Shown here piece after piece: positions 1 to 64,000 of a stretch of 64,000 nt of DNA. Position 1 is the stretch's first letter. Each line of letters starts with the position of its first letter. Source of the stretch: Agrococcus beijingensis (lineage in GTDB: Bacteria > Actinomycetota > Actinomycetes > Actinomycetales > Microbacteriaceae). The position numbers and the translations under genes were made by a program. The DNA lies in NCBI RefSeq assembly GCF_030758955.1, contig NZ_CP132360.1, positions 1,155,627 to 1,219,626 on the forward strand, written 5' to 3'. The notes beneath the pieces were generated by a model, which was given only the letters and a program-made list of their open reading frames with translations, did no database searches and was not told where the DNA came from.

Positions 1-680
1 GCGCCCACAGAGGCGCGGATGAGGTGCGCGGGAGGCTGCACCTTGCCGGTCTCGGTGGCGATGTCGACGGTCTGCCCGACGAGCAGCGCGAAGTCGGTCA
101 GCGTGCCGGCAGCGGGCGAGGCGATCTCGAAGGTGCGCGCCGTGGGCGCACCGATGGTGCCGTCGGCGGAGGGCACCGCCGGGGTCTCGACCCGCACGGT
201 GTAGAGCACGTCGCCCGCGGCGACCTGGGCGCCGTCAACCGCGACCACGCGGGCGACGGTGCCGGCGCGGGTCGAGCGCACGGGCACCGCATCGACCGGA
301 GCGACGGCGCCGTCGATCGACACGGCGTTCTCGATCGAGCCTCGCTCGACGCCGATGAGCGGCTGCTCGAACGAGGCGCCGGGCAGCAGACCGCCGTCGT
401 CGACGGCCGCCTGCTGATCGGGGAAGAACGCGAGCTTCACGAGCGCGATCGCGATCGCGACGGCGACGATCAGCTTCAGCACCGGCAGCACCCAGGTGCG
501 CCAGGCGCCCGGGCCGCGGGCGGCCTTCTCGGCCTTCCGCAGCTGGGTGCGCTCGACCTGCTCGAGCCGCGCCTGCCGCTGCGCGGCGCGGCGCGCCTCC
601 CGCGGGGTCGCCGCATGCTGGGGCGCTGCCGGGAGCTCGGGCGCGTCGATCTGGGCGGTCTGATCCTGCTGCTCGGGCAC
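1..680 (-). CDS. HlyD/RND-type membrane-fusion (adaptor) protein, partial at left edge
   Basis: The frame is open from GTG 680 to base 1 (226 codons, no stop), so the C-terminus lies outside the window. The first ~60 residues are charged and Ala/Arg/Gln-rich, probably cytoplasmic; one membrane helix is at about residues 62-86. The following exported part has a barrel-sandwich (biotinyl-lipoyl-like) pattern at about 115-215, for example DGAQVAAGDVLYTV. That layout is typical of periplasmic-adaptor-like subunits of export pumps. GAGAGGA eight bases before GTG is a plausible ribosome binding site and decides the start. A partner transporter would lie to the left. The family is assigned from domain pattern only. 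Confidence 0.6.
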   Translation of the reverse strand, partial: MPEQQDQTAQIDAPELPAAPQHAATPREARRAAQRQARLEQVERTQLRKAEKAARGPGAWRTWVLPVLKLIVAVAIAIALVKLAFFPDQQAAVDDGGLLPGASFEQPLIGVERGSIENAVSIDGAVAPVDAVPVRSTRAGTVARVVAVDGAQVAAGDVLYTVRVETPAVPSADGTIGAPTARTFEIASPAAGTLTDFALLVGQTVDIATETGKVQPPAHLIRASVG

Positions 681-785
681 GGCGCTGGTCCTCTCGGAAG
701 GCGGGGCGCCGCGCGATGCGCATGCCCTCGCTCACACCGTAGGCGAGCCGCTCGGCAGAAGTCCTCCACCGCAAGGATGAGATCA

Positions 786-817
786 GCGCACCTCGGGGAC
801 GAGCCCTCGAGGTGCGC
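786..817 (-). terminator. hairpin downstream of rnj
   Basis: Perfect 10-bp inverted repeat GCGCACCTCG (786-795) / CGAGGTGCGC (808-817) starting about 19 bases after the rnj stop. The loop has further GGG/CCC pairing. No U-run follows, which is usual for high-GC actinobacterial terminators. Confidence 0.55.
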
Positions 818-835
818 CGATCGACGTCGGGAGGC

Positions 836-2509
836 CTACGCCTCGATGACCACCGGCACGATCATCGGACGACGGCGGATGCGGGTGCCCACCCAGCGCC
901 CGACCGTGCGACGCACGACCTGCTGGTACTGGTGCTGGTCGCGCACGCCCTGCTCGCCGGCCTCGGCGAGCGCCTTGACGATCTTCGGCCGGATCTCGTC
1001 GAAGACCTTGTCGTCCTCGGCGAATCCGCGCGCGTGGATCTCGGGGCCGACGATGACCTTGCCGGTCTGCGGCTCGAGCGCGATGAAGATCGAGATGAAG
1101 CCCTCCTCGGCGAGGATGCGGCGGTCCTTCAGGTCGGCCTCGTCGATGCGGCCGACCGACGAGCCGTCGACGTAGACGAAGCCGATCTCGAGCTGGCCGG
1201 CGACCGTGATCCGGTGATCCTTGAGGTCCCAGACGGTGCCGTTCTCGCCCACGTGGGCGCGCTCGCGCGGCACGCCGGTGTCGACCGCGAGCTGCGCGGC
1301 CGCGTGCAGGTGGCGGTACTCGCCGTGCACGGGGATGACGTTCGCGGGGCCGAGGATGTTGTAGCAGTAGAGCAGCTCGCCCGCCGACGCGTGGCCCGAG
1401 ACGTGCACCTTGGCGGAGCCCTTGTGCACGACCTTCGCGCCCAGCTGCATCAGGCCGTTGATGATGCGGAAGACGGCGTTCTCGTTGCCCGGGATCAGGC
1501 TCGAGGCGAGGATGATCGTGTCGTCCTCCCCCACCTCGATGCGGTGCTCGCCGTTCACGATGCGGCTGAGCACGGCCATCGGCTCGCCCTGCGAGCCGGT
1601 CGACATGAACACGACCTGGTTGCGCGGCAGGTTCTCGGCCCGCTTCTGGTCGATCACGACGCCGTCGGGCACCTTCAGGTAGCCGAGCTCTGCCGCGATG
1701 CCCATGTTGCGCACCATCGAGCGGCCCACGAACGCGACCTTGCGGCCGTTCTCGTGCGCGGCGTCGAGCACTTGCTGCACGCGGTGCACGTGGCTCGAGA
1801 ACGACGCGACCACGACGAGGCCGGTGGTCTTCGCGATGACCTGCGAGATGACGGGGCCGATCTCGCGCTCGGGAGCCGTGAACCCGGGGACGTCGGCGTT
1901 CGTGGAATCGACCAGGAACGCATCCACCCCCTCTTCACCCAGCCGGGCGAACGCCCGCAGGTCGGTGATGCGGTCGTCGAGCGGCAGCTGATCCATCTTG
2001 AAGTCACCGGTGTGCAGCACGAGGCCGGCCTTCGTGCGGATCGCGACCGCGAGCGCGTCGGGGATCGAGTGGTTGACGGCGATGTACTCGGTCTCGAACG
2101 GGCCGAGCTGCTCGACCTGCCCCTCCTTCACGGTGTGCGTGTAGGGGCGGATGCGGTGCTCCTTGAGCTTCGCCTCCACGAGCGCGAGCGTCAGCTGCGA
2201 GCCGAGCAGCGGGATGTCGGCCTTCAGTCGCAGCAGGTAGGGCACGGCGCCGATGTGATCCTCGTGGCCGTGCGTGAGCACGACGCCGACGACGTCGTCG
2301 AGGCGATCGCGGATCGGCCCGAAGTCGGGCAGGATCAGGTCGACGCCGGGCTGGTGCTCCTCGGGGAAGAGCACGCCGCAGTCGACGATGAGCAGCTTGC
2401 CGTCGAGCTCGTACACCGTCATGTTGCGGCCGACCTCGCCGAGGCCGCCGAGCGGGAAGATGCGGAGCGTGCCTGCCTCGAGCGGGGCAGGCTGGGTGAT
2501 GGCCGTCAA
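836..2509 (-). CDS. rnj: ribonuclease J
   Basis: Metallo-beta-lactamase/beta-CASP endo- and 5'-exoribonuclease that processes and degrades RNA in the cytoplasm. The zinc motif HGHEDH is at residues 80-85, followed by the beta-CASP part and C-terminal domain; 557 aa is the usual family length. I place the start at TTG 2509: AAGGAGG lies 5 bases upstream, and the protein then begins just before the conserved LRIFPLGGLGEVG. An ATG 24 codons upstream (2581) is in frame but lacks that site and would add a non-conserved tail. It lies 96 bases downstream of dapA on the same strand, the conserved dapA-rnj order of actinobacteria. Confidence 0.96.
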   Translation of the reverse strand: MTAITQPAPLEAGTLRIFPLGGLGEVGRNMTVYELDGKLLIVDCGVLFPEEHQPGVDLILPDFGPIRDRLDDVVGVVLTHGHEDHIGAVPYLLRLKADIPLLGSQLTLALVEAKLKEHRIRPYTHTVKEGQVEQLGPFETEYIAVNHSIPDALAVAIRTKAGLVLHTGDFKMDQLPLDDRITDLRAFARLGEEGVDAFLVDSTNADVPGFTAPEREIGPVISQVIAKTTGLVVVASFSSHVHRVQQVLDAAHENGRKVAFVGRSMVRNMGIAAELGYLKVPDGVVIDQKRAENLPRNQVVFMSTGSQGEPMAVLSRIVNGEHRIEVGEDDTIILASSLIPGNENAVFRIINGLMQLGAKVVHKGSAKVHVSGHASAGELLYCYNILGPANVIPVHGEYRHLHAAAQLAVDTGVPRERAHVGENGTVWDLKDHRITVAGQLEIGFVYVDGSSVGRIDEADLKDRRILAEEGFISIFIALEPQTGKVIVGPEIHARGFAEDDKVFDEIRPKIVKALAEAGEQGVRDQHQYQQVVRRTVGRWVGTRIRRRPMIVPVVIEA

Positions 2510-2572
2510 AGGGCCCTCCTTCGTATGCGGCCCGCCCGTGCCGTGCGGCGTGGGGCGAGCGGATGTGGTGGT

Positions 2573-2591
2573 TGCGCGCACCTCGCGCGCA
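2573..2591 (-). other. small hairpin between dapA and rnj
   Basis: Inverted repeat TGCGCGC (2573-2579) / GCGCGCA (2585-2591) with a 5-base loop, 15 bases after the dapA stop. It may attenuate or serve as a processing point between the two genes. Structure seen, role inferred. Confidence 0.3.
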
Positions 2592-2605
2592 GAGTGGTCT
2601 TGGGG

Positions 2606-3577
2606 TTACCTGGTGGTGCCGTGCACCTTCGGCAGGGCGCCGCCCGCGGCCGCGTTGCGGTCGGGGCGGAAGCGGCTCAGGTCGAGGCCGTCGACGCCCC
2701 GGACGAGCGCGAGCTCGTCCTCGATGAGGGCCGCCTCGGCGTCCTCGGGGCCGACGAGCGGCAGGCGCACGCGCGGGCTGCCGATGCGGCCGAGGCCGTG
2801 CAGCACGTACTTCGCCGCCACCGTGCCGGGCACGTGCGTCATGACGGCCCGCACGAGCGGCTCGAGCGCCTGGTGCTGCTCCTGCGCGGTGTGCAGGTCG
2901 CCGGCGTTCACGGCGTCGATGATGGTGCGGTAGGGGCGCGGGGCGATGTTCGCCGTCACGCCGATGAGCCCCGACGCGCCGATCGCCAGGTGCGGGAGCA
3001 CGTTGGCGTCGTCGCCGGAGAAGTAGAGCAGGTCGGTCTGGTTGAGCACGCGGCTCACCTCGGCGAAGTCGCCCTTGGCGTCCTTCACGGCGAGGATGTT
3101 CGGGTGCTTCGCGGCGCGCAGCAGCGTCTCGAAGCGGATCGGGATGCCGGAGCGGCCCGGGATGTCGTACAGGATGACCGGCAGGTCGGTGGCGCCGGCG
3201 ATCATGCGGAAGTGCGTGAGCACGCCCGACTGCGTCGGCTTGTTGTAGTACGGCGTGACGATCATGATGCCGTCGGCGCCGGCCTGCTCGGCCTTGCGCG
3301 AGAGGTCCATGGCGTGCGCGGTCTCGTTGGATCCGCCGCCCTGGATGATCTTCGCGCGATCGCCCGCGACGGCCTTCGCCACCTCGACGAGCTTGATCTT
3401 CTCGGGGTCGGTGAGCGTCGACGTCTCGCCGGTGGTGCCCGAGACGACGATGCCGTCGGCACCGTGCGTCACGACGTCGTCGATCAGCCGCTCGACGTCG
3501 TCCCAGTCGACCTCGCCGTCGGCGCCCATCGGGGTGACGAGCGCGACGAGGACCTGGCCGAAGGGATTGTCTGTCAC
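2606..3577 (-). CDS. dapA: 4-hydroxy-tetrahydrodipicolinate synthase
   Basis: Condenses pyruvate with aspartate semialdehyde, the first committed step to diaminopimelate and lysine. TIM-barrel protein of 323 aa, close to the usual ~300. Visible landmarks are SGTTGE (46-51), Tyr137 in ILYDIPGRS and the Schiff-base Lys165 in AVKDAKGD. The start is GTG 3577: the purine-rich GGAGG is only one base away, too close to act as a Shine-Dalgarno, but TACCCT six bases upstream fits a leaderless promoter. It is separated from thyA and dapB, with which it is often contiguous, by dfrA and a cell-wall protein gene. Confidence 0.96.
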   Translation of the reverse strand: MTDNPFGQVLVALVTPMGADGEVDWDDVERLIDDVVTHGADGIVVSGTTGETSTLTDPEKIKLVEVAKAVAGDRAKIIQGGGSNETAHAMDLSRKAEQAGADGIMIVTPYYNKPTQSGVLTHFRMIAGATDLPVILYDIPGRSGIPIRFETLLRAAKHPNILAVKDAKGDFAEVSRVLNQTDLLYFSGDDANVLPHLAIGASGLIGVTANIAPRPYRTIIDAVNAGDLHTAQEQHQALEPLVRAVMTHVPGTVAAKYVLHGLGRIGSPRVRLPLVGPEDAEAALIEDELALVRGVDGLDLSRFRPDRNAAAGGALPKVHGTTR

Positions 3578-3583
3578 GCCTCC

Positions 3584-3589
3584 AGGGTA
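3584..3589 (-). promoter_or_regulatory. -10 box of dapA (leaderless type)
   Basis: TACCCT on the minus strand, then 6 bases (GGAGGC), then GTG 3577. No clear -35 element. Confidence 0.5.
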
Positions 3590-3684
3590 TCGCGGCTGGC
3601 GAGCGCGCCCGCCGACCCGGCCGGACGCCCCGCTCGGCCCCCGAGCCGGGAGGCTGTCAGTGGTTCGAGGACGCGGCTCTGGCG

Positions 3685-3736
3685 CGTCACGGATGGCGGA
3701 CGAATCGGCGATCCGTCGCGAGAAGCGGACGCATCC
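3685..3736. repeat. mosaic intergenic repeat, copy 1
   Basis: In the 236-bp dfrA-dapA gap. Contains CGGATGGCGGA (3690-3700) and, on the minus strand, an 18-mer (3731-3714) that matches 17/18 with 56870-56887, where CGGATGGCGGA also recurs (56857-56867). The rest of 3578-3813 shows nothing recognisable. Confidence 0.4.
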
Positions 3737-3813
3737 TCCGCCTCTGGTGACCTCTCCGCGATCGGTGACGGGCGGTGTGCGCGCAGCCGCGCCCGGGCGA
3801 CGGCGCGCCCGGC

Positions 3814-4350
3814 TCAGCTGCGGCGCTCGAGCGTGCGGTAGGCGAATCGCAGACCGGTGGTGCTCTCGTGCCACCCCTCGGCCGGGTCGCGCGCGGTCTC
3901 GCGCCACGACGCATCCGCCCCCGTCCTGTCGTCGTGCCCCTGGTCGCCGACGTCGGGGGCCGTGGTGTCGCCGGATGCGTCGAGGTCGATGTCGGTGATC
4001 TCGAGTCGGTCGGCGAGGTCGATGGCGTCGCGGTAGACGCGCCCGCCGCCGATGATCCACACCTCGTCGTCGATCGCGCGCGCGGCCGCGAGCGCCTCGC
4101 CGAGGCTGCCGACCGTGGTGGCGCCGGCGGCGACATAGTCGCGGTCGCGGGTGATGACGATGTTGGTGCGGCCGGGCAGCGGGCGGAACCGCGGCGGGAA
4201 CGACTCCCAGGTGCGGCGGCCCATGACGACCGGGTGGCCCATGGTGATGGCCTTGAAGCGGGCCATATCCTCCGGGAGGCTCCAGGGCATGTCGCCGGCC
4301 TCGCCGATGACGCCGCCGCGGGCCTGCGCCCAGATCATGCCGATGGTCAC
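3814..4350 (-). CDS. folA: dihydrofolate reductase
   Basis: NADPH-dependent reduction of dihydrofolate, regenerating the cofactor consumed by ThyA. The 178-aa protein shows IWAQARGGVIG near the N-terminus, MPWSLPEDMARFK, VMGRRTWESFP and the nucleotide-binding VWIIGGGRVYRDA. A hydrophilic Asp/Gly-rich insert of about 30 residues precedes the last strand. I use GTG 4350 because TACGGT stands six bases upstream. The ATG four codons in (4338) would cut the first beta strand. It lies between dapA and a divergent CWB2 gene; thyA is 1.7 kb away, so the usual thyA-dfrA pairing is interrupted. Confidence 0.95.
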   Translation of the reverse strand: MTIGMIWAQARGGVIGEAGDMPWSLPEDMARFKAITMGHPVVMGRRTWESFPPRFRPLPGRTNIVITRDRDYVAAGATTVGSLGEALAAARAIDDEVWIIGGGRVYRDAIDLADRLEITDIDLDASGDTTAPDVGDQGHDDRTGADASWRETARDPAEGWHESTTGLRFAYRTLERRS

Positions 4351-4356
4351 GAGGAC

Positions 4357-4362
4357 ACCGTA
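4357..4362 (-). promoter_or_regulatory. -10 box of folA (leaderless type)
   Basis: TACGGT on the minus strand, 6 bases before GTG 4350. It supports GTG over the internal ATG as the start. Confidence 0.5.
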
Positions 4363-4482
4363 CGCGAGCCGGTCGTGACCGAACCGTGATCTGCCGCGGC
4401 GTCGCGGCGCATCGGCGGCGCATAGGCTCGGCTGAGCAATCCTCCGCCGCATCGTCGCGGCGCTCCTCGAACGGACACCGCC

Positions 4483-6093
4483 ATGCGCCTGCCCCTCGCC
4501 CTGCTCGCGACCGCGAGCCTGCTCGCCGTCAGCCTGACCGCGTCGGCGGCCCCCGCTGCCGCGGTCGCCGTCTCGCGGATCGCCGGAGCGGATCGCTTCG
4601 CGACGAGCGTCGAGATCTCGCGTCAGACGCCGTCGCCCGGCGACGTGGTCTACCTCGCCTCGGGCCTGTCGTTCCCGGACGCGCTGGCAGCCGGGCCCGT
4701 GGCGGCCGCGGAGGGCGGGCACCTGCTGCTGACGCGGCCCGACGCGGTCGACCCCGTGGTGATGGAGCGGATCGCGGAGCTCTCGCCGAGCGAGATCGTG
4801 CTGGTGGGCTCGGCGGCGACCGTGCGCGACTCGGTGCGCGCGCAGCTCGCGACGGCGTTCCCCGCCACAGAGCTCACGCGCATCGGCGGCAGCGACCGCG
4901 TCGGCACGTCGCTGGAGCTGCTCGATCGGCTCGCCGAGAGCGGCCCGGTGAGAGCGGTCTGGGTGGTGTCGGGCTGGAGCTTCCCGGACGCGCTCATCGC
5001 CGCCTCGGTCGCCGGCGCGACGGGTGCTGGCATCGTGCTGGACTACCACGGGGCCGATCCGGCGAGCGCGCGTGCCTGGGCGGAGCGCCTGCAGCCGTAC
5101 GTGCAGGGCGTGCCGGTCTCCATCGCGGGCGGCGCTCCGTCGGTGAGCGACGAGGACGAGCTGCTGCTCGCCGAGCACGGCGCGGTCGACATCGTGCGCC
5201 ACGCGGGGATGGACCGCTACGACACCGCCCGCATCATCAACGACGCGTACCCGGTCGACCCCGGCGTGCGGAGCATGCTGGTCGCGACGGGTCAGAACTT
5301 CCCCGATGCGCTCGGCGGCGCGGTGCTCGCGGCCGCCACCGGCATGCCGCTCTACCTCTCGCCCAGCATGTGCCACTCGGGCGTCACCCCGATGCTCGCC
5401 GCCGAGGCCGCCGAGCGTGGGATCGGCACCGCCATCGGCCTCGGCAGCGCGGCGTCGGTCAGCGAGCTGGCGCTCTCGATGGGTGAGTGCCCCGTGCCGA
5501 ACGCGACGCAGGCGTCCTTCGCCGGCGTCTACGGCAGCTTCGACCCCGTGCAGGCCAGCGGCACCGGCGGCGCGATCATCGCGATGCCCCCGAACGCTCG
5601 CGTGGGCGCGGTGTCGACGTCGCAGCGTTCGCACGGCACGCTGCGCGCCTACACCGTCGGCGCCGACGGCTCCCCGATCGAGCTGGTCGCGGATCCCGAC
5701 ATGGTGACGCCCTCCGGGCACCAGGTGGGTCGGCGGGCGTTCGGGCTCGGCGGTGGCCCGCTGCCGACGCACCTCTACATCGAGACCGACGGTGACTGGA
5801 GCGTCACGATCCACGACATGCGGAGCGTGCCCGTGGGCGAGCCGGGACGGAGCGGCATGGGCGACGACGTGTGGCTCTTCCCCGGGGGCGTCCCGCACGT
5901 CAACTACTCCTACATGGGCGGATCGCCCGAGCGCGGCTTCGAGCTGACAGCGCGACCGCTCGGGTCGGGCGGCACCACGCTCGTCGCGGTGTCCGGCGCG
6001 GCGAGCGGTAGGGTCACTGCCCCGGCCGCTCCCGCCGTGATGACGGTGCGCTCGTCAGGCCAGTGGACATTGATCCACCTCAACCGGCCCTAG
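4483..6093 (+). CDS. secreted cell-wall-binding repeat 2 (CWB2) protein
   Basis: 536-aa exported protein. Residues 1-27 form a Sec signal peptide (hydrophobic core LALLATASLLAVSLTA, small residues before the likely cut). Three CWB2-type repeats follow at about 31-130, 131-237 and 238-335, opening with RIAGADRFATS, RIGGSDRVGTS and RHAGMDRYDTA and each carrying a FPDAL motif. CWB2 repeats are known to anchor proteins to wall polymers. Residues ~340-536 are a separate Gly-rich, beta-looking domain I do not recognise. There is no sorting signal or C-terminal membrane anchor. No Shine-Dalgarno is evident before ATG 4483; TAGGCT at 4421-4426 could give a ~50-base leader. It is inserted between thyA and folA. 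Confidence 0.85.
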   Translation: MRLPLALLATASLLAVSLTASAAPAAAVAVSRIAGADRFATSVEISRQTPSPGDVVYLASGLSFPDALAAGPVAAAEGGHLLLTRPDAVDPVVMERIAELSPSEIVLVGSAATVRDSVRAQLATAFPATELTRIGGSDRVGTSLELLDRLAESGPVRAVWVVSGWSFPDALIAASVAGATGAGIVLDYHGADPASARAWAERLQPYVQGVPVSIAGGAPSVSDEDELLLAEHGAVDIVRHAGMDRYDTARIINDAYPVDPGVRSMLVATGQNFPDALGGAVLAAATGMPLYLSPSMCHSGVTPMLAAEAAERGIGTAIGLGSAASVSELALSMGECPVPNATQASFAGVYGSFDPVQASGTGGAIIAMPPNARVGAVSTSQRSHGTLRAYTVGADGSPIELVADPDMVTPSGHQVGRRAFGLGGGPLPTHLYIETDGDWSVTIHDMRSVPVGEPGRSGMGDDVWLFPGGVPHVNYSYMGGSPERGFELTARPLGSGGTTLVAVSGAASGRVTAPAAPAVMTVRSSGQWTLIHLNRP

Positions 6094-6097
6094 CGCT

Positions 6098-6928
6098 TCA
6101 GACCGCGACCGGAGCCTTGATCGCCGGGTGGTGCTGGTAGCCGACGACCTCGAGGTCGTCGTACTCGACCTCGAAGACCGAGTCGCGGTGCGCCTTCAGG
6201 CGCAGCTGCGGCAGCGGGTAGGGCTCGCGCGTGAGCTGCTCGGTGACCTGCTCGACGTGGTTGTCGTAGATGTGGCAGTCGCCGCCGGTCCAGATGAAGT
6301 CGCCCACCTCGAGGCCCGTCTGCTCGGCGATGAGGTGCGTGAGCAGCGCGTAGCTGGCGATGTTGAACGGCACGCCGAGGAAGAGGTCGGCCGAGCGCTG
6401 GTAGAGCTGGCACGAGAGCCTGCCGTCGGCGACGTAGAACTGGAACATCGCGTGGCAGGGGGCGAGCGCCATCTCCGGGATGTCGGCCGGGTTCCAGGCC
6501 GAGACCATCAGCCTGCGCGAGTCGGGGTTGCGGCGGATCTCGTCGATCACCTGCTGGATCTGATCGATCGTGCCGCCGTCGGGGGTCGGCCACGAGCGCC
6601 ACTGCACCCCGTAGACCGGGCCGAGCTCACCATCCGCATCGGCCCATTCATCCCAGATCGACACGCCCCGCTCCTGCAGCCAGCGCACGTTGGAGTCGCC
6701 GCGCAGGAACCACAGCAGCTCGAGCGCGATCGACTTGAAGTGCACGCGCTTCGTGGTGATGAGCGGGAAGCCCTCCGAGAGGTCGTAGCGCAGCTGGCGG
6801 CCGAAGACCGAGCGCGTGCCGGTGCCGGTGCGGTCGCTCTTGTGCTCGCCGTTCGCGAGCACGTCGGCGAGCAGGGCCTCGTAGGGATGCGTCGTCGCGG
6901 GCTGGTTCGTCATGGGCTGGGTGGTCAT
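6098..6928 (-). CDS. thyA: thymidylate synthase
   Basis: Methylates dUMP to dTMP using methylene-tetrahydrofolate. The classical ThyA is 276 aa, with catalytic Cys158 in [12 protein letters not shown], the dUMP-binding [13 protein letters not shown] segment and [12 protein letters not shown] 6928 has AGGAGG seven bases upstream and overlaps the stop of the preceding gene (ATGA), so translation is coupled in the order dapB, 6925-7416, thyA. The stop lies 4 bases from that of the convergent CWB2 gene, with no terminator between them. Confidence 0.97.
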
Positions 6929-7416
6929 GGGCGGGCCTCCTGGGCTCCAGTCTGGCGCACCTTGCGCAGCTCGAGCGCGCGGCGGGCGGCCATGCGCGCG
7001 CGCTTGCGGTCGCGGGCCGCGTCGTAGGCCATCGAGAGCCGCAGCCACGACTGCCACGACTCCGGGTTGGCCTCGACGTCGGCCTTCGCGACCGGGAAGG
7101 CGGCGTCGGCGGACTGCTTGTCGGCGCGGCCCGAGGGGGTCGCAGGCAGTGGCGCGGGCATGCCGCCGCTCGCGTCGAGCTCGCGCACGGCGCGGTCGAG
7201 GCCGATGCCGAAGACCAGCTCGCGGGCGAGGGCCCAGCCGCCGACGAGCGTGAAGACGACGAGCCCCACGCCGACCGCGAGGCCGAGGGGTGTGCCCGTG
7301 AGGAGGAAGCCGACCGCGAGGCCGCCGGCGACCACGACGTACAGCGCGAGCGCCGCCGCCATCACGAGCGCGAGCGCGCGGGCCGTGCCGCTGCGCGCGG
7401 CGGCGCCACCGCTCAC
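6925..7416 (-). CDS. membrane protein of the dapB-thyA operon, unknown function
   Basis: 163 aa. Two membrane helices are predicted in the first ~65 residues ([19 protein letters not shown] and [19 protein letters not shown]). A cytoplasmic tail rich in Ala and Arg follows, including a TPR-like stretch ([28 protein letters not shown] split over helices). GTG 7416 overlaps the dapB stop (GTGA) and its own stop overlaps thyA (ATGA), a tight operon. I do not recognise a named family. Coupling to dapB and thyA says co-expression but not function. Confidence 0.7.
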
Positions 7417-8117
7417 GTCAGCCCCAGCAGGTCGCCGATGCCGACCGTCACGCCCGGCTGCGCCTCGGCGCGCAGCGACAGCAGGATGCCGGTCGCGTAC
7501 GAGTCGCTCGAGGTGGTGTCGTGGCGGATCGTCAGGGTCTCCCCCGTGCCCCCGAACACGACCTCCTGGCGGGCGACGACGCCCGGCAGCCGCAGCGCGT
7601 GCACCGGCACGCCGGCGATGATCGTGCCGCGGCCGGGCTCGTCGGGCGTCGCCGGGCTGAAGCCCCGCACGGCGCCGATGGCCTCGGCGGTGCGGGTGGC
7701 GGTGCCGCTGGGGGCGTCGCGCTTGCGGTCGTGGTGCGCCTCGACCACCTCGACGGCGGTGAAGTGGCGAGCGGCGATGGTCGCCAGGTGCGTCTCGAGC
7801 ACGCTGCCGAGCGAGAAGTTGGGGACGATGCGGATGCGCTCCGCGCCTCGGGCGCGCAGGGCCCCGATGCGCTCGTCGGTCCACCCGCTGGTGGCCACCA
7901 CGACGGGCACGCCCGCCTCGAGCGACTGGTCGACGAGCTGCTGGCTGGCGCCGAGCACGGTCGCGTCGAAGACCACGTCGAGCCCGGCGAGGTCGAGCCC
8001 CTCGCGCACGTCGAGCGCGACCGGCTCGAGATCGTCGGCCTCCTGCACGAGCCGCAGCGCGAGCGACCCGAGCCTGCCTGAGGAGCCTGCGATGCCTACG
8101 CGCCTGGTGCCTGCCAT
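7413..8117 (-). CDS. dapB: 4-hydroxy-tetrahydrodipicolinate reductase
   Basis: NAD(P)H-dependent reduction in the diaminopimelate/lysine pathway, using the DapA product. The dinucleotide site GSSGRLG is at residues 11-17; the catalytic/substrate region [15 protein letters not shown] is at about 127-140. It is 234 aa, slightly shorter than the common 245-270. ATG 8117 is chosen because TAGGCT is 7 bases upstream; a 21-codon upstream extension to ATG 8180 would run into the divergent GNAT gene. First gene of dapB, membrane protein, thyA. Confidence 0.95.
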
Positions 8118-8124
8118 GCCCTCC

Positions 8125-8130
8125 AGCCTA
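8125..8130 (-). promoter_or_regulatory. -10 box of dapB (leaderless type)
   Basis: TAGGCT on the minus strand, 7 bases before ATG 8117. The divergent GNAT promoter is only 27 bp away. Confidence 0.5.
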
Positions 8131-8157
8131 CGGCGAAGCGGCGCGCCGACCCGCCCG

Positions 8158-8163
8158 TAGAGT
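8158..8163 (+). promoter_or_regulatory. -10 box of the GNAT gene (leaderless type)
   Basis: TAGAGT, 6 bases, GTG 8170. Confidence 0.5.
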
Positions 8164-8169
8164 GGCGGC

Positions 8170-8628
8170 GTGGCCATCACGATCGCTCTTGAAGACCCCG
8201 CCTCCGACCTCGCGCAGCGCCTGCTCGCCGCCTACTTCGGCGACCGCGCCATCACCTTCGTCGGCGGCGTCTACACGCCGAAGCCCGCCGACCCGTCGAC
8301 GCTGCGCGCCCCCGACGGCGCCTTCCTGATCGCGTGGGACGAGGACGAGGCGATCGGATGCGGTGCGCTGCGTCGCCTGGGACCGACGCGCTTCGAGGTC
8401 AAGCACCTCTACGTGACGCCCGTCGGCCGCGGCCGCGGCACGGGGGCGGCGCTGCTCGCCGCGCTCGAGGCGCGGGCGGCCGAGCTCGGCGCGACCGAGG
8501 TCGTGCTCGACACGAACAGCGCCCTGGAAGCGGCGAACCGTCTCTACACGACGCGCGGATACGCATCCATCGACCCGTACAACGACAACCCCAACGCGAC
8601 GACCTGGTTCCGCAAGGCGCTCGTCTGA
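8170..8628 (+). CDS. GNAT-family N-acetyltransferase
   Basis: 152-aa single-domain acyl-CoA transferase. The CoA pyrophosphate loop is GRGRGTG (86-92), preceded by the beta-4 strand FEVKHLYVTPVG and followed by LLAALEARAAELGATEVVLDTN and the C-terminal LYTTRGYASIDPYNDNP. Known members acetylate amines on small molecules or proteins; the substrate here cannot be told. Divergent from dapB with 52 bp between starts. Downstream lies the 20-bp tandem array. Confidence 0.9.
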   Translation: MAITIALEDPASDLAQRLLAAYFGDRAITFVGGVYTPKPADPSTLRAPDGAFLIAWDEDEAIGCGALRRLGPTRFEVKHLYVTPVGRGRGTGAALLAALEARAAELGATEVVLDTNSALEAANRLYTTRGYASIDPYNDNPNATTWFRKALV

Positions 8629-8630
8629 GG

Positions 8631-8870
8631 TCGCGCCGTTGGGACGCGGTCGCGCCACTCGGGCGCGGGAGGCGCCGCTCAGGTGCGGGAGCCGCCACTC
8701 ACCTGCCGGAGCCGCCACTCACATGCCGGAGCCGCCACTCACATCCCGGAGGCGCCACTCAGGTGCGGGAGGCGCCACTCAGGTGCGGGAGGCGCCACTC
8801 AGATGCGGGAGGCGCCACTCAGATGCGGGAGGCGCCGCTCAGGTGCGGGAGGCGCCAGCCAGGCGGGGAG
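8631..8870. repeat. 20-bp tandem repeat array, about 12 units
   Basis: Exact 20-base periodicity fills the space between the convergent GNAT and histidine-phosphatase genes. Consensus unit: ggcgccactcaggtgcggga (for example 8751-8770, 8771-8790). Units at 8691-8750 form a second subtype, gccgccactcacatgccgga. The outermost units (8631-8650, 8851-8870) are degenerate. GGCGCC at each junction is self-complementary. The period is not a multiple of three, so the array is not a protein repeat, and there are no unique spacers. Confidence 0.9.
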
Positions 8871-8877
8871 GGGCGGG

Positions 8878-9480
8878 TCAGTAGGGCTGGGGCATGGGCA
8901 TGCCGGTGCGGTCCTCGGGGGGCAGGTGGCCGAGGTCGTTGTGGGCGACCAGCTGCGGCGGCTTGCCGGTGCGGCGGCGGATGATCGTGAGGCCGCAGTT
9001 GGCCTGGTTGAGCGCCATCCACTGCCACGACGGTGACTGCATGACCTCGCGCACGAACCAGCTGATGACGAAGTTGTGGGTGATGAGCAGCTCGTTGACA
9101 TCGCCGCGGGAGGGACGCAGCCACTGACCGGCCGCATCCTGCATCTGGGCCGCGCCCGCCTCGCTCTCGGCGGGCCGCACGCTCTGCAGGAAGCGGTGGA
9201 AGCCGACCGGCGTGCCGGGCTCGAGGCCCGACGGGATGCAGTCGAGCAGCAGCGCCGACCTCTCGAAGGTCACTGCGGGCAGCCGCTCCTGCATGATCTC
9301 GGCCGTCTCGGTCGCGCGCTGCAGCGGCGACGTCCAGGCGTGATCGAAGTGCACGCCCGAGAGGCGCTGCGCGATCGCGTGCGCCTGCCGCACCCCCCGC
9401 CCCGAGAGGCGGCCGTCCTCGACGCCGTGCTCGGCGTCGAGCTGCTCACCGTGTCGGACCAGGTAGAGCAGGTGCGCCAT
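8878..9480 (-). CDS. histidine phosphatase family (phosphoglycerate-mutase-like) protein
   Basis: 200 aa. The phosphohistidine motif RHGE is at residues 9-12; SPLQRATETAEIM and the second catalytic His in LLITHNFVISWFV are present, so the active site looks complete. Members act on sugar phosphates, nucleotides or phosphoproteins; specificity is unknown. GGAGG five bases before ATG 9480 gives a leadered start, unlike most neighbours. Stop codon lies next to the tandem array. Confidence 0.9.
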   Translation of the reverse strand: MAHLLYLVRHGEQLDAEHGVEDGRLSGRGVRQAHAIAQRLSGVHFDHAWTSPLQRATETAEIMQERLPAVTFERSALLLDCIPSGLEPGTPVGFHRFLQSVRPAESEAGAAQMQDAAGQWLRPSRGDVNELLITHNFVISWFVREVMQSPSWQWMALNQANCGLTIIRRRTGKPPQLVAHNDLGHLPPEDRTGMPMPQPY

Positions 9481-9549
9481 CGTTCCTCCGCTGGCGCAGC
9501 ATCGCGCCGATGTCTCGCTTCAGGGCGCAGCGAATCGCGCTCGTTCCGT

Positions 9550-10923
9550 TCAGTGCGCGGCCGCGGCCGCCGCCTCCACCGTACCCGCACCGGCTGACGA
9601 CGCCAGTCGGTCGAGCCCCGCGGGCACCTGGCCGACCGCCGCGATCGAGCGCGGGCCCGACGCGAGCTGCGCGGCGAGCGCGCGCACATCGGCGTCGGTG
9701 ACGCGGTCGATGCGCTCGAGGGTGGCGTCGATGTCGAGGAACTCGCCGAGCGTCAGCTCGGCGCGGCCCAGCCGCGACATGCGCGTGTCGGTGTCCTCGA
9801 GCGCCAGCGCGGAGCCGCCGGCGAGCTGCCCCTTCGCGCGACGCAGCTCGTCGTCGCTCGCGCCGTCGGCGAGGCGCTCGAGCTCGGCGAGCATGAGCCC
9901 GGCGACCTCGAGCGTCTTGCGGGGCGCGCAGGCCGCCGCCATGCCCATCAGGCCCGCGTCGGCGTAGCCCGAGGCGTAGGAGTAGACCGAGTAGGCCAGG
10001 CCGCGCTTCTCGCGGATCTCCTGGAAGAGGCGCGACGACATGCCCGCGCCCAGCACGGCGTTCAGCACGGCCATCGTGCTGCGGCGCGGGTCGGTGGCGG
10101 TGAGGCCGGGCGTGCCGAGCATCAGGTTGACCTGCTCGAGGGGGCGCTGCACGAGCGTGAGCCCGCCGCCTGCCATCGCGACCGGCGAGGCGTCGCGGCG
10201 GGGGCGCGGCGCGCCGGGCGACAGCGACCAGCCGTAGCGCTCGAGCGCGGTCTGCAGCTGCTCGACGGCCGTGTCGTGGTCGACGGCGCCGGCGATCGTG
10301 ATGACGAGGTCGGATGCGTCGTAGTGCTCCGCGTAGTGCTCGGCGACGCGGTCGCGCGAGACGGCGCGGATCGACTCCGGCGTGCCGCCGATGGGACGCC
10401 CGAGCGGCGCCTCGGCGCCGTGCACGAGCTCGCTCAGCCGCTCCCCCGCGACGTCGCCGGGATCGTCGTCGGCCATCGCCAGCTCTTCGAGGATGACCTC
10501 GCGCTCGTGCTCGAACTCGGCGGGGTCGAGCAGCGACGAGGTGACCATGTCGGCGAGCACGTCGATCGCCATCGGCAGGTCGCGGTCGCGCACCTTCGCG
10601 TAGTAGCAGGTGTGCTCCTTGGCGGTGAGCGCGTTGTGCTCGCCGCCGACCTCGTCGAAGGCGACCGCGATGTCGAACGCGGTGCGGGTGCGGGTGCCCT
10701 TGAACAGCAGGTGCTCGAGGAAGTGCGTGGCGCCGCGGGCGTCGTCGCGCTCGTCGCGCGAGCCGACCGGCACCCAGAAGCCGACGGTGGCGCTCAGCGC
10801 GCCCGGCATCTGCTCGGTCAGCACCCGCAGGCCGCTGGACAGCACGCTGCGCCGCACGATCGCACCGCCCGCTGCAGCGATGGCGATCTCAGGGGTCTCG
10901 AGCGGGAGCTGGACGGCAGGCAT
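9550..10923 (-). CDS. M16-family zinc metallopeptidase
   Basis: 457-aa pitrilysin/processing-peptidase-like protein conserved downstream of pnp in actinobacteria. The inverted zinc motif HFLEH is at 67-71, with the distal Glu in REVILEE (about 140-147); the C-terminal half contains GLAYSVYSYASGY. It ends in an Ala-rich tail. No signal peptide, so probably cytoplasmic. TAGACT six bases before ATG 10923 gives it its own leaderless promoter, placed just after the pnp terminator. Confidence 0.92.
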   Translation of the reverse strand: MPAVQLPLETPEIAIAAAGGAIVRRSVLSSGLRVLTEQMPGALSATVGFWVPVGSRDERDDARGATHFLEHLLFKGTRTRTAFDIAVAFDEVGGEHNALTAKEHTCYYAKVRDRDLPMAIDVLADMVTSSLLDPAEFEHEREVILEELAMADDDPGDVAGERLSELVHGAEAPLGRPIGGTPESIRAVSRDRVAEHYAEHYDASDLVITIAGAVDHDTAVEQLQTALERYGWSLSPGAPRPRRDASPVAMAGGGLTLVQRPLEQVNLMLGTPGLTATDPRRSTMAVLNAVLGAGMSSRLFQEIREKRGLAYSVYSYASGYADAGLMGMAAACAPRKTLEVAGLMLAELERLADGASDDELRRAKGQLAGGSALALEDTDTRMSRLGRAELTLGEFLDIDATLERIDRVTDADVRALAAQLASGPRSIAAVGQVPAGLDRLASSAGAGTVEAAAAAAH

Positions 10924-10929
10924 CCGATC

Positions 10930-10935
10930 AGTCTA
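10930..10935 (-). promoter_or_regulatory. -10 box of the M16 peptidase gene (leaderless type)
   Basis: TAGACT on the minus strand, 6 bases before ATG 10923. Confidence 0.5.
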
Positions 10936-10954
10936 GATCGTGGCCGCAGACGAC

Positions 10955-10984
10955 GGATGCCCCCACCCGAGGGTGGGGGCATCC
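10955..10984 (-). terminator. pnp terminator
   Basis: GGATGCCCCCACCC (10955-10968) and its complement (10971-10984) form a 13-14 bp perfect GC-rich stem with a minimal loop, starting 10 bases after the pnp stop. No U-tract. Confidence 0.75.
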
Positions 10985-10994
10985 GGTGCTGCGA

Positions 10995-13283
10995 CTACTC
11001 GGCCGAGTCGGCCGAGGCCGCCGAGGCCGACGAGTCGGCATCCTTCTCGGCGGCGACCGGCGCGACGGGCGCCGAGTCGTCGACGATCTCGAGCGAGAGC
11101 TTGCCGCGGTCGTCGATCTTCGTGATCTCGACCTGGATCTTCTGGCCGATCTTCACGACGTCGTCGACGTTCTCGATGCGCTTGCCGTCGTTGAGCGCGC
11201 GCATGGCGGTCACGTGCAGCAGGCCGTCGCGGCCCGGGAGCAGCGAGACGAAGGCGCCGAACGACGCGGTCTTGACGACCGTGCCGAGGTAGCGCTCGCC
11301 GAGCTCCGGGTTGAGCGGGTTGGCGATCGCGTTGACCGCGGCGCGCGCGGCCTCGGCCGACGGGCCGTCGACAGCGCCGATGTAGACGATGCCGCTGTCC
11401 TCGATCGAGATCTGGGCGCCCGTGTCGTCCTGGATCTGGTTGATCGTCTTGCCCTTCGGGCCGATCAGCTCGCCGATCTTGTCGACCGGGATCTGCACGC
11501 TGATGACGCGGGGCGCGGTCGGCGCCATCTCGTCGGGGGCGTCGATGGCGGCGTTGAGGACCTCGAGGATCTTCGTGCGCGCCTCCTTCGCCTGCAGCAG
11601 AGCGCCGTCGAGCACCGAGGCCGGCAGGCCCGAGAGCTTCGTGTCGAGCTGGATCGCCGTGACGAACTCGGGCGTGCCCGCGACCTTGAAGTCCATGTCG
11701 CCCAGGGCGTCCTCGGCACCGAGGATGTCGGTGAGCGCCGCGTAGCGGGTCTCACCGTTCACCGTGTCGCTGACGAGGCCCATCGCGATGCCGGCGACGG
11801 GGGCCTTGAGAGGCACACCGGCGTTCAGCAGCGCGAGGGTCGACGCGCAGACCGAGCCCATCGACGTCGAGCCGTTGGAGCCCAGCGCCTCGGAGACCTG
11901 GCGGATCGCGTAGGGGAACTCCTCGCGGCTCGGGAGCACCGGCATGAGCGCGCGCTCGGCGAGCGCTCCGTGGCCGATCTCGCGGCGCTTGGGGCTGCCG
12001 ACGCGACCCGTCTCACCGGTCGAGTAGGGCGGGAAGTTGTAGTTGTGCATGTAGCGCTTCGACGTGACAGGGCTCAGCGAGTCGATCTGCTGCTCGAGCT
12101 TGAGCATGTTGAGCGTCGTGATGCCCATGATCTGCGTCTCGCCGCGCTGGAAGATCGCGGAGCCGTGCACGCGCGGCACGACGGCGACCTCTGCGTCGAG
12201 GGGACGGATGTCGGCGAGGCCGCGGCCGTCCATGCGCACGCCGTCGGTGAGGATGCGGCCGCGGACGACCTCCTTCGTCACCGCCTTGTAGGCGCCGGAG
12301 ACCTGCGTCGCGATGACCGCGGGCAGCTCGCCGCGCTCGATGCGCTCGTTGATCTGCTGCTTGACCTGCTCCTTGAGCCTGTCGTCGGCATCCTGGCGCT
12401 CGAGCTTGCCGGCGATGCGGTAGACCTCGCCCAGGCGGTCGAACGAGAGCTCGCGGACGGCGGCGAGCGCCTCCTCCGAGTACGGCGGGAAGAGCGGGTA
12501 CTCCTGCGTCTCCTTGGCGGCGGTCTTGGCGACCTCGGCCTGCGCGGCGACGAGCTGCTTGATGAACGGCTTCGACGCCTCGAGGCCCTGGGAGACGACC
12601 TCCTCCGTCGGCTTGATGGCGCCGCCCTGGATGAGCTCCCACGCGTTGTCGGTGGCCTCGGCCTCGACCATCATGATCGCGACATCCTCGACGCCCTTGG
12701 CGTCGGTGACGACGCGGCCCGCGACGACCATGTTGAACACGGCCTGCTCGAGCTGAGAGTGCTTCGGGAACGCGACCCACTGGCCGTCGATCAGGGCGAC
12801 GCGGACGCCGCCGATCGGGCCGTCGAAGGGCAGGCCGGAGAGCTGCGTCGACATCGATGCCGCGTTGATCGCGAGCACGTCGTAGAGCTCGTCGGGCTCG
12901 ATCGCGAGCACGGTGACGACGACCTGGACCTCGTTGCGGATGCCCTCGACGAACGACGGGCGCAGCGGCCGGTCGATCAGACGGCACGTGAGGATGGCAT
13001 CGGTCGACGGCCGGCCCTCACGACGGAAGAACGAGCCGGGGATGCGGCCCGCGGCGTACATGCGCTCCTCGACGTCGACCGTGAGGGGGAAGAAGTCGAA
13101 GGAGTCCTTCGGGTGCTTCGAGACGCTCGTGGCGCTCAGCAGCATCGTCTCCTCGTCGATGTACGCGACGGCCGAGCCCTGCGCCTGCTGCGCGAGGCGG
13201 CCGGTCTCGAACCGGATGGTGCGCTTGCCGAAGCGGCCGTTGTCGATGACGGCCTCGGCGAATGTGATCTCAGGACCTTCCAT
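10995..13283 (-). CDS. pnp: polyribonucleotide nucleotidyltransferase (PNPase)
   Basis: 3'-5' phosphorolytic exoribonuclease; 762 aa. Two RNase-PH-like domains separated by a helical region, then KH ([19 protein letters not shown]) and S1 ([20 protein letters not shown]) domains, and an Ala/Ser/Asp-rich tail. ATG 13283 is chosen because AGGAG lies 8 bases upstream; GTG 13292 is in frame but would sit inside that site. The leader contains a GTGCCC...GGGCAC inverted repeat (about 13302-13318), which could matter because pnp leaders are autoregulated in other bacteria. Commonly next to rpsO; here one convergent gene intervenes. Confidence 0.97.
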
Positions 13284-13511
13284 GAAGGTCACTCCTCTCC
13301 TGTGCCCGGGGAGGGCACGACATGACGGTCGCGCGCCCGACGCGGCTGTGGAGTGGTCATCAGTGGGGGGCGCCGAAGGCGACTTCGGCACCCTCCACCA
13401 ACGACCAGCTCTCGAGCGGATGCGGTGGGGTGCGCGCCGACCGCAGACGCGGTCTCGGACAGGCTATCAGCCCGCACCCCGAGGCGGCCCGGGCGACGGC
13501 GAGCGTGGCGA

Positions 13512-13517
13512 TAGGTT
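13512..13517 (+). promoter_or_regulatory. -10 box of the 13524 gene (leaderless type)
   Basis: TAGGTT, 6 bases, ATG 13524. The rest of the 240-bp gap to pnp holds the pnp leader and nothing else recognised. Confidence 0.5.
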
Positions 13518-13523
13518 CGGCGG

Positions 13524-14384
13524 ATGCCCTCACCGCACCAGCCCGACCTGCGCCCGCTCGAGCAGCCGCTCACCCGTGCAGACCTGCGCGCGATGCGCCG
13601 CTGGCTGCGCCAGCACCGCCAGCCGCGCGACCTGCCGAGCATCGGCCTGGCCTTCGGCGGCTGGACGATGGCCGCGGTCGGCGGCATGATCCTGCTCGCC
13701 TCGATCGGCCGCGACGAGGACCCCGCGATGCCGGTCGTCGCGACGGTCATGATCGCGATCGGTGTCGGCCTGCTGCTCTATCGGGGCGCCGCCCGGCGGC
13801 TGGCGATGCGGCGGGCGGCCAGGATGCTGCGCTTCGCGACCGACAACGGCTACGGGTTCGCGCACCGCGCGCTGCTCGACCCGAAGCCCGCGAGCGCGCT
13901 CCACCAGGGATTCGACCACCTCGCGCTCGACGTGCTGCAGGACGCCGACGGGGCGGAGTGGGGGCTGTGGCGCCACCGGCTCGACGTGCGCACGCCGTTC
14001 ATCGAGGTCGGCTATGTCGAGCTGCCCTGGTCCGCCGCGATGCGGGAGCTGCCGTCGTGGCTGGCCGAACGGCTCGCCCGGGCGGCGACGCCGCTCCACG
14101 CGGAGGTGCACGGCGAGCGGCTGACCGTCGTCGCGCGCCGCGGCTGGGATCCGGCCGACCCGGCGGTGCAGCAGCTGGTGCACTGGATCCGCTCCCTCGC
14201 GTTCGCGGCGACCTCGGACCTCACCGCGCCGCAGCCGGCCCCGACGGCGCACCCGAACGCATCCGCCGCCCTGATCGCGTCGACGGCGGCGGGCCGGCGG
14301 CAGCGGCGCGCCTCGCTGGGCTTCGCGGCGATCGGCACGCTCGTGTTCGTCGCCGGCGCGTTCGTGCTCGCGATCAACCGCTGA
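13524..14384 (+). CDS. membrane protein, unknown function
   Basis: 286 aa. The N-terminal ~35 residues are Arg-rich; two helices at about 45-90 (GLAFGGWTMAAVGGMILLA, PVVATVMIAIGVGLLLY); a soluble middle region of ~150 residues with no recognised domain (WGLWRHRLDVRTPFIEVGYVEL split across strands); and a C-terminal helix (SLGFAAIGTLVFVAGAFVLA). The middle region resembles soluble beta-rich domains of actinobacterial membrane proteins, but I name no family. It is inserted between pnp and rpsO, convergent with rpsO. Confidence 0.75.
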   Translation: MPSPHQPDLRPLEQPLTRADLRAMRRWLRQHRQPRDLPSIGLAFGGWTMAAVGGMILLASIGRDEDPAMPVVATVMIAIGVGLLLYRGAARRLAMRRAARMLRFATDNGYGFAHRALLDPKPASALHQGFDHLALDVLQDADGAEWGLWRHRLDVRTPFIEVGYVELPWSAAMRELPSWLAERLARAATPLHAEVHGERLTVVARRGWDPADPAVQQLVHWIRSLAFAATSDLTAPQPAPTAHPNASAALIASTAAGRRQRRASLGFAAIGTLVFVAGAFVLAINR

Positions 14385-14398
14385 GCGCAGCGCACGAC

Positions 14399-14430
14399 GA
14401 AGGGCCGCCCCCTCGGGGACGGCCCTTCTT
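14399..14430. terminator. bidirectional terminator between the 13524 gene and rpsO
   Basis: AAGGGCCG (14400-14407) pairs with CGGCCCTT (14420-14427), inner CCC/GGG pairing, followed on the plus strand by CTT. It serves two convergent genes. Confidence 0.75.
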
Positions 14431-14463
14431 GACCGAAGTCTCGGTCGAACGCTTCGGAAGGCT

Positions 14464-14733
14464 CTAGCGGCGGAGGCCCAGGCGCTCGATCAGCGAGCGG
14501 TAGCGCTCGATGTCGACGTCCTGCAGGTAGCCGAGCAGTCGGCGACGCTGGCCGACGAGCAGGAGCAGGCCACGACGCGAGTGGTGGTCGTGCTTGTGCT
14601 CCTTGAGGTGCTCCGTGAGGTCCTTGATGCGGCGCGACAGCATCGCGACCTGCACCTCGGGGCTCCCGGTGTCACCCTCGTGGGTGGCGAACTCCTCGAT
14701 GATGGCCTTCTTGATCTCTGCGTTCAGGCTCAA
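14464..14733 (-). CDS. rpsO: 30S ribosomal protein S15
   Basis: 89 aa, exactly the family length when started at TTG 14733 ([15 protein letters not shown]). AGAGGGG seven bases upstream supports this rare start. The conserved [19 protein letters not shown] and [17 protein letters not shown] are intact. S15 binds 16S rRNA early in 30S assembly. Upstream ATGs are in frame but would add a non-conserved 27-residue tail. The 99-bp upstream gap separates it from a PrsW-type gene rather than the usual ribF/truB. Confidence 0.97.
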
Positions 14734-14832
14734 TTGGAAACCCCTCTCTCCTCGCAGCGCGGTGCTCATGCGGGCGTGCATGGGCGCTCTCTGTCCGCGG
14801 CCGATGTACGGCAACCGAACGAGCCTACCAGT

Positions 14833-16086
14833 TCAGCGGCCCGGCGACCAACGGGGGTCGAGGTCGCCGAGGCGCTGCACGCGCCCGCCGATCGGCGCCT
14901 GCACGGCCGAGCCCTGCGCCATCTGCACCGGCTGGCCGATCACCGCGGCGGCCATGTGCCGGCGGTGGTGCATGAGGTCGGCGAGCAGCGCCGTCTCGTC
15001 GGCGACGTGCCGGTCGCGGTCGCCGCGGCCGATCAGCGCGCGCTGGCGGTGGTTCGCGAGCCGGGTCGCCGTCTGGATGTACCCGTGCATGGCGCGCCGC
15101 AGGCCGCGCTGCCGCGCCCATGCCAGCAGCGCGGCGCGGCCGTCGGCCGTCGCCAGGCGGTCGACCTCCTCGCGCGTGAACCAGCCGGCGCGGCCGTAGT
15201 CGTCGAGCCGCAGCCGCGTCAGCCGGATCTCCTGCCGCAGCAGCAGCCAGACCGCCACCGCCGCGAGCACGCACAGCGGCACCTGCACGACCAGGTAGTA
15301 GACGAAGAAGCCGACCGTGCCGCCCGGCACCCACCACGAGGCGGAGTTCCACAGCGCGTGCAGCAGCGCCGACACCAGCCAGCCGGCGGGGAACGCCAGC
15401 AGGCCCCACCAGCGCGAGCGCAGCCGGGCGGCGAAGCCGAGCGCGAGCCCGATGCCCACCGCGGTGAAGATGGCGTGCGTGAGCGGGCTCATGATGCCGC
15501 GCAGGAAGAAGATGAAGGAGCCGTCGCCCGACTCTGCCAGCGAGGTGCCGAAGTAGAGGATGTTCTCGGTGAAGGCGAAGCCGGCGGCCGAGAGCGCGGC
15601 GAACACCACCCCATCCACCGGTCCGTCGAACGTGCGGCGGAAGAACAGGAACATGATGAGCACCGGGATGCCCTTCCACAGCTCCTCGGTGAAGGGCGCC
15701 TGGATCACGGTGGCGTAGAGCTCGAGCTCGTCCTGCGACCGCAGGAACGGCACGACCAGCGGCTCGAGCACGAAGGTGTTGAGCGCGAGCGTCAGCAGCA
15801 CCGCCGCCACCGCGCCCCACAGCGCCGAGAACCACATCGCCACGCGCGGCTCCGGCTCCCAGCGGTCGATCGCGACGACCGCCCAGATGACGAAGCCGAG
15901 CGGCACCAGCGCCATCACGCCCGACAGCGCGACCAGCAGCGGGCTGCCGATCGCGCCGCCCAGGAACCAGATGACGCCGAACGAGGCGAGCGCCAGCACA
16001 GCGATGCCCACGACGCCCAGCATCAGCCCGGCGCTCGGGCCGTCCGGGCGCTGCTGCAGGGGTGAGAGCGGTGCGGTGGCGGTCAC
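14833..16086 (-). CDS. PrsW-type intramembrane metalloprotease family protein
   Basis: 417 aa with about 8-9 membrane helices in the first 290 residues. PrsW landmarks are PFTEELWKG (EExxK), AGFAFTENILYFG and the His pairs in SPLTHAIFTAVG and ALLHALWNSASWW. In Bacillus PrsW cleaves the anti-sigma factor RsiW; no sigma/anti-sigma pair is visible here, so the substrate is open. The C-terminal ~120 residues are cytoplasmic, Arg/His-rich and not part of the core family. GTG 16086 has TACGCT six bases upstream. Confidence 0.85.
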   Translation of the reverse strand: MTATAPLSPLQQRPDGPSAGLMLGVVGIAVLALASFGVIWFLGGAIGSPLLVALSGVMALVPLGFVIWAVVAIDRWEPEPRVAMWFSALWGAVAAVLLTLALNTFVLEPLVVPFLRSQDELELYATVIQAPFTEELWKGIPVLIMFLFFRRTFDGPVDGVVFAALSAAGFAFTENILYFGTSLAESGDGSFIFFLRGIMSPLTHAIFTAVGIGLALGFAARLRSRWWGLLAFPAGWLVSALLHALWNSASWWVPGGTVGFFVYYLVVQVPLCVLAAVAVWLLLRQEIRLTRLRLDDYGRAGWFTREEVDRLATADGRAALLAWARQRGLRRAMHGYIQTATRLANHRQRALIGRGDRDRHVADETALLADLMHHRRHMAAAVIGQPVQMAQGSAVQAPIGGRVQRLGDLDPRWSPGR

Positions 16087-16092
16087 CGCCCG

Positions 16093-16098
16093 AGCGTA
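16093..16098 (-). promoter_or_regulatory. -10 box of the PrsW-type gene (leaderless type)
   Basis: TACGCT on the minus strand, 6 bases before GTG 16086; it sits in the short gap after aspA. Confidence 0.5.
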
Positions 16099-16129
16099 CC
16101 GAGTCGGCGCGGCCCGGCGCCGCGCCTGG

Positions 16130-17626
16130 TCAGAGCTCGCTGTCGGGCAGGATCACCGGGATCGCCTGCGTCACCGGGTGCAGGCCCGACAGCCGCGCGG
16201 GCTCGAGCAGCTTCTGCACGCGCTCGCGATCCATGAGGCCCGCCTCCACCACCAGGTCGGCGATCGACTTGTTGCTCGTCAGCGCCTCGTGGGCGAGCTT
16301 CGCCGAGTCGGCGTAGCCGAGGTAGGGCGTGAGCGCGGTCACGACGCCGACCGAGGTGCCGACCATCAGGTCGAGCCGCTCGCGGTTGGCCTCGATGCCG
16401 TCGATGCAGTTGACGCGCAGCGTCAGGCACGCCTGCGTCATCCAGTGCAGGCTCTGCAGGATCGAGTGCGCGATGACCGGCTCGAACGCGTTCAGCTGCA
16501 GCTGCCCGGCCTCGGAGGCGGCGGTGACCGTGGCGTCGGAGCCGATGACGGCGAACGCCACCTGGTTGACGACCTCGGGGATCACCGGGTTGACCTTGCC
16601 CGGCATGATCGACGAGCCCGCCTGCTTCGCGGGCAGCGAGATCTCGCCGAAGCCGGCCTGCGGGCCGGAGGAGAGCAGGCGCAGGTCGTTGCAGATCTTC
16701 GAGAGCTTCGTCGCCGAGCGCTTCAGGGCGCCGGAGACCGTCATGAACACGCCCGTGTCGCTGGTCGCCTCGATCAGGTCGCTGGCGGTGACGATCGGCA
16801 GGCCGGTGAGGTCGGCGAGGTGCCGGGCGGCGGCCTCCGCGTAGCGCGGGTCGGCCGTGATGCCGGTGCCGATCGCGGTGGCGCCGAGGTTGACCTCGCA
16901 CAGCCACTTGATGGTCTCCTCGAGGCGGTCGTAGTCCTCGCGCAGCGTCACCGCGAAGCCGCGGAACTCCTGCCCGAGCGTCATCGGCACCGCGTCCTGC
17001 AGCTGGGTGCGACCGACCTTGAGCACATCCCGGAACTCCACGCCCTTCGCGTCGAACGCATCCGTCAGCCTCGACAGCTCGTCGAGCAGGCGGCGCAGCG
17101 TGAACGCCATCGCGACCTTGATGGAGGTCGGGTAGGTGTCGTTCGTCGACTGCGAGCGGTTGACGTCGTCGATGGGGCTGAAGTGCTCGTACGAGCCCTT
17201 CGGGTGGCCGAGCTCGACCAGGCACGCGTTCGCGATGACCTCGTTGGTGTTCATGTTGGTCGAGGTGCCGGCGCCGCCCTGGATGACGCCCACCTTGAAC
17301 TGGTCGTGCAGCTCGCCGCCGCGGATGCGCCGGCAGACGCGGTCGATCAGGTCGGCCTTGTCGGGGTCGAGCACGCCGATCTCGCGGTTGGCGCGCGCGC
17401 ACGCCTGCTTCACGACGGCGAGGGCGTTGACGAGGTCGGAGTAGACCGAGATCGAGCGGCCGGTGATCGGGAAGTTGTGGAGCGCCCGCTCGGTGTGGAT
17501 GCCCCAGTAGGCGTCGGCGGGCACGGGCAGCTCGCCGAGCGAGTCGCGCTCGAGGCGGGTCGGACCGACGTAGGTGCGCTCGCCCTGCGGTGCCGGGTCG
17601 AGCTTGTACTGGGGGGTGTCGGTCAT
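16130..17626 (-). CDS. aspA: aspartate ammonia-lyase
   Basis: Deaminates L-aspartate to fumarate. 498 aa, fumarase/aspartase superfamily. The signature loop SSIMPGKVNPV, the TSTNMNTNEV segment and SQSTNDTYPTS support aspartase rather than fumarase, though the two are close. ATG 17626 follows GGAG by 5 bases. A TAGGCT at 17707-17712 would give a ~75-base leader. An N-terminal extension of ~25 residues precedes the conserved start. Next to a repetitive array that fills most of the upstream gap. Confidence 0.9.
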   Translation of the reverse strand: MTDTPQYKLDPAPQGERTYVGPTRLERDSLGELPVPADAYWGIHTERALHNFPITGRSISVYSDLVNALAVVKQACARANREIGVLDPDKADLIDRVCRRIRGGELHDQFKVGVIQGGAGTSTNMNTNEVIANACLVELGHPKGSYEHFSPIDDVNRSQSTNDTYPTSIKVAMAFTLRRLLDELSRLTDAFDAKGVEFRDVLKVGRTQLQDAVPMTLGQEFRGFAVTLREDYDRLEETIKWLCEVNLGATAIGTGITADPRYAEAAARHLADLTGLPIVTASDLIEATSDTGVFMTVSGALKRSATKLSKICNDLRLLSSGPQAGFGEISLPAKQAGSSIMPGKVNPVIPEVVNQVAFAVIGSDATVTAASEAGQLQLNAFEPVIAHSILQSLHWMTQACLTLRVNCIDGIEANRERLDLMVGTSVGVVTALTPYLGYADSAKLAHEALTSNKSIADLVVEAGLMDRERVQKLLEPARLSGLHPVTQAIPVILPDSEL

Positions 17627-17720
17627 GGTGGCTCCGTTGCCGTCGTGGTGCCTCGTGGGCCCGTGATGGGAGGACGTGGCGGGCGCGCGTCGCGCACGCC
17701 GACTCGAGCCTAGCCCTGCA

Positions 17721-17857
17721 GTCGTCGCCGCTGCCGTGGGCGCTGCCGTCGTCGCCGCTGCCGTGGGCGCTGCCGTCGTCGTCGCTGCTTTCGCCGCTGC
17801 TGTCGCCGCTGTTGTCGCCGCTGCCGTCGCCGTCGCCGTCGCCGTCGCCGCTCCCAT
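17721..17857. repeat. trinucleotide-phased Ala/Val low-complexity array
   Basis: Built from gtc/gcc/gct triplets. It includes two identical 27-bp copies (17721-17747 and 17748-17774), then degenerate and finally pure gccgtc repeats. It occupies the gap between divergent aspA and the lipoprotein gene, where the -35 region of the latter would lie. Short open frames on both strands here are composition artefacts. Confidence 0.8.
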
Positions 17858-17869
17858 CGCCGATGCGGC

Positions 17870-17875
17870 TATCGT
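17870..17875 (+). promoter_or_regulatory. -10 box of the lipoprotein gene (leaderless type)
   Basis: TATCGT, 6 bases, GTG 17882. Confidence 0.45.
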
Positions 17876-17881
17876 GCTGGG

Positions 17882-18535
17882 GTGCCTCGCCTGATCCTGC
17901 CGCTGCTGCTCGTCTCCGCCCTCGCCCTCGCGGGCTGCTCGTCGTCGACGCCCGAACCGTCGCCGGCGCCGAGCGGCGGCATCGGGCCGCTGCCTGGCGC
18001 GAGTGAGCCGGCGACGGAGCCTGCGCCGAGCGAGTCGCCCGTCACCGCCGAGGGCGACCCGAACGCTCCCGAGGGCTACCCCATCGCACCCGCGACGGCG
18101 TTCCCCGAGTGCGCGGCGCTCGAGGACGCGGTGGCGCCGCTCATCGCCGGGCTGACGTTCGACCAGGAGGTCAGCGACGCGCAGGACCAGGAGGACATCG
18201 CCGTCGAACGGCAGTGCGCCTGGGTGAACGCGGGCGCCGTCGCCAGCGACCGCACCGTGCGGCTGACGCTCAGCGGCATCCCGTTCGCGCCCGAGGAGCT
18301 CGTGTCGCTGTCGGGCTCGCGCCTCGTCGTGACCGACCCGGCCGCCAACCAGCGGGGGCTGTTCGTCATGGGGGTGGGCGAGCCGCCCGTGCTGGCCGAC
18401 GGCTTCGCCGGCAACGTCAACGTCTTCGACCAGTTCAACACCGTCTCGGTGGGGTTCACCGGCGCCGACTCGGGCTTCACCGGGCAGCAGGCGGTCGACT
18501 CGGCCGTCGCGGTGCACGAGATCCTGCGCGGCTAG
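17882..18535 (+). CDS. putative lipoprotein, unknown function
   Basis: 217 aa. Lipoprotein signal peptide with lipobox LALAGC (Cys19), then a Pro/Ser/Thr/Glu-rich linker to about residue 65 and a globular domain from ~75 with two further cysteines (PECAAL, RQCAWV). The domain resembles DUF3558-like actinobacterial lipoproteins in its spacing, but I do not assign it firmly. Probably anchored outside the membrane. Its TAG stop shares the palindrome CTAG with the stop of convergent kynU. Confidence 0.75.
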   Translation: MPRLILPLLLVSALALAGCSSSTPEPSPAPSGGIGPLPGASEPATEPAPSESPVTAEGDPNAPEGYPIAPATAFPECAALEDAVAPLIAGLTFDQEVSDAQDQEDIAVERQCAWVNAGAVASDRTVRLTLSGIPFAPEELVSLSGSRLVVTDPAANQRGLFVMGVGEPPVLADGFAGNVNVFDQFNTVSVGFTGADSGFTGQQAVDSAVAVHEILRG

Positions 18536-19803
18536 CCCTTCGCGAGCGCCGCCCGCAGCTCCTCCCCGAGCAGCGCGATGCCGAGCTCGACCTCGGCGAA
18601 GGTGGTGCTCAGCGGCGACAGGCCGATCCGGATGCCGTCGGGCGCCCGGAAGTCGCCGATCACGCCCCGCTCCCAGAGCCGCGCGTTGACCTCGCGGAAC
18701 GACGGATGCGTGACCGTGAGATGGCTGCCCCGGTGCGGCCCGGCGACTGGGCTGGCCATCATCGCGCGCTGACCCTCCTCACCCAGCGGCAGCACATGGG
18801 CGGCGAGCGCCTGCTCGGCGAAGTCGGTGAGCGCGACCGACTTCCGGTGCACGGCATCGATGCCGACCTGCTCGAGCAGCTCGAGCATCGCCTCGAGCGC
18901 GACGGTCGCGAGCACCGGCGGGGTGCCGCTGAGGAAGCGGCCGATGCCCGGCGCGGGCTGGTAGCGGTCGGCCATGTCGAACACGCCTGCCGCGCCCATC
19001 CACCCCTGGATCGGCTGCTCGAGCGCGCCCTGCAGGTCAGCGCGCACGTAGCCGAACGCGGGCGAGCCGGGGCCGCCGTTCAGGTACTTGTAGGTGCAGC
19101 CGACGGCGAGGTCGGCGCCGGCCGCGTCGAGGCCGACCGGCAGCACGCCCGCCGAGTGGCAGAGATCCCACAGCACCAGCGCGCCCGCGGCGTGGGCGGC
19201 GGCGGTGATGCCCGGCACGTCGGCGACGAAGCCGGAGCGGTAGGCGACGTGGCACAGCAGCACGAGCGCGGTCTGCTCCCCCACCGCCGCCTCGACCTGC
19301 TCGAGCGTGACGCCCGCCGCGCGGTCGACGCGGATCCAGCGCACGGTGAGACCGCGCTCGGCGGCGATGCCCTCGACCACGAAGCGGTCGGTCGGGAAGC
19401 TGTCGTCGTCGATGACGATCTCCGTGCGGCCCGGCCGCGCGTCGACGGCGGCGCGGGCGAGCTTGTAGAGCAGCACCGTGGTCGAGTCGCCGATGAACGC
19501 CTGGCCCGCCGCCGCACCCACGAGCGCGCCGATGCGGTCGCCCAGGTCGTAGGGGCGACGCATCCACGCCTCGTCCCATCGGCGGATCAGCCGCGTGCCC
19601 CACTCGTCGCCGATGAAGCGCGCGAAGCGCCCGGGCAGGTCGGCGAGCGGCCGGCCCAGCGAGTTGCCGTCGAGGTAGGCGACCACGTCGCCCTCGCGCA
19701 CGAAGCGGCGCGTGTGCTCGGCGAGCGGGTCGGCGGCGTCGAGCTCGGCGGCGAGGGCCGCCATGTCGGGTCGGCCGGTGTCGACAGGTGCTGCGGCGGT
19801 CAT
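18532..19803 (-). CDS. kynU: kynureninase
   Basis: PLP enzyme cleaving kynurenine to anthranilate and alanine. 423 aa; YLDGNSLGRPL near the N-terminus, FIGDSTTVLLYKL, DLCHSAGVLPVGL (PLP-binding Asp/His) and the Schiff-base Lys in GCTYKYLNGGPGSPAF. ATG 19803 overlaps the stop of the amidohydrolase gene (ATGA), so it is the last gene of kynA-amidohydrolase-kynU. With the two upstream genes it would turn tryptophan into anthranilate plus alanine. Confidence 0.95.
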   Translation of the reverse strand: MTAAAPVDTGRPDMAALAAELDAADPLAEHTRRFVREGDVVAYLDGNSLGRPLADLPGRFARFIGDEWGTRLIRRWDEAWMRRPYDLGDRIGALVGAAAGQAFIGDSTTVLLYKLARAAVDARPGRTEIVIDDDSFPTDRFVVEGIAAERGLTVRWIRVDRAAGVTLEQVEAAVGEQTALVLLCHVAYRSGFVADVPGITAAAHAAGALVLWDLCHSAGVLPVGLDAAGADLAVGCTYKYLNGGPGSPAFGYVRADLQGALEQPIQGWMGAAGVFDMADRYQPAPGIGRFLSGTPPVLATVALEAMLELLEQVGIDAVHRKSVALTDFAEQALAAHVLPLGEEGQRAMMASPVAGPHRGSHLTVTHPSFREVNARLWERGVIGDFRAPDGIRIGLSPLSTTFAEVELGIALLGEELRAALAKG

Positions 19804-20858
19804 GCGTCCTCCATTGCGAACCAGGTGTAGGGCAGCGAGCGCGCCTGCTGCAGGTAGGCCAGGAACGACGCGTCGTCGTGCACGTCTGGCGCGGCGACGA
19901 CGCCGATGCTCGGCCCGGGCGGCAGCAGGTGCTCGCTCAGCAGCGCGTCGACGAGCGCGGTGCCCTCGATGCCCGCCTGCCGGAGCGCCGCGAGCTCGAG
20001 CGGGTCGAGGTCGAAGCGAGCGATGCCGTTCCCGAGGTCAGTGCCGTAGGCGACCGCTCCCCCGGCGGCGGCGAAGCGCGCCAGGTTGTCGACGGCGCGC
20101 GCGAAGGCGAGGTCGTCGCCGTCGCGGCCGTGCATCGCGAGCGTCGAGATCCACGTCTGCCGCTCGGCGGCGGCGGCGATCACGTCGTCGGGCAGCCGCT
20201 GCGTCCACGGCGTGTGCGCGAGCACGTCGACACCGGCCGCGAGCGCCCGCTCGACCTGCCCCGCGCCCTGCGCGTGCGCGACGAGCGGCAGGCCGGCGTC
20301 GTGCGCCTCGGCGGCGACGGCGGCGAGCATCGCGTCGTCGGGCACGGGCCCTGCCTCGCTGTTCAGCACGACCTTGATGGCGGATGCGCCTGCCGCGGCC
20401 TGGGCGCGCACCGAGCGCGCCGCGTCGCCCGCGTCGGCGAGCTCGGCGACGGCGCCCGGCGGCGCCCAAGCGCGGTCGGACGGGTAGCCGCCGACCGCCG
20501 TGTGGAACGGGCCGGCGAAGCGCACGTCGACGCCGCGGTGCGCGTCGCGGGTCGCGGCGGCGAGCGCCGGCAGGGCCGCCGGCGCCCACCCGAGGTCGAG
20601 CACCCGGCCTAGCGCGGTCGGCTCGGTCCGGGCGGCGTCCGCGAGGCCCAGGTGCACGTGGGCGTCGGTGATGGGCGGCAGCAGGGCGCCGCCGATGCGC
20701 TTGGCGCTGCGCGGCGGCGCGTGGTCCTCCGGCACCAGACGCATGCCTGTCTCGCTCAGCTCGATCACCGCATCCGTCACCCAGACGCCGCCGATGCGCG
20801 CTCGCTCGACCCTGGCGATCACCGGCTCGGCAGCGGGCTCGGAGGTGGGCTCGCTCAC
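19800..20858 (-). CDS. metal-dependent amidohydrolase of the kynurenine operon
   Basis: 352 aa, TIM-barrel amidohydrolase superfamily. A small N-terminal beta-sandwich leads to the metal motif DAHVHLG (His67, His69). Candidate metal ligands are Lys162 (SAIKVVLN), His195 (LVAHAQG), His215 (LAHTPW) and Asp274 (GTDLGNG). GTG 20858 overlaps the kynA stop (GTGA) and its stop overlaps kynU (ATGA). In a tryptophan-degradation operon the missing step between KynA and KynU is hydrolysis of N-formylkynurenine, and no KynB or alpha/beta-hydrolase formamidase is present here, so I infer that role. Imidazolonepropionase-like or other amide hydrolysis cannot be excluded. Confidence 0.8.
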
Positions 20859-21709
20859 TGGCCGATCCGCGTGCGCACCGCGTAGAGCTCGGGGAAGAAG
20901 GTCAGGTCGAGCGCGCGCCTCAGGAAGCCGACGCCGCTCGAGCCGCCGGTGCCGGGCTTCTCGCCGATCGTGCGGGTGACGGTGCGGAGGTGCCGGAAGC
21001 GCCAGAACTGGAAGTTGTCCTCGAGGTCGACGAGCTCCTCGCACGTCTCGTACGCGCGCCAGTGGTCATCAGCGGCCTCGTAGATGCGCTGGAAGACCGG
21101 CACGAGCTCCTCGGTGTAGACGTGCGCCTGCGTCACGTCGCGCTCGAGCAGCTCCTGCGGCACGGCGTGACCGCGGCGGGCGAGGTGGCGCAGGAACTCG
21201 TCGTACAGGCTCGGCCGGTGCAGCTCGGCCTCGAGCGCCGCATGGTCGGCGGCATTCGACTCGAACACCTGCAGCATGCGCTCGTGCTTGTTGCCGAGCG
21301 CGAACTCGACGCATCGGTACTGGGCCGACTGGAAGCCGGAGGCGCTCGCGAGCGCCCCGCGGAACTGCGCGTACTCGGTGGGCGTGAGCGTGGCCAGCAC
21401 CGACCACTGCTGCGTCAGCACCTCCTGGATGTGCTTGACGCGCGCGATGCGCTTCAGCGCCGCGCCCAGGTCGTCGGCCGCGAGCTGCACGCGGGCGTCG
21501 TCGAGCTCGTGGATGACGAGCTTCAGCCACAGCTCGGTGGTCTGGTGCTGGATGATGAACAGCAGCTCGTCGTGGTGCTCGGGCTCGCTCCTGGGATGCT
21601 GCGCCGCGAGCAGCGTGTCGAGCCCGAGGTAGGAGCCGTACGTCATGCGCTCGCTCAGGTCGGTGACGATCGTCGACTCGATCTCGCGGGTGTTGTGCTC
21701 GACAGACAC
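20855..21709 (-). CDS. kynA: tryptophan 2,3-dioxygenase
   Basis: Heme dioxygenase oxidising L-tryptophan to N-formylkynurenine; first gene of the operon. 284 aa, close to the bacterial norm. Seen: [29 protein letters not shown] (substrate pocket) and [12 protein letters not shown] with the likely axial heme His, followed by [18 protein letters not shown] 21709 has GGGAGG five bases upstream. The frame continues open upstream through a 15-bp tandem repeat (DPEPR units), which I regard as leader because of that binding site. Confidence 0.95.
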
Positions 21710-21730
21710 GCGGGCCTCCCTTGGCTGTGG

Positions 21731-21796
21731 CTCAGGGTCTCTGGGCTCAGGGTCTCTGGGCTCAGGGTCTCTGGCCTCAGGGTCTCTGTGCTCAGG
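21731..21796. repeat. 15-bp tandem repeat (4.4 units) in the kynA leader
   Basis: Units ctcagggtctctggg at 21731, 21746, 21761 and 21776 plus a 6-base remnant; the first two are identical, the last two differ by 1-2 bases. TACCGT at 21802-21807 on the minus strand is a possible kynA -10, so transcription would begin at the array edge and the repeats would sit in the leader. The length is a multiple of three and in frame with kynA. Confidence 0.85.
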
Positions 21797-21842
21797 CCAC
21801 CACGGTAACGCGCCCGCGAGCGCTCGCGTCAGGCACCGCCGA

Positions 21843-21848
21843 TAGCCT
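21843..21848 (+). promoter_or_regulatory. -10 box of the M20 peptidase gene (leaderless type)
   Basis: TAGCCT, 6 bases, GTG 21855. Confidence 0.5.
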
Positions 21849-21854
21849 GCGCGG

Positions 21855-23153
21855 GTGGTGCTCATCAACGACGCGGCCGTCGACGACCTGATCGCGCTCG
21901 TGCGCGTGCCGACCGAGCGGGGCGAGCAGCTGCCGGCATTCCAGGAGGCGCTGCGCGAGCGCTTCCCGCGGCTGTTCGCCGCGCTCGAGGTCGAGTCGAT
22001 CGACGCGACGCTGCTCGCGCGCTGGCCCGGGCGCGGCGAGGGCGCTCCGGCGCTGCTCTTGGCGCACCAGGATGTCGTGCCCGCCCCGCCTGCCGGGTGG
22101 ACGCATCCGCCGTACTCCGGCCACCGCGACGACACGCACGTGTGGGGGCGCGGCACGCTCGACGACAAGGGCTCGCTCGTGGCGATCTGCACGGCGATCG
22201 AGGCGCTGCTCGAGGCGGGCTTCGCGCCCGAGCGCGACGTGTGGCTCGTCTTCGGGCACGACGAGGAGACCATGGGCACGGGCGCGGCCGCGGCGATCGC
22301 CGAGCTCGACGCCCGCGGCGTGCGGCCCGCGTGGGCGCTCGACGAGGGCGGCGCGATCATCGAGCCGCCGATCGCGGGCGTGCCGCGCGACGTGGCGGTC
22401 GTCGGGCTGGCGGAGAAGGGCTTCGCGAACATCCGGATGCGCGTGGCCCAGACGGGCGGGCACGCGTCGACGCCGCCGCGCCTGCCCGCGACGTCGCGGC
22501 TGGCGCGCGCGATCCGGCGGCTCGACTTCGCGACGTGGCCGCGGTCGCTGCCGGAGCCGGCGCTGCGCATGCTCGAGCTGCTGGGCGCCGAGGTGCCCGG
22601 CGCCCAGGGCGCGGTGCTGCGCAACGTGCGACGTGCGCGGCCGCTCGTCGAGCGGATCCTGGCGCGCGAGGACGAGACGCGCGCGATGCTCGCGACCACC
22701 GCGGTGGTCACGCAGCTGTCGGGCTCGGCGGCCCCCAACGCGCTCGCCGAGGAGGCCGTCGCGATCGTGAACGCCCGCATCGCGGTCGGCTCGAGCGTCG
22801 ACGAGACGGTCGCGTTCATGCGCCGCGCGATCGCCGACCCGCGCGTCGAGCTCGATGTCGTGCACGGCCACGACCCGAGCCCCGAGAGCCCCGCGGCCGG
22901 CGCCGGCTGGAGCGACATCGAGGCGGCGATCGTGCGGCTGCGGCCCGACGTGCTGGTCGTGCCCTACGTGATGCTCGGCGGCACCGACGGCCGGCACGCG
23001 CACCGCATCACCGACCGCGTCTACCGCTTCACGCCGTTCGAGATGACCCGCGACGACCGTCTGACGCTGCACGCGCGCGACGAGCGCATCCGCATCGACA
23101 CCTGGCTGGCGGGCTGCCGCTGGTACGCCGACCTCATCGAGACGAGCTGCTGA
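21855..23153 (+). CDS. M20-family metallopeptidase (dipeptidase/carboxypeptidase-like)
   Basis: 432 aa. Di-zinc residues are visible in [23 protein letters not shown] and GHDEETMG, with the dimerisation-domain His in [11 protein letters not shown] and a C-terminal metal His in GGTDGRHAH. The size and motifs resemble CPG70/carboxypeptidase S-type M20 enzymes, which hydrolyse peptides or N-acyl amino acids; the substrate is unknown. Divergent from kynA. Its stop overlaps the next ATG by one base (TGATG). Confidence 0.92.
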
Positions 23154-23561
23154 TGACCCGGTTCGCGATCGACGCGCCCACCCTGGTGCGCATCGTGCGC
23201 GACGAGCTCGACGTGGCCGAGCACCAGCTCGTCGCGGCCGGGGCGCTGCGCTCGCAGGCGATGCAGCTGCTCTACTCGGCGGTGCGCGCAGGCGAGCTCA
23301 CCGAGGCCGAGGGACGCGCGCAGCTCGAGGGCGTCGCGCGACTGAAGGTGCGGCTGCTCCGACCGCGTCTCGCGAGCCGTCGCGTGGCAGATCGCCGCGC
23401 GGCAGGGCTGGGAGTCGCTCGAGCTCGCGGAGCACCTCGCCGTCGCATCGCTGCAGGCCGACGTGCTCGTCACCGACGACCCGCAGCTCGAGCAGGCCGC
23501 GAAGGGCGTCGTCGAGCGGATGCCGTGGGTCGCGTTCGCGAAGGCCGTCGCGGAGCGCTGA
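23153..23561 (+). pseudogene. frameshifted PIN-like domain gene
   Basis: ATG 23153 (coupled to the M20 stop) opens a frame encoding [15 protein letters not shown] through RLKVRLL. At about 23360 the sequence continues in another frame as DRVSRAVAWQIAARQGW ... LQADVLVTDDPQLEQAA to TGA 23559-23561. Relatives I recall read LLGDRV at the join, so ctc-c-gac looks like a 2-base loss from ctc-ggc-gac. The intact family is about 135 aa and resembles VapC/PIN-like nucleases by its N-terminal Asp and C-terminal LVTDD; that family name is tentative. A recent mutation or a sequencing error would both explain it. Confidence 0.65.
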
Positions 23562-23611
23562 CGGCCGGGTCGCGCGCTGACGCAGCAGCAGCGAGGACCC
23601 GGTGGTTCGCT

Positions 23612-23672
23612 GGTACCGGTACCGATCTGCGGGTGTGGACCTGCCGCACCCGCACCTGGGTACCGGTCGATC
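23612..23672. terminator. complex hairpin between convergent genes
   Basis: TGCGGGTG (23628-23635) pairs with CACCCGCA (23647-23654), flanked on both sides by GGTACCGG-containing palindromic segments (23612-23623, 23659-23666). Placed between the PIN-like pseudogene and 23693-24139, where a bidirectional terminator is expected. Confidence 0.5.
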
Positions 23673-23692
23673 GGCGGGCGGCGGCGCCCGCG

Positions 23693-24139
23693 TCAGCGGC
23701 GAGCGGCGCGCCAGCGCCAGAGCTGCGAGGCGCCGACGCCGAGGACGGCGCCGATCAGGAACGTCGCAGCCGTGACCATCGGCGCCGGGTCGTCGATCGC
23801 GATCGTCCAGCCGAGCGCGAGGACGAGCACGCCGCACTCCACCATGCCGGCTGCCTGCCAGCCGCCGAACGGCGCGGGCGTCCACCACGAGCCATGCGCG
23901 ACGCGGCCGAGCGGAACGAGGACCAGCATGGTCAGCAGCGGGAACACCCATCCCCACTCGGATGGCACCGTCGGGCCGACCAGCATGATCACCGGGAAGG
24001 TCAGCACGAAGAGGTAGCGGCTGAGCAGCCGGTGCAGCGGCACGTGCGTCTCGCGGATCGTCCAATCCGCATCGGTGCGCCCGGTGACCGGGTTGGCGAT
24101 CCGCTGCGTCGCAGCCTCGTGCCCTGCGCTGCTCACCAT
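23693..24139 (-). CDS. small membrane protein, paralogue B of a tandem pair
   Basis: 148 aa, four predicted membrane helices after a ~35-residue cytoplasmic N-terminus. Shares with the preceding gene the order RIANP..., VPLHRLLSRY, MLVGP, AHGSWW.PAPFGGW and IGAVLGVG.SQLW, so the two arose by tandem duplication. Both come out at 148 aa. ATG 24139 is used; GTG 24136 would give the GTGA overlap seen elsewhere. No family name recognised. Confidence 0.7.
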   Translation of the reverse strand: MVSSAGHEAATQRIANPVTGRTDADWTIRETHVPLHRLLSRYLFVLTFPVIMLVGPTVPSEWGWVFPLLTMLVLVPLGRVAHGSWWTPAPFGGWQAAGMVECGVLVLALGWTIAIDDPAPMVTAATFLIGAVLGVGASQLWRWRAARR

Positions 24140-24579
24140 GCCTGGCTCCGCTCCGCGACGCGACGCCGCTGCAGCGACTGCCACAGCTGCGCGAGGCCCA
24201 CGCCGAGGACGGCGCCGATCATCAGGATCGCCGTGCCGTACATGATCAGCGGCTCGTCCGAGACGATGCTCACCACGGCGGCGATCAGCATCACGCAGGC
24301 CTGGGCGAGGCAAGCGAGGTGCCATGCGCCGAACGGCGCCGACCGCCACCACGAGCCGTGCGCTGTGCGCAGCAGCGCGCTGATCGCCACCACCGTGAGT
24401 GCCGACAGGAGCCACGAGGGTGCACCGGCCGTCGCAGGACCGACGAGCATCAGCACGGGAGCCAGCAGCGCGAGCCCATAGCGGCTGAGCAGCCGGTGCA
24501 GGGGCACGCGCGCCTCGGGCGCATCCGTGCGCCGGAGCACGTCGAGCCGTGCCGCCATCGGGTTGGCGATCCGCTCCAT
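24133..24579 (-). CDS. small membrane protein, paralogue A of a tandem pair
   Basis: 148 aa with four predicted helices; cytoplasmic N-terminus MERIANPMAARLDVLRR, then VPLHRLLSRYGLALLAPVLM, RTAHGSWWRSAPFGAW and MIGAVLGVGLAQLWQ. AGGAGG five bases before ATG 24579 is a strong binding site; the stop overlaps paralogue B. The 206-bp gap upstream (24580-24785) shows no gene. Function unknown; co-translation suggests the two form a complex, which is inference. Confidence 0.7.
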   Translation of the reverse strand: MERIANPMAARLDVLRRTDAPEARVPLHRLLSRYGLALLAPVLMLVGPATAGAPSWLLSALTVVAISALLRTAHGSWWRSAPFGAWHLACLAQACVMLIAAVVSIVSDEPLIMYGTAILMIGAVLGVGLAQLWQSLQRRRVAERSQAW

Positions 24580-24785
24580 CGCGACCTCCTCTGCGCTCAA
24601 CCTACAAGCGCGGCCCGCGTGCCGCTCGCCCAATTCCGTTCTGCAGGTGATTCGGGCGGCTCGAGGGAGCATTCCCCTCGGGATGCGCGCAGAGCCTGCG
24701 AAACGGACACGCAGGCGGCGTCCGGGGTGCGCGGGCGGCGTCGAGGCGCGGACGGGCGGGCGGGCGCCGGGTGGCCTGCCGGGCG

Positions 24786-25751
24786 TCAGGCGTGGGTGTC
24801 GTGCTCGTGGTCGGCGTGGCCGGGCGGCTCGAGCTGGAACGTGGCGTGCTCGAGCGCGACCGGGAAGTGCTCGGCGGCGCACGCCTGCAGCGCGTCGAGC
24901 ACGCGCGGCGCGCGCCCGTCGCGGAAGCAGGCCGCGTCGACCACCACGTGCGCGGTCAGCTGGTGCCGCCCGGTGCCGAGGGTCGAGGCGTGCAGGTCGT
25001 GCACGCCGATCACGTGCGGCGTGCGCTCGAGGTGCGCGCGCACGTCGTCGAGGTCGAGCTCGGAGGGCGTCGACTCGAGCAGGATCCGCCCCGTGTCGCG
25101 CAGCAGCACGACCGACCGCGGCACGATGAGCGCCGCGACGAGCGCGCTCGCGATCAGGTCGGCCTGCTGGAAGCCCCAGAGCCAGATGGCGACGGCGGCC
25201 GCGATCACCGCGACCGAGCCGATCGCGTCGTTCAGCACCTCGAGGAACGCCGCGCGCAGGTTGAGGCTCGACCCCCGCCCGCCCCCGAGCACCGCGAGCG
25301 AGACCAGGTTGCCGACCAGGCCGACGACGCCGAACACCAGCAGCAGCGGCCCCGGCACGTCGGTCGGGTCGCCGAGGCGCCGCAGCCCCTCGATCACCAC
25401 CACCAGCGCGACGATCAGCAGGGCTGCGGCCTGCGCCGCCGCGGCCAGCACCTCGACGCGCACGAGCCCCCAGGTGCGCTGGGTGCTCGGCGGGCGGCGC
25501 AGCAGCGCCTGCGCGACGAGCGCGACGCCGAGCCCCGCGACGTCCGTCAGCATGTGCACGGTGTCGACCAGCAGCGCGAGCGAGCCGGTCAGGATCGAGC
25601 CGACCACCTGGGCGACGAGCAGCGCCGCCGTGATGCCGAACGCGACGGCGATGCGGATCGTGCTCGACCCATCCGCCCCGAGCCAATCCACCCCGTGCTT
25701 GTGCCCGGGGCCGTGCCGCAGCACCTCTCGGTGCTCGTGCACGCCGGACAT
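24786..25751 (-). CDS. cation diffusion facilitator (CDF) metal transporter
   Basis: 321 aa, six helices plus a C-terminal cytoplasmic metal-sensing domain (DVRAHLERTPHVIGVHDLH). The TM2 site HMLTD (His66, Asp70) is canonical. In TM5 the expected HxxxD reads EVLND (Glu171, Asp175), a variant I associate with actinobacterial members. His-rich ends (HEHREVLRHGPGHKHG, HADHEHDTHA) suggest zinc or a similar metal. AGGAGAGG upstream of ATG 25751. Downstream of the aldehyde dehydrogenase pair by 13 bases, so possibly in the same transcript. Confidence 0.9.
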   Translation of the reverse strand: MSGVHEHREVLRHGPGHKHGVDWLGADGSSTIRIAVAFGITAALLVAQVVGSILTGSLALLVDTVHMLTDVAGLGVALVAQALLRRPPSTQRTWGLVRVEVLAAAAQAAALLIVALVVVIEGLRRLGDPTDVPGPLLLVFGVVGLVGNLVSLAVLGGGRGSSLNLRAAFLEVLNDAIGSVAVIAAAVAIWLWGFQQADLIASALVAALIVPRSVVLLRDTGRILLESTPSELDLDDVRAHLERTPHVIGVHDLHASTLGTGRHQLTAHVVVDAACFRDGRAPRVLDALQACAAEHFPVALEHATFQLEPPGHADHEHDTHA

Positions 25752-25764
25752 CGCTCGACCTCTC

Positions 25765-26670
25765 CTACAGGCGGGACTTCGTGTGCCAGATGGTCTTCGA
25801 CTCGGTGAGGGCGAGGATGCGCTGCGGCGTCTCGGGCGCGATGCCCGGCTCGGGGCGGATGACGCGCTTCAGCGTGTCGGCGGCGATGCGCTCGAGCTCG
25901 ACCCAGTCGAGGCCGCCGGCGCCGGTGAGGTCGAGCGCGTTGACGTCGGCGTGGCCCGCGAGCCACGGCGCCAGCTCGGCCGGGTCGCCGGTGAGGATGT
26001 TGACGACTCCGCCCGGCAGGTCGCTGGTCGCCAGCACCTCGGCGAGCGAGATCGACGAGAGGGCAGCGGATGCGGCGGGCACGACCACGACGGCGTTGCC
26101 GGTGACGAGGGCGGGCGCGATCACCGAGGTCAGCCCCAGCAGCCCGGCCGACTGCGGCGCGATGCTCGCGACGACGCCGGTGGGCTCGGGCACGGTGATG
26201 TTGAAGTACGGCCCGGCGACCGGGTTGGCGTGGCCGGCGATCTGGGCGATCTTGTCGGTCCAGCCGGCGTGCCACACCCAGAGGTCGATGGCGTCCTCGA
26301 CCTGCTTGAGCGCACGTGCGGGCGTGAGGCCCTCGGTGCGCTGCAGCTCGTCGACGAACTGCGCCTTGCGCCCCTCGAGCACCTCGGCGACGCGGTAGAG
26401 CACCTGGCCGCGGTTGTAGGCGGTGGCGCCCGCCCAGCCGGGCTGCGCCTTGCGGGCGGCGCGCACGGCGTCGCGGGCGTCCTTGCGGGATGCCTTGGCG
26501 ACGTTCGCGACGAAGCGGCCGCGGGTGTCGAGCACCTCGGTGACGCGCCCCGACTCGCTGCGCGGGAAGGCGCCGCCGATGAAGAGCTTGTAGGTCTTGG
26601 GCACGTCGAGGCGAGCGGATGCGGTGCGTGCAGCCGGGCGGGCGGTGGTCGTCGTCTTCGTGGTCGCCAT
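25765..26670 (-). CDS. truncated aldehyde-dehydrogenase-like protein, probably non-catalytic
   Basis: 301 aa, against ~480 for active enzymes. It aligns with the N-terminal cofactor domain (YKLFIGGAFPRSESG ... GVVNILTGDP) but ends before the catalytic Glu and Cys. The oxyanion Asn of PWN is replaced (PQS), and the cofactor Lys of VLKPAE is Val (VVVPAAS). A basic N-terminal extension of ~25 residues precedes the domain. ATG 26670 overlaps the stop of the full-length dehydrogenase (TGATG). I infer a structural or regulatory partner rather than an enzyme. Confidence 0.85.
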   Translation of the reverse strand: MATTKTTTTARPAARTASARLDVPKTYKLFIGGAFPRSESGRVTEVLDTRGRFVANVAKASRKDARDAVRAARKAQPGWAGATAYNRGQVLYRVAEVLEGRKAQFVDELQRTEGLTPARALKQVEDAIDLWVWHAGWTDKIAQIAGHANPVAGPYFNITVPEPTGVVASIAPQSAGLLGLTSVIAPALVTGNAVVVVPAASAALSSISLAEVLATSDLPGGVVNILTGDPAELAPWLAGHADVNALDLTGAGGLDWVELERIAADTLKRVIRPEPGIAPETPQRILALTESKTIWHTKSRL

Positions 26671-28109
26671 CACTTGCCTGCCTTCAGGTATGCCTGCATG
26701 CCCTGCACGCCGCCCTCGCGGCCGTAGCCCGACTCCTTGTAGCCGCCGAAGGGGCTGGCCGGGTCGAACTTGTTGAACGTGTTCGTCCAGACGACGCCCG
26801 CGCGCAGCTTGTCGGCGACGGCCAGCACGCGGCTGCCCTTGTCGCTCCAGATGCCGGCCGACAGGCCGTAGGGCGTGTTGTTGGCCTTCGCGATCGCCTC
26901 GTCGGGCGTGCGGAACGTGAGCACCGACAGCACCGGGCCGAAGATCTCCTCGCGGGCGATGGTCGACGACGCCTCGACGCCGGTGACGACGGTGGGCGCG
27001 AACCAGTAGCCCTCCGCGGGCAGCTCGCACGCGGGGCTCCACGCCTCGCCGCCCTCGGCGACGCCCTGCGCCACGAGGCGCGTGATGCGCTCGAGCTGCT
27101 CGGTGGAGTTGATGGCGCCCACGTCGGTGTTCTTGTCGAGCGGGTCGCCGAGGCGCAGCGTCGACATGCGCTCCTTGAGTCGATCCATCACCGTGTCGTG
27201 CACGTTCTCCTGCACCAGCAGGCGGCTGCCCGCGCAGCACACCTGGCCCTGGTTGAAGAAGATGCCGTTGACGATGCCCTCGATGGCCTGGTCGAGCGGG
27301 GCGTCGTCGAACACGATGTTGGCGCCCTTGCCGCCCAGCTCGAGCGTGAGCTTCTTGTCGGTGCCGGCGATCGCCTTCGCGATCTCGCGGCCGACCGCGG
27401 TCGAGCCGGTGAAGGCCACCTTGTCGACATCCGGGTGGCGCACGAGCGCCGCGCCGGTCTCGCCGGCGCCCGTGATGAGGTTCACGACGCCGGCGGGCAG
27501 GCCCGCCTGCTCGCAGATCTCGGCGAAGAGCATCGCCGTCAGCGGCGTCGTCTCGGCGGGCTTCAGCACCACCGTGTTGCCGGCGGCGAGCGCCGGGGCG
27601 ACCTTCCACGCGAGCATGAGCAGCGGGAAGTTCCAGGGGATGATCTGCGCGGCGACGCCGTGCGGCTGCGGGTTCGCGCCCAGGCCCACGTGGTCGAGCT
27701 TGTCGGCCCAGCCGGCGCAGTGGAAGAACCACTGGGCGACGAGCGGGATGTCGGCGTCGCGGGTCTCCTTGATGGGCTTGCCGTTGTCGAGCGACTCGGC
27801 GACGGCCAGCTCGCGGGCGCGCTCCTGCAGGATGCGCGCGATGCGGAACAGGTACTTGCCGCGGTCACGGCCCGACATGCGGCCCCACGTCTGGCGGAAG
27901 GCGCTGCGGGCAGCCCGCACCGCGGCATCCACGTCGCCCTCGTCGGCGGAGGCGAAGGTGGCGATCTGGCGCTCGGTGGAGGGCGACACCGAGGCGAACG
28001 GCGTGCCGGAGCCGGCGACCCACTCGCCGCCGATGAACAGGCGGTACTCGTCGCGGAGGTTCAGGATGGCGGTCGACTCGGGAGCCGGTGCGTATTCGAG
28101 GAATGTCAT
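26670..28109 (-). CDS. aldehyde dehydrogenase
   Basis: 479 aa NAD(P)-dependent dehydrogenase. PWNFP (158-162), VVLKPAE, FTGSTAVG, catalytic Glu257 in LELGGKG and Cys291 in GQVCCAGS are all present. It lies 8 bases after deoC and is coupled to the truncated homologue. In deoxyribose catabolism DeoC releases acetaldehyde, so oxidation of acetaldehyde to acetate is the likely role; that is inferred from context. Confidence 0.93.
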   Translation of the reverse strand: MTFLEYAPAPESTAILNLRDEYRLFIGGEWVAGSGTPFASVSPSTERQIATFASADEGDVDAAVRAARSAFRQTWGRMSGRDRGKYLFRIARILQERARELAVAESLDNGKPIKETRDADIPLVAQWFFHCAGWADKLDHVGLGANPQPHGVAAQIIPWNFPLLMLAWKVAPALAAGNTVVLKPAETTPLTAMLFAEICEQAGLPAGVVNLITGAGETGAALVRHPDVDKVAFTGSTAVGREIAKAIAGTDKKLTLELGGKGANIVFDDAPLDQAIEGIVNGIFFNQGQVCCAGSRLLVQENVHDTVMDRLKERMSTLRLGDPLDKNTDVGAINSTEQLERITRLVAQGVAEGGEAWSPACELPAEGYWFAPTVVTGVEASSTIAREEIFGPVLSVLTFRTPDEAIAKANNTPYGLSAGIWSDKGSRVLAVADKLRAGVVWTNTFNKFDPASPFGGYKESGYGREGGVQGMQAYLKAGK

Positions 28110-28117
28110 CGGGACCC

Positions 28118-29128
28118 TCAGTCGATCGTCACGTAGTCGGGGCCGGAGTAGCGGCCGGTGGTGAGCTTCTGGCGCTGCAGCAGCACGTCGTTCAGCAGGC
28201 TCGAGGCGCCGAAGCGGAACAGGTGCGGGTCGAGCCACGCCTCGCCGCAGGTCTCGGCGACCGTGACGAGGTACTTCATGGCGTCCTTCGCGGTCGAGAT
28301 GCCGCCGGCCGGCTTCACGCCGATGCGCTCCCCCGTCAGCCGCTCCCAGTCGCGCACGACCTGCAGCATGAGCAGCGTCACCGGCAGCGTCGCCGCCGGC
28401 TGCACCTTGCCGGTGGAGGTCTTGATGAAGTCGCCGCCCGCGAGGATCGAGAGCCACGACGCGCGGCGCACGTTGTCGTAGGTGACCAGCTCGCCGGTCT
28501 CGAGGATGACCTTGAGGTGGGCGTAGCTGCCGTCGTCGCGGCGGCACGCCTCCTTGGTCAGCACGATCTCGTCGAAGACCTTGCCGTAGTTGCCCTCGAG
28601 GAAGGCGCCGCGGTCGATGACCATGTCGATCTCGTCAGCACCGGCGGCGACGGCGTCGCGGGTGTCCTGCAGCTTCACCTCGACGCTCGCGCGACCGGAG
28701 GGGAACGCGGTGGCGACGGCGGCGACGTTGATGCCGCTGTCCTTGCCGGCGCTCCAGGCGGAGCCGAGCGCCTCGACGGCGTTGCCCACCATGTCGCCGT
28801 AGACGCAGACGGCTGCGGGCCGGGGCGTCGAGGGGTCGGATGCGTCGGGCACGAGGGCCTTCGCGACCAGCGAGCGCACCTTGCCGCGGGTGTCGTTGCC
28901 CTGCAGGGTCGTCAGGTCGATCATGCGGATGGTGAGATCGAGGGCCTTCGCCTTCGAGGTGGTCTTGATCGAGCGGGTGCCGAGCGCGGCGGCGCGGGCC
29001 TCGAGGCCCACGGCGTCGACGGTCGGCAGACCCTCGAGGTGGCGACGGAGCGCGACCTCGGAGAGGTCGCTCCCGAGCAGCTGGACTGCGCGCTCCGCCG
29101 GGGCGAGCGCTGCGCTGGGTGTGGTCAC
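28118..29128 (-). CDS. deoC: deoxyribose-phosphate aldolase
   Basis: Cleaves 2-deoxyribose 5-phosphate to glyceraldehyde 3-phosphate and acetaldehyde. 336 aa, the long form rather than the ~250-aa E. coli type. Schiff-base Lys236 in DFIKTSTGKV, Lys272 in VKPAGGIS and Asp168 in DEIDMVID. GTG 29128 is preferred over ATG 29197: AAGGA lies five bases upstream and the protein then begins MTTPSAALAPAERA. First gene of deoC, dehydrogenase and truncated dehydrogenase. Confidence 0.94.
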   Translation of the reverse strand: MTTPSAALAPAERAVQLLGSDLSEVALRRHLEGLPTVDAVGLEARAAALGTRSIKTTSKAKALDLTIRMIDLTTLQGNDTRGKVRSLVAKALVPDASDPSTPRPAAVCVYGDMVGNAVEALGSAWSAGKDSGINVAAVATAFPSGRASVEVKLQDTRDAVAAGADEIDMVIDRGAFLEGNYGKVFDEIVLTKEACRRDDGSYAHLKVILETGELVTYDNVRRASWLSILAGGDFIKTSTGKVQPAATLPVTLLMLQVVRDWERLTGERIGVKPAGGISTAKDAMKYLVTVAETCGEAWLDPHLFRFGASSLLNDVLLQRQKLTTGRYSGPDYVTID

Positions 29129-29230
29129 GCTGTTCCTTCTCCTCTGCCGCGGTGCGGATGCCCGCAAGGTGTGTCGCGACGTGCGAGTGGAGGCCACTCT
29201 ACCCGGCGCCTCGCCGGGTGCGGAGGCGGC

Positions 29231-30199
29231 TCAGCCGGCGGCGGCGGCCACGAGCCGGCGGGTCGCCTCGACGTCGCGGTGCATCTGCGTGATCAGCTGG
29301 TCGAGCCCCTCGAAGCGGTGCATCGGGCGCACGAAGTCGATCAGCTCGAGCGTGATCGGCCGGTCGTAGAGGTCGAGGTCGGTGTCGAGCAGGAACGCCT
29401 CCACCGTCTTCGCCTGCACGCCGTCGAACGTGGGGTTGTCGCCGATCGAGACGGCGGCCGAGAAGGTGCCGGCGTCGACGTGCGCGATGGCGGCGTAGAC
29501 GCCGTCGGCGGGGATGAAGCCCTCGACCGGCGCGCCCAGGTTGGCGGTCGGGAACCCGAGCTCGCGCCCCCGCTGGAACCCGCGCACCACGTCGCCGCGC
29601 AGCACGTGGCGACGGCCCAGCATGCCGTTCGCCTCCGGGATGCGGCCGAGCACCAGCGCCTCGCGGATCCAGGTGGAGGAGACGCGGCGGCCGTCGGTGA
29701 AGCAGATGTCGCCGATCGACTCCACGCGCGACCCGCGGGGCTCGGCGAGCTCGCGCAGCAGCGCCGCGTCGCCCGAGCCGCGGTGCCCGAAGCGGAAGTC
29801 GTCGCCGACGAGCAGCACCCGGCCGCCCAGCCCGTCGAAGAGCACCAGCTCGGCGAACTCGCGCGCGGGCTGCGCGGCGGCCTCGGGCGTGAAGGGGATG
29901 ACGACCACGCGGTCGGCACCGGCGGCCTCGAGCAGCTCGATCTTGTGTGCGAGCGACACGAGCGGCAGCGGCGCGCGGTCGGGCCTTACGACCTCGAGCG
30001 GGTTGCGGTCGAAGGTGACGACGGTCGTCGCGAGCCCTTCGGGCTCGGCGAGCGCCCGCAGCTGCTCGAGGATGCGCTGGTGGCCGATGTGCACGCCGTC
30101 GAACTTGCCGATCGTGATCGCCGAGGGCGTCGAGACCAGCTCGTCGATCCAGCCGAGCCCGCGCTCGGCGAGGCTGTGGGGTTGCTCGTGCGCGCTCAT
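29231..30199 (-). CDS. ribF: bifunctional riboflavin kinase / FAD synthetase
   Basis: Makes FMN and then FAD. 322 aa. N-terminal adenylyltransferase domain with TIGKFDGVHIGHQ and STWIREAL; C-terminal kinase domain with RGRELGFPTANLG and SIGDNPTFDG. ATG 30199 overlaps the stop of the upstream membrane protein (ATGA). It ends the unit truB, two membrane proteins, ribF. No FMN riboswitch is visible upstream. Confidence 0.96.
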   Translation of the reverse strand: MSAHEQPHSLAERGLGWIDELVSTPSAITIGKFDGVHIGHQRILEQLRALAEPEGLATTVVTFDRNPLEVVRPDRAPLPLVSLAHKIELLEAAGADRVVVIPFTPEAAAQPAREFAELVLFDGLGGRVLLVGDDFRFGHRGSGDAALLRELAEPRGSRVESIGDICFTDGRRVSSTWIREALVLGRIPEANGMLGRRHVLRGDVVRGFQRGRELGFPTANLGAPVEGFIPADGVYAAIAHVDAGTFSAAVSIGDNPTFDGVQAKTVEAFLLDTDLDLYDRPITLELIDFVRPMHRFEGLDQLITQMHRDVEATRRLVAAAAG

Positions 30200-30597
30200 G
30201 CGGCCACCCGCTCCCGGCTGACCCGCAGCCACCAGAGGCCCAGGATCGGCAGCACCGCGGGGATGAAGAGGTAGCCCGAGCCGAAGCGGCTCCAGACCGT
30301 GTCGTGCGCGAACAGCTCGGGCGAGACCAGCGAGAGCGTGCCGACGACGACCACACCGACCAGCTCGAAGCAGACGGCCAGGAGCGCGACGCGACGCCAC
30401 GCATCCGATCGACCGGCGAGCGCGACGGTGGCGACGATGTAGACGACCGCGGCGAGGGCGCTCAGCGCGTAGGCGAGCGGAGCCTCGTCGAAGCGCTGCA
30501 CGATCTGCACGAACGAGCGACCGGTCGCCGCCAGGGCCAGCACCGCGTACACCGCGATGAGGACCCGTCCGATCCCGGCATGCCTGCGCTCGCTCAT
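30196..30597 (-). CDS. small membrane protein upstream of ribF
   Basis: 133 aa with four predicted helices (RVLIAVYAVLALAATG, YALSALAAVVYIVATVAL, VALLAVCFELVGVVVVG, LFIPAVLPILGLWWL). Coupled to ribF; 23 bases after the preceding membrane gene. TAGGAT seven bases before ATG 30597 gives it an internal leaderless promoter. I do not recognise a named function; a flavin-related role is only suggested by position. Confidence 0.75.
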   Translation of the reverse strand: MSERRHAGIGRVLIAVYAVLALAATGRSFVQIVQRFDEAPLAYALSALAAVVYIVATVALAGRSDAWRRVALLAVCFELVGVVVVGTLSLVSPELFAHDTVWSRFGSGYLFIPAVLPILGLWWLRVSRERVAA

Positions 30598-30604
30598 CCC
30601 ATCG

Positions 30605-30610
30605 ATCCTA
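30605..30610 (-). promoter_or_regulatory. -10 box of the 30597 gene (leaderless type), internal to the truB-ribF unit
   Basis: TAGGAT on the minus strand, 7 bases before ATG 30597; just after the stop of the 30621-30992 gene. Confidence 0.45.
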
Positions 30611-30620
30611 GCCGCGCGGC

Positions 30621-30992
30621 TCAGGCCGACTGGACGAACCAGATCTGGTGCATGCGGTAGACCATCACGGCGCACGCGAGGATGCCGATGCCGACGATGA
30701 GGGTCGACCACTTGCCCTGCTTGTCGATGAGCGCCCACACCACCGCGGCCGGCGGGATCGCGAGCGCCGAGATCAGGTAGACCCAGTACTCGAGCAGGTC
30801 GCCGGTGGGGCCGGCGCCGACGATCGGCGCGATGATCGACGCGACCGTCTGCACCAGCAGCGTGAGCAGCGTCAGCGCCGCGGCTCCCAGCACGATGTCG
30901 TTGAAGGGCCGGCGCGCGAGCCCGTAGACGGCGACCGCCGCGCCGATGACTCCGAGCGCGCTCGCCTGCGCGAGCATCAGCCAGGCGATCAC
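30621..30992 (-). CDS. small membrane protein downstream of truB
   Basis: 123 aa with four predicted helices; the N-terminus MIAWLMLAQASALGVIGAAV runs straight into the membrane. GTG 30992 overlaps the truB stop (GTGA), so it is translated with truB. Ends with WFVQSA. No family recognised. Confidence 0.7.
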   Translation of the reverse strand: MIAWLMLAQASALGVIGAAVAVYGLARRPFNDIVLGAAALTLLTLLVQTVASIIAPIVGAGPTGDLLEYWVYLISALAIPPAAVVWALIDKQGKWSTLIVGIGILACAVMVYRMHQIWFVQSA

Positions 30993-31963
30993 GGCTGCGG
31001 CTCCGGGCCCTGCTCGGCCGTCGGCTCGGGCGTCAGCGTCGCGGCCGCGCTCGCGGGCGCCGCCGCCGGCGCGGGTGGCGGGAAGTTCGTCACCGGCATG
31101 AGACGGCGCCCGGCGACCCGTGCGATGCCGACGAGCCGCTCGCCGTGCACGGCGGCGACGATGCCCGACTCGCTCTCGAGCGCCACCGTGCGGCGGCCGC
31201 TGGCGAGGTTCGCGGCCCGCTCGTCGTCGAGCTCGGCGACCGGCAGGATGCGCGAGGCGGCTCGGGCGGGCGTCAGCAGCAGGTGCTCCGCACCCGACTC
31301 GGGCAGCGCATCCGCCCCCGGTGCCCCGTCGACCTCGAACGGGCCGATGCGGGTGCGCCGCAGCGCCGTCAGGTGCCCTCCGACGCCCAGCGCCTCGCCC
31401 AGGTCGCGGGCGAGCGCGCGGATGTAGGTGCCGCTCGAGCAGTCGACCACCACGTCGACCTCGGCGCGGGCGCCCGCGCGGAACGCGAGCGCCTCGAAGC
31501 GCGCGACCGTGACGGGGCGGGCCTTGAGCTCGACCTGCTCCCCCGCCCGCACCCGCGCGTAGGCGCGCTCGCCGTCGACCTTGATGGCGCTGACGCTCGA
31601 CGGCACCTGCTCGATGTCGCCGGTGAGCGCGGCCATCGGGGCCGCGAGGTCCGCCTCGGTCAGGTGGGACGCATCCGCCGTCGACGTCTCGTCGCCCTCG
31701 GCGTCGTCGGTGGTGGTCGCGGCGCCCAGCAGGATCGTCGCCGTGTAGGTCTTGTCGAGGCCGACCATGTGGGTCAGCAGCCGCGTCGAGGGGCCGACGC
31801 CCAGGATGAGCAGGCCCGTGGCCATGGGGTCGAGCGTGCCCGCGTGCCCCACCTTGCGGGTGCCGAGCGCTCGGCGGGCGCGGCTCACGGCGGTGTGGCT
31901 CGTGATGCCCTGCGGCTTGTCGACGAGCAGGATCCCGTCGGGGTTCGAGGCTGCGGCTGGCAC
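30989..31963 (-). CDS. truB: tRNA pseudouridine(55) synthase
   Basis: Makes the T-loop pseudouridine of tRNAs. 324 aa. Catalytic Asp45 in GHAGTLDPMATGLL, KTYTATILLG and CSSGTYIRALARDLG are intact. The C-terminal ~45 residues are an Ala/Pro-rich tail. GTG 31963 with TAGGCT six bases before it. In most actinobacteria truB follows rbfA directly; here six genes separate them. Confidence 0.95.
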   Translation of the reverse strand: MPAAASNPDGILLVDKPQGITSHTAVSRARRALGTRKVGHAGTLDPMATGLLILGVGPSTRLLTHMVGLDKTYTATILLGAATTTDDAEGDETSTADASHLTEADLAAPMAALTGDIEQVPSSVSAIKVDGERAYARVRAGEQVELKARPVTVARFEALAFRAGARAEVDVVVDCSSGTYIRALARDLGEALGVGGHLTALRRTRIGPFEVDGAPGADALPESGAEHLLLTPARAASRILPVAELDDERAANLASGRRTVALESESGIVAAVHGERLVGIARVAGRRLMPVTNFPPPAPAAAPASAAATLTPEPTAEQGPEPQP

Positions 31964-31969
31964 CCGTCG

Positions 31970-31975
31970 AGCCTA
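31970..31975 (-). promoter_or_regulatory. -10 box of truB (leaderless type)
   Basis: TAGGCT on the minus strand, 6 bases before GTG 31963. Between it and the panE promoter lies a short ggtgcc-rich simple repeat (about 32024-32070). Confidence 0.5.
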
Positions 31976-32085
31976 CCGAGCGGGCGGGTCGAGCTCCGTC
32001 GGGGTCGGCCGCGCCGCGATGCCGACGCCGGTGCCGGTGCCGGTGCCGTGGCCGCCGCGGTGCCGGTGCCGTGACCGTGGCCGGA

Positions 32086-32091
32086 TAGCCT
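32086..32091 (+). promoter_or_regulatory. -10 box of panE-like gene (leaderless type)
   Basis: TAGCCT, 6 bases, ATG 32098. Confidence 0.5.
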
Positions 32092-32097
32092 GCCCGC

Positions 32098-33105
32098 ATG
32101 GCGATCGACGAGGTTCCCGCGCGGCCGGAGCGGCAGCGGGTGGCGGTCATCGGCGCGGGCGCGATCGGCGGCACGATCGCCGCCCGGCTGGATGCGGTGG
32201 GGCACGACGTGACCGTCACCGCGCGCGGCGAGAACCTGGCCGCGATCCGCGCGCACGGCCTGCAGCTCAAGGGCGCGTTCGGCCAGCACACCGCGCGCGT
32301 CACGGCGCTCGAGGCGCTGGAGGTGCCGCCCGACGTGGCGATCCTCTCGACCAAGGCGACCGGCACCACCGCGGCCATCGAGGCCAGCCGTCAGGCGCTC
32401 GACGGGGTGCCGCTGCTGGTGGTGCAGAACGGCCTCGGCGGCGACCGGCTCGCGGCCCGGCTGCTCGGGCACGAGCGGGTGGCGGGCGGCATCGCGCTGA
32501 TGGCGGCGAACTCCATGGAGCCGGGCATCGTGACGGTGACCGCCACCGGCGACACGATCGTCGGCGGGCCGGAGGGCGCCCGCTTCGCGGCGCTGCTGGG
32601 CGAGGCGCTGCCGACCAGCGAGACGCCGTCGATCGAGGGCGCGCAGTGGACGAAGCTGCTCATCAACATGGTCAACGCGATCCCCGCGATCGTCGGGCAC
32701 TCGGTGCAGGACGTCATCCGCGATCCCGGCCTGCGCCGCGTGATGGTCGCCTCGATGCGCGAGACCGCCCGCATCGGCCTCGCCGCGGGCGTGCGGTTCC
32801 AGCCGCTCCAGGGCCTCACGCCGCTGCTCGTGCGCGTCGTGGCGTTCGCGCCGCACCGCATCGCGCAGCAGGTGCCGCTGCGCATCCGTGACCGTCTCGG
32901 CGACGTGCCCAACCTCGGGTCGACCCAGCAGTCGATCCGCCGCGGGCAGCCGACCGAGGTCGATCAGATCAACGGCGCGGTGGCGGATGCCGCCGGTCGC
33001 CTCGGGCGCGAGGCTCCCGTCAACGCCGCGCTGGTCGAGCTCGTGCACGAGGTCGAGCGCACCGACCGGTTCCTGCCCGCGTCGGTGGTGCGGCGGCTGG
33101 CGTAG
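32098..33105 (+). CDS. panE: 2-dehydropantoate 2-reductase (ketopantoate reductase) family
   Basis: 335 aa. N-terminal NADPH-binding VAVIGAGAIGGTIAARL; middle VQNGLGGDRLAA; catalytic Lys in WTKLLINMVNA; C-terminal GSTQQSIRRGQPTEVDQINGA, the ApbA/PanE signature. It would make pantoate for coenzyme A; paralogues with other substrates are common, so the symbol is by family. Convergent with udk across a compact hairpin. Confidence 0.85.
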   Translation: MAIDEVPARPERQRVAVIGAGAIGGTIAARLDAVGHDVTVTARGENLAAIRAHGLQLKGAFGQHTARVTALEALEVPPDVAILSTKATGTTAAIEASRQALDGVPLLVVQNGLGGDRLAARLLGHERVAGGIALMAANSMEPGIVTVTATGDTIVGGPEGARFAALLGEALPTSETPSIEGAQWTKLLINMVNAIPAIVGHSVQDVIRDPGLRRVMVASMRETARIGLAAGVRFQPLQGLTPLLVRVVAFAPHRIAQQVPLRIRDRLGDVPNLGSTQQSIRRGQPTEVDQINGAVADAAGRLGREAPVNAALVELVHEVERTDRFLPASVVRRLA

Positions 33106-33122
33106 CCGCGGCTCGCGCGGCT
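33104..33122. terminator. compact hairpin spanning panE and udk stop codons
   Basis: AGCCGCG (33104-33110) / CGCGGCT (33116-33122), loop of 5, overlapping both convergent stops. Confidence 0.45.
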
Positions 33123-33823
33123 CAGCAGGAGTCGGCGAACAGCTGCTGCGGCCGCCGCCAGTCGCTGTTGTCGACGATGAACGCGGCCTTGCCGCGCGGG
33201 TTGGCCTGCAGCTCGTACTGCTGGTGGGCGTCGCGGTAGCGGGCGTGCGACGGATGCTCGACATCCGGATGCGCGCCGTCACGGGCGCGCAGGCGCTCAC
33301 CCCGCACCCGCGGGTCGGCCTCGATCCAGAGCACCCCGTGCCACTTGCCCGCCAGCGCGGGACGCTGCAGGAAGACGCCGTCGACGATGAGCACGACATC
33401 CGGCCCCGCGGTGTGCCACTCCCTCTCGACCGGGTGGTCGGTGGCGAGGTCGAAGGCGCGTGTCACGAAGCCGGTCGAGCCGCCCATGCGGAACGGCTGC
33501 AGCAGCACGCGGTCGAGCAGCTCGACGTCGAACGCATCCTCGTAGTAGCCCTTGGCCGAGTCACGCCCCTGCCGGTAGCGGAACGCCTGCGGCCGATGGA
33601 AGTCGTCGGCGCTCGCGCGGAACGCCTCGACGCCCGCGCGCGCGAATGCGACCTGGAGGGCATCCGCGAACCTCGTCTTGCCGACGCCGTCACGGCCCTC
33701 GACGGCGATGAGCCTGCGGCCGCGCGGGTTGCGGCGCAGGATCTGCGCGACGAGGTCGGTGTAGAGCGCCTTCTGCTCGGGGGTCCAGGAGGCGGCCTTC
33801 ATGAGGAGCGCGCTGTCGACCAT
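33122..33823 (-). CDS. udk: uridine kinase-like P-loop kinase
   Basis: 233 aa. Walker A in EGRDGVGKTRF, substrate region ADDFHRPQAFRYRQGRDS, DAFDVELLDRVLLQP and VLIVDGVFLQRP, as in actinobacterial uridine kinases; the lid is RVRGERLRARDG. It phosphorylates a nucleoside or similar small molecule. ATG 33823 has TAGGCT six bases upstream. Confidence 0.85.
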   Translation of the reverse strand: MVDSALLMKAASWTPEQKALYTDLVAQILRRNPRGRRLIAVEGRDGVGKTRFADALQVAFARAGVEAFRASADDFHRPQAFRYRQGRDSAKGYYEDAFDVELLDRVLLQPFRMGGSTGFVTRAFDLATDHPVEREWHTAGPDVVLIVDGVFLQRPALAGKWHGVLWIEADPRVRGERLRARDGAHPDVEHPSHARYRDAHQQYELQANPRGKAAFIVDNSDWRRPQQLFADSC

Positions 33824-33829
33824 GCGGTC

Positions 33830-33835
33830 AGCCTA
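33830..33835 (-). promoter_or_regulatory. -10 box of udk (leaderless type)
   Basis: TAGGCT on the minus strand, 6 bases before ATG 33823. Confidence 0.5.
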
Positions 33836-33854
33836 GGCCGCGCGGCTCGGCACC

Positions 33855-33893
33855 GTGCTCAGGCGCCGCGCTCAGGCGCCGCGCTCAGGCGAC
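33855..33893. repeat. three 13-bp tandem copies at the end of the DUF418 gene
   Basis: Units gcgctcaggcgcc (33868-33880), with one variant on each side (33855-33867, 33881-33893). The third contains the DUF418 stop codon, so the terminal GCCTGA is triplicated. Confidence 0.7.
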
Positions 33894-35180
33894 GGGCGTC
33901 GGCGGCGCGACGGGCCGGCGACCGTAGACGAGCCGGCGCAGCAGCGCCTCTGCCGGCCCGCGCCTGCCGCGCAGGTCGAGCACGAGCGCGACCACGACCG
34001 TCACCAGCCACACCCCGGCCGCGAAGCCAGCCGCGGCCAGCGGCGACAGGGGCGCGCCGAGCCCCAGCCCCCACGCGGCGAGCACCGGCGCGAACAGCAC
34101 CGACTGCAGCAGGTAGCTCGACAGCGAGCGCTTGCCGACGGCGCTGAGCGCGCGCACGACGATGCCGCGACGGTCGCCGATGGCGGCCGCGATCAGCCCG
34201 AACAGGGCGGCGTAGCCGACGCCGCCCGCGACGCCGGTGGCGCTCGACAGGCCGATGGTCGCCCAGGAGAGGAGCGGATCGAAGAGCAGGCCGGCGTGCT
34301 GCGCCGCGGCCAGTGCGCCGCCCGCCCAGCCGGTCCCGATGCCGACGAGCGCGATGCGCACCAGCAGCGCCCGGTGCTCGCGCGGGCGGTCGAGCAGTCC
34401 GCGGCGTGCCGCCAGGATGCCGAGCACGACCGCCAGCGGCACGGTCAGCACGAACGCCTGGCCGACCGTCGACACGAGCCACGTCCCCAGGCTCATGAGC
34501 ATGAACAGCAGGTAGTTCGACTCGCCTGCCGGGTAGGGCACCGCGGGCACGGCGAGCATGGAGAGGTCGTCGCTGAGGGCACCGGTCAGGAAGCCGCCGA
34601 GCAGCCCGAACAGGCCGGCGACGAGCAGCAGGGCGGCGAGCACCCAGGCGGTGATCTGCAGCGTGCGGTCGCGGCGCTGCAGGAGCAGCCAGGTGACGAC
34701 CAGGCCGACGAGGCCGTAGGCGCCCACGATGTCGCCGAACCAGAGCAGCAGCGCGTGCACGGCGCCGAAGGCGAGCATCCACGCGTGTCGGCGCTGCAGC
34801 AGCCGCTTCGCCTCCCGCATCGGCGTGCCCGCCGCCGACTGCCGGCTGTACAGCTGCCAGATGCCGTAGCCGAACAGGAACGCGAACAGCGGGTAGGAGC
34901 GGCCGTCGATCGCGACGAGCGAGAACAGCTGCCAGCCGAGGTCGGCGCCCTCGGCGCCGAGCGGGTGCCCGTTCGTGAGGCCGCGCTCGACGCCGTGCAG
35001 CCACCAGGACACGTTGGCCAGCGCGATGAGCAGCAGCATCAGCCCGCGCGCCAGGTCGGGCGCGAGGCTGCGGCCTCGCGCCGCGGTCGCGGCAGCGGCG
35101 AGGTCGACGGGCTGCGGCGGTGCCGCCCAGCCGGAGGCGGAGGGCGGCAGCCCGGGGTGCGGATGCTGCGGCGAGGTCAC
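33885..35180 (-). CDS. DUF418-family membrane protein
   Basis: 431 aa with about ten helices. Typical DUF418 features: RGLMLLLIALANVSWW near the N-terminus, DGRSYPLFAFLFGYGIWQLY, RRHAWMLAFGAVHALLLWFGDIVGAYGL and SAVGKRSLSSYLLQSV. The family resembles membrane acyltransferases of envelope synthesis but its function is not established. A ~40-residue Pro/Ala-rich cytoplasmic N-terminus precedes the first helix. GTG 35180, divergent from mutY with 37 bp between starts. Confidence 0.9.
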   Translation of the reverse strand: MTSPQHPHPGLPPSASGWAAPPQPVDLAAAATAARGRSLAPDLARGLMLLLIALANVSWWLHGVERGLTNGHPLGAEGADLGWQLFSLVAIDGRSYPLFAFLFGYGIWQLYSRQSAAGTPMREAKRLLQRRHAWMLAFGAVHALLLWFGDIVGAYGLVGLVVTWLLLQRRDRTLQITAWVLAALLLVAGLFGLLGGFLTGALSDDLSMLAVPAVPYPAGESNYLLFMLMSLGTWLVSTVGQAFVLTVPLAVVLGILAARRGLLDRPREHRALLVRIALVGIGTGWAGGALAAAQHAGLLFDPLLSWATIGLSSATGVAGGVGYAALFGLIAAAIGDRRGIVVRALSAVGKRSLSSYLLQSVLFAPVLAAWGLGLGAPLSPLAAAGFAAGVWLVTVVVALVLDLRGRRGPAEALLRRLVYGRRPVAPPTPVA

Positions 35181-35186
35181 CGATCG

Positions 35187-35192
35187 ACGCTA
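35187..35192 (-). promoter_or_regulatory. -10 box of the DUF418 gene (leaderless type)
   Basis: TAGCGT on the minus strand, 6 bases before GTG 35180; 13 bp from the mutY -10 on the other strand. Confidence 0.5.
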
Positions 35193-35205
35193 TCCGAACG
35201 CGGCC

Positions 35206-35211
35206 TACGCT
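35206..35211 (+). promoter_or_regulatory. -10 box of mutY (leaderless type)
   Basis: TACGCT, 6 bases (GTTCAG), GTG 35218; this spacing decides GTG 35218 over ATG 35236. Confidence 0.5.
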
Positions 35212-35217
35212 GTTCAG

Positions 35218-36090
35218 GTGCCCGGTGAACTCGCGATGAACGACCTCGCCGAGTGGTATCGCGGCAACGCCCGTGATCTGCCGTGGCGCCGCCCGGAGTT
35301 CGACGCCTGGGGCACGCTGGTGAGCGAGATCATGCTGCAGCAGACGCAGGCGTCGCGCGTCGCCGTCGAGATCGACCGCTGGCTCGACCGCTGGCCGACG
35401 CCCGCCGATCTCGCCGACGCGCCCACGCACGAGGTGCTGCGCCAGTGGGGCACGCTCGGCTACCCGCGCCGCGCCCTGCGGCTGCAGGACGCCGCGCGCG
35501 CGATCGTCGAGCGCCACGGCGGCGAGGTGCCGCGCGACGTCGCCGACCTGCTGGCGCTGCCCGGCATCGGCGACTACACCGCCCGGGCCGTCGCCGTCTT
35601 CCACTTCGGCGACCGCCACCCGGTGGTCGACACGAACGTGCGCCGCGTCGTCGCCCGCGCCGTGCACGGGCAGGGAGAGGCGGGCCCGGCCGCCAAGCGC
35701 GACCTCGCCGACGTCGAGGCGCTGCTGCCGGCCACCCCGGCCGACGCATCCGTCGCCTCGATCGCGCTGATGGAGCTCGGCGCGCTCGTGTGCACGGCCC
35801 GCCGGCCCGACTGCGACGCCTGCCCGATCGCCGCCGCCTGCGCGTGGCGGGCGGCCGGCTACCCGGCGTACGCGGGCCGGCGGGCACCCAAGCAGGGCCG
35901 CTTCGCCGGCAGCGACCGGCAGGCGCGCGGCACCGTGCTGCGGGCGCTGCGCGCGGTCGACGTGCCGCTGGCCGAGGCCGAGCTCGCGCCGCTCTGGCCC
36001 GACCCGGCCCGGCGCGAGCGGGCGATCGCCTCGCTCGCCGCCGACGGCCTGCTGGTGCGCGAGGCGGGCAGCCTGAGGCTCCCCCACTAG
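35218..36090 (+). CDS. mutY: A/G-specific adenine glycosylase
   Basis: Removes adenine mispaired with 8-oxoguanine. 290 aa. Catalytic Glu37 in SEIMLQQTQ, helix-hairpin-helix LPGIGDYTA (114-122), catalytic Asp138 in VVDTNVRR, and the iron-sulfur cysteines 192, 199, 202 and 208. The C-terminal NUDIX-like 8-oxoG recognition domain of E. coli MutY (350 aa) is absent; instead ~75 residues resembling a small winged helix follow the cluster. The start is GTG 35218 on promoter spacing; ATG 35236 gives 284 aa. Confidence 0.93.
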   Translation: MPGELAMNDLAEWYRGNARDLPWRRPEFDAWGTLVSEIMLQQTQASRVAVEIDRWLDRWPTPADLADAPTHEVLRQWGTLGYPRRALRLQDAARAIVERHGGEVPRDVADLLALPGIGDYTARAVAVFHFGDRHPVVDTNVRRVVARAVHGQGEAGPAAKRDLADVEALLPATPADASVASIALMELGALVCTARRPDCDACPIAAACAWRAAGYPAYAGRRAPKQGRFAGSDRQARGTVLRALRAVDVPLAEAELAPLWPDPARRERAIASLAADGLLVREAGSLRLPH

Positions 36091-36099
36091 CCGCGGGGC

Positions 36100-36105
36100 T
36101 AGGTT
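36100..36105 (+). promoter_or_regulatory. -10 box of the RNB ribonuclease gene (leaderless type)
   Basis: TAGGTT, 6 bases, ATG 36112; only 9 bases after the mutY stop. Confidence 0.5.
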
Positions 36106-36111
36106 GTCGGC

Positions 36112-37524
36112 ATGCCCGCACGCTACGAGCACGTCACCGACGCGAGCGACGAGCTCGCCGCCGCCCTCGCCGCGATCCGCGAGGAGCTCGGCCTGGGCGC
36201 CGAGTTCCCGCCCGAGGCGCTCGCCGAGGCCGAGGCCTTCGCCGCGGCGCCGCGCCTGCCGGAGGCCGACCGGTCGGGCGTCGGCTTCGTCACGATCGAT
36301 CCCGAGGGCTCCACCGACCTCGACCAGGCGCTCCACATCGAGCGCGCCGGCGACGGCTTCGAGGTGCGCTACGCGATCGCCGACGTGCCCGCGTTCGTCG
36401 AGCCGGGCGGCGCCATCGACGCCGAGGCGCGCCGACGCGGCCAGACGATGTACGCCCCCGACGGCCGCGTGCCGCTGCACCCGCCGGCGGTCAGCGAGGG
36501 TGCGGCGAGCCTGCTCGAGGCGCAGGAGCGCGGCGCCTACGTGTGGACGATGCGGCTGGATGCGTCGGGTGCCGTCGTCGAGACCGCCCTCGAGCGGGCT
36601 CGGGTGCGGTCGCGCGAGCAGCTGACCTACCGCCAGGCGCAGGCGCGCGTCGAGGCGGGCGACGCGATGCTGGGGCTGCTCAGGGAGGTCGGCGAGCTGC
36701 GCATCGCGCTCGAGGAGGCGCGCGAGGGCGCGAGCCTCGACATGCCCGAGGAGGAGATCGCGCACGTCGACGGCGCGTACCGCATCGAGCGCCGCGAGCT
36801 GCTGCCGGTCGAGCGCTGGAACGCGCAGATCTCGCTGATGACCGGCATGGAGGCCGCGAACCTCCAGCTGCAGGCGAAGCGCGGCATCCTGCGGACCATG
36901 CCGCGCCCGCCGGAGAGCGACGTCGCGCGGTTCCGCAAGGAGGTGCGGGCCATCGGCGAGGAGTGGGCCGAGGGTGAGCACTACGGCGCCTTCCTGCGCC
37001 GCCTCGACCGCGCGAAGCCGACGACGCTCGCGATCCTGCAGGCCGCCCGGCGCCTTTTCCGGGGTGCGGGCTACACCGTGCTGGATGAGCGCTCGGATGC
37101 GTCGGCGCTCGAGCAGGCGGCGATCGGGGCCCCGTACGCCCACACCACTGCGCCGCTGCGGCGGCTCGTCGACCGCTACGTGCTCGCGCACTGCGAGGCG
37201 ATCGCGAACGGCCGCGAGATCCCGCAGTGGGCGAGCGACGGGCTCGACGGCCTGCCCGAGATCATGGCCGAGTCGGGACGCGCCGCGGGCCAGCTCGAGC
37301 GCGCCTCGATCGACGCGGTCGAGATCGCGATGCTGCGCTCGCGGGTCGGCGACGAGTTCGACGCCGTGGTCGTCGAGACCCGCAAGGAGGGCGCGACGAT
37401 CCAGCTGATCGACCCGCCCACCGAGGCGGCCTGCGACACCGTCGCGGAGCCGGGCGAGCGCGTCAGGGTGCGGCTCGTCGAGGCCGACCTGGCGGCGCGC
37501 CGGCTCCGCTTCGCGGACGCCTAG
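36112..37524 (+). CDS. RNB-domain (RNase II/R family) ribonuclease
   Basis: 470 aa. The RNB catalytic block is ITIDPEGSTDLDQALHIE-like at about 60-80 (seen: TIDPEGSTDLDQAL), followed by YAIADVPAFV, MYAPDGRVPLHPP and EDFMxxAN-equivalent LMTGMEAANLQL, and ends with YAHTTAPLRRLVDRYV. Cold-shock domains at the N-terminus and a full S1 domain are missing, as in short actinobacterial members. It would degrade RNA 3'-5'. The stop shares CTAG with rbfA. Confidence 0.9.
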   Translation: MPARYEHVTDASDELAAALAAIREELGLGAEFPPEALAEAEAFAAAPRLPEADRSGVGFVTIDPEGSTDLDQALHIERAGDGFEVRYAIADVPAFVEPGGAIDAEARRRGQTMYAPDGRVPLHPPAVSEGAASLLEAQERGAYVWTMRLDASGAVVETALERARVRSREQLTYRQAQARVEAGDAMLGLLREVGELRIALEEAREGASLDMPEEEIAHVDGAYRIERRELLPVERWNAQISLMTGMEAANLQLQAKRGILRTMPRPPESDVARFRKEVRAIGEEWAEGEHYGAFLRRLDRAKPTTLAILQAARRLFRGAGYTVLDERSDASALEQAAIGAPYAHTTAPLRRLVDRYVLAHCEAIANGREIPQWASDGLDGLPEIMAESGRAAGQLERASIDAVEIAMLRSRVGDEFDAVVVETRKEGATIQLIDPPTEAACDTVAEPGERVRVRLVEADLAARRLRFADA

Positions 37525-37955
37525 TCCTCGTCGAGCTCCCGCGGCTTCTTGTACGGGTCGGCGTCGCCTGCGTAGTCGGCGGCCGCTGCGGCGCGCTGCG
37601 CCTCGAGGTCGCGCACGCGAGCCTCGTCGAGCAGGTGCTCGATCGACGCGGCGTTCTCGGGCAGCGCGTCGAGGATGAACTCGATCGTCGGCGTCAGCCG
37701 CAGCGAGATGCCCTTGCCGATCTCGCGCCGCACGAGGCCCTTGGCGCTCGTGAGCGCCTTGGCGGTCTCCTCGCGCTCTTCGTCGGTGCCGTACACGGTG
37801 TAGAAGATCGACGCGTGCTGCAGGTCGCCCGTCATGCGGACATCCGTGATCGTCACGAAGCCGAGCCGCGGATCCTTCACCTCGCGCTCGAGCGCGTGCA
37901 CGGTGATCTCGTGGATGCGGTCGGCGATCTTCCTCGCCCTGGGGTTCTCGCCCAT
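37521..37955 (-). CDS. rbfA: 30S ribosome-binding factor RbfA
   Basis: 144 aa. Late 30S assembly factor; MGENPRARKIADRIHEI, VKDPRLGFVTITDVRMTGDL and LRLTPTIEFILD are the KH-like core, with an acidic tail. Follows infB by 67 bases, with a strong hairpin between, and ends convergently against the RNB gene with a shared CTAG. AGGAGG-like AGGAGGAACTG just before ATG 37955. Confidence 0.95.
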   Translation of the reverse strand: MGENPRARKIADRIHEITVHALEREVKDPRLGFVTITDVRMTGDLQHASIFYTVYGTDEEREETAKALTSAKGLVRREIGKGISLRLTPTIEFILDALPENAASIEHLLDEARVRDLEAQRAAAAADYAGDADPYKKPRELDED

Positions 37956-37980
37956 CAGTTCCTCCTGTGCTTCCTCAGAC

Positions 37981-38012
37981 GAGTATGGGGCGGCCGGAGC
38001 CGCCCCATACTC
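37981..38012 (-). terminator. strong hairpin between infB and rbfA
   Basis: Perfect 14-bp stem: GAGTATGGGGCGGC (37981-37994) / GCCGCCCCATACTC (37999-38012), loop of 4. It lies 10 bases after the infB stop and probably lowers rbfA expression relative to infB. No U-tract. Confidence 0.75.
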
Positions 38013-38022
38013 GATGCTCGCG

Positions 38023-40791
38023 TCAGACGCGCGGCTTCTCGACCATCTCGGTGGTCTCGATCTCGTCGCCGATCTGCAGATCGTTGAACTTGCCGAGGCC
38101 GATGCCGCACTCGAAGTCGGTGCGGACCTCGGTCACGTCGTCCTTGAAGCGTCGCAGCGACTCGATGGCCAGGCCATCGGCCAGCACGATGCCGTCGCGG
38201 ATGACGCGCGCCTTCGCGTTGCGGGTGATCGTGCCGGAGCGGACGATGCAGCCGGCGATGTTGCCGAACTTCGACGAGCGGAACACCTCGCGGATCTCCG
38301 CCACGCCCGACTGGACCTCTTCGAACTCCGGCTTGAGCATGCCCTTGAGCGAGCTCTCGACATCTTCGATCGCCGCGTAGATGACGTTGTAGAACCGCAC
38401 GTCGACACCCTCACGGGCGGCGCGCTCACGGGCCTTCGTGTCCGGACGGACGTTGAAGCCGATGATGACGGCCGAGTCGACCGTCGCCAGGTTGACATCC
38501 GACTCGGTGATCGCGCCCACGCCGCGGTGGATGATCCGCAGGTCGACGGAGTCGTCGATCTCGATCTTCATCAGCGACTCCTCGAGCGCCTCGACGGCAC
38601 CCGAGACGTCACCCTTGATGATGAGGTTGAGCGTCTCGACCTTGCCCTGCTCCATCGCCAGCTTGAAGTCCTCGAGCGACATGCGCTTGCGGGCCTTGGC
38701 CAGCTGGGCGTTGCGCTCGACGGCCTCGCGCTTCTCGGCGATCTGGCGGGCGGTGCGGTCGTCCTCCGTGACGATGAAGGTGTCACCGGCACGAGGCACG
38801 CTCGAGAGGCCCTGCACCTGCACGGGCATCGACGGGTACGACTCCTCGACCAGCTCGCCGCGGTCGTCGACCATCGCACGGACGCGGCCGTAGGCCGTGC
38901 CCGCCACGATCGCGTCGCCGACGCGGAGCGTTCCGGACTGGATGAGCACGGTCGCCACCGAGCCGCGGCCCTTGTCGAGCTTCGCCTCGATCGCGATGCC
39001 GCGCGCCTCCTTGTTGGGGTTGGCACGCAGGTCGAGACCGGCGTCGGCGGTGAGCAGCACGGCCTCGAGGAGCTCCTCGATGCCGGTGCGCGCGAGCGCC
39101 GAGACGTCGACGAACATCGTGTCGCCGCCGTACTCCTCGGTGACGAGGCCGTACTCGGTGAGCTGCTGGCGCACCTTGGCGGGGTTCGCGCCCTCCTTGT
39201 CGACCTTGTTGACCGCGACCACGATCGGCACGTTGGCCGCCTGCGCGTGGTTCAGCGCCTCGATCGTCTGGGGCATGATGCCGTCGTCCGCCGCGACCAC
39301 GAGGATCGCGATATCGGTCACCTGGGCACCACGAGCACGCATGGCGGTGAACGCCTCGTGACCCGGGGTGTCGATGAAGGTGATCGCGCGGTCTTCGCCC
39401 TCGTGCTCCTTCCACACCTGGTAGGCGCCGATGTGCTGCGTGATGCCGCCGGCCTCGCCGTCGATGACGTTGGCGCCGCGGATCGCGTCGAGCAGGCGCG
39501 TCTTGCCGTGGTCGACGTGACCCATGACGGTGACGACCGGCGCGCGGTATTCGAGGTCCTCGTCGGTCTCGTCCTCGAGCTCCTGCTCGAGGTCGAGGCC
39601 GAAGCCCTCGAGGAGCTCCTTGTCCTCGTCCTCGGGGCTGACGATCTGGACCTTGTAGCCCAGCTCGGCACCGAGCAGCTCGAAGGTGGTCTCGTCGAGC
39701 GACTCCGTCGCCGTCGCCATCTCGCCGAGGTGGAACAGCACGGTCACCAGGTCGCCGGGGCTCGCGTCGATCTTCTCGGCGAAGTCGGCGATCGATGCGC
39801 CACGGCGCATGCGGATGATGGTGGTGCCATCACCGCGGCGCACCTTGACGCCACCGATCGACGGCGCCTCGCGCATCTCGAACTCGAGCCGCTTGGTGCG
39901 CTTCGACTTGCGGGACTTGCCCTTCGCGCCACCCTTGCCGAACGCGCCGGCAGTGCCGCCGCGACCGCGGCCGCCGCCGCCGGGACGACCCGCGAACGCG
40001 GGACCGCCACGACCGGGAGCGCCGGGACCGGGGGCACCGGCGCCTGCGCGCTGGAAGCCGCCGGCGCCGCCCGGACGGCCGGGGCCACCGGGACGACCGG
40101 GCCCACCCGCACGCGGAGCGCCGGGACGCGGCGCACCGGGACGCGGGGCGCCGGGACGAGGAGCGCCGGGGCGCGGAGCCACCGGGCGCGGCCCGCCGGG
40201 GCCAGCCTTGCTGGTGAACGGGTTGTTGCCCGGGCGCGGTCGACCCATGCCCTGCGACGAGGCGAACGGGTTGTTGCCGGGGCGCGGGGCTCCCGGGCGG
40301 CCCATCGGGCGAGGGATCGAGCCGGGGGTCGCGCTGTCCGCGTCGCCGGTCGCGGGAGCGGCCGTCGACGCGGGGGCCTCAGCCGCGGGTGCGGGCGTCG
40401 GCGCGTCGGCCTTCGGCGCCTCGGCCTCGGGCGCCGGAGCGGCCGGAGCCTTGGCCTCAGCGGGCGCCGGGGCGGCGGGAGCCGCTGCCGGTGCGGGCGC
40501 CTTGGGGGCGGCGCCGCCGGGCTTGGCCGACGGTGCCTTCGCGGCCGGTGCCTTCGCGGCCGGTGCCTTCGCAGCCGGTGCCTTGGCGGGCGCGGCGGGA
40601 GCCGCCGCGGGCTCGGCGGTCGCCGTGTGCCCCTCCGCCTCGAGGGCGGCCTTGAGCTTGCGAGCGACCGGGGGTGCGATCGCCGAGGCGGGTCCCTTGA
40701 CGAACTCGCCCATCTCCTTGAGCTTGGCCAGAGCGACCTTGCTCTCGACGCCGATCTCGGCGGCGATCTCGTGAACGCGTGGGTTTGCCAC
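38023..40791 (-). CDS. infB: translation initiation factor IF-2
   Basis: 922 aa GTPase placing initiator tRNA on the 30S subunit. An N-terminal IF2N segment ([24 protein letters not shown] in pieces) is followed by a ~250-residue Ala/Pro then Gly/Pro/Arg-rich linker with KAPAA and RPGAP tandem repeats, a second IF2N segment, and the G domain ([22 protein letters not shown]). GTG 40791 is preferred over ATG 40833 because AGGAG lies 4 bases upstream and the conserved domain starts there. Confidence 0.96.
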
Positions 40792-40863
40792 TTCTCTCCT
40801 GTCTTGGTCCGCCCAAGACAGGGCGGACGTCAATTGCTGACGGGTCTCATTTCGAGCTGCTCA

Positions 40864-41205
40864 TCAGTTGTCCATGTGGGTTTCGTTCCTTCGGTCGGGG
40901 CTCGGTTCGAGCCCGTCCTGCGCCCATCGTGCGATGGGCGAGGTGTCCAGGGGCTTCTGGCGCAGTGCCCGCGGAAGCGAGCGGACTGCGCGCTCCACGC
41001 ACTGCTGCGTCGGATGCACCCATGCGCCTCGGCCCGGGAGCCGTTGATCGAGATCGACGACCGCCACGGAGTCCTGCGCGACGATCCGCACGAGATGTGC
41101 GGGTTCAGTGCGCGCGCGACAGCCAAGACACGTTCGGATGCGTCTACAGTACCGCAGACACGCCCGGGATGCAGAGGCGTGTCGGTGCGGGCCCGTCAGT
41201 CTCAC
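40864..41205 (-). CDS. ylxR: YlxR/DUF448 RNA-binding protein
   Basis: The core RTCLGCRARTEPAHLVRIV ... PGRGAWVHPTQQCVERAV is the YlxR fold; members bind RNase P RNA or other RNA and are conserved between nusA and infB. The start is uncertain. GTG 41205 (113 aa) lies inside a duplicated piece of the nusA 3' end and has no binding site. GTG 41265 adds 20 more. A 91-aa form, the usual size, would begin at codon ATC 41139, which has TACTGT exactly six bases upstream. Confidence 0.8.
   Translation of the reverse strand: MRLTGPHRHASASRACLRYCRRIRTCLGCRARTEPAHLVRIVAQDSVAVVDLDQRLPGRGAWVHPTQQCVERAVRSLPRALRQKPLDTSPIARWAQDGLEPSPDRRNETHMDN
41146..41151 (-). promoter_or_regulatory. possible -10 box of ylxR
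   Basis: TACTGT on the minus strand, 6 bases before an in-frame ATC codon (41139). It has the same spacing as the leaderless genes, but the start codon is non-standard. Confidence 0.3.
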
Positions 41206-41228
41206 CGAATCGGGCTGGATGTCGATCT
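41196..41228. repeat. duplicated copy of the nusA 3' end
   Basis: 41202-41228 matches 41333-41359 (the last codons of nusA) at 26 of 27 bases. Including the flanking GTCAGTC (41196-41202 against 41321-41327) it extends through the nusA stop, with a 5-base gap. A 13-mer of it recurs inverted at 41274-41286. Confidence 0.85.
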
Positions 41229-41236
41229 CATCGCTC

Positions 41237-41261
41237 GGAAGAGCCCCACCGGGCCTCTTCC
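41237..41261 (-). terminator. hairpin between nusA and ylxR
   Basis: GGAAGAG-CCC (41237-41246) pairs with GGGCCTCTTCC (41251-41261) with one bulge. It may end or attenuate nusA transcription before ylxR-infB. Confidence 0.45.
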
Positions 41262-41321
41262 TCACGACCGCTCAGATCGACATCCACGAACCCCCTGGCC
41301 GCGGGCAACGACCTCGGCTGG

Positions 41322-42311
41322 TCAGTCCTCCATCACCGAATCCGGCTGGATGTCGATCTTCGCGCCAGTGAGCTTCGCGGCGAGGCGGGCGTTCTGGCCC
41401 TCCCGGCCGATCGCCAGCGACAGCTGGAAGTCGGGCACGAGCGCGCGGACGGCACGGGTCTTCTCATCGATCATGAACGCATCCGACACCCTCGCAGGGC
41501 TGAGGGCGCTGGCGACGAACGCCGGCAGATCCTCGGAGAAGTCGACGATGTCGACCTTCTCCTCGCCGAGCTCGGCCTGCACGGCGCGCACGCGGGCGCC
41601 CATCTCGCCGATGCACGCGCCCTTCGCGTTGATGCCGGGCTGTGTGGCGCGCACCGCGATCTTCGTGCGATGGCCGGCCTCGCGGGCGATCGCCACGATC
41701 TCGACGGCACCGGAGGCGATCTCGGGCACCTCGAGCGCGAAGAGGCGGCGCACGAGCGACGGGTGCGTGCGGCTCACCGTGACCTGCGGTCCGCGCTGGC
41801 CGCGCTCGACCTTCGTGATGTAGACGCGCATCCGCTGGCCGTGCTTGTACTCGGCGCCCGGCACCTGCTCCTCGGGCGGCAGCAGCGCCTCCATGTCGTC
41901 GCCGAGCTTGACGTGCACCATGCGCGGGTTCGTGCCCTGCTGCACGATGCCCGCGATGATGTCGCCCTCGCGGTCCTTGTACGCGCCCAGCACCGTCTCG
42001 TCGGTCTTGTCGCGCAGCGCCTGGAAGATGACCTGCTTGGCTGCGGATGCGGCGATGCGGCTGAAGTCATCGGTGGTCGCGAGCGACTCGCCGATGCGGT
42101 TGCCGTCCTCGTCGAGCTCGGGCTCGTACAGCGCGACCTCGCCCGTGGAGCGGTTGACCTCGACGCGGGGCTGCGGCGCGCCCGGCGCCGGCTTCTCGCC
42201 CGAGCTGATGTGCGCCTGCAGGATCGCCTGCTCGATGATGTGGATGAGCGCATCCGAGGAGATCTCCCGCTCGCGCTCGACGGTCTTCAGCACGCTCAGA
42301 TCGATCTTCAC
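41322..42311 (-). CDS. nusA: transcription termination/antitermination factor NusA
   Basis: 329 aa, the short actinobacterial form. N-terminal RNA-polymerase-binding domain, S1 domain (GDIIAGIVQQGTNPRMVHVKL in pieces), then two KH domains (INAKGACIGEMGARVRAVQ; FQLSLAIGREGQNARLAAKL). The C-terminal acidic repeats of E. coli are absent. GTG 42311 has AAGGAG seven bases upstream. A TAGACT at 42362-42367 gives a ~45-base leader. rimP, normally just upstream, is missing: a divergent symporter gene is there instead. Confidence 0.95.
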   Translation of the reverse strand: MKIDLSVLKTVEREREISSDALIHIIEQAILQAHISSGEKPAPGAPQPRVEVNRSTGEVALYEPELDEDGNRIGESLATTDDFSRIAASAAKQVIFQALRDKTDETVLGAYKDREGDIIAGIVQQGTNPRMVHVKLGDDMEALLPPEEQVPGAEYKHGQRMRVYITKVERGQRGPQVTVSRTHPSLVRRLFALEVPEIASGAVEIVAIAREAGHRTKIAVRATQPGINAKGACIGEMGARVRAVQAELGEEKVDIVDFSEDLPAFVASALSPARVSDAFMIDEKTRAVRALVPDFQLSLAIGREGQNARLAAKLTGAKIDIQPDSVMED

Positions 42312-42361
42312 TTGTGGGCTCCTTCTCCTGCGAGGCGTCCCACCTGGGATGCCGACCGATC

Positions 42362-42367
42362 AGTCTA
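42362..42367 (-). promoter_or_regulatory. -10 box of nusA (leadered)
   Basis: TAGACT on the minus strand, about 50 bases before GTG 42311. Confidence 0.4.
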
Positions 42368-42429
42368 CCGGCCCCCTGCCTGCCCGGCTACCGCGGGCAT
42401 CCGCCTCTTGGCTGAGGCACAGGCGCCGC

Positions 42430-42435
42430 TAGGGT
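42430..42435 (+). promoter_or_regulatory. -10 box of the symporter gene (leaderless type)
   Basis: TAGGGT, 7 bases, ATG 42443. Confidence 0.5.
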
Positions 42436-42442
42436 TGCCGCC

Positions 42443-43942
42443 ATGGAAGCGTTCGATGGGTTCGTGCTGACTGCTGGCGACTTCTGGTGGACGTGGGTGG
42501 TGCTGCCCGTGCTCGCGCTGCTCGGCATCTACTTCACGGTCCGCTCCGGCGTCGTGCAGCTTCGCCTGCTGCCGGCCATGTTCAAGGTGCTGACCGACAA
42601 GACCCCGAAGGCGAGGGACGGCAGCAACCAGTCGGTGTCGTCGTTCCAGGCGTTCACGATCTCGGCGGCGAGCCGCGTCGGCGTCGGCAACATCGCCGGC
42701 GTGGCGACCGCGATCGCCATCGGCGGCCCCGGCGCCATCTTCTGGATGTGGACGATGGCATTCGTGGGCGGCGCCTCGTCGTTCATCGAGTCGTCGCTCG
42801 CCCAGCTCTACAAGCACCGCGACGCCGACGGCTTCCGCGGCGGCCCCGCCTACTACATGCAGCGCGGCCTCGGGCAGCGCTGGATGGGCATCCTCTTCGC
42901 CGTCATCCTCATCGTGTGCTTCCCCTTCGCCTTCTCGTCGCTGCAGGCGAACACGATCGTGGCGACGGTGACCTCGACCATCGGCGTCGACACCGCTTGG
43001 CTGCCCTGGGCGATCGGCATCGCGGTCGCCATCCTCACCGCCCTCGTCGTCTTCGGCGGCGTCCGCCGCATTGCGAAGGTGACCGAGTCGCTGGTGCCCG
43101 CGATGGCGCTGCTCTACCTGATCCTCGGCCTCATCATCGTCGGCATGAACGTCACCGAGGTGCCGCGCGTGATCGGCGAGATCTACGCGGGAGCCTTCGG
43201 GTTCCAGCAGGTCGCCGGCGGCGCGATCGGCACGATCCTCATGCAGGGCGTCAAGCGCGGCATGTTCTCGAACGAGGCCGGTCTCGGCTCCGCGCCGAAC
43301 GCCGGAGCCTCCGCCGCCGTCACGCACCCGGCGAAGCAGGGCCTCGTGCAGACGCTCGGCGTCTACTTCGACACGTTCCTCGTCTGCTCGATCACCGCAT
43401 TCATCATCCTGGTGTCGACGCCCGACCTCACGGGCGCCGAGGGCGGCATCGGCCTGACGTTCGACGCGGTCACGGGGCAGCTGGGCGCCTGGGCGGGCGT
43501 GGCGCTGTCGCTGATCGTCTTCCTGCTGGCGTTCTCGTCGATCATCGGCAACTACTACTACGGCGAGTCGAACATCGAGTTCATCACCGAGAACCGCACC
43601 GCGCTGACCGTCTATCGCGTGCTCGCGGTCGTCGCGGTGCTCGGCGGCTCGGTGGTCGCGACCGCGACGATCTGGAACACCGCCGACCTGCTGATGGGCG
43701 TCATGGCGATCGTGAACCTCGTCGCCATCGGCCTGCTGTCGGGCGTCGCCTTCAAGCTGCTGAAGAACTACGACGAGCAGCGCCGCGCCGGCAAGGATCC
43801 GGTGTTCACCCGCGACATGCTGCCCGAGCTGCGCGGGGTCGAGGTGTGGGAGAGCGTCGAGTCGGTCACCGGTCAGTGGTCGATCGCGGACCCGGACCCC
43901 GAGACCGGCGCCGCGAACGCCGCCGGGGCGACGCAGCGCTGA
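42443..43942 (+). CDS. alanine/glycine:cation symporter (AGCS family)
   Basis: 499 aa with about 11 helices. AGCS signatures: SSFQAFTISAASRVGVGNIAGV (in pieces), GGPGAIFWMW, RGMFSNEAGLGSAPNAGA and IGNYYYGESNIEF. These import alanine or glycine with sodium or protons. An alanine importer would feed the ald enzyme at the right end, though the genes are far apart. The C-terminal ~50 residues are hydrophilic. Convergent with phoX across a terminator. Confidence 0.92.
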   Translation: MEAFDGFVLTAGDFWWTWVVLPVLALLGIYFTVRSGVVQLRLLPAMFKVLTDKTPKARDGSNQSVSSFQAFTISAASRVGVGNIAGVATAIAIGGPGAIFWMWTMAFVGGASSFIESSLAQLYKHRDADGFRGGPAYYMQRGLGQRWMGILFAVILIVCFPFAFSSLQANTIVATVTSTIGVDTAWLPWAIGIAVAILTALVVFGGVRRIAKVTESLVPAMALLYLILGLIIVGMNVTEVPRVIGEIYAGAFGFQQVAGGAIGTILMQGVKRGMFSNEAGLGSAPNAGASAAVTHPAKQGLVQTLGVYFDTFLVCSITAFIILVSTPDLTGAEGGIGLTFDAVTGQLGAWAGVALSLIVFLLAFSSIIGNYYYGESNIEFITENRTALTVYRVLAVVAVLGGSVVATATIWNTADLLMGVMAIVNLVAIGLLSGVAFKLLKNYDEQRRAGKDPVFTRDMLPELRGVEVWESVESVTGQWSIADPDPETGAANAAGATQR

Positions 43943-43948
43943 CCGGCG

Positions 43949-43978
43949 GCGGGTGCGCCGCTGCGGCAGCGCACCCGC
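43949..43978. terminator. bidirectional terminator between the symporter and phoX
   Basis: GCGGGTGCG (43949-43957) pairs perfectly with CGCACCCGC (43970-43978); the 12-base loop can form a further CCG/CGG pair. Confidence 0.7.
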
Positions 43979-43986
43979 GGGACGGC

Positions 43987-46008
43987 TCAGGCCGGCAGCA
44001 CCTGCACGACCGACGGACGGGGTCCGGCGAACGTGCCGGGGCCCGTCGCGCCGTAGTCGGGGAACATCGAGCGCTGCGCTCCCCACACGCCGTCCTCGCC
44101 CGGGTGCTGCACCGCGACGAACACGGTCTGCTCCTGGTCGTGGATGACGGGGCCGCAGGTCTCTGCGTCGGTCGGCACCGCGAGGAACTGCTCGACCCGG
44201 CCGCGGGTCTCGCCCTCGAGCGAGACCTTGAACAGGCCGTCGTCGAGGCCGAGCGTGCCCGGCTGGCCGTCGGTCGAGATCCACAGGTTGCCCTCGGAGT
44301 CGAACGCGACGTTGTCGGGGCAGGAGATCGGCGAGACGAGCTCCTTCGGGTAGCCGGCGAAGTAGGTCGCCGGCGACGAGGGGTCGCCGCACAGCAGCAG
44401 GATCGACCAGCCGAAGGCCGTGCCCGACGCGCCCTGCGTCTCGGTCAGCTCGATGACGTGGCCGTCGCGGTTGCTGCTGCGGGGGTTGGCCTCGTCGAGC
44501 GCGTGCCGCGTGCCGCGGTTCGAGTTGTTCGTGAGCGCGACGTACACGCGACCCGTGATGGGGTGGGGCTCGACGTCCTCGGGGCGGTCCATCTTCGTGG
44601 GGTTCACGAGGTCGGCCGCGAGGCGCGTGTGCACCAGCACCTGGTCGATCGTCATGCCCGGCACCATGCTGCGGCCGCCGAGCGTGAGCGGCACCCACTG
44701 GCCGATGCCGTCGAACGCGCCATCCGCCGGCAGCGTGCCCGTGCCGTCGATCTCGGCCACCGGCGAGTCACCGGTGAAGCGGGCGACGAACAGGTCGCCC
44801 TCGGTGAGCAGCTTCTTGTTCTGCTTGCGGGCGCCCGGTCCGGTGCCGTCGTTGAAGCGGTGCTTGGAGACGAACTTGTAGAGGTAGTCGCCGCGCTCGT
44901 CGTCGCCCATGTAGGCGACCACGCGGCGGTCCTCGCCGATGCGCACGTTGGCGCCCTCGTGCTTGAAGCGGCCGAGCGCCGTGTGCTTGACCGGGGTCGA
45001 GGTCGGGTCCTGCGGGTCGATCTCGACGATGTAGCCGAAGCGGTTCGGCTCCTGCTCGAAGCCCTCGGTGCCGCCGAACCGCGGGTCCTCGAGCTCCCAG
45101 CGGGTCGCGGTGGCGCGGTCGGCGAGCCCGTAGCGGCTCGTCGCCCGGTCGGCGACCGGCGTGCGGAAGTAGCTGTTGAAGTTCTCCTCGCCGGAGAGCA
45201 CGGTGCCCCAGGGGGTGGTGCCGCCCGCGCAGTTGCCGAGGGTGCCGAGCACGACGCGACCCGACGCATCCGTCGCCGTCTGCAGCAGCGGGCTGCCCGC
45301 CGCGGGACCGGTCAGCTCGTGCTCGGTCTCGACCGTCACGCGCCGGTTGCGCGCGCCGGCGACGGCGCGCCAGGGATCGCGCACCGAGTCGCGCGCGACC
45401 TCGACGACCGACATGCCCTGCGCCATCTTCAGGATGCGCGACTGCACCGCGAGCTGCGCGGGATCGGTCGTGGGCGGGAACATGATCTGCTCGTTCGAGT
45501 ACTCATGGTTCGCGACCAGCACGCCCGTGAGCCCGGACGCATCCGGGATGACGGCGAGGTAGTCGTTGTTGTAGCCGAACTGCGCGGCCTGCGCCTCGGG
45601 CGTCTGCGCCTCGGCGTCGAAGACGGGCGCCCCGGGCAGCACCGGGTCGCCCCAGCGGATCACCGGCACCCAGCGGAAGCCCGCGGGCACCGTCAGTGCG
45701 TCGACCGAGGCCGGCACCGGAGCGATCGGCGTGAAGGGCATCGTCGACGAGGTCGCGGCCGCGGCGGCGGTCGCGCGACCGCCGCCCAGGGCGGGCGCGA
45801 CCGCGATCGCGACGGCGCCGGCGACGCCGAGGCCCAGCGCGCTGCGGCGCGAGAGCACCGCATCGGCGATGGAGCGGAACGTGGGGTTGGCGCTCTGGTT
45901 GCACTCGGGCCCGAGGCACGCGTCGCCGCACTTCAGGCGGCAGGTGACGGGCGATCGCTTGCCGCGCGCGTGATCGGCGCTCGGCAGCAGCTGCAGGGGA
46001 ATGGACAT
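43987..46008 (-). CDS. phoX: PhoX-family alkaline phosphatase (DUF839)
   Basis: 673 aa secreted phosphomonoesterase family. After ~50 residues with cysteines (CRLKCGDACLGPEC) comes a Tat motif SRRSALGLGVAGAVAIAVAP, then the beta-propeller (VLVANHEYSNEQIMFPP, GTVLSGEENFNSYF, MDRPEDVEPHPITGRVYVAL). PhoX uses calcium and iron. ATG 46008 has GGAGG six bases upstream and replaces ATG 46041. The long pre-Tat stretch is typical of the family. Confidence 0.92.
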   Translation of the reverse strand: MSIPLQLLPSADHARGKRSPVTCRLKCGDACLGPECNQSANPTFRSIADAVLSRRSALGLGVAGAVAIAVAPALGGGRATAAAAATSSTMPFTPIAPVPASVDALTVPAGFRWVPVIRWGDPVLPGAPVFDAEAQTPEAQAAQFGYNNDYLAVIPDASGLTGVLVANHEYSNEQIMFPPTTDPAQLAVQSRILKMAQGMSVVEVARDSVRDPWRAVAGARNRRVTVETEHELTGPAAGSPLLQTATDASGRVVLGTLGNCAGGTTPWGTVLSGEENFNSYFRTPVADRATSRYGLADRATATRWELEDPRFGGTEGFEQEPNRFGYIVEIDPQDPTSTPVKHTALGRFKHEGANVRIGEDRRVVAYMGDDERGDYLYKFVSKHRFNDGTGPGARKQNKKLLTEGDLFVARFTGDSPVAEIDGTGTLPADGAFDGIGQWVPLTLGGRSMVPGMTIDQVLVHTRLAADLVNPTKMDRPEDVEPHPITGRVYVALTNNSNRGTRHALDEANPRSSNRDGHVIELTETQGASGTAFGWSILLLCGDPSSPATYFAGYPKELVSPISCPDNVAFDSEGNLWISTDGQPGTLGLDDGLFKVSLEGETRGRVEQFLAVPTDAETCGPVIHDQEQTVFVAVQHPGEDGVWGAQRSMFPDYGATGPGTFAGPRPSVVQVLPA

Positions 46009-46132
46009 GGCGATCCTCCGGGTCGGCTTCGCTGACGGCACCAGCCTCTGCCTGCCGATCGCTGCGCAGGCGACCTCCGGGTGAACGCGAAGCGAACGCC
46101 GGGCGAACGGCTCGGCTCGACCCCCGCGATCG

Positions 46133-47896
46133 TCAGCGGCCGATCGCCTCCTGCAGCTGTGCGAGCTGCACCTGCTTGCGCTCGCCGCTCGCGCGGTCCC
46201 ACAGCTCGACGCTGCCCTGCGCGGCGTCGCGGCCGACGACCACCACCAGCGGCATGCCCATCAGCTCGGCGTCGCCGAACTTCACCCCCGGCGACACCTT
46301 CGGCCGGTCGTCGAAGAGCACCTCGAGGCCTCGGACGTCGAGGTCGGCCGCCACGCGCTCGGCGATCGAGAACACCTCGGGATCCTTGCCCGTGGCGACG
46401 ACGTGCACGTCGAACGGCGCGACCTCGCGCGGCCAGACGATGCCCTTGTCGTCGCGCGACTTCTCGACGATCGCCGCGAGGTTGCGGGTCACGCCGATGC
46501 CGTAGGAGCCCATCGTGACGGTGACGAGCTTGCCGTGCTCGTCGAGCACCTTCAGCCCGAGCGCCTCGGCGTACTTGCGGCCGAGCTGGAAGACGTGGCC
46601 GATCTCCATGCCGCGCTCGAGCACCACCGGGCCCGAGCCGTCCGGGGCCGGGTCGCCGTCGACCACGTTCGCCGCCTCGACCCAGCCGTCGCCGACGAAG
46701 TCGCGGCCGGCGACCAGCCCGAAGACGTGCCTGCCGGGCTCGTTGGCGCCGGTGATCCAGCTCGTGCCGTCGACGACGCGCTTGTCGAGCAGGTAGCGGA
46801 TGCGCGTGGTCGCGCGCTCCCCCAGCACGGCGCCGGAGGTGGACCACGGGCCGATGTAGCCCTTCACGAGGCCCGGGTTGGCCTTGAAGTCGTCGTCGTC
46901 GGCCGCGGTGACCACGGCCGGCTGGAAGGCGACCTCGACGCGCTTCTCGTCGACCTCGCGGTCGCCGGGCAGGCCGATCACGACCAGCTCGCGCGTGCCG
47001 TCGAGGTGCGTCAGGCGCAGCACGACGTTCTTCAGCGTGTCGGCGGCCGTCCACGGGCGGCCGTCCTCGCGCGGGAAGCGCGCGTTGGCATCGGCGACGA
47101 GGGTCTCGATCGTGGGGGTGTCCGGCGTCTCCCGGACCACCGCATCCGCCTGCCCCTCGATCGGCAGCGGCTCGGGCGCCAGCGTCTCGAAGGCCTCGAC
47201 GTTGGCCGCGTAGCCGCCGGCCGAGCGCACGATGGTGTCCTCGCCGACCGGCGTCGGGTGCATGAACTCCTCGGACTTCGAGCCGCCCATCGCGCCGGCG
47301 TCGGCCGAGACGATCACGTACTCGAGGCCCAGGCGCTTGAAGATGCGCTCGTAGGCGTCGCGCTGCAGCTGGTAGGAGGCGGCGAGGCCCTCGTCGGTGA
47401 CGTCGAACGAGTAGGCGTCCTTCATCGTGAACTCGCGGGCGCGCAGCAGGCCGGCCCGCGGCCGCGCCTCGTCGCGGTACTTGTCCTGGATCTGGAAGAT
47501 CGTCAGCGGCAGCGCCTTGTAGCTCGAGACGAGATCCTGCACGAGCAGCGTGAAGACCTCCTCGTGCGTCGGCGCCAGCAGGTGATCGGCGCCCTTGCGG
47601 TCCTGCAGGCGGAAGATACCGTCGCCGTACTCCGTCCAGCGGCCGGTGCGCTCGTAGGGCTCGCGCGGCAGCAGGCCGGGGAAGAGCACCTCCTGCGCGC
47701 CGACGGCCTCCATCTCCTCGCGCACGATGCGCTCGATGTTGCGACGCACCCGCAGCCCCAGCGGCAGCCACGAGTAGAGCCCCGCGCCGGCGCGGCGGAT
47801 GTAGCCGGCGCGCAGCAGCAGCCGGTGGCTCGCGACCTCGGCCTCGGCCGGGTCCTCGCGGAGCGTGGTGAAGAAGAGCTGGGAGAGGCGGATCAC
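46133..47896 (-). CDS. proS: prolyl-tRNA synthetase
   Basis: 587 aa bacterial-type class II synthetase with the editing (INS) domain in the middle. [34 protein letters not shown] (motif 1), [24 protein letters not shown] (motif 2, in pieces), [10 protein letters not shown] (motif 3) and an anticodon-binding domain. GTG 47896 has TAGACT seven bases upstream; an in-frame ATG 47941 would lie within the upstream gene. Between proS and phoX (46009-46132) nothing else is seen. Confidence 0.96.
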
Positions 47897-47903
47897 CCTT
47901 GCG

Positions 47904-47909
47904 AGTCTA
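47904..47909 (-). promoter_or_regulatory. -10 box of proS (leaderless type)
   Basis: TAGACT on the minus strand, 7 bases before GTG 47896, in the 16-bp gap after the TPR gene. Confidence 0.5.
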
Positions 47910-47912
47910 CGG

Positions 47913-48668
47913 TCACCACGGGTTCTCGACCGCCGGGCCACCGCCCGGCTGATCGCCGTCCTGGTCGTACTGATCCTGCTGCTGCTGCTCGGTCTGGGCG
48001 TCCTGGTTCTGCTCCTCGAGCTGCTCCTGCGGCGACTGCTCGCCGTCCGACTCTCCCTCGCCCTCGCCCTCGCCGTCCTGCGACTGCTCGTCCTCGATCT
48101 TCTCCTCGATGCGCGGCACCGCGGCCTCGAACTGCTCGGCCGTGTCGGCCTCGCCCTCGCGCGGCTCGTCGTGGCAGCCCTCGGGCGTCGCGTCGATGAG
48201 CGCGAGCGCCTCGTTGTAGAGGCCGTTCGCGGTCTGCGTGTCCTGCGCCTCGCGCGCGACGTCGCCCTGCTTCTCGATGTTCGTCACCAGCGAGGCGACG
48301 ATGACGCAGTGCTCGTTCATCTCGATCGCGGTCTCGGGCTCGCCGTGCAGCTCGAGCGACTCCTCGAGCTTGGCGCGGCCCTCCTCGAGCGCGTCGGCCA
48401 TCGTCAGCGAGACGCCCAGGCCGAAGGGCGCCTTCCACGGCTCGACCCAGTTCCACAGCTCGAGCCCGCGTGCCGCCTCGGCGGCCTGCCCGTAGGCGCG
48501 GGCCTCGAAGCGATCGGCCGCGGTCTGCGAGAGCGCGCTGACGCCGATGAGCTTGGTCGCGAGCACGATCGCCGCGAGCGCGACGGGGATGAGCCCGAGC
48601 ATGAGCCACCAGCGCAGGGTGCGGCGCTGCCGGTCGGTGAGCGTCTTCGGGGGGCGGATGCGGTTCAT
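47913..48668 (-). CDS. membrane-anchored TPR-like protein (BatC-like)
   Basis: 251 aa. A basic N-terminus ([18 protein letters not shown]) and one helix at about 20-40 are followed by a helical TPR-like region with [22 protein letters not shown] and an acidic Gln/Glu/Asp-rich tail from ~185 ([20 protein letters not shown]). That is the layout of BatC/BatE. ATG 48668 overlaps the stop of the VWA gene (ATGA). Last gene of the MoxR/VWA operon. Confidence 0.75.
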
Positions 48669-49696
48669 CGGATGCGCTCCCTCACGCCGGTGCCGCCGCC
48701 CACGGGAGCGCGGCGGTCGGTGCCGAGGATGCCGCGGGTCGACCGCAGCGAGCGCGCGAGGCTGAGCGCCTCCCAGGCCAGCAGCAGCGCGATCGGGATG
48801 CCGAGCACCCAGGCGAACTCGAGCCGCGCCTGCTCGGTGCGGTCGAGGTCGGCGGCGCCCTCGAGGGCCGCCATCGGGCCGAGCGCATCCGCGAGCGGCA
48901 GGCCGGGGGCCCGCTGCAGGTAGCTGACGCCGAGCTGGTCGGCGATCGTCCGCAGCTGCCCCTGGTCGATGCGGCTGATCGCGTCGCCGCCGCCGGCGGG
49001 ATCCTGCACGTAGCGATCCTCGTTCGGGTTGAAGCTCGAGATGCGCATGCGGCCGCCCTGCTCGGTGCCGTAGCCCAGCACGAAGCCGCGGTCGACGAGC
49101 CCGCCCACGTCGGCGAACGACTGCGGCTGCTCCTCGGCGGTGTGCTCGCCGTCGCCCAGGTAGAAGACGATCGCCGGCGAGGCGGGGTCGTCGGCGGCGC
49201 TGCGCTCGAGCTCGGTCTTCAGCAGGTCGTGCGCGACCGCCACCGAGGTGCCGCGCGACTGCTGCGCGATCTCGGGCCGCAGGGCGCGCACCATCTCGAT
49301 CACGGCGGAGCCGTCGTCGGTGAGCGGCACCCGCAGGATCGCCTGCGAGTCGAAGGAGATGACCGAGAGGTCGGCGCCGGCGAAGGAGCGGGCGATCTCG
49401 ACCACGTCCTCCTGCATGCCGGCCAGGCGTGCCTCGCTCCCCCAGTCCTCCGCCGCCACCGACTGCGAGGTGTCGAGCATCACGAACACGCGCGCCTGGA
49501 TGGATGCGGTGGGCACCTCGCCGCCGGGCAGCGCGGGGCGGAAGGCCATCGCGACGGCGAGCGTCACGAGCAGGGTGCGGCGCAGCCACGCGAGGCGGCG
49601 CCCGCGCACCGCGACCAGCTGCCAGATGCAGAGGCCGAGCGCGATCGCGCCGACGATGACGACGAGGACCGGGAGCGTGGGGTGGAAGGTGATCAC
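48665..49696 (-). CDS. VWA-domain membrane protein (BatB-like)
   Basis: 343 aa. Two N-terminal helices (VLVVIVGAIALGLCIWQLV, LLVTLAVAMAF), a VWA domain with MIDAS motif DTSQSVAAEDW, and a C-terminal helix (FAWVLGIPIALLLAWEAL). GTG 49696 overlaps the upstream VWA stop (GTGA); its own stop overlaps the TPR gene. The MIDAS serines are intact, so metal-dependent partner binding is likely. Confidence 0.85.
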   Translation of the reverse strand: MITFHPTLPVLVVIVGAIALGLCIWQLVAVRGRRLAWLRRTLLVTLAVAMAFRPALPGGEVPTASIQARVFVMLDTSQSVAAEDWGSEARLAGMQEDVVEIARSFAGADLSVISFDSQAILRVPLTDDGSAVIEMVRALRPEIAQQSRGTSVAVAHDLLKTELERSAADDPASPAIVFYLGDGEHTAEEQPQSFADVGGLVDRGFVLGYGTEQGGRMRISSFNPNEDRYVQDPAGGGDAISRIDQGQLRTIADQLGVSYLQRAPGLPLADALGPMAALEGAADLDRTEQARLEFAWVLGIPIALLLAWEALSLARSLRSTRGILGTDRRAPVGGGTGVRERIR

Positions 49697-50673
49697 AGTC
49701 GCACCCTCGCAGCGATGAGGCAGACCCCCGCGACCAGGAGCAGCACGATGAGCGGCAGCGCCCCCGGCCGGTCGATCACCTGGATCTGCGGCGGCGTCTC
49801 GATGAAGCCGGCCTCGATCGCGTTGACGCGGTCGACGATCTGCGGCACGGTCTGCGCGAAGTCGAGCGCGAAGTAGGCGCCGCCGGTGCCCTCGGCGATG
49901 TCGCGCAGCTCCTGCGAGTACATGTCGCCGCCGAAGTCGAACGGGTTGATCGCGTACACGCGCACCTCGTTGTCGACGGCGAGCTGCCCCGCCTGCGGCA
50001 GCGAGAAGATCTGCTGCCCGTTCACCACGTTGTCGGTGGCGAGGATGATCGAGCGCGGCCGCTCGCTCGCCTCGAGGTCGGCGAAGTCGAGCACGCAGGA
50101 GGCGAGGCCGTCGCCGACGAGCGATGCGCCCAGGCCGCTCGCGGTGCCGGCGAGGTAGTTGAACTGCTCCTCGGGCCCGAGCGTGCCGTTCAGCGCCCGC
50201 ACGTAGCGTCCGAGCTGCTCCTGGATGTAGTCGTAGTCGCTCGTGAGCGGGAAGGCCATCACGCTCGACGCGTCGAAGATGCGCATGCCGATGCGCTCGC
50301 CGTCGAGCTCTGCGGCGATCTGCTGGTAGACCGCCAGGATCTCGGCGTCGACGTCGACCATCGAGCCGGAGACGTCGAGGCACAGCACGATGTCGCGCTT
50401 GAAGTCCTCCTCCTGGTTCGCGGCGATGCCCGACGGGCGCGACGCGACGGCGCCCGCGACGCCGACCCCGACGACCGCCAGCGCGAGCGCGCTCGCGATC
50501 CCCACGCGGTAGCGCAGCAGCGCACCGCGGAAGACGGCGAGCGAGGTCATCCGGTCGACGTGCGCGACCGGCAGCCCGCGCTCGCGGCGGCGCTTCGGCA
50601 GCAGCAGCCCCAGCAGCGCCGCGCCCAGGCCGACCACGATCACGACCGGCAGCAGCCAAGGCCACAGCAGCAT
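49693..50673 (-). CDS. VWA-domain membrane protein (BatA-like)
   Basis: 326 aa. Helices at the N-terminus (LLPVVIVVGLGAALLGLLL and ALALAVVGVGVAGAV), a VWA domain with complete MIDAS DVSGSMVD and FDASSVMAFPL, ATDNVVNGQQIF, and a C-terminal helix PLIVLLLVAGVCLIAARV. ATG 50673 overlaps the previous stop by one base (TGATG); GTG one codon upstream is possible. Confidence 0.87.
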   Translation of the reverse strand: MLLWPWLLPVVIVVGLGAALLGLLLPKRRRERGLPVAHVDRMTSLAVFRGALLRYRVGIASALALAVVGVGVAGAVASRPSGIAANQEEDFKRDIVLCLDVSGSMVDVDAEILAVYQQIAAELDGERIGMRIFDASSVMAFPLTSDYDYIQEQLGRYVRALNGTLGPEEQFNYLAGTASGLGASLVGDGLASCVLDFADLEASERPRSIILATDNVVNGQQIFSLPQAGQLAVDNEVRVYAINPFDFGGDMYSQELRDIAEGTGGAYFALDFAQTVPQIVDRVNAIEAGFIETPPQIQVIDRPGALPLIVLLLVAGVCLIAARVRL

Positions 50674-51218
50674 CACATCCACGTCGCCACCACCTGTCGC
50701 GCGGCCGCGATCGCCGCGTCGGGGTCGTGCTTCGCCGCCCGGCGGAACGACGACGGGTAGTACTGCTCGACCGCGCCCTGCACGGTCGGCAGATCGGCAT
50801 CGCCGAGGTCGCGCAGCGTCATCACCTCGGCGACGACGCCCGTCGACTCGTGGGCGAAGAAGCGCAGCACGAGGCTGAGCCGTTGCGCCAGGGCGCGCGG
50901 CTCGAGATCGCCCGCGGCGTGCTCGGCGGCGACCTCGTCGATCAGCCTCAAGTACTTCTCCTTGACGCTGCGCACGTCGATCGGCACGGGTGGTGGGGGC
51001 GGAGGCTCGAGGATGCCCCGCGGCCGGGTCCAGAGCCAGCTGAAGGCGTAGACGCCGAGCACGAGCAGCAGCGCGAGCGCGCCCAGCACCCACCAGGGGA
51101 AGTAGCCGAAGGGGCCGTAGGTGTCGGGTGCGGGCAGCCGGGCGAGGTCGACCGCTCGGCCGAGCAGGTCGGCGCTGCGCAGCAGGTCGGCGCCGCGGAG
51201 CAGGTCAGCGCCGGGCAC
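50673..51218 (-). CDS. DUF4381-like membrane protein of the MoxR/VWA operon
   Basis: 181 aa. The N-terminus is a repeat of (G/S)ADLL(R/G) hexapeptides (DNA repeat about 51165-51215), then YFPWWVLGALALLLVLGVYAFSW as a helix, a Pro-rich PPPPPPVPID hinge and a cytoplasmic helical domain (RLIDEVAAEHAAGDLEPRALAQ in pieces). GTG 51218 overlaps the DUF58 gene by 14 bases. Position and size match the DUF4381 gene of Bat operons; sequence support is modest. Confidence 0.7.
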   Translation of the reverse strand: MPGADLLRGADLLRSADLLGRAVDLARLPAPDTYGPFGYFPWWVLGALALLLVLGVYAFSWLWTRPRGILEPPPPPPVPIDVRSVKEKYLRLIDEVAAEHAAGDLEPRALAQRLSLVLRFFAHESTGVVAEVMTLRDLGDADLPTVQGAVEQYYPSSFRRAAKHDPDAAIAAARQVVATWM

Positions 51219-52092
51219 GGCGGTGCCTCTCGAGCAGGCGGAACAGCCCGCCGATCGCGGTCGCCGAGGAGTCGATGCGCACCGACGCGATGCCGAGCGA
51301 GCGCAGTCCGTTCTCGAGCCGCTCGCGCCGGGCGGCCGTCTCGTCGTCGAAGGCGCGCCGCAGCCCGCGGTCGCGGCGCAGGAACGGCGGCAGCCCGACG
51401 CCCGTGTCGACGCCGACGAGGTCTTGGGTGTGGCCCGCGCGCGCCATCAGGTCGGCGTCGCCGATCGACACCCAGAGCACCTCGTGCCGCGTGTGCAGCC
51501 GGCCCAGGTGCACGTCGAGGTCGTGCGTGTAGGCGACGTCGTCGGCGACCACGACGATCAGCGACCTGCGACGCATCCGCCGCACGGCATGCTCGAGCAC
51601 GCCCTCGAGGTCGGAGAGCGGGCCGTCGAGCGAGACCGCCGCGTCGATGCGCCGCAGCATGCGCTCGAGGTGCGCCTCGGAGCCGCCCTCCTGCATGTTC
51701 TCGGTGCGCTCGGCATCGCCCATCAGCAGCGCGACGCGGTCGCCGTGCCGCGTGGCGAGGTAGCCGAGGATGCCCGACACCAGGATCGCCAGCTCGAGCT
51801 TCGACTCGCCCGACTCGGCGGTCGCCGCCATGTTGCGGCCCGAGTCGACCACCATCAGCACGTTGTGCTGGCGCGAGGCGATGTAGCGCTTGATCAGCGG
51901 CACGTGGCTGCGTGCGGTGGCCTTCCAGTCGATGTCCTTCACGTCGTCGCCCGGCTGGTACTCGCGCAGGTCGTCGAAGTCGTGGCTGCGGCCGTGGTGG
52001 ATCGACTGGTACTCGCCCTCGAGCAGCTCGAGGGTGCGACGATGCGCGTGGATCGACATGGTCGTCTTCACCTTGCGCAGCCGTCGCTCCAT
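51205..52092 (-). CDS. DUF58 domain protein
   Basis: 295 aa. The DUF58 signature DFDDLREYQPGDDVKDIDW with ATARSHVPLIKRY is present, followed by a VWA-like part (VLMVVDSGRNMAA; MIDAS residues partly kept) and VVVADDVAYTHDLDVHL. No membrane helices, unlike long DUF58 proteins. DUF58 partners MoxR ATPases. It starts 10 bases after the moxR stop. Confidence 0.9.
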   Translation of the reverse strand: MERRLRKVKTTMSIHAHRRTLELLEGEYQSIHHGRSHDFDDLREYQPGDDVKDIDWKATARSHVPLIKRYIASRQHNVLMVVDSGRNMAATAESGESKLELAILVSGILGYLATRHGDRVALLMGDAERTENMQEGGSEAHLERMLRRIDAAVSLDGPLSDLEGVLEHAVRRMRRRSLIVVVADDVAYTHDLDVHLGRLHTRHEVLWVSIGDADLMARAGHTQDLVGVDTGVGLPPFLRRDRGLRRAFDDETAARRERLENGLRSLGIASVRIDSSATAIGGLFRLLERHRRARR

Positions 52093-52101
52093 CGTCGGGC
52101 C

Positions 52102-53109
<1,008 letters not shown>

Positions 53110-53224
53110 GCGCGCTCCTATCGGTCGTCGGCACGGCGTCGGCGCGGAGGGGTCTCCGAGGCTCTCGCCTCGGCCACGCTACCGGCTGCGGCTGTGCCTC
53201 GCTGTGCCCCCGCTGGACGCCCGC

Positions 53225-54544
53225 TCAGGCAGTCTGCCGCACGGCCGGCGCGCGGGTCGCGGCGATCGCGGCGACCGCGACGGCGGCGATGAGCGGCAGC
53301 ATCGCGAGGTTGAGGCCCGCATAGCCGACGAGGCCCAGGATCGGGCCGGCCGCCGCGCCCGCGGCGGCCCCGGTGAGCCCCATCGCCAGGTCGCTGCGGC
53401 CCTGCAGCGCCGGTCGCAGCCGCGGCTCGACGGCGCCGGCCACGACCGTCGAGCCGGCCACCGTCGCCGCGCTCCAGCCGAGGCCGAGCAGCGCCAGCCC
53501 GACCGGCGCGAGCGAGACGGGCAGCGCCAGGTTGCTGAGCACCGCGAGCAGCAGGATGCCGGCCCCGAGCAGCACCGTCACGCGTGCGCCGACCTTGTCG
53601 GTGAGCCAGCCGAACACCGGCGAGAGGGCGTACATGCCGGCGGTGTGGGCGCTCATCGTGAAGCCGATCACGCCCAGCTGCTGCCCCGCGTGGCCGAGGT
53701 GCACGGGCGTGAGCGCCATCACGCCCACCATCGTCGCGTGGGCGGCGGCGACCGCGATGACGGCGGCGAGGGCACGCGGATGCTGCCCCAGGCGCAGGCG
53801 CGGGCGCTCGGCGTGGGCGGGCACCCCGACGCGCGCCGCAAGCAAAGGGTCGGGCCGCAGGAACGCCCAGAGCACGGCGACGACGATGGCCATCGCGGTG
53901 GCGCTGATCAGGTAGGCGCCGACCAGCGGCGGCAGTCCGATCGCCGCGCCGAGCGCGTCGCCCGGCTCGATGAGGTTCGGGCCGATCACGACGCCGATGG
54001 TGGTCATCCACACGACGGTGGAGAGGTCGCGGCCGCGGCGCTGCGGGGTCGACAGGTCGGTGGCGGCGAAGCGCGACTGCAGGTTGACCGCCATCGCTCC
54101 GCCCAGCACCAGGAAGCCGGGCAGCACGAGCCAGGCGAGGCTCAGCGCGCCGCCGACGATCAGCAGCAGCGTGCCCGCGAGCGCCAGCAGCGCGCCGGCG
54201 GTGAGCGAGACGCGGCGGCCGCGCCGCTGCGCGAGCCGCGCGAGCGGCACCGCGAGGCCCGCGCCGCCGAGCGTGAGCAGCGTCGCGGCGAGCCCGGCGA
54301 GCTCTGCGCGGCCGGTCACCTGCTCGACGAGCAGCGAGCCCACGCCGAGCGCGACGCCGTTGGCGAGGCCGCCGAGCGCCTGCGCGACCGACAGCACCAC
54401 GAGCGTGCGCCGCTGCGCCGGGTGCTGCGCCTGCCGCGGCGTGGTGCCGGATGCGGCGCCGGATGCGGTGCCGGAGGCCGCGTCGGGCGCTGCGCCGGAC
54501 TCCGCAGCCGCCCGCGCGGTCGGCTCCCCGTCCGGCGAGGCCAT
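53225..54544 (-). CDS. major facilitator superfamily transporter
   Basis: 439 aa with 12 predicted helices after a ~45-residue Ala/Gly/Ser-rich cytoplasmic N-terminus. Loop motifs RLAQRRGRRVSL (2-3) and GWLTDKVGARVTVL (8-9) fit an MFS drug/proton antiporter-like protein; substrate unknown. ATG 54544 starts one base after the ispG stop, so the two are co-transcribed. The frame upstream of ATG is ispG antiphase and not used. Confidence 0.88.
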   Translation of the reverse strand: MASPDGEPTARAAAESGAAPDAASGTASGAASGTTPRQAQHPAQRRTLVVLSVAQALGGLANGVALGVGSLLVEQVTGRAELAGLAATLLTLGGAGLAVPLARLAQRRGRRVSLTAGALLALAGTLLLIVGGALSLAWLVLPGFLVLGGAMAVNLQSRFAATDLSTPQRRGRDLSTVVWMTTIGVVIGPNLIEPGDALGAAIGLPPLVGAYLISATAMAIVVAVLWAFLRPDPLLAARVGVPAHAERPRLRLGQHPRALAAVIAVAAAHATMVGVMALTPVHLGHAGQQLGVIGFTMSAHTAGMYALSPVFGWLTDKVGARVTVLLGAGILLLAVLSNLALPVSLAPVGLALLGLGWSAATVAGSTVVAGAVEPRLRPALQGRSDLAMGLTGAAAGAAAGPILGLVGYAGLNLAMLPLIAAVAVAAIAATRAPAVRQTA

Positions 54545-54545
54545 G

Positions 54546-55688
54546 TCAGACCGTGACGACTTCGGCCTCGCCCGCGGGCAGGCCCTGCTCGTCGGCGATC
54601 TTGCGCGCCTCCTCGATGAGGGTGCGCACGATGTCGGCCTCTGGCACGGTCTTGACGACCTCGCCCTTGATGAAGATCTGCCCCTTGCCGTTGCCCGACG
54701 CGACCCCGAGGTCTGCCTCACGGGCCTCGCCCGGACCGTTGACGACGCATCCCATCACCGCGACGCGCAGCGGCACCTGCACGTCCTTGAGCCCCTCGGT
54801 GACCGCGTCGGCCAGCGAGTAGACGTCGACCTGGGCGCGGCCGCAGGAGGGGCAGGAGACGATCTCGAGCTTGCGCTCGCGCAGGTTCAGCGACTGCAGG
54901 ATCTGCAGGCCCACCTTGACCTCCTCCGCCGGCGGCGCGGAGAGCGAGACGCGGATCGTGTCGCCGATGCCCTCGGCGAGCAGGATGCCGAAGGCGGTCG
55001 CCGACTTGATCGTGCCCTGGAACGCCGGGCCCGCCTCGGTGACGCCGAGGTGCAGCGGCCAGTCGCCGCGCTCGGCGAGCATCCGGTAGGTCTTGACCAT
55101 CACGACCGGGTCGTTGTGCTTGACCGAGATCTTGAAGTCGTGGAAGTCGTGCTCCTCGAACAGGCTCGCCTCCCACACCGCCGACTCGACGAGCGCCTCG
55201 GGTGTCGCCTTGCCGTACTTCTCGAGCAGGCGCGGGTCGAGGCTGCCGGCGTTCACGCCGATGCGCAGCGAGACGCCAGCGGCCTTCGCGCGCTTGGCGA
55301 TCTCGCCCACCTGGTCGTCGAACTTGCGGATGTTGCCCGGGTTGACGCGCACCGCCGCGCAGCCCGCGTCGATCGCCTGGTAGACGTACTTCGGCTGGAA
55401 GTGGATGTCGGCGATCACCGGGATCTGCGACTTCTTCGCGATGATGTGCAGCACATCGGCGTCGTCCTGGCTGGGCACCGCGACGCGCACGATGTCGCAG
55501 CCGGTGGCGGTGAGCTCGGCGATCTGCTGCAGGGTCGCGTTGATGTCGGTGGTCTTCGTCGTGGTCATCGACTGCACGGAGACCTGGGCGTCGCCGCCGA
55601 CGAGCACCTTGCCGACCTTGATCTGCCTGCTCTTGCGACGGGGCGCGAGCGTGAGGGGCTCGGGCTTGCCGAGGTTGATGGCTGCCAT
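54546..55688 (-). CDS. ispG: 4-hydroxy-3-methylbut-2-en-1-yl diphosphate synthase
   Basis: Reduces MEcPP to HMBPP in the MEP isoprenoid pathway. 380 aa; TIM barrel ([32 protein letters not shown]) and iron-sulfur domain with Cys279, Cys282 (SCPSCGR) and Cys314 (GCVVNGPGE, Glu321). dxr and rseP lie 1.2-4.5 kb to the right, so the MEP block is kept but broken by two plus-strand genes. TAGGCT six bases before ATG 55688. Confidence 0.96.
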
Positions 55689-55694
55689 GCGGCA

Positions 55695-55700
55695 AGCCTA
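55695..55700 (-). promoter_or_regulatory. -10 box of ispG (leaderless type)
   Basis: TAGGCT on the minus strand, 6 bases before ATG 55688. Confidence 0.5.
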
Positions 55701-55735
55701 CTTCCCGCGGCGCTGAGCGCCCTCTGCGCCGATGG

Positions 55736-55741
55736 CAGACT
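55736..55741 (+). promoter_or_regulatory. -10 box of the RNase H fusion (leaderless type, weak)
   Basis: CAGACT, 6 bases, GTG 55748; the first position deviates from TANNNT. Confidence 0.3.
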
Positions 55742-55747
55742 CTTCGG

Positions 55748-56719
55748 GTGATCACCGCAGCGGCAGACGGCTCCTCCCTCGGCAACCCCGGCCCCACCGG
55801 CTGGGGCTGGTACGTCGACGAGGGGCGCTGGGCCGCGGGCGGGCAGCGGCTGGGCACGAACAACATCGGCGAGCTCGCCGCCGTCGTCGACCTGCTGCAG
55901 CAGACGCGCGGCGTCGACGAGCTGCGCATCCTCTGCGACAGCCAGTACGTCATCAAGTCGATCACGCAGTGGATGCCCGGCTGGAAGCGCAAGGGCTGGC
56001 GCAAGGCCGACGGCAAGCCGGTGCTGAACCGCGAGCTGCTCGAGGAGCTCGACCGGCTGATGACCGAGCGCAGGGCCGCCGGTGGCCGCGTGGAGTTCGA
56101 GTGGGTGAAGGGGCACGCCGGACATCCGCTGAACGAGGCCGCCGACCGGCTCGCGAACGGCGCGGCCGGCGCCTACCAGCGTGGCCTGGTGCCGGATGCG
56201 GGACCGGGGTTCGGCGGCGTCACGCGCGGCGAGCAGGCGGCCCGGACCGCACCGCCGGCCGGGTCGCGCTCGCCGGAGGCCCCCGCCTCGGCCGCGGCCG
56301 CGCCCGCCGCCGTGACCGATGCGCCCGCGGCGCCGGCCGCATCCGCCCCCGCATTGTTCGACGGCTTCGACTTCCTGACGGACGAGCCCGCCGAGGCCGA
56401 GGTGGTGCGGCTCGAGCGCTCCCTGCTCACCGACGCCGTGCGCTCCGACCCCGCCGAGGTCGCCGCGCTGCTGCACCCCGAGTGGGAGGAGATCGGCGCG
56501 TCGGGCCGGCGCTGGAGCCGCGACGAGCTGCTCGCCGAGATCGCGCCGCTGCCCCAGCGGGTCGAGCTCGAGCTGCTGGCCACGCACGAGCTCTCCGCCG
56601 ACACGCAGCTCATCCTCTGGCGGTCGGTGGGCGACGAGCCCGCGCTCCGCAGCAGCCTCTGGGTGCGGTCCGGTGGCCGCTGGCGCCAGCGATTCCACCA
56701 GGGCACGCGCGAGGCGTAG
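55748..56719 (+). CDS. rnhA: RNase HI fused to a C-terminal DUF4440/NTF2-like domain
   Basis: 323 aa. Residues 1-145 are RNase HI with the full catalytic set Asp7 (DGSSLGNPG), Glu42 (NNIGELAAV), Asp64 (CDSQYVI) and Asp133 (NEAADRLA) plus His123, so RNA-DNA hybrid cleavage is expected. An Ala/Pro-rich linker (~150-205) leads to a domain at ~220-320 (ALLHPEWEEIGASGRRWSRD, HELSADTQLILWRS, SLWVRSGGRWRQRFHQGT) of the DUF4440/SnoaL-like fold. No separate stop or start divides them. The C-terminal role is unknown. Confidence 0.87.
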   Translation: MITAAADGSSLGNPGPTGWGWYVDEGRWAAGGQRLGTNNIGELAAVVDLLQQTRGVDELRILCDSQYVIKSITQWMPGWKRKGWRKADGKPVLNRELLEELDRLMTERRAAGGRVEFEWVKGHAGHPLNEAADRLANGAAGAYQRGLVPDAGPGFGGVTRGEQAARTAPPAGSRSPEAPASAAAAPAAVTDAPAAPAASAPALFDGFDFLTDEPAEAEVVRLERSLLTDAVRSDPAEVAALLHPEWEEIGASGRRWSRDELLAEIAPLPQRVELELLATHELSADTQLILWRSVGDEPALRSSLWVRSGGRWRQRFHQGTREA

Positions 56720-56829
56720 CCGGCTGAGGGGTCGCCGCCTGAGCGGTCGCCGCCTGAGGTCGCCGCCGAGGGGTCGCCGCCGCGGGGCAGCCGGGCGAGC
56801 CCGTCACGAGACGCGGAGATGTCGCCGGC

Positions 56830-56877
56830 AGCGGACGATCCGTCCGCGATTCGCGCCGGATGGCGGATCCGTCCGCT
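56830..56877. terminator. imperfect palindrome between convergent rnhA and rseP; part of a mosaic repeat
   Basis: AGCGGACGATCCG (56830-56842) pairs with CGGATCCGTCCGCT (56864-56877) with one bulged base. 56870-56887 matches the dfrA-dapA repeat at 17/18. The remaining 56720-56829 has ccgcctgag-type short repeats only. Confidence 0.5.
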
Positions 56878-56912
56878 GCTCGCGACGCGGGCGCGGGAGT
56901 GGCGCCCGCGGC

Positions 56913-58238
56913 TCAGCCGAAGAGGCTGATCGGCTTCACGATGTCGGCGTAGATGAGCAGCGCGCTCATGATGCCGAGCACGGCGGTGACGACCAGGGTG
57001 ACCGGCACCCACTTCGCCGTGTCGAGCGGCTGCGCCACGCGACCGCGCAGCTTCGCCCAGCCGCGCCGCACCGCGTCGACGAGGGCGCCGAGGATGTGGC
57101 CGCCGTCGAGCGGCATGAGCGGGATCAGGTTGAACACGAACAGCGCCACGTTGAGGCTCGCGAGCAGCTGCACCATCGCGCTCACGCGCTCGAGCACCGG
57201 CACCTGGTCGAGCGCGGCGATCTCGCCGGCCATGCGGCCGACGCCGACCACCGACATGGGGCCGTTGGGGTCGCGCTCCCCCGGGCCGAACGCGGCCTCG
57301 GCGACGTCGACGAGGCGCTGCGGCAGGTTGAGGATCAGCTCGCCCACCCGCACCACGTTGTCGCCGACCGCGGGCAGCACGGCGCTGAGCGGCTGCTGCT
57401 CGACCGCGTACTGCGGCCCGACGCCGACGAAGCCGACCGTCTCGGTCAACAGTGCGCCGTCGACCTCGACCTGCTCGCCGCGATCGTCGAAGACGTAGCG
57501 CTCGGTCGCGAGCGGGGTGATGGTCAGCGCCTGCTCGGTGCCGTCGCGCTCGACCACGAACTCGGTCGGGGTGCCGGCGAGCTCGCGGATCGCGGCCTGC
57601 ACATCGGCCCACTCCCCCGCCGGGCGGCCGTCGACCGCGACGATCGTGTCGCCCGGCAGCATGCCGGCCTCGGCGGCGGGCGCCAGCGGGTCGCCGGGCG
57701 CGCACTCGGCGCGCTCCTCGCTCGCCGGGATCACGCACTCCGAGACGGTCGACACCGTCGTCGACGGCACCGCGATGCCGAAGCCCGACAGCACCAGCGC
57801 GTACATGCCGATCGCGAGCACGAGGTTCATCGTCGGCCCACCGAGCATGATCACGATCCGCTTCCAGGTGGCGAGCCGCCAGAACGCCCGGTGCTCCTCG
57901 CCCTCGTGGATCGTGTCGGCGCTCGAGTCGCGCGCATCCTGGACGAGCGTGTCGAGGAACCCCGTGGACGCATCCCTCGACTGACCGCCCGGCCTCACCG
58001 GCGGGAACATGCCCGACATCGAGATGTAGCCGCCCAGCGGGATCCACTTCATGCCGTACTCGGTCTCGCCCCTGCGGAAGGAGAAGACCGTGGGGCCGAA
58101 GCCGATCATCCACTGGCCGACGCGCACGCCGAAGAGCTTCGCCGGCCAGAGGTGGCCGAGCTCGTGCAGGCCGATCGACACGGCGAGGCCGACGACGACG
58201 ACCAGCACGCCCAGGACGTAGAGCAGCACGGATTCCAT
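56913..58238 (-). CDS. rseP: site-2 protease RseP family (RIP metalloprotease)
   Basis: 441 aa membrane zinc protease. HELGH with His25, Glu26 and His29 in the first helix, a PDZ domain (AAEAGMLPGDTIVAVDGRP) and the second metal site in LMPLDGGHILG. Known members cleave anti-sigma factors after a site-1 cut. A ~35-residue insert of hydrophilic residues follows the first helix. Sits between dxr and ispG as in most actinobacteria, with a TAGCCT eight bases before ATG 58238. Confidence 0.94.
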   Translation of the reverse strand: MESVLLYVLGVLVVVVGLAVSIGLHELGHLWPAKLFGVRVGQWMIGFGPTVFSFRRGETEYGMKWIPLGGYISMSGMFPPVRPGGQSRDASTGFLDTLVQDARDSSADTIHEGEEHRAFWRLATWKRIVIMLGGPTMNLVLAIGMYALVLSGFGIAVPSTTVSTVSECVIPASEERAECAPGDPLAPAAEAGMLPGDTIVAVDGRPAGEWADVQAAIRELAGTPTEFVVERDGTEQALTITPLATERYVFDDRGEQVEVDGALLTETVGFVGVGPQYAVEQQPLSAVLPAVGDNVVRVGELILNLPQRLVDVAEAAFGPGERDPNGPMSVVGVGRMAGEIAALDQVPVLERVSAMVQLLASLNVALFVFNLIPLMPLDGGHILGALVDAVRRGWAKLRGRVAQPLDTAKWVPVTLVVTAVLGIMSALLIYADIVKPISLFG

Positions 58239-58246
58239 CGCCGCTC

Positions 58247-58252
58247 AGGCTA
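58247..58252 (-). promoter_or_regulatory. -10 box of rseP (leaderless type)
   Basis: TAGCCT on the minus strand, 8 bases before ATG 58238. Confidence 0.4.
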
Positions 58253-58271
58253 GCCCCACAGTCAGTGCTCC

Positions 58272-58277
58272 TACGCT
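58272..58277 (+). promoter_or_regulatory. -10 box of the 58285 gene (leaderless type)
   Basis: TACGCT, 7 bases, ATG 58285; 19 bp from the rseP -10 on the other strand. Confidence 0.5.
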
Positions 58278-58284
58278 GACGCAC

Positions 58285-58899
58285 ATGGCAGCGGCCCCAG
58301 CATCGAGCCGCGGTTCGAGCACCGTCGAGCGCATCCCCGGGTCGACGTCGAAGCGCGGCCTCGTCGTGCTCGGCGCGATCGGGATGGTGCTCGTGCTGCT
58401 CTTCGCGTGGCTCGTGGTGCGAGCGCAGGACGACCCGGTGCGCCAGACCGCGAGGGTGGTGGGTGACCTGCCCGTGTCGGCGGCCGGCTGGCGCGGCGAG
58501 CAGCTCGAGAACGCCGCGATCGTCATGCAGGCCGCGCGCGACCTCGGGCTCTCCGAGCGCGACGTGCGCCTCGGGGTGATGACCGCGATGGGCGAGTCGA
58601 GCCTGCGCGTGCTCGACCGCGGCGACCGGGCCGGGCCCGACTCTCGCGGGCTCTTCCAGCAGCGCGACCCGTGGGGGCCGTACGAGGTGCGCATGGATGC
58701 CTACGGCTCGGCCGTGCTCTTCTTCCGGGCGCTCGCCGAGGTCGAGGCGCGCGACGGGATGCGGCCGACCCGCGTCGCGCCCGCGGTGCAGATCAACCGC
58801 GATCCCGAGCACTACGAGCGCTGGTGGGACGACGCGGGCGAGGTGGTCGCCGCGGTCGACGGAGCCGACGCGGTCGTGGTGGTCGAGCCGGTCGGCTGA
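58285..58899 (+). CDS. membrane-anchored lysozyme-like (SLT-type) domain protein
   Basis: 204 aa. A cytoplasmic N-terminus of ~23, one helix (LVVLGAIGMVLVLLFAWLVV, 26-45), then an extracellular lysozyme-like domain: GVMTAMGESSL with candidate catalytic Glu104, DSRGLFQQRDPWGP and VQINRDPEHYERWW. The same motifs occur in actinobacterial peptidoglycan hydrolases. It could act on the wall, but is short and lacks a wall-binding domain. Inserted between rseP and dxr, opposite strand. Confidence 0.78.
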   Translation: MAAAPASSRGSSTVERIPGSTSKRGLVVLGAIGMVLVLLFAWLVVRAQDDPVRQTARVVGDLPVSAAGWRGEQLENAAIVMQAARDLGLSERDVRLGVMTAMGESSLRVLDRGDRAGPDSRGLFQQRDPWGPYEVRMDAYGSAVLFFRALAEVEARDGMRPTRVAPAVQINRDPEHYERWWDDAGEVVAAVDGADAVVVVEPVG

Positions 58900-58914
58900 A
58901 CGGCCGCATCCGCG

Positions 58915-60012
58915 CTACCGGTCGACGCCCGCCAGCTCGTCGGCGGTGGCGCGCGCCCAGCGCTCGGCCTGCAGCACCCGCTCGAGCGTCAGCTCGCCCG
59001 GCTCGTGCTGGTCGAGCACCCGCTCGACCACCGGCAGGATGTCGAGGAAGCCGATCTCGCCCTTGTGGAAGGCCGTCACGGCCTGCTCGTTCGCCGCGTT
59101 GAACACCGCCGGGAAGGTCGAGCCGGCCCTGCCGACCTTCTTCGCGAGCGCCACCGATGGGAACGCCCGCTCGTCGAGAGGCTCGAAGGTCCAGGCGGAT
59201 GCGGTGCTCCAGTCGAGCGGTGCGCCGACGCCGGGCACGCGGCGCGGCCAGTCGAGGCCGAGCGAGATCGGCAGGCGCATGTCGGGCGGCGAGGCCTGCG
59301 CGATCGTCGAGCCGTCGACGAACTCGACCATCGAGTGCACGATCGACTGCGGGTGCACCGTCACGTCGATGCGGTCGAACGGCACGTCGAACAGCAGGTG
59401 CGCCTCGATCACCTCGAGCCCCTTGTTCACCAGCGTCGCGGAGTTCGTGGTCACCATCGGTCCCATGTCCCACGTGGGGTGCGCCAGCGCATCCGCCGGT
59501 GCCACGTCGGCCATCCGCTCGCGGCTCCAGCCGCGGAACGGGCCTCCGGATGCGGTGAGCACGAGCCTGCGCACCTCGCCGTGGTCGCCGGATCGCAGGC
59601 ACTGCGCGATCGCCGAGTGCTCGGAGTCGACCGGCACGATCTGGCCGGGCTGCGCGCGGCGCATGACGAGGTCGCCGCCGGCGATGAGCGACTCCTTGTT
59701 GGCGAGTGCGAGCGTGCGGCCGGCGTCGAGCGCGGCGAGCGTCGGCGCGAGGCCCACCGAGCCGGTGATGCCGTTGACGACCACGTCGCAGTCGACCGAC
59801 TCGATCATGATGACCGCGGCGTCGGCGCCGAGCGCCGCCTCGCCGCCGAAGGCCGCCTGCTGCGCATCGAGGCCTGCCTGGTCGCGGCCCGCGACGAGGC
59901 CGACGACCTCGAAGCGATCGGGGTTCGCGCGGATCACGTCGAGCGTCTGGGTGCCGATGGAGCCCGTCGATCCGAGGATGATCACCCGGCGGCGCTGCTG
60001 CTGCTGCGCCAT
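58915..60012 (-). CDS. dxr: 1-deoxy-D-xylulose-5-phosphate reductoisomerase
   Basis: Second MEP-pathway enzyme. 365 aa. NADPH motif [13 protein letters not shown] (14-26), LANKESLI, metal/substrate [10 protein letters not shown] (Asp129, Glu131), ASGGPFRG and [12 protein letters not shown]. The N-terminal domain is ~20-25 residues shorter than in E. coli around residues 45-70. ATG 60012 overlaps the osmC-like stop by one base (TGATG). Confidence 0.95.
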
Positions 60013-60560
60013 CACCGCGCCGCTCCGTCGACCGAGCCGTCGCCTGCGCCGTCGGCCGTGCCGTCGACTGCGCCGTGCCGGGCCACGACCCGACCCTCGA
60101 CGACGATGGTCGGCTCGTGCAGCACCGGGAACGCGACGCTGGAGGCGATGAAGCAGTCGCGGGATGCCTGCAGGTGCGCGTCGAGGGCGTCGTGCGCCTG
60201 CGCGGCGTCGGCGATCGTCACCACCGGGTGCAGCGCCGCCCGGGTGAAGCGGCCGCCGGTGCCGCTCGTCTCCATCTCGCCGGTCGCCGCGTCGGTATAG
60301 GCGGTGACGACGATGCCGCGGCTCGCCGCCTGGTGCAGGTAGCTGAGCATGTGGCACTGCGCGAGCGCCGTCAGCAGCAGCTGCTCGGGGTTGTGGCGGG
60401 TGCGGTCGCCGCGGAACGTCGGGTCGGCGGAGCCCAGGATGTCGGGCAGCCCGTCGATGCGCACGACGTGGTCGCGGGTGTAGGAGCGGTAGGTCGCGGT
60501 GCCCTCGGCACCGGCTCCCGTCCACTCGATCTCGACGGCATAGGCATGGCGCATCGGCAT
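60012..60560 (-). CDS. OsmC-family peroxiredoxin-like protein
   Basis: 182 aa. Redox cysteines in [14 protein letters not shown] and [13 protein letters not shown], as in OsmC/Ohr proteins that reduce organic hydroperoxides. [13 protein letters not shown] precedes the first Cys. The C-terminus is a Gly/Ala/Asp repeat ([20 protein letters not shown]) built of short DNA repeats. ATG 60560 is supported by TACGCT seven bases upstream; ATG 60554 is the alternative. Co-translated with dxr. Confidence 0.88.
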
Positions 60561-60567
60561 GGCACCC

Positions 60568-60573
60568 AGCGTA
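60568..60573 (-). promoter_or_regulatory. -10 box of the OsmC gene (leaderless type)
   Basis: TACGCT on the minus strand, 7 bases before ATG 60560; probably also drives dxr. Confidence 0.45.
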
Positions 60574-60605
60574 GGCGGGTCGTATGGCCCGCGCGCCCGC
60601 TGGCG

Positions 60606-60611
60606 TAGGAT
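60606..60611 (+). promoter_or_regulatory. -10 box of gabT-ald (leaderless type)
   Basis: TAGGAT, 6 bases, ATG 60618. Confidence 0.55.
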
Positions 60612-60617
60612 TCGGGC

Positions 60618-61949
60618 ATGACTGACATCGCCGTTTCTGCGTCCTCCCGCTCCGTCGTCACCGAGATCCCGGGGCCCAACAGCCGTGCCCTGCTCGAGCG
60701 AAAGGCTGCGGCCGTGGCGCAGGGGATCCCGCACCAGCTGCCGGTCTTCGTCGCCTCGGCGCACGACGCGATCATCACCGACGTCGACGGCAACCGCTTC
60801 ATCGACCTGGGCTGCGGCATCGGCGTCACCACCATCGGCCACACGAACGACGCGGTCGTCGCGGCCGTGCGCGAGCAGGTCGGCAAGCTGACGCACTCGC
60901 TGTTCGGCACCACCCCGTACGAGCCCTACGTGCGCGTCGCCGAGTACCTCGCCAAGCACACCCCCGGCGACTTCCCGAAGAAGTCGTTCTTCATCAACTC
61001 CGGCTCGGAGGCCGTCGAGAACGGCGTGAAGATCGCCCGCAAGCACACGGGCCGCCGCGCGGTCGCCGTCGTCGAGCACGGCTACCACGGCCGCACGAAC
61101 CTCACCATGACCATGAACTACAAGCCGGCGCCGTACGCGACCGGCATGGGCCCGCTCGCCTCCGACATCTTCCACGCGCCGGGCTCGTACCCGCTGCAGG
61201 ACGGCCTCGACGGCCTCGAGGCGGCCGAGCGCACCCAGTACTACCTCGAGAAGCACGTCGGCGTCGCCGACCTCGCCTGCCTCGTGATCGAGCCCATCCA
61301 GGGCGAGGGCGGCTTCATCGTGCCCGCCGACGGCTACCTGCCCGCCATGCAGGAGTGGTGCACCGCGAACGGCGTCGTCATGATCGCCGACGAGGTGCAG
61401 TCGGGCATCTGCCGCACCGGCGCCACCTTCGCCTCCGAGCTGTTCGGCTGGGAGCCCGACATGGTGCTGTCGGCCAAGGGCATCGCGGGCGGCATGCCGC
61501 TCGCCGGCGTCACGGCCCGCGCCGAGATCATGGACTCCGTGCACACCGGCGGCATCGGCGGCACCTTCGGCGGCAACCCCGTCTCGTGCGCCGCGGCGGT
61601 CGCCGTCTTCGAGCAGATCGAGGCCAACGACCTGAACGCCGAGGCGCAGCGCATCGAGCGCGTGCTGCGCCCGCTGCTCGACGGCCTCGCCGAGAAGCAC
61701 GAGGAGATCATCGAGGTCCGCGGCCGCGGTGCGATGCTCGCGATCGAGTTCATCGACCCCTCCTCGGGCGCGCCCATCCCGACCGCACCGATCGCGGCCG
61801 CTGCCGGTCTCGACGGCGTGCTGGTGCTGACGGCCGGCACCGACTACAACGTGCTGCGCTTCCTGCCGAGCCTGGCGATCACCGACGACCAGCTGCGTGA
61901 GGCAGTCGAGGTCATCGACCGCGCCATCGCCTCGACGAAGACCGCCTGA
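60618..61949 (+). CDS. gabT: 4-aminobutyrate aminotransferase
   Basis: 443 aa class III PLP aminotransferase. [53 protein letters not shown] and the Schiff-base Lys in [12 protein letters not shown] match GabT. It moves the amino group of GABA to 2-oxoglutarate, giving succinate semialdehyde; no gabD lies beside it. Other omega-amino substrates are possible. The TGATG overlap with ald makes them one unit. Confidence 0.92.
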
Positions 61950-63061
61950 TGCAGGTCGGCGTCCCCCGCGAGATCAAGACCGACGAGCAGCGGGTCGCCC
62001 TCACGGCGACCGGCGCCACCGAGCTCGTCGCTCGCGGCCACGAGGTGCTCGTGGAGACGGGCGCCGGCCTCGGCAGCGGCATCCCCGACGAGGCCTTCGC
62101 GGCCGCTGGCGCGCGCATCGTGGCGACGGCGGCCGAGGCCTGGTCGGCTGAGATGGTGCTGAAGGTCAAGGAGCCGGTCGAGGGCGAGCTCGACCTGCTG
62201 CGCGACGACCTGACGCTCTTCGCCTACCTGCACCTGGCAGCGGCCCCCGAGCTGGCGCAGGCGCTGCTCGAGCGCGGCACCACCGCCATCGCCTACGAGA
62301 CGGTGCGCGCCCCCGACGGCTCGCTGCCCATGCTCGCGCCCATGAGCGAGGTCGCCGGGCGGCTCTCGGTCACGCACGGCGCCTCGCTGCTGACCGCCCC
62401 GCAGGGCGGCGCCGGCCTGCTGCTGGGCGGCGTGCCCGGCACGCGCGCCGGTCACACGGTGGTGCTCGGCGGCGGCGTCGCCGGCACGGCGGCGGTCGAG
62501 ATGGCCGTGGGCCTCGGCTCGCGGGTGACCGTGCTCGACGTGTCGCTGCCGCGGCTGCGCCAGTTCGACACGATCTACGGCGGCCGCGTGCAGACGCTGC
62601 ACTCGAACCGGGTCACCGTCGAGCAGGCCGTGCTCGACGCCGACCTGGTGATCGGCTCGGTGCTGATCCCCGGCGCGAAGGCGCCGAAGCTCGTCACGAA
62701 CGACATGGTCGCGCGCATGCGCCCGGGCTCCGTGCTCGTGGACATCGCGATCGACCAGGGCGGCTGCTTCGCCGACTCGCACCCGACCACGCACCGCGAC
62801 CCCACCTTCCGCGTGCACGAGACGCTCTTCGCGTGCGTCGCGAACCTGCCCGGCGCCGTGCCGCGCACGTCGACCGAGGCGCTCACCAACGCGACGCTGT
62901 CGGCGACGCTGCGGCTGGCCGACCTCGGCTGGCGAGCGGCGCTGCAGGCGGATGCCGGCCTCGCGGCGGGCCTGAACGCCGCCGGCGGTCGGGTGACCCA
63001 CCAGGGCGTCGCCTCGGCGCTCGGCGTTCAGGAGACGCCGGTCGCCTCGCTGCTCGGGTAG
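61949..63061 (+). CDS. ald: alanine dehydrogenase
   Basis: NAD-dependent oxidative deamination of L-alanine to pyruvate (or the reverse). 370 aa. [18 protein letters not shown], Lys74 (KVKEPVE) and His95 (YLHLAA) in the active site, VVLGGGVAGTAA for NAD and SVLVDIAIDQGGC. The C-terminus overlaps the convergent FtsK-like gene by 34 bases. Confidence 0.95.
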   Translation: MQVGVPREIKTDEQRVALTATGATELVARGHEVLVETGAGLGSGIPDEAFAAAGARIVATAAEAWSAEMVLKVKEPVEGELDLLRDDLTLFAYLHLAAAPELAQALLERGTTAIAYETVRAPDGSLPMLAPMSEVAGRLSVTHGASLLTAPQGGAGLLLGGVPGTRAGHTVVLGGGVAGTAAVEMAVGLGSRVTVLDVSLPRLRQFDTIYGGRVQTLHSNRVTVEQAVLDADLVIGSVLIPGAKAPKLVTNDMVARMRPGSVLVDIAIDQGGCFADSHPTTHRDPTFRVHETLFACVANLPGAVPRTSTEALTNATLSATLRLADLGWRAALQADAGLAAGLNAAGGRVTHQGVASALGVQETPVASLLG

Positions 63062-64000
63062 CGCAGCCGCTCGAAGCGGCCGCCCTCGAGCACCCAGGCG
63101 GGCGCAGAGCGCATCGGCGGGGGCGGCGGCGCGTGCCGCAGCACCTGCCGCAGCTGCCGCTCGTCGACCCCGAGCACGACCACCGGCCGGTCGGCGCGCA
63201 GCCGGTCGAGCTCGCCCCAGGCGGCCTCCCACTCGGCAACGGTGCCGATGACCACATCGGGGTGCGCGCTGCCCGCCGCCGTGCCCGGTCGCGCCGCGCG
63301 CCGCGCGCGGTCGCCCAGCAGCGCGAGGGGCGCCTCGACGCCGGCGCCCAGCATCACCGCGCACCGCTCGGAGCGCAGCGGCACGGAGCGCGGCCGCCGC
63401 CGATCGACCGGCTCGGGCGGCAGCGCGAGCTGGATGCGCTCGTCGTGCAGCCAGCCGGCCCCGGGCGCCAGCGCGGCATCGTGCAGCGGGCCCGAGCCGC
63501 CGGCCACGATGTGCTCCTGCCTGCTGGCGATGCGCAGCAGGATCCGCACCTCTGCGAGCGCCGCGAGCTGGCTCATCGCGGAGGACACCCGGCGCGCGGT
63601 GAGCGCGACCGCGGCGCCCTCGCGCATGCGTCGCGCCAGCAGCTGCGCGACGATCGTCTGCTGCTCCTCCCCCAGTCGCGCGAGCTGCAGGTCGAGGTCG
63701 TCGACCACCAGCGGCCCTGGCTCCTGCAGCGCGTCCCAGAGCGCGTCCTCCCGGTCGACGACCAGCGTGCCGAGCTGCCCCGCCGCCAGCTCGGCCAGGC
63801 TCGAGCGCCCGCTCGCCGCTCCGCCGATCGCCAGCAGCGGCCCGTCGGTCGCCGGCCGCCACTCGACGGCCTCGACCCGCTGCTGCGACGGGCGGTCGAC
63901 GAGGCCCAGGCGCAGGCCGTCGCCGCCCACCTCGGACAGCGCGAGCCGTGCCGGCAGCGGCTCGCACCACGGTCGCGGCGGCCGCGGCAGCGCGGCGGCC
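63028..64000 (-). CDS. FtsK/SpoIIIE-type ATPase, C-terminal part, cut by the right edge
   Basis: The frame is open from the edge through 323 codons to a stop at 63028. It begins LPRPPRPWCEPLPARL, then LLAIGGAASGRSSLAELA (a P-loop with Arg in place of Lys), Walker B-like PLVVDDLD, ALTARRVSSAM, and ends VLEGGRFERLRYP. This layout is that of the last, degenerate ATPase module of large FtsK/SpoIIIE or EccC (type VII secretion) proteins. A GTG at 63930 is internal. Whether the whole is FtsK or EccC-like depends on sequence beyond the window. Confidence 0.75.
   Translation of the reverse strand, partial: AAALPRPPRPWCEPLPARLALSEVGGDGLRLGLVDRPSQQRVEAVEWRPATDGPLLAIGGAASGRSSLAELAAGQLGTLVVDREDALWDALQEPGPLVVDDLDLQLARLGEEQQTIVAQLLARRMREGAAVALTARRVSSAMSQLAALAEVRILLRIASRQEHIVAGGSGPLHDAALAPGAGWLHDERIQLALPPEPVDRRRPRSVPLRSERCAVMLGAGVEAPLALLGDRARRAARPGTAAGSAHPDVVIGTVAEWEAAWGELDRLRADRPVVVLGVDERQLRQVLRHAPPPPPMRSAPAWVLEGGRFERLRYPSSEATGVS

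Follow-up and report, generated by a model that had tools for sequence, protein, structure and literature searches.

Tryptophan dioxygenase (TDO, KynA) yields N-formylkynurenine and kynureninase (KynU) uses kynurenine, and a formamidase is therefore expected between the two. The kynA, kynB and kynU genes of Streptomyces coelicolor have reportedly been studied. The formamidase has been described as a notable exception to the conserved character of tryptophan catabolism: eukaryotes employ serine enzymes of the alpha/beta-hydrolase type, and prokaryotes employ the unrelated KynB (PMC4243253). The same paper describes KynB as a binuclear zinc enzyme that resembles, to some extent, metalloenzymes of the amidohydrolase superfamily, and states that its sequences match no known amidase or amidohydrolase (PMC4243253). 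In mycemycin biosynthesis, an "amidohydrolase," MymD/MyeD, is proposed to cleave N-formylkynurenine or its 5-chloro derivative between TDO and kynureninase, and deletion of myeD abolished mycemycins A and B; MymD/MyeD are reported to have formed inclusion bodies, and the step was proposed without an assay (PMC5867642).

The window analyzed here is a stretch of 64,000 nucleotides from the genome of Agrococcus beijingensis (2.89 Mb, a single contig). In this window, a gene for an amidohydrolase (hereafter AH) lies between kynA and kynU (Table 1), and we regard AH, with a probability of about 0.85, as the amidohydrolase-type N-formyl-L-kynurenine formamidase of a coupled tryptophan-to-anthranilate operon. 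This predicted function, for which the initial annotation had put AH forward as a candidate new enzyme, is supported by gene context, by distribution among genomes and by conservation of the active site. The coupling of the three genes through GTGA and ATGA overlaps, also proposed there, was borne out. The three frames are genuine genes, judging from the 1375 AH homologs obtained at E ≤ 1e-3 (7998 candidates scored) and from the matches of the flanking products to family models. The matches to the TDO and kynureninase models cover almost the whole of KynA and KynU, with scores somewhat below the strict equivalog cut-offs: KynA gives 382.6 bits to TIGR03036 over residues 17–282, slightly under the cut-off of 390.7, and KynU gives 206.2 bits to TIGR01814 (cut-off 246.4) and 71.2 bits to PF22580 KYNU_C, above the cut-off of 27. 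AH shares 83% identity with its counterpart in Agrococcus sp. HG114, and the 120 homologs listed carry source names such as "hydrolase," "hypothetical protein" and "imidazolonepropionase-like" amidohydrolase.

Table 1. Features of the kyn operon of A. beijingensis, in window coordinates
Feature	Position	Strand	Details
kynA, tryptophan 2,3-dioxygenase	20855..21709	minus	284 aa, GTG start; TIGR03036, PF03301
AH, amidohydrolase, predicted N-formylkynurenine hydrolase	19800..20858	minus	352 aa, GTG start
kynU, kynureninase	18532..19803	minus	423 aa, ATG start; TIGR01814, PF22580 KYNU_C
GTGA overlap of AH start and kynA stop	20855..20858	minus	sequence
ATGA overlap of kynU start and AH stop	19800..19803	minus	sequence
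GGGAGG, probable kynA ribosome-binding site	21715..21720	minus	5 bases upstream of GTG

The AH protein carries the ligand set HxH, Lys, His, His, Asp of the amidohydrolase superfamily, as found in the arginine carboxypeptidase/prolidase group. The five ligands named in the initial annotation (His67, His69, His195, His215, and Asp274) stand where it had placed them and are invariant in 32 aligned homologs. A sixth ligand that it had overlooked, Lys162, is equally invariant in the 32 and occupies the aligned position of the lysine found in the arginine-carboxypeptidase group. The metal ligands are common to kyn-linked and unlinked amidohydrolases, and Lys162 is kept in 86 of 86 rows of the former and 19 of 19 of the latter, while other residues differ between the two sets: Tyr125, Trp131, and Gly198 are all kept in the 86 kyn-linked rows and occur in nine, ten and none, respectively, of the 19 unlinked ones. 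Candidates for contact with the substrate are Tyr125, Trp131, and Arg261. A structure model of AH aligns to amidohydrolase structures over nearly the whole length, predicting a TIM-barrel amidohydrolase fold. The nearest solved structures are those of arginine carboxypeptidase, prolidases and ochratoxin amidohydrolases, to which AH shows 15–21% identity in the top 17 rows. The match of AH to PF01979 (21.2 bits, E 1.9e-4) falls under the 25-bit cut-off, and several homologs among the matches listed carry this domain. AH has no match at E ≤ 1 to TIGR03035, the KynB model, or to any alpha/beta-hydrolase family in Pfam. KynB or AFMID structures are not among the Foldseek and VIA matches listed, an absence that proves nothing.

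In the proposed scheme, KynA cleaves the indole ring of tryptophan, yielding N-formylkynurenine, and KynU converts kynurenine into anthranilate and alanine, both functions being established for the respective families. Between them, AH would hold two metal ions, probably by means of His67/His69, Lys162, His195/His215, and Asp274, with Lys162 probably carboxylated, and these metals would activate water for attack on the formyl carbonyl, producing formate and kynurenine. Gene order, conservation, the ligand set, the modeled fold and the distribution are observed here; substrate, metals and mechanism we infer from homology and context. KynB would resemble AH in the predicted reaction and in a binuclear metal site, but the two differ in fold and sequence. 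The alpha/beta-hydrolase-type kynurenine formamidase (KFase, AFMID type) is a serine hydrolase without metal, whereas AH is a predicted metal-dependent TIM-barrel amidohydrolase. AH very probably carries out the missing second step, with a modeled fold other than the two established for kynurenine formamidase. Imidazolonepropionase HutI belongs to the same superfamily as AH, and Zn-dependent arginine carboxypeptidase, Xaa-Pro dipeptidase and ochratoxin amidohydrolase (3mtw, 3be7, 2qs8, 4c65, 8ihs) share 17–21% identity with it but act on other substrates. MymD/MyeD, which resemble AH in the step proposed for them, have 513 aa against 352 aa and belong to secondary metabolism (PMC5867642).

An alignment of 32 AH homologs, chosen for sequence spread, served as query, and the best 80 of at least 314 relatives in named genomes were fetched by AH sequence and scanned with kynA and kynU profiles within a 4-kb range. 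The neighborhood of kynA, AH, and kynU that the initial annotation had suggested looking for does recur across actinobacteria: both kyn genes lie within 4 kb of AH in 53 of the 80 loci, kynA only in nine, kynU or a kynU-like gene only in 14, and neither in four. Seven of the 14 have a clear kynU and the other seven just a divergent, oppositely directed kynU-like gene (L025, L031, L038, L050, L070, L077, and L081), so that 69 of the 80 loci are counted as clearly linked to kynA and/or kynU, with the divergent gene in seven more. For five of the nine kynA-only loci, kynU may have been missed because the sequence ends about 1 kb or less past AH. As for the four loci scored without kyn genes, two (L009 and L034) end shortly past AH, L055 has a kynA tail at its cut end, and that of a Frondihabitans (L041) is truly unlinked. 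Kyn-linked loci are found in seven families, Microbacteriaceae, Micrococcaceae, Promicromonosporaceae, Cellulomonadaceae, Nocardiaceae, Micromonosporaceae, and Nocardioidaceae, with the alternative order kynA-kynU-AH in Actinoplanes. Lacisediminihabitans changchengi harbors two AH genes encoding identical proteins on different scaffolds, each beside kynA and kynU, which reflects either a recent duplication or an assembly artifact.

The distribution was further followed in 394 genomes drawn evenly from the class. AH proper, comprising 19 matches that score 285 bits or more and one fragment beside kynA (G336, 129.8 bits), occurs in 20 of them and is kyn-linked in all 20, as seen from adjacent coordinates in 14 cases and from fetched loci in six (G106, G185, G303, G311, G319, and G336; G185 through kynU alone). 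In G185, AH is paired with kynU, and kynA is found by itself on a different contig. In G106, the kynA and kynU matches are each split into two parts that differ in frame, and these copies may be decayed. None of 19 lower-scoring amidohydrolases fetched from the next rows, a partial set with some members on short contigs, is kyn-linked. In the tree, 18 of these 19 cluster together (support 82/98, not starred), and the remaining one, L133, has a long branch and an unsure position. Within family f1, AH is present in 16 of 16 TDO-positive genomes and in none of five TDO-negative ones, two of which have weak matches only.

The initial annotation had also stated that the operon is accompanied by neither of the established formamidase types, and the searches of the whole A. 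beijingensis genome found no canonical KynB and no alpha/beta-hydrolase resembling the type seen in kyn operons. Its one PF04199 protein gives 39.5 bits to the KynB model, against a cut-off of 223, and is encoded far from the operon. It was ruled out as a canonical KynB, and its nearest solved structures are isatin hydrolases; its gene (C1:775992-776510) adjoins one resembling an ABC substrate-binding protein. TIGR03035 found nothing above cut-off in the 394 class genomes or in a second set, 50 AH genomes hand-picked from the 80 loci, and detection of KynB lacks a positive control, since none of 14 control genomes exceeded the cut-off either. Matches below cut-off were found in 192 of the 394 (best 149.9 bits) and in 32 of the 50 (best 136.7 bits), and 18 of the 50 gave no match at E ≤ 1e-3. 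TDO is above its own strict cut-off in just 24 class genomes; most class TDOs fall below it, so the KynB cut-off may likewise be too strict for actinobacteria. In Leifsonia sp. Leaf336, which has AH, a KynB-family gene scoring below cut-off (86.5 bits) is located roughly 6.5 kb away from kynU.

As to the alpha/beta-hydrolase type, the A. beijingensis genome has five PF07859 and two PF20434 matches, none of them kyn-operon-like at E ≤ 1e-15. Its best alpha/beta-hydrolase was rejected as the formamidase: it is an HSL-type esterase with no KFase in the best 60 of 130 matches, and may still have the activity. Among ten proteins scanned beside kynA in AH-less genomes (ten loci, one each), one is an alpha/beta-hydrolase, a PF20434 protein downstream of kynA-kynU in L096. 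This protein closely resembles a carboxylesterase of solved structure (9x6a), matches the fly KFase 4e11 weakly (E 9e-4), and has distant relatives by tblastn in L100, L105, and L116 among others. Like AH, it is a hydrolase in a kynA-kynU operon neighborhood, but in other lineages. Counted at E ≤ 1e-15 as a candidate formamidase, the PF20434 hydrolase occurs in 144 of 236 TDO-positive against 24 of 158 TDO-negative class genomes, and at least 41 class genomes among the matches listed have it within about 2.2 kb of TDO.

Among the TDO-positive class genomes, the PF20434 hydrolase is found in none of the 20 with AH as opposed to 144 of the 216 without; in family f34, where it is mostly far from TDO, the corresponding numbers are none of four and 22 of 23. 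Fisher tests give p = 1.6e-9 for the class and 2.8e-4 for f34, with shared ancestry ignored. The exclusion is not strict, because six of the 50 AH genomes hold both (two Oerskovia, two Rhodococcus, one Microbacterium, and one Nocardia). AH and the alpha/beta type are strongly, not strictly, alternative. In 11 of the 50 genomes, no type searched for other than AH offers a candidate, since these have TDO and AH without a TIGR03035 match (E ≤ 1e-3) or an alpha/beta match (E ≤ 1e-15). Additional formamidases probably exist, because 72 of the 216 TDO genomes without AH lack the PF20434 hydrolase as well.

Several other roles of AH may be weighed against these observations. If KynU cleaved N-formylkynurenine directly, AH would serve to deformylate the resulting N-formylanthranilate. 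In seven of the 80 loci AH does adjoin a clear kynU with no kynA nearby, and in seven more it is near the divergent kynU-like gene, and the present observations do not separate the two aryl-formamide substrates; this role is nevertheless improbable, as N-formylkynurenine is a poor substrate for kynureninases, AH is usually upstream of kynU, and four loci with complete flanks (L017, L023, L029, and L056) have an AH-kynA pair and no adjacent kynU, kynureninase being located elsewhere in these genomes. Cleavage of another amide or peptide bond connected with the use of tryptophan or kynurenine, such as one in a dipeptide or an N-acyl amino acid, would suit the activities of the nearest solved relatives and the ten AH genomes out of 50 with no detectable TDO. 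However, the identity to those structures is as low as noted above, and the 11 genomes described above would then have TDO and no candidate for the formamidase step, which makes such a substrate quite unlikely.

It is also conceivable that the formamidase is the isatin-hydrolase-like PF04199 protein or the HSL-type esterase, with AH as an accessory. Both are encoded in the A. beijingensis genome, and the sub-cut-off KynB-family matches in 32 of the 50 AH genomes agree with such a reading, but neither is near the kyn operon there, the 18 genomes without a TIGR03035 match have AH all the same, and it is AH, not the others, that tracks kynA and kynU across genomes. We judge this assignment very improbable.

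The formamidase reading of AH has to accommodate the ten genomes of 50 in which TDO gave no match. Five are bins or MAGs that may be incomplete (G411, G416, G420, G428, and G438), and five are isolates, one Frondihabitans (G422) and four Frigoribacterium (G423, G429, G436, and G440). In Frondihabitans sucicola (G422), the kynureninase match is split into two parts that differ in frame, and this copy may be decayed. The Frigoribacterium isolates (L042, L051, L063, and L074) retain AH beside kynU with no TDO found in the genomes, and in L074 a methyltransferase gene is upstream of AH-kynU. A search for IDO in the ten genomes and four more gave no match; the controls were silent too, and the result is void. 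In an uncultured actinobacterial clade (eight tree rows), AH is near a divergent kynureninase-like gene (28–33% identity), without TDO beside it; two of these genes that were scanned score 103 and 108 bits to TIGR01814 against the cut-off of 246. The same clade has uvrB or uvrA near AH in L025, L031, L038, and L081; in two of these loci, L031 and L038, the gene between AH and the kynureninase-like gene encodes a molybdopterin oxidoreductase. In TDO-less genomes, either N-formylkynurenine comes from elsewhere or the role of AH is wider. For Frigoribacterium, the source of N-formylkynurenine for salvage may be, for example, tryptophan photo-oxidation on leaves.

In the open-licence literature, no report was found naming the AH family as a formamidase. 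AH is likely to represent a third family of kynurenine formamidases, which evolved independently within the amidohydrolase superfamily and serves actinobacterial tryptophan catabolism instead of KynB and the alpha/beta type, and in TDO-less Frigoribacterium it may salvage extracellular N-formylkynurenine. If this is true, AH is a third unrelated solution beside KynB and the alpha/beta-hydrolase KFase, and its family fills a gap of metabolic annotation in many actinobacteria. The family has clear signature residues and is directly assayable.

Promoter and terminator scans of window positions 18300–22100 found none. The GGGAGG upstream of kynA is probably a ribosome-binding site, judging from the consensus. 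The kynA leader contains a 15-bp tandem repeat (GGCTCAGGGTCTCTG, 4.5 copies, window 21729–21796), located between this site and a promoter-like block, and by eye the repeat is absent from the 200 bases that precede kynA at eight other Agrococcus loci. A sequence block similar to GGCGCGTTACCGTGG is seen by eye at window 21800–21814 and upstream of kynA in L003, L005, L006, L007, and L008, and is possibly a promoter shared by these Agrococcus loci.
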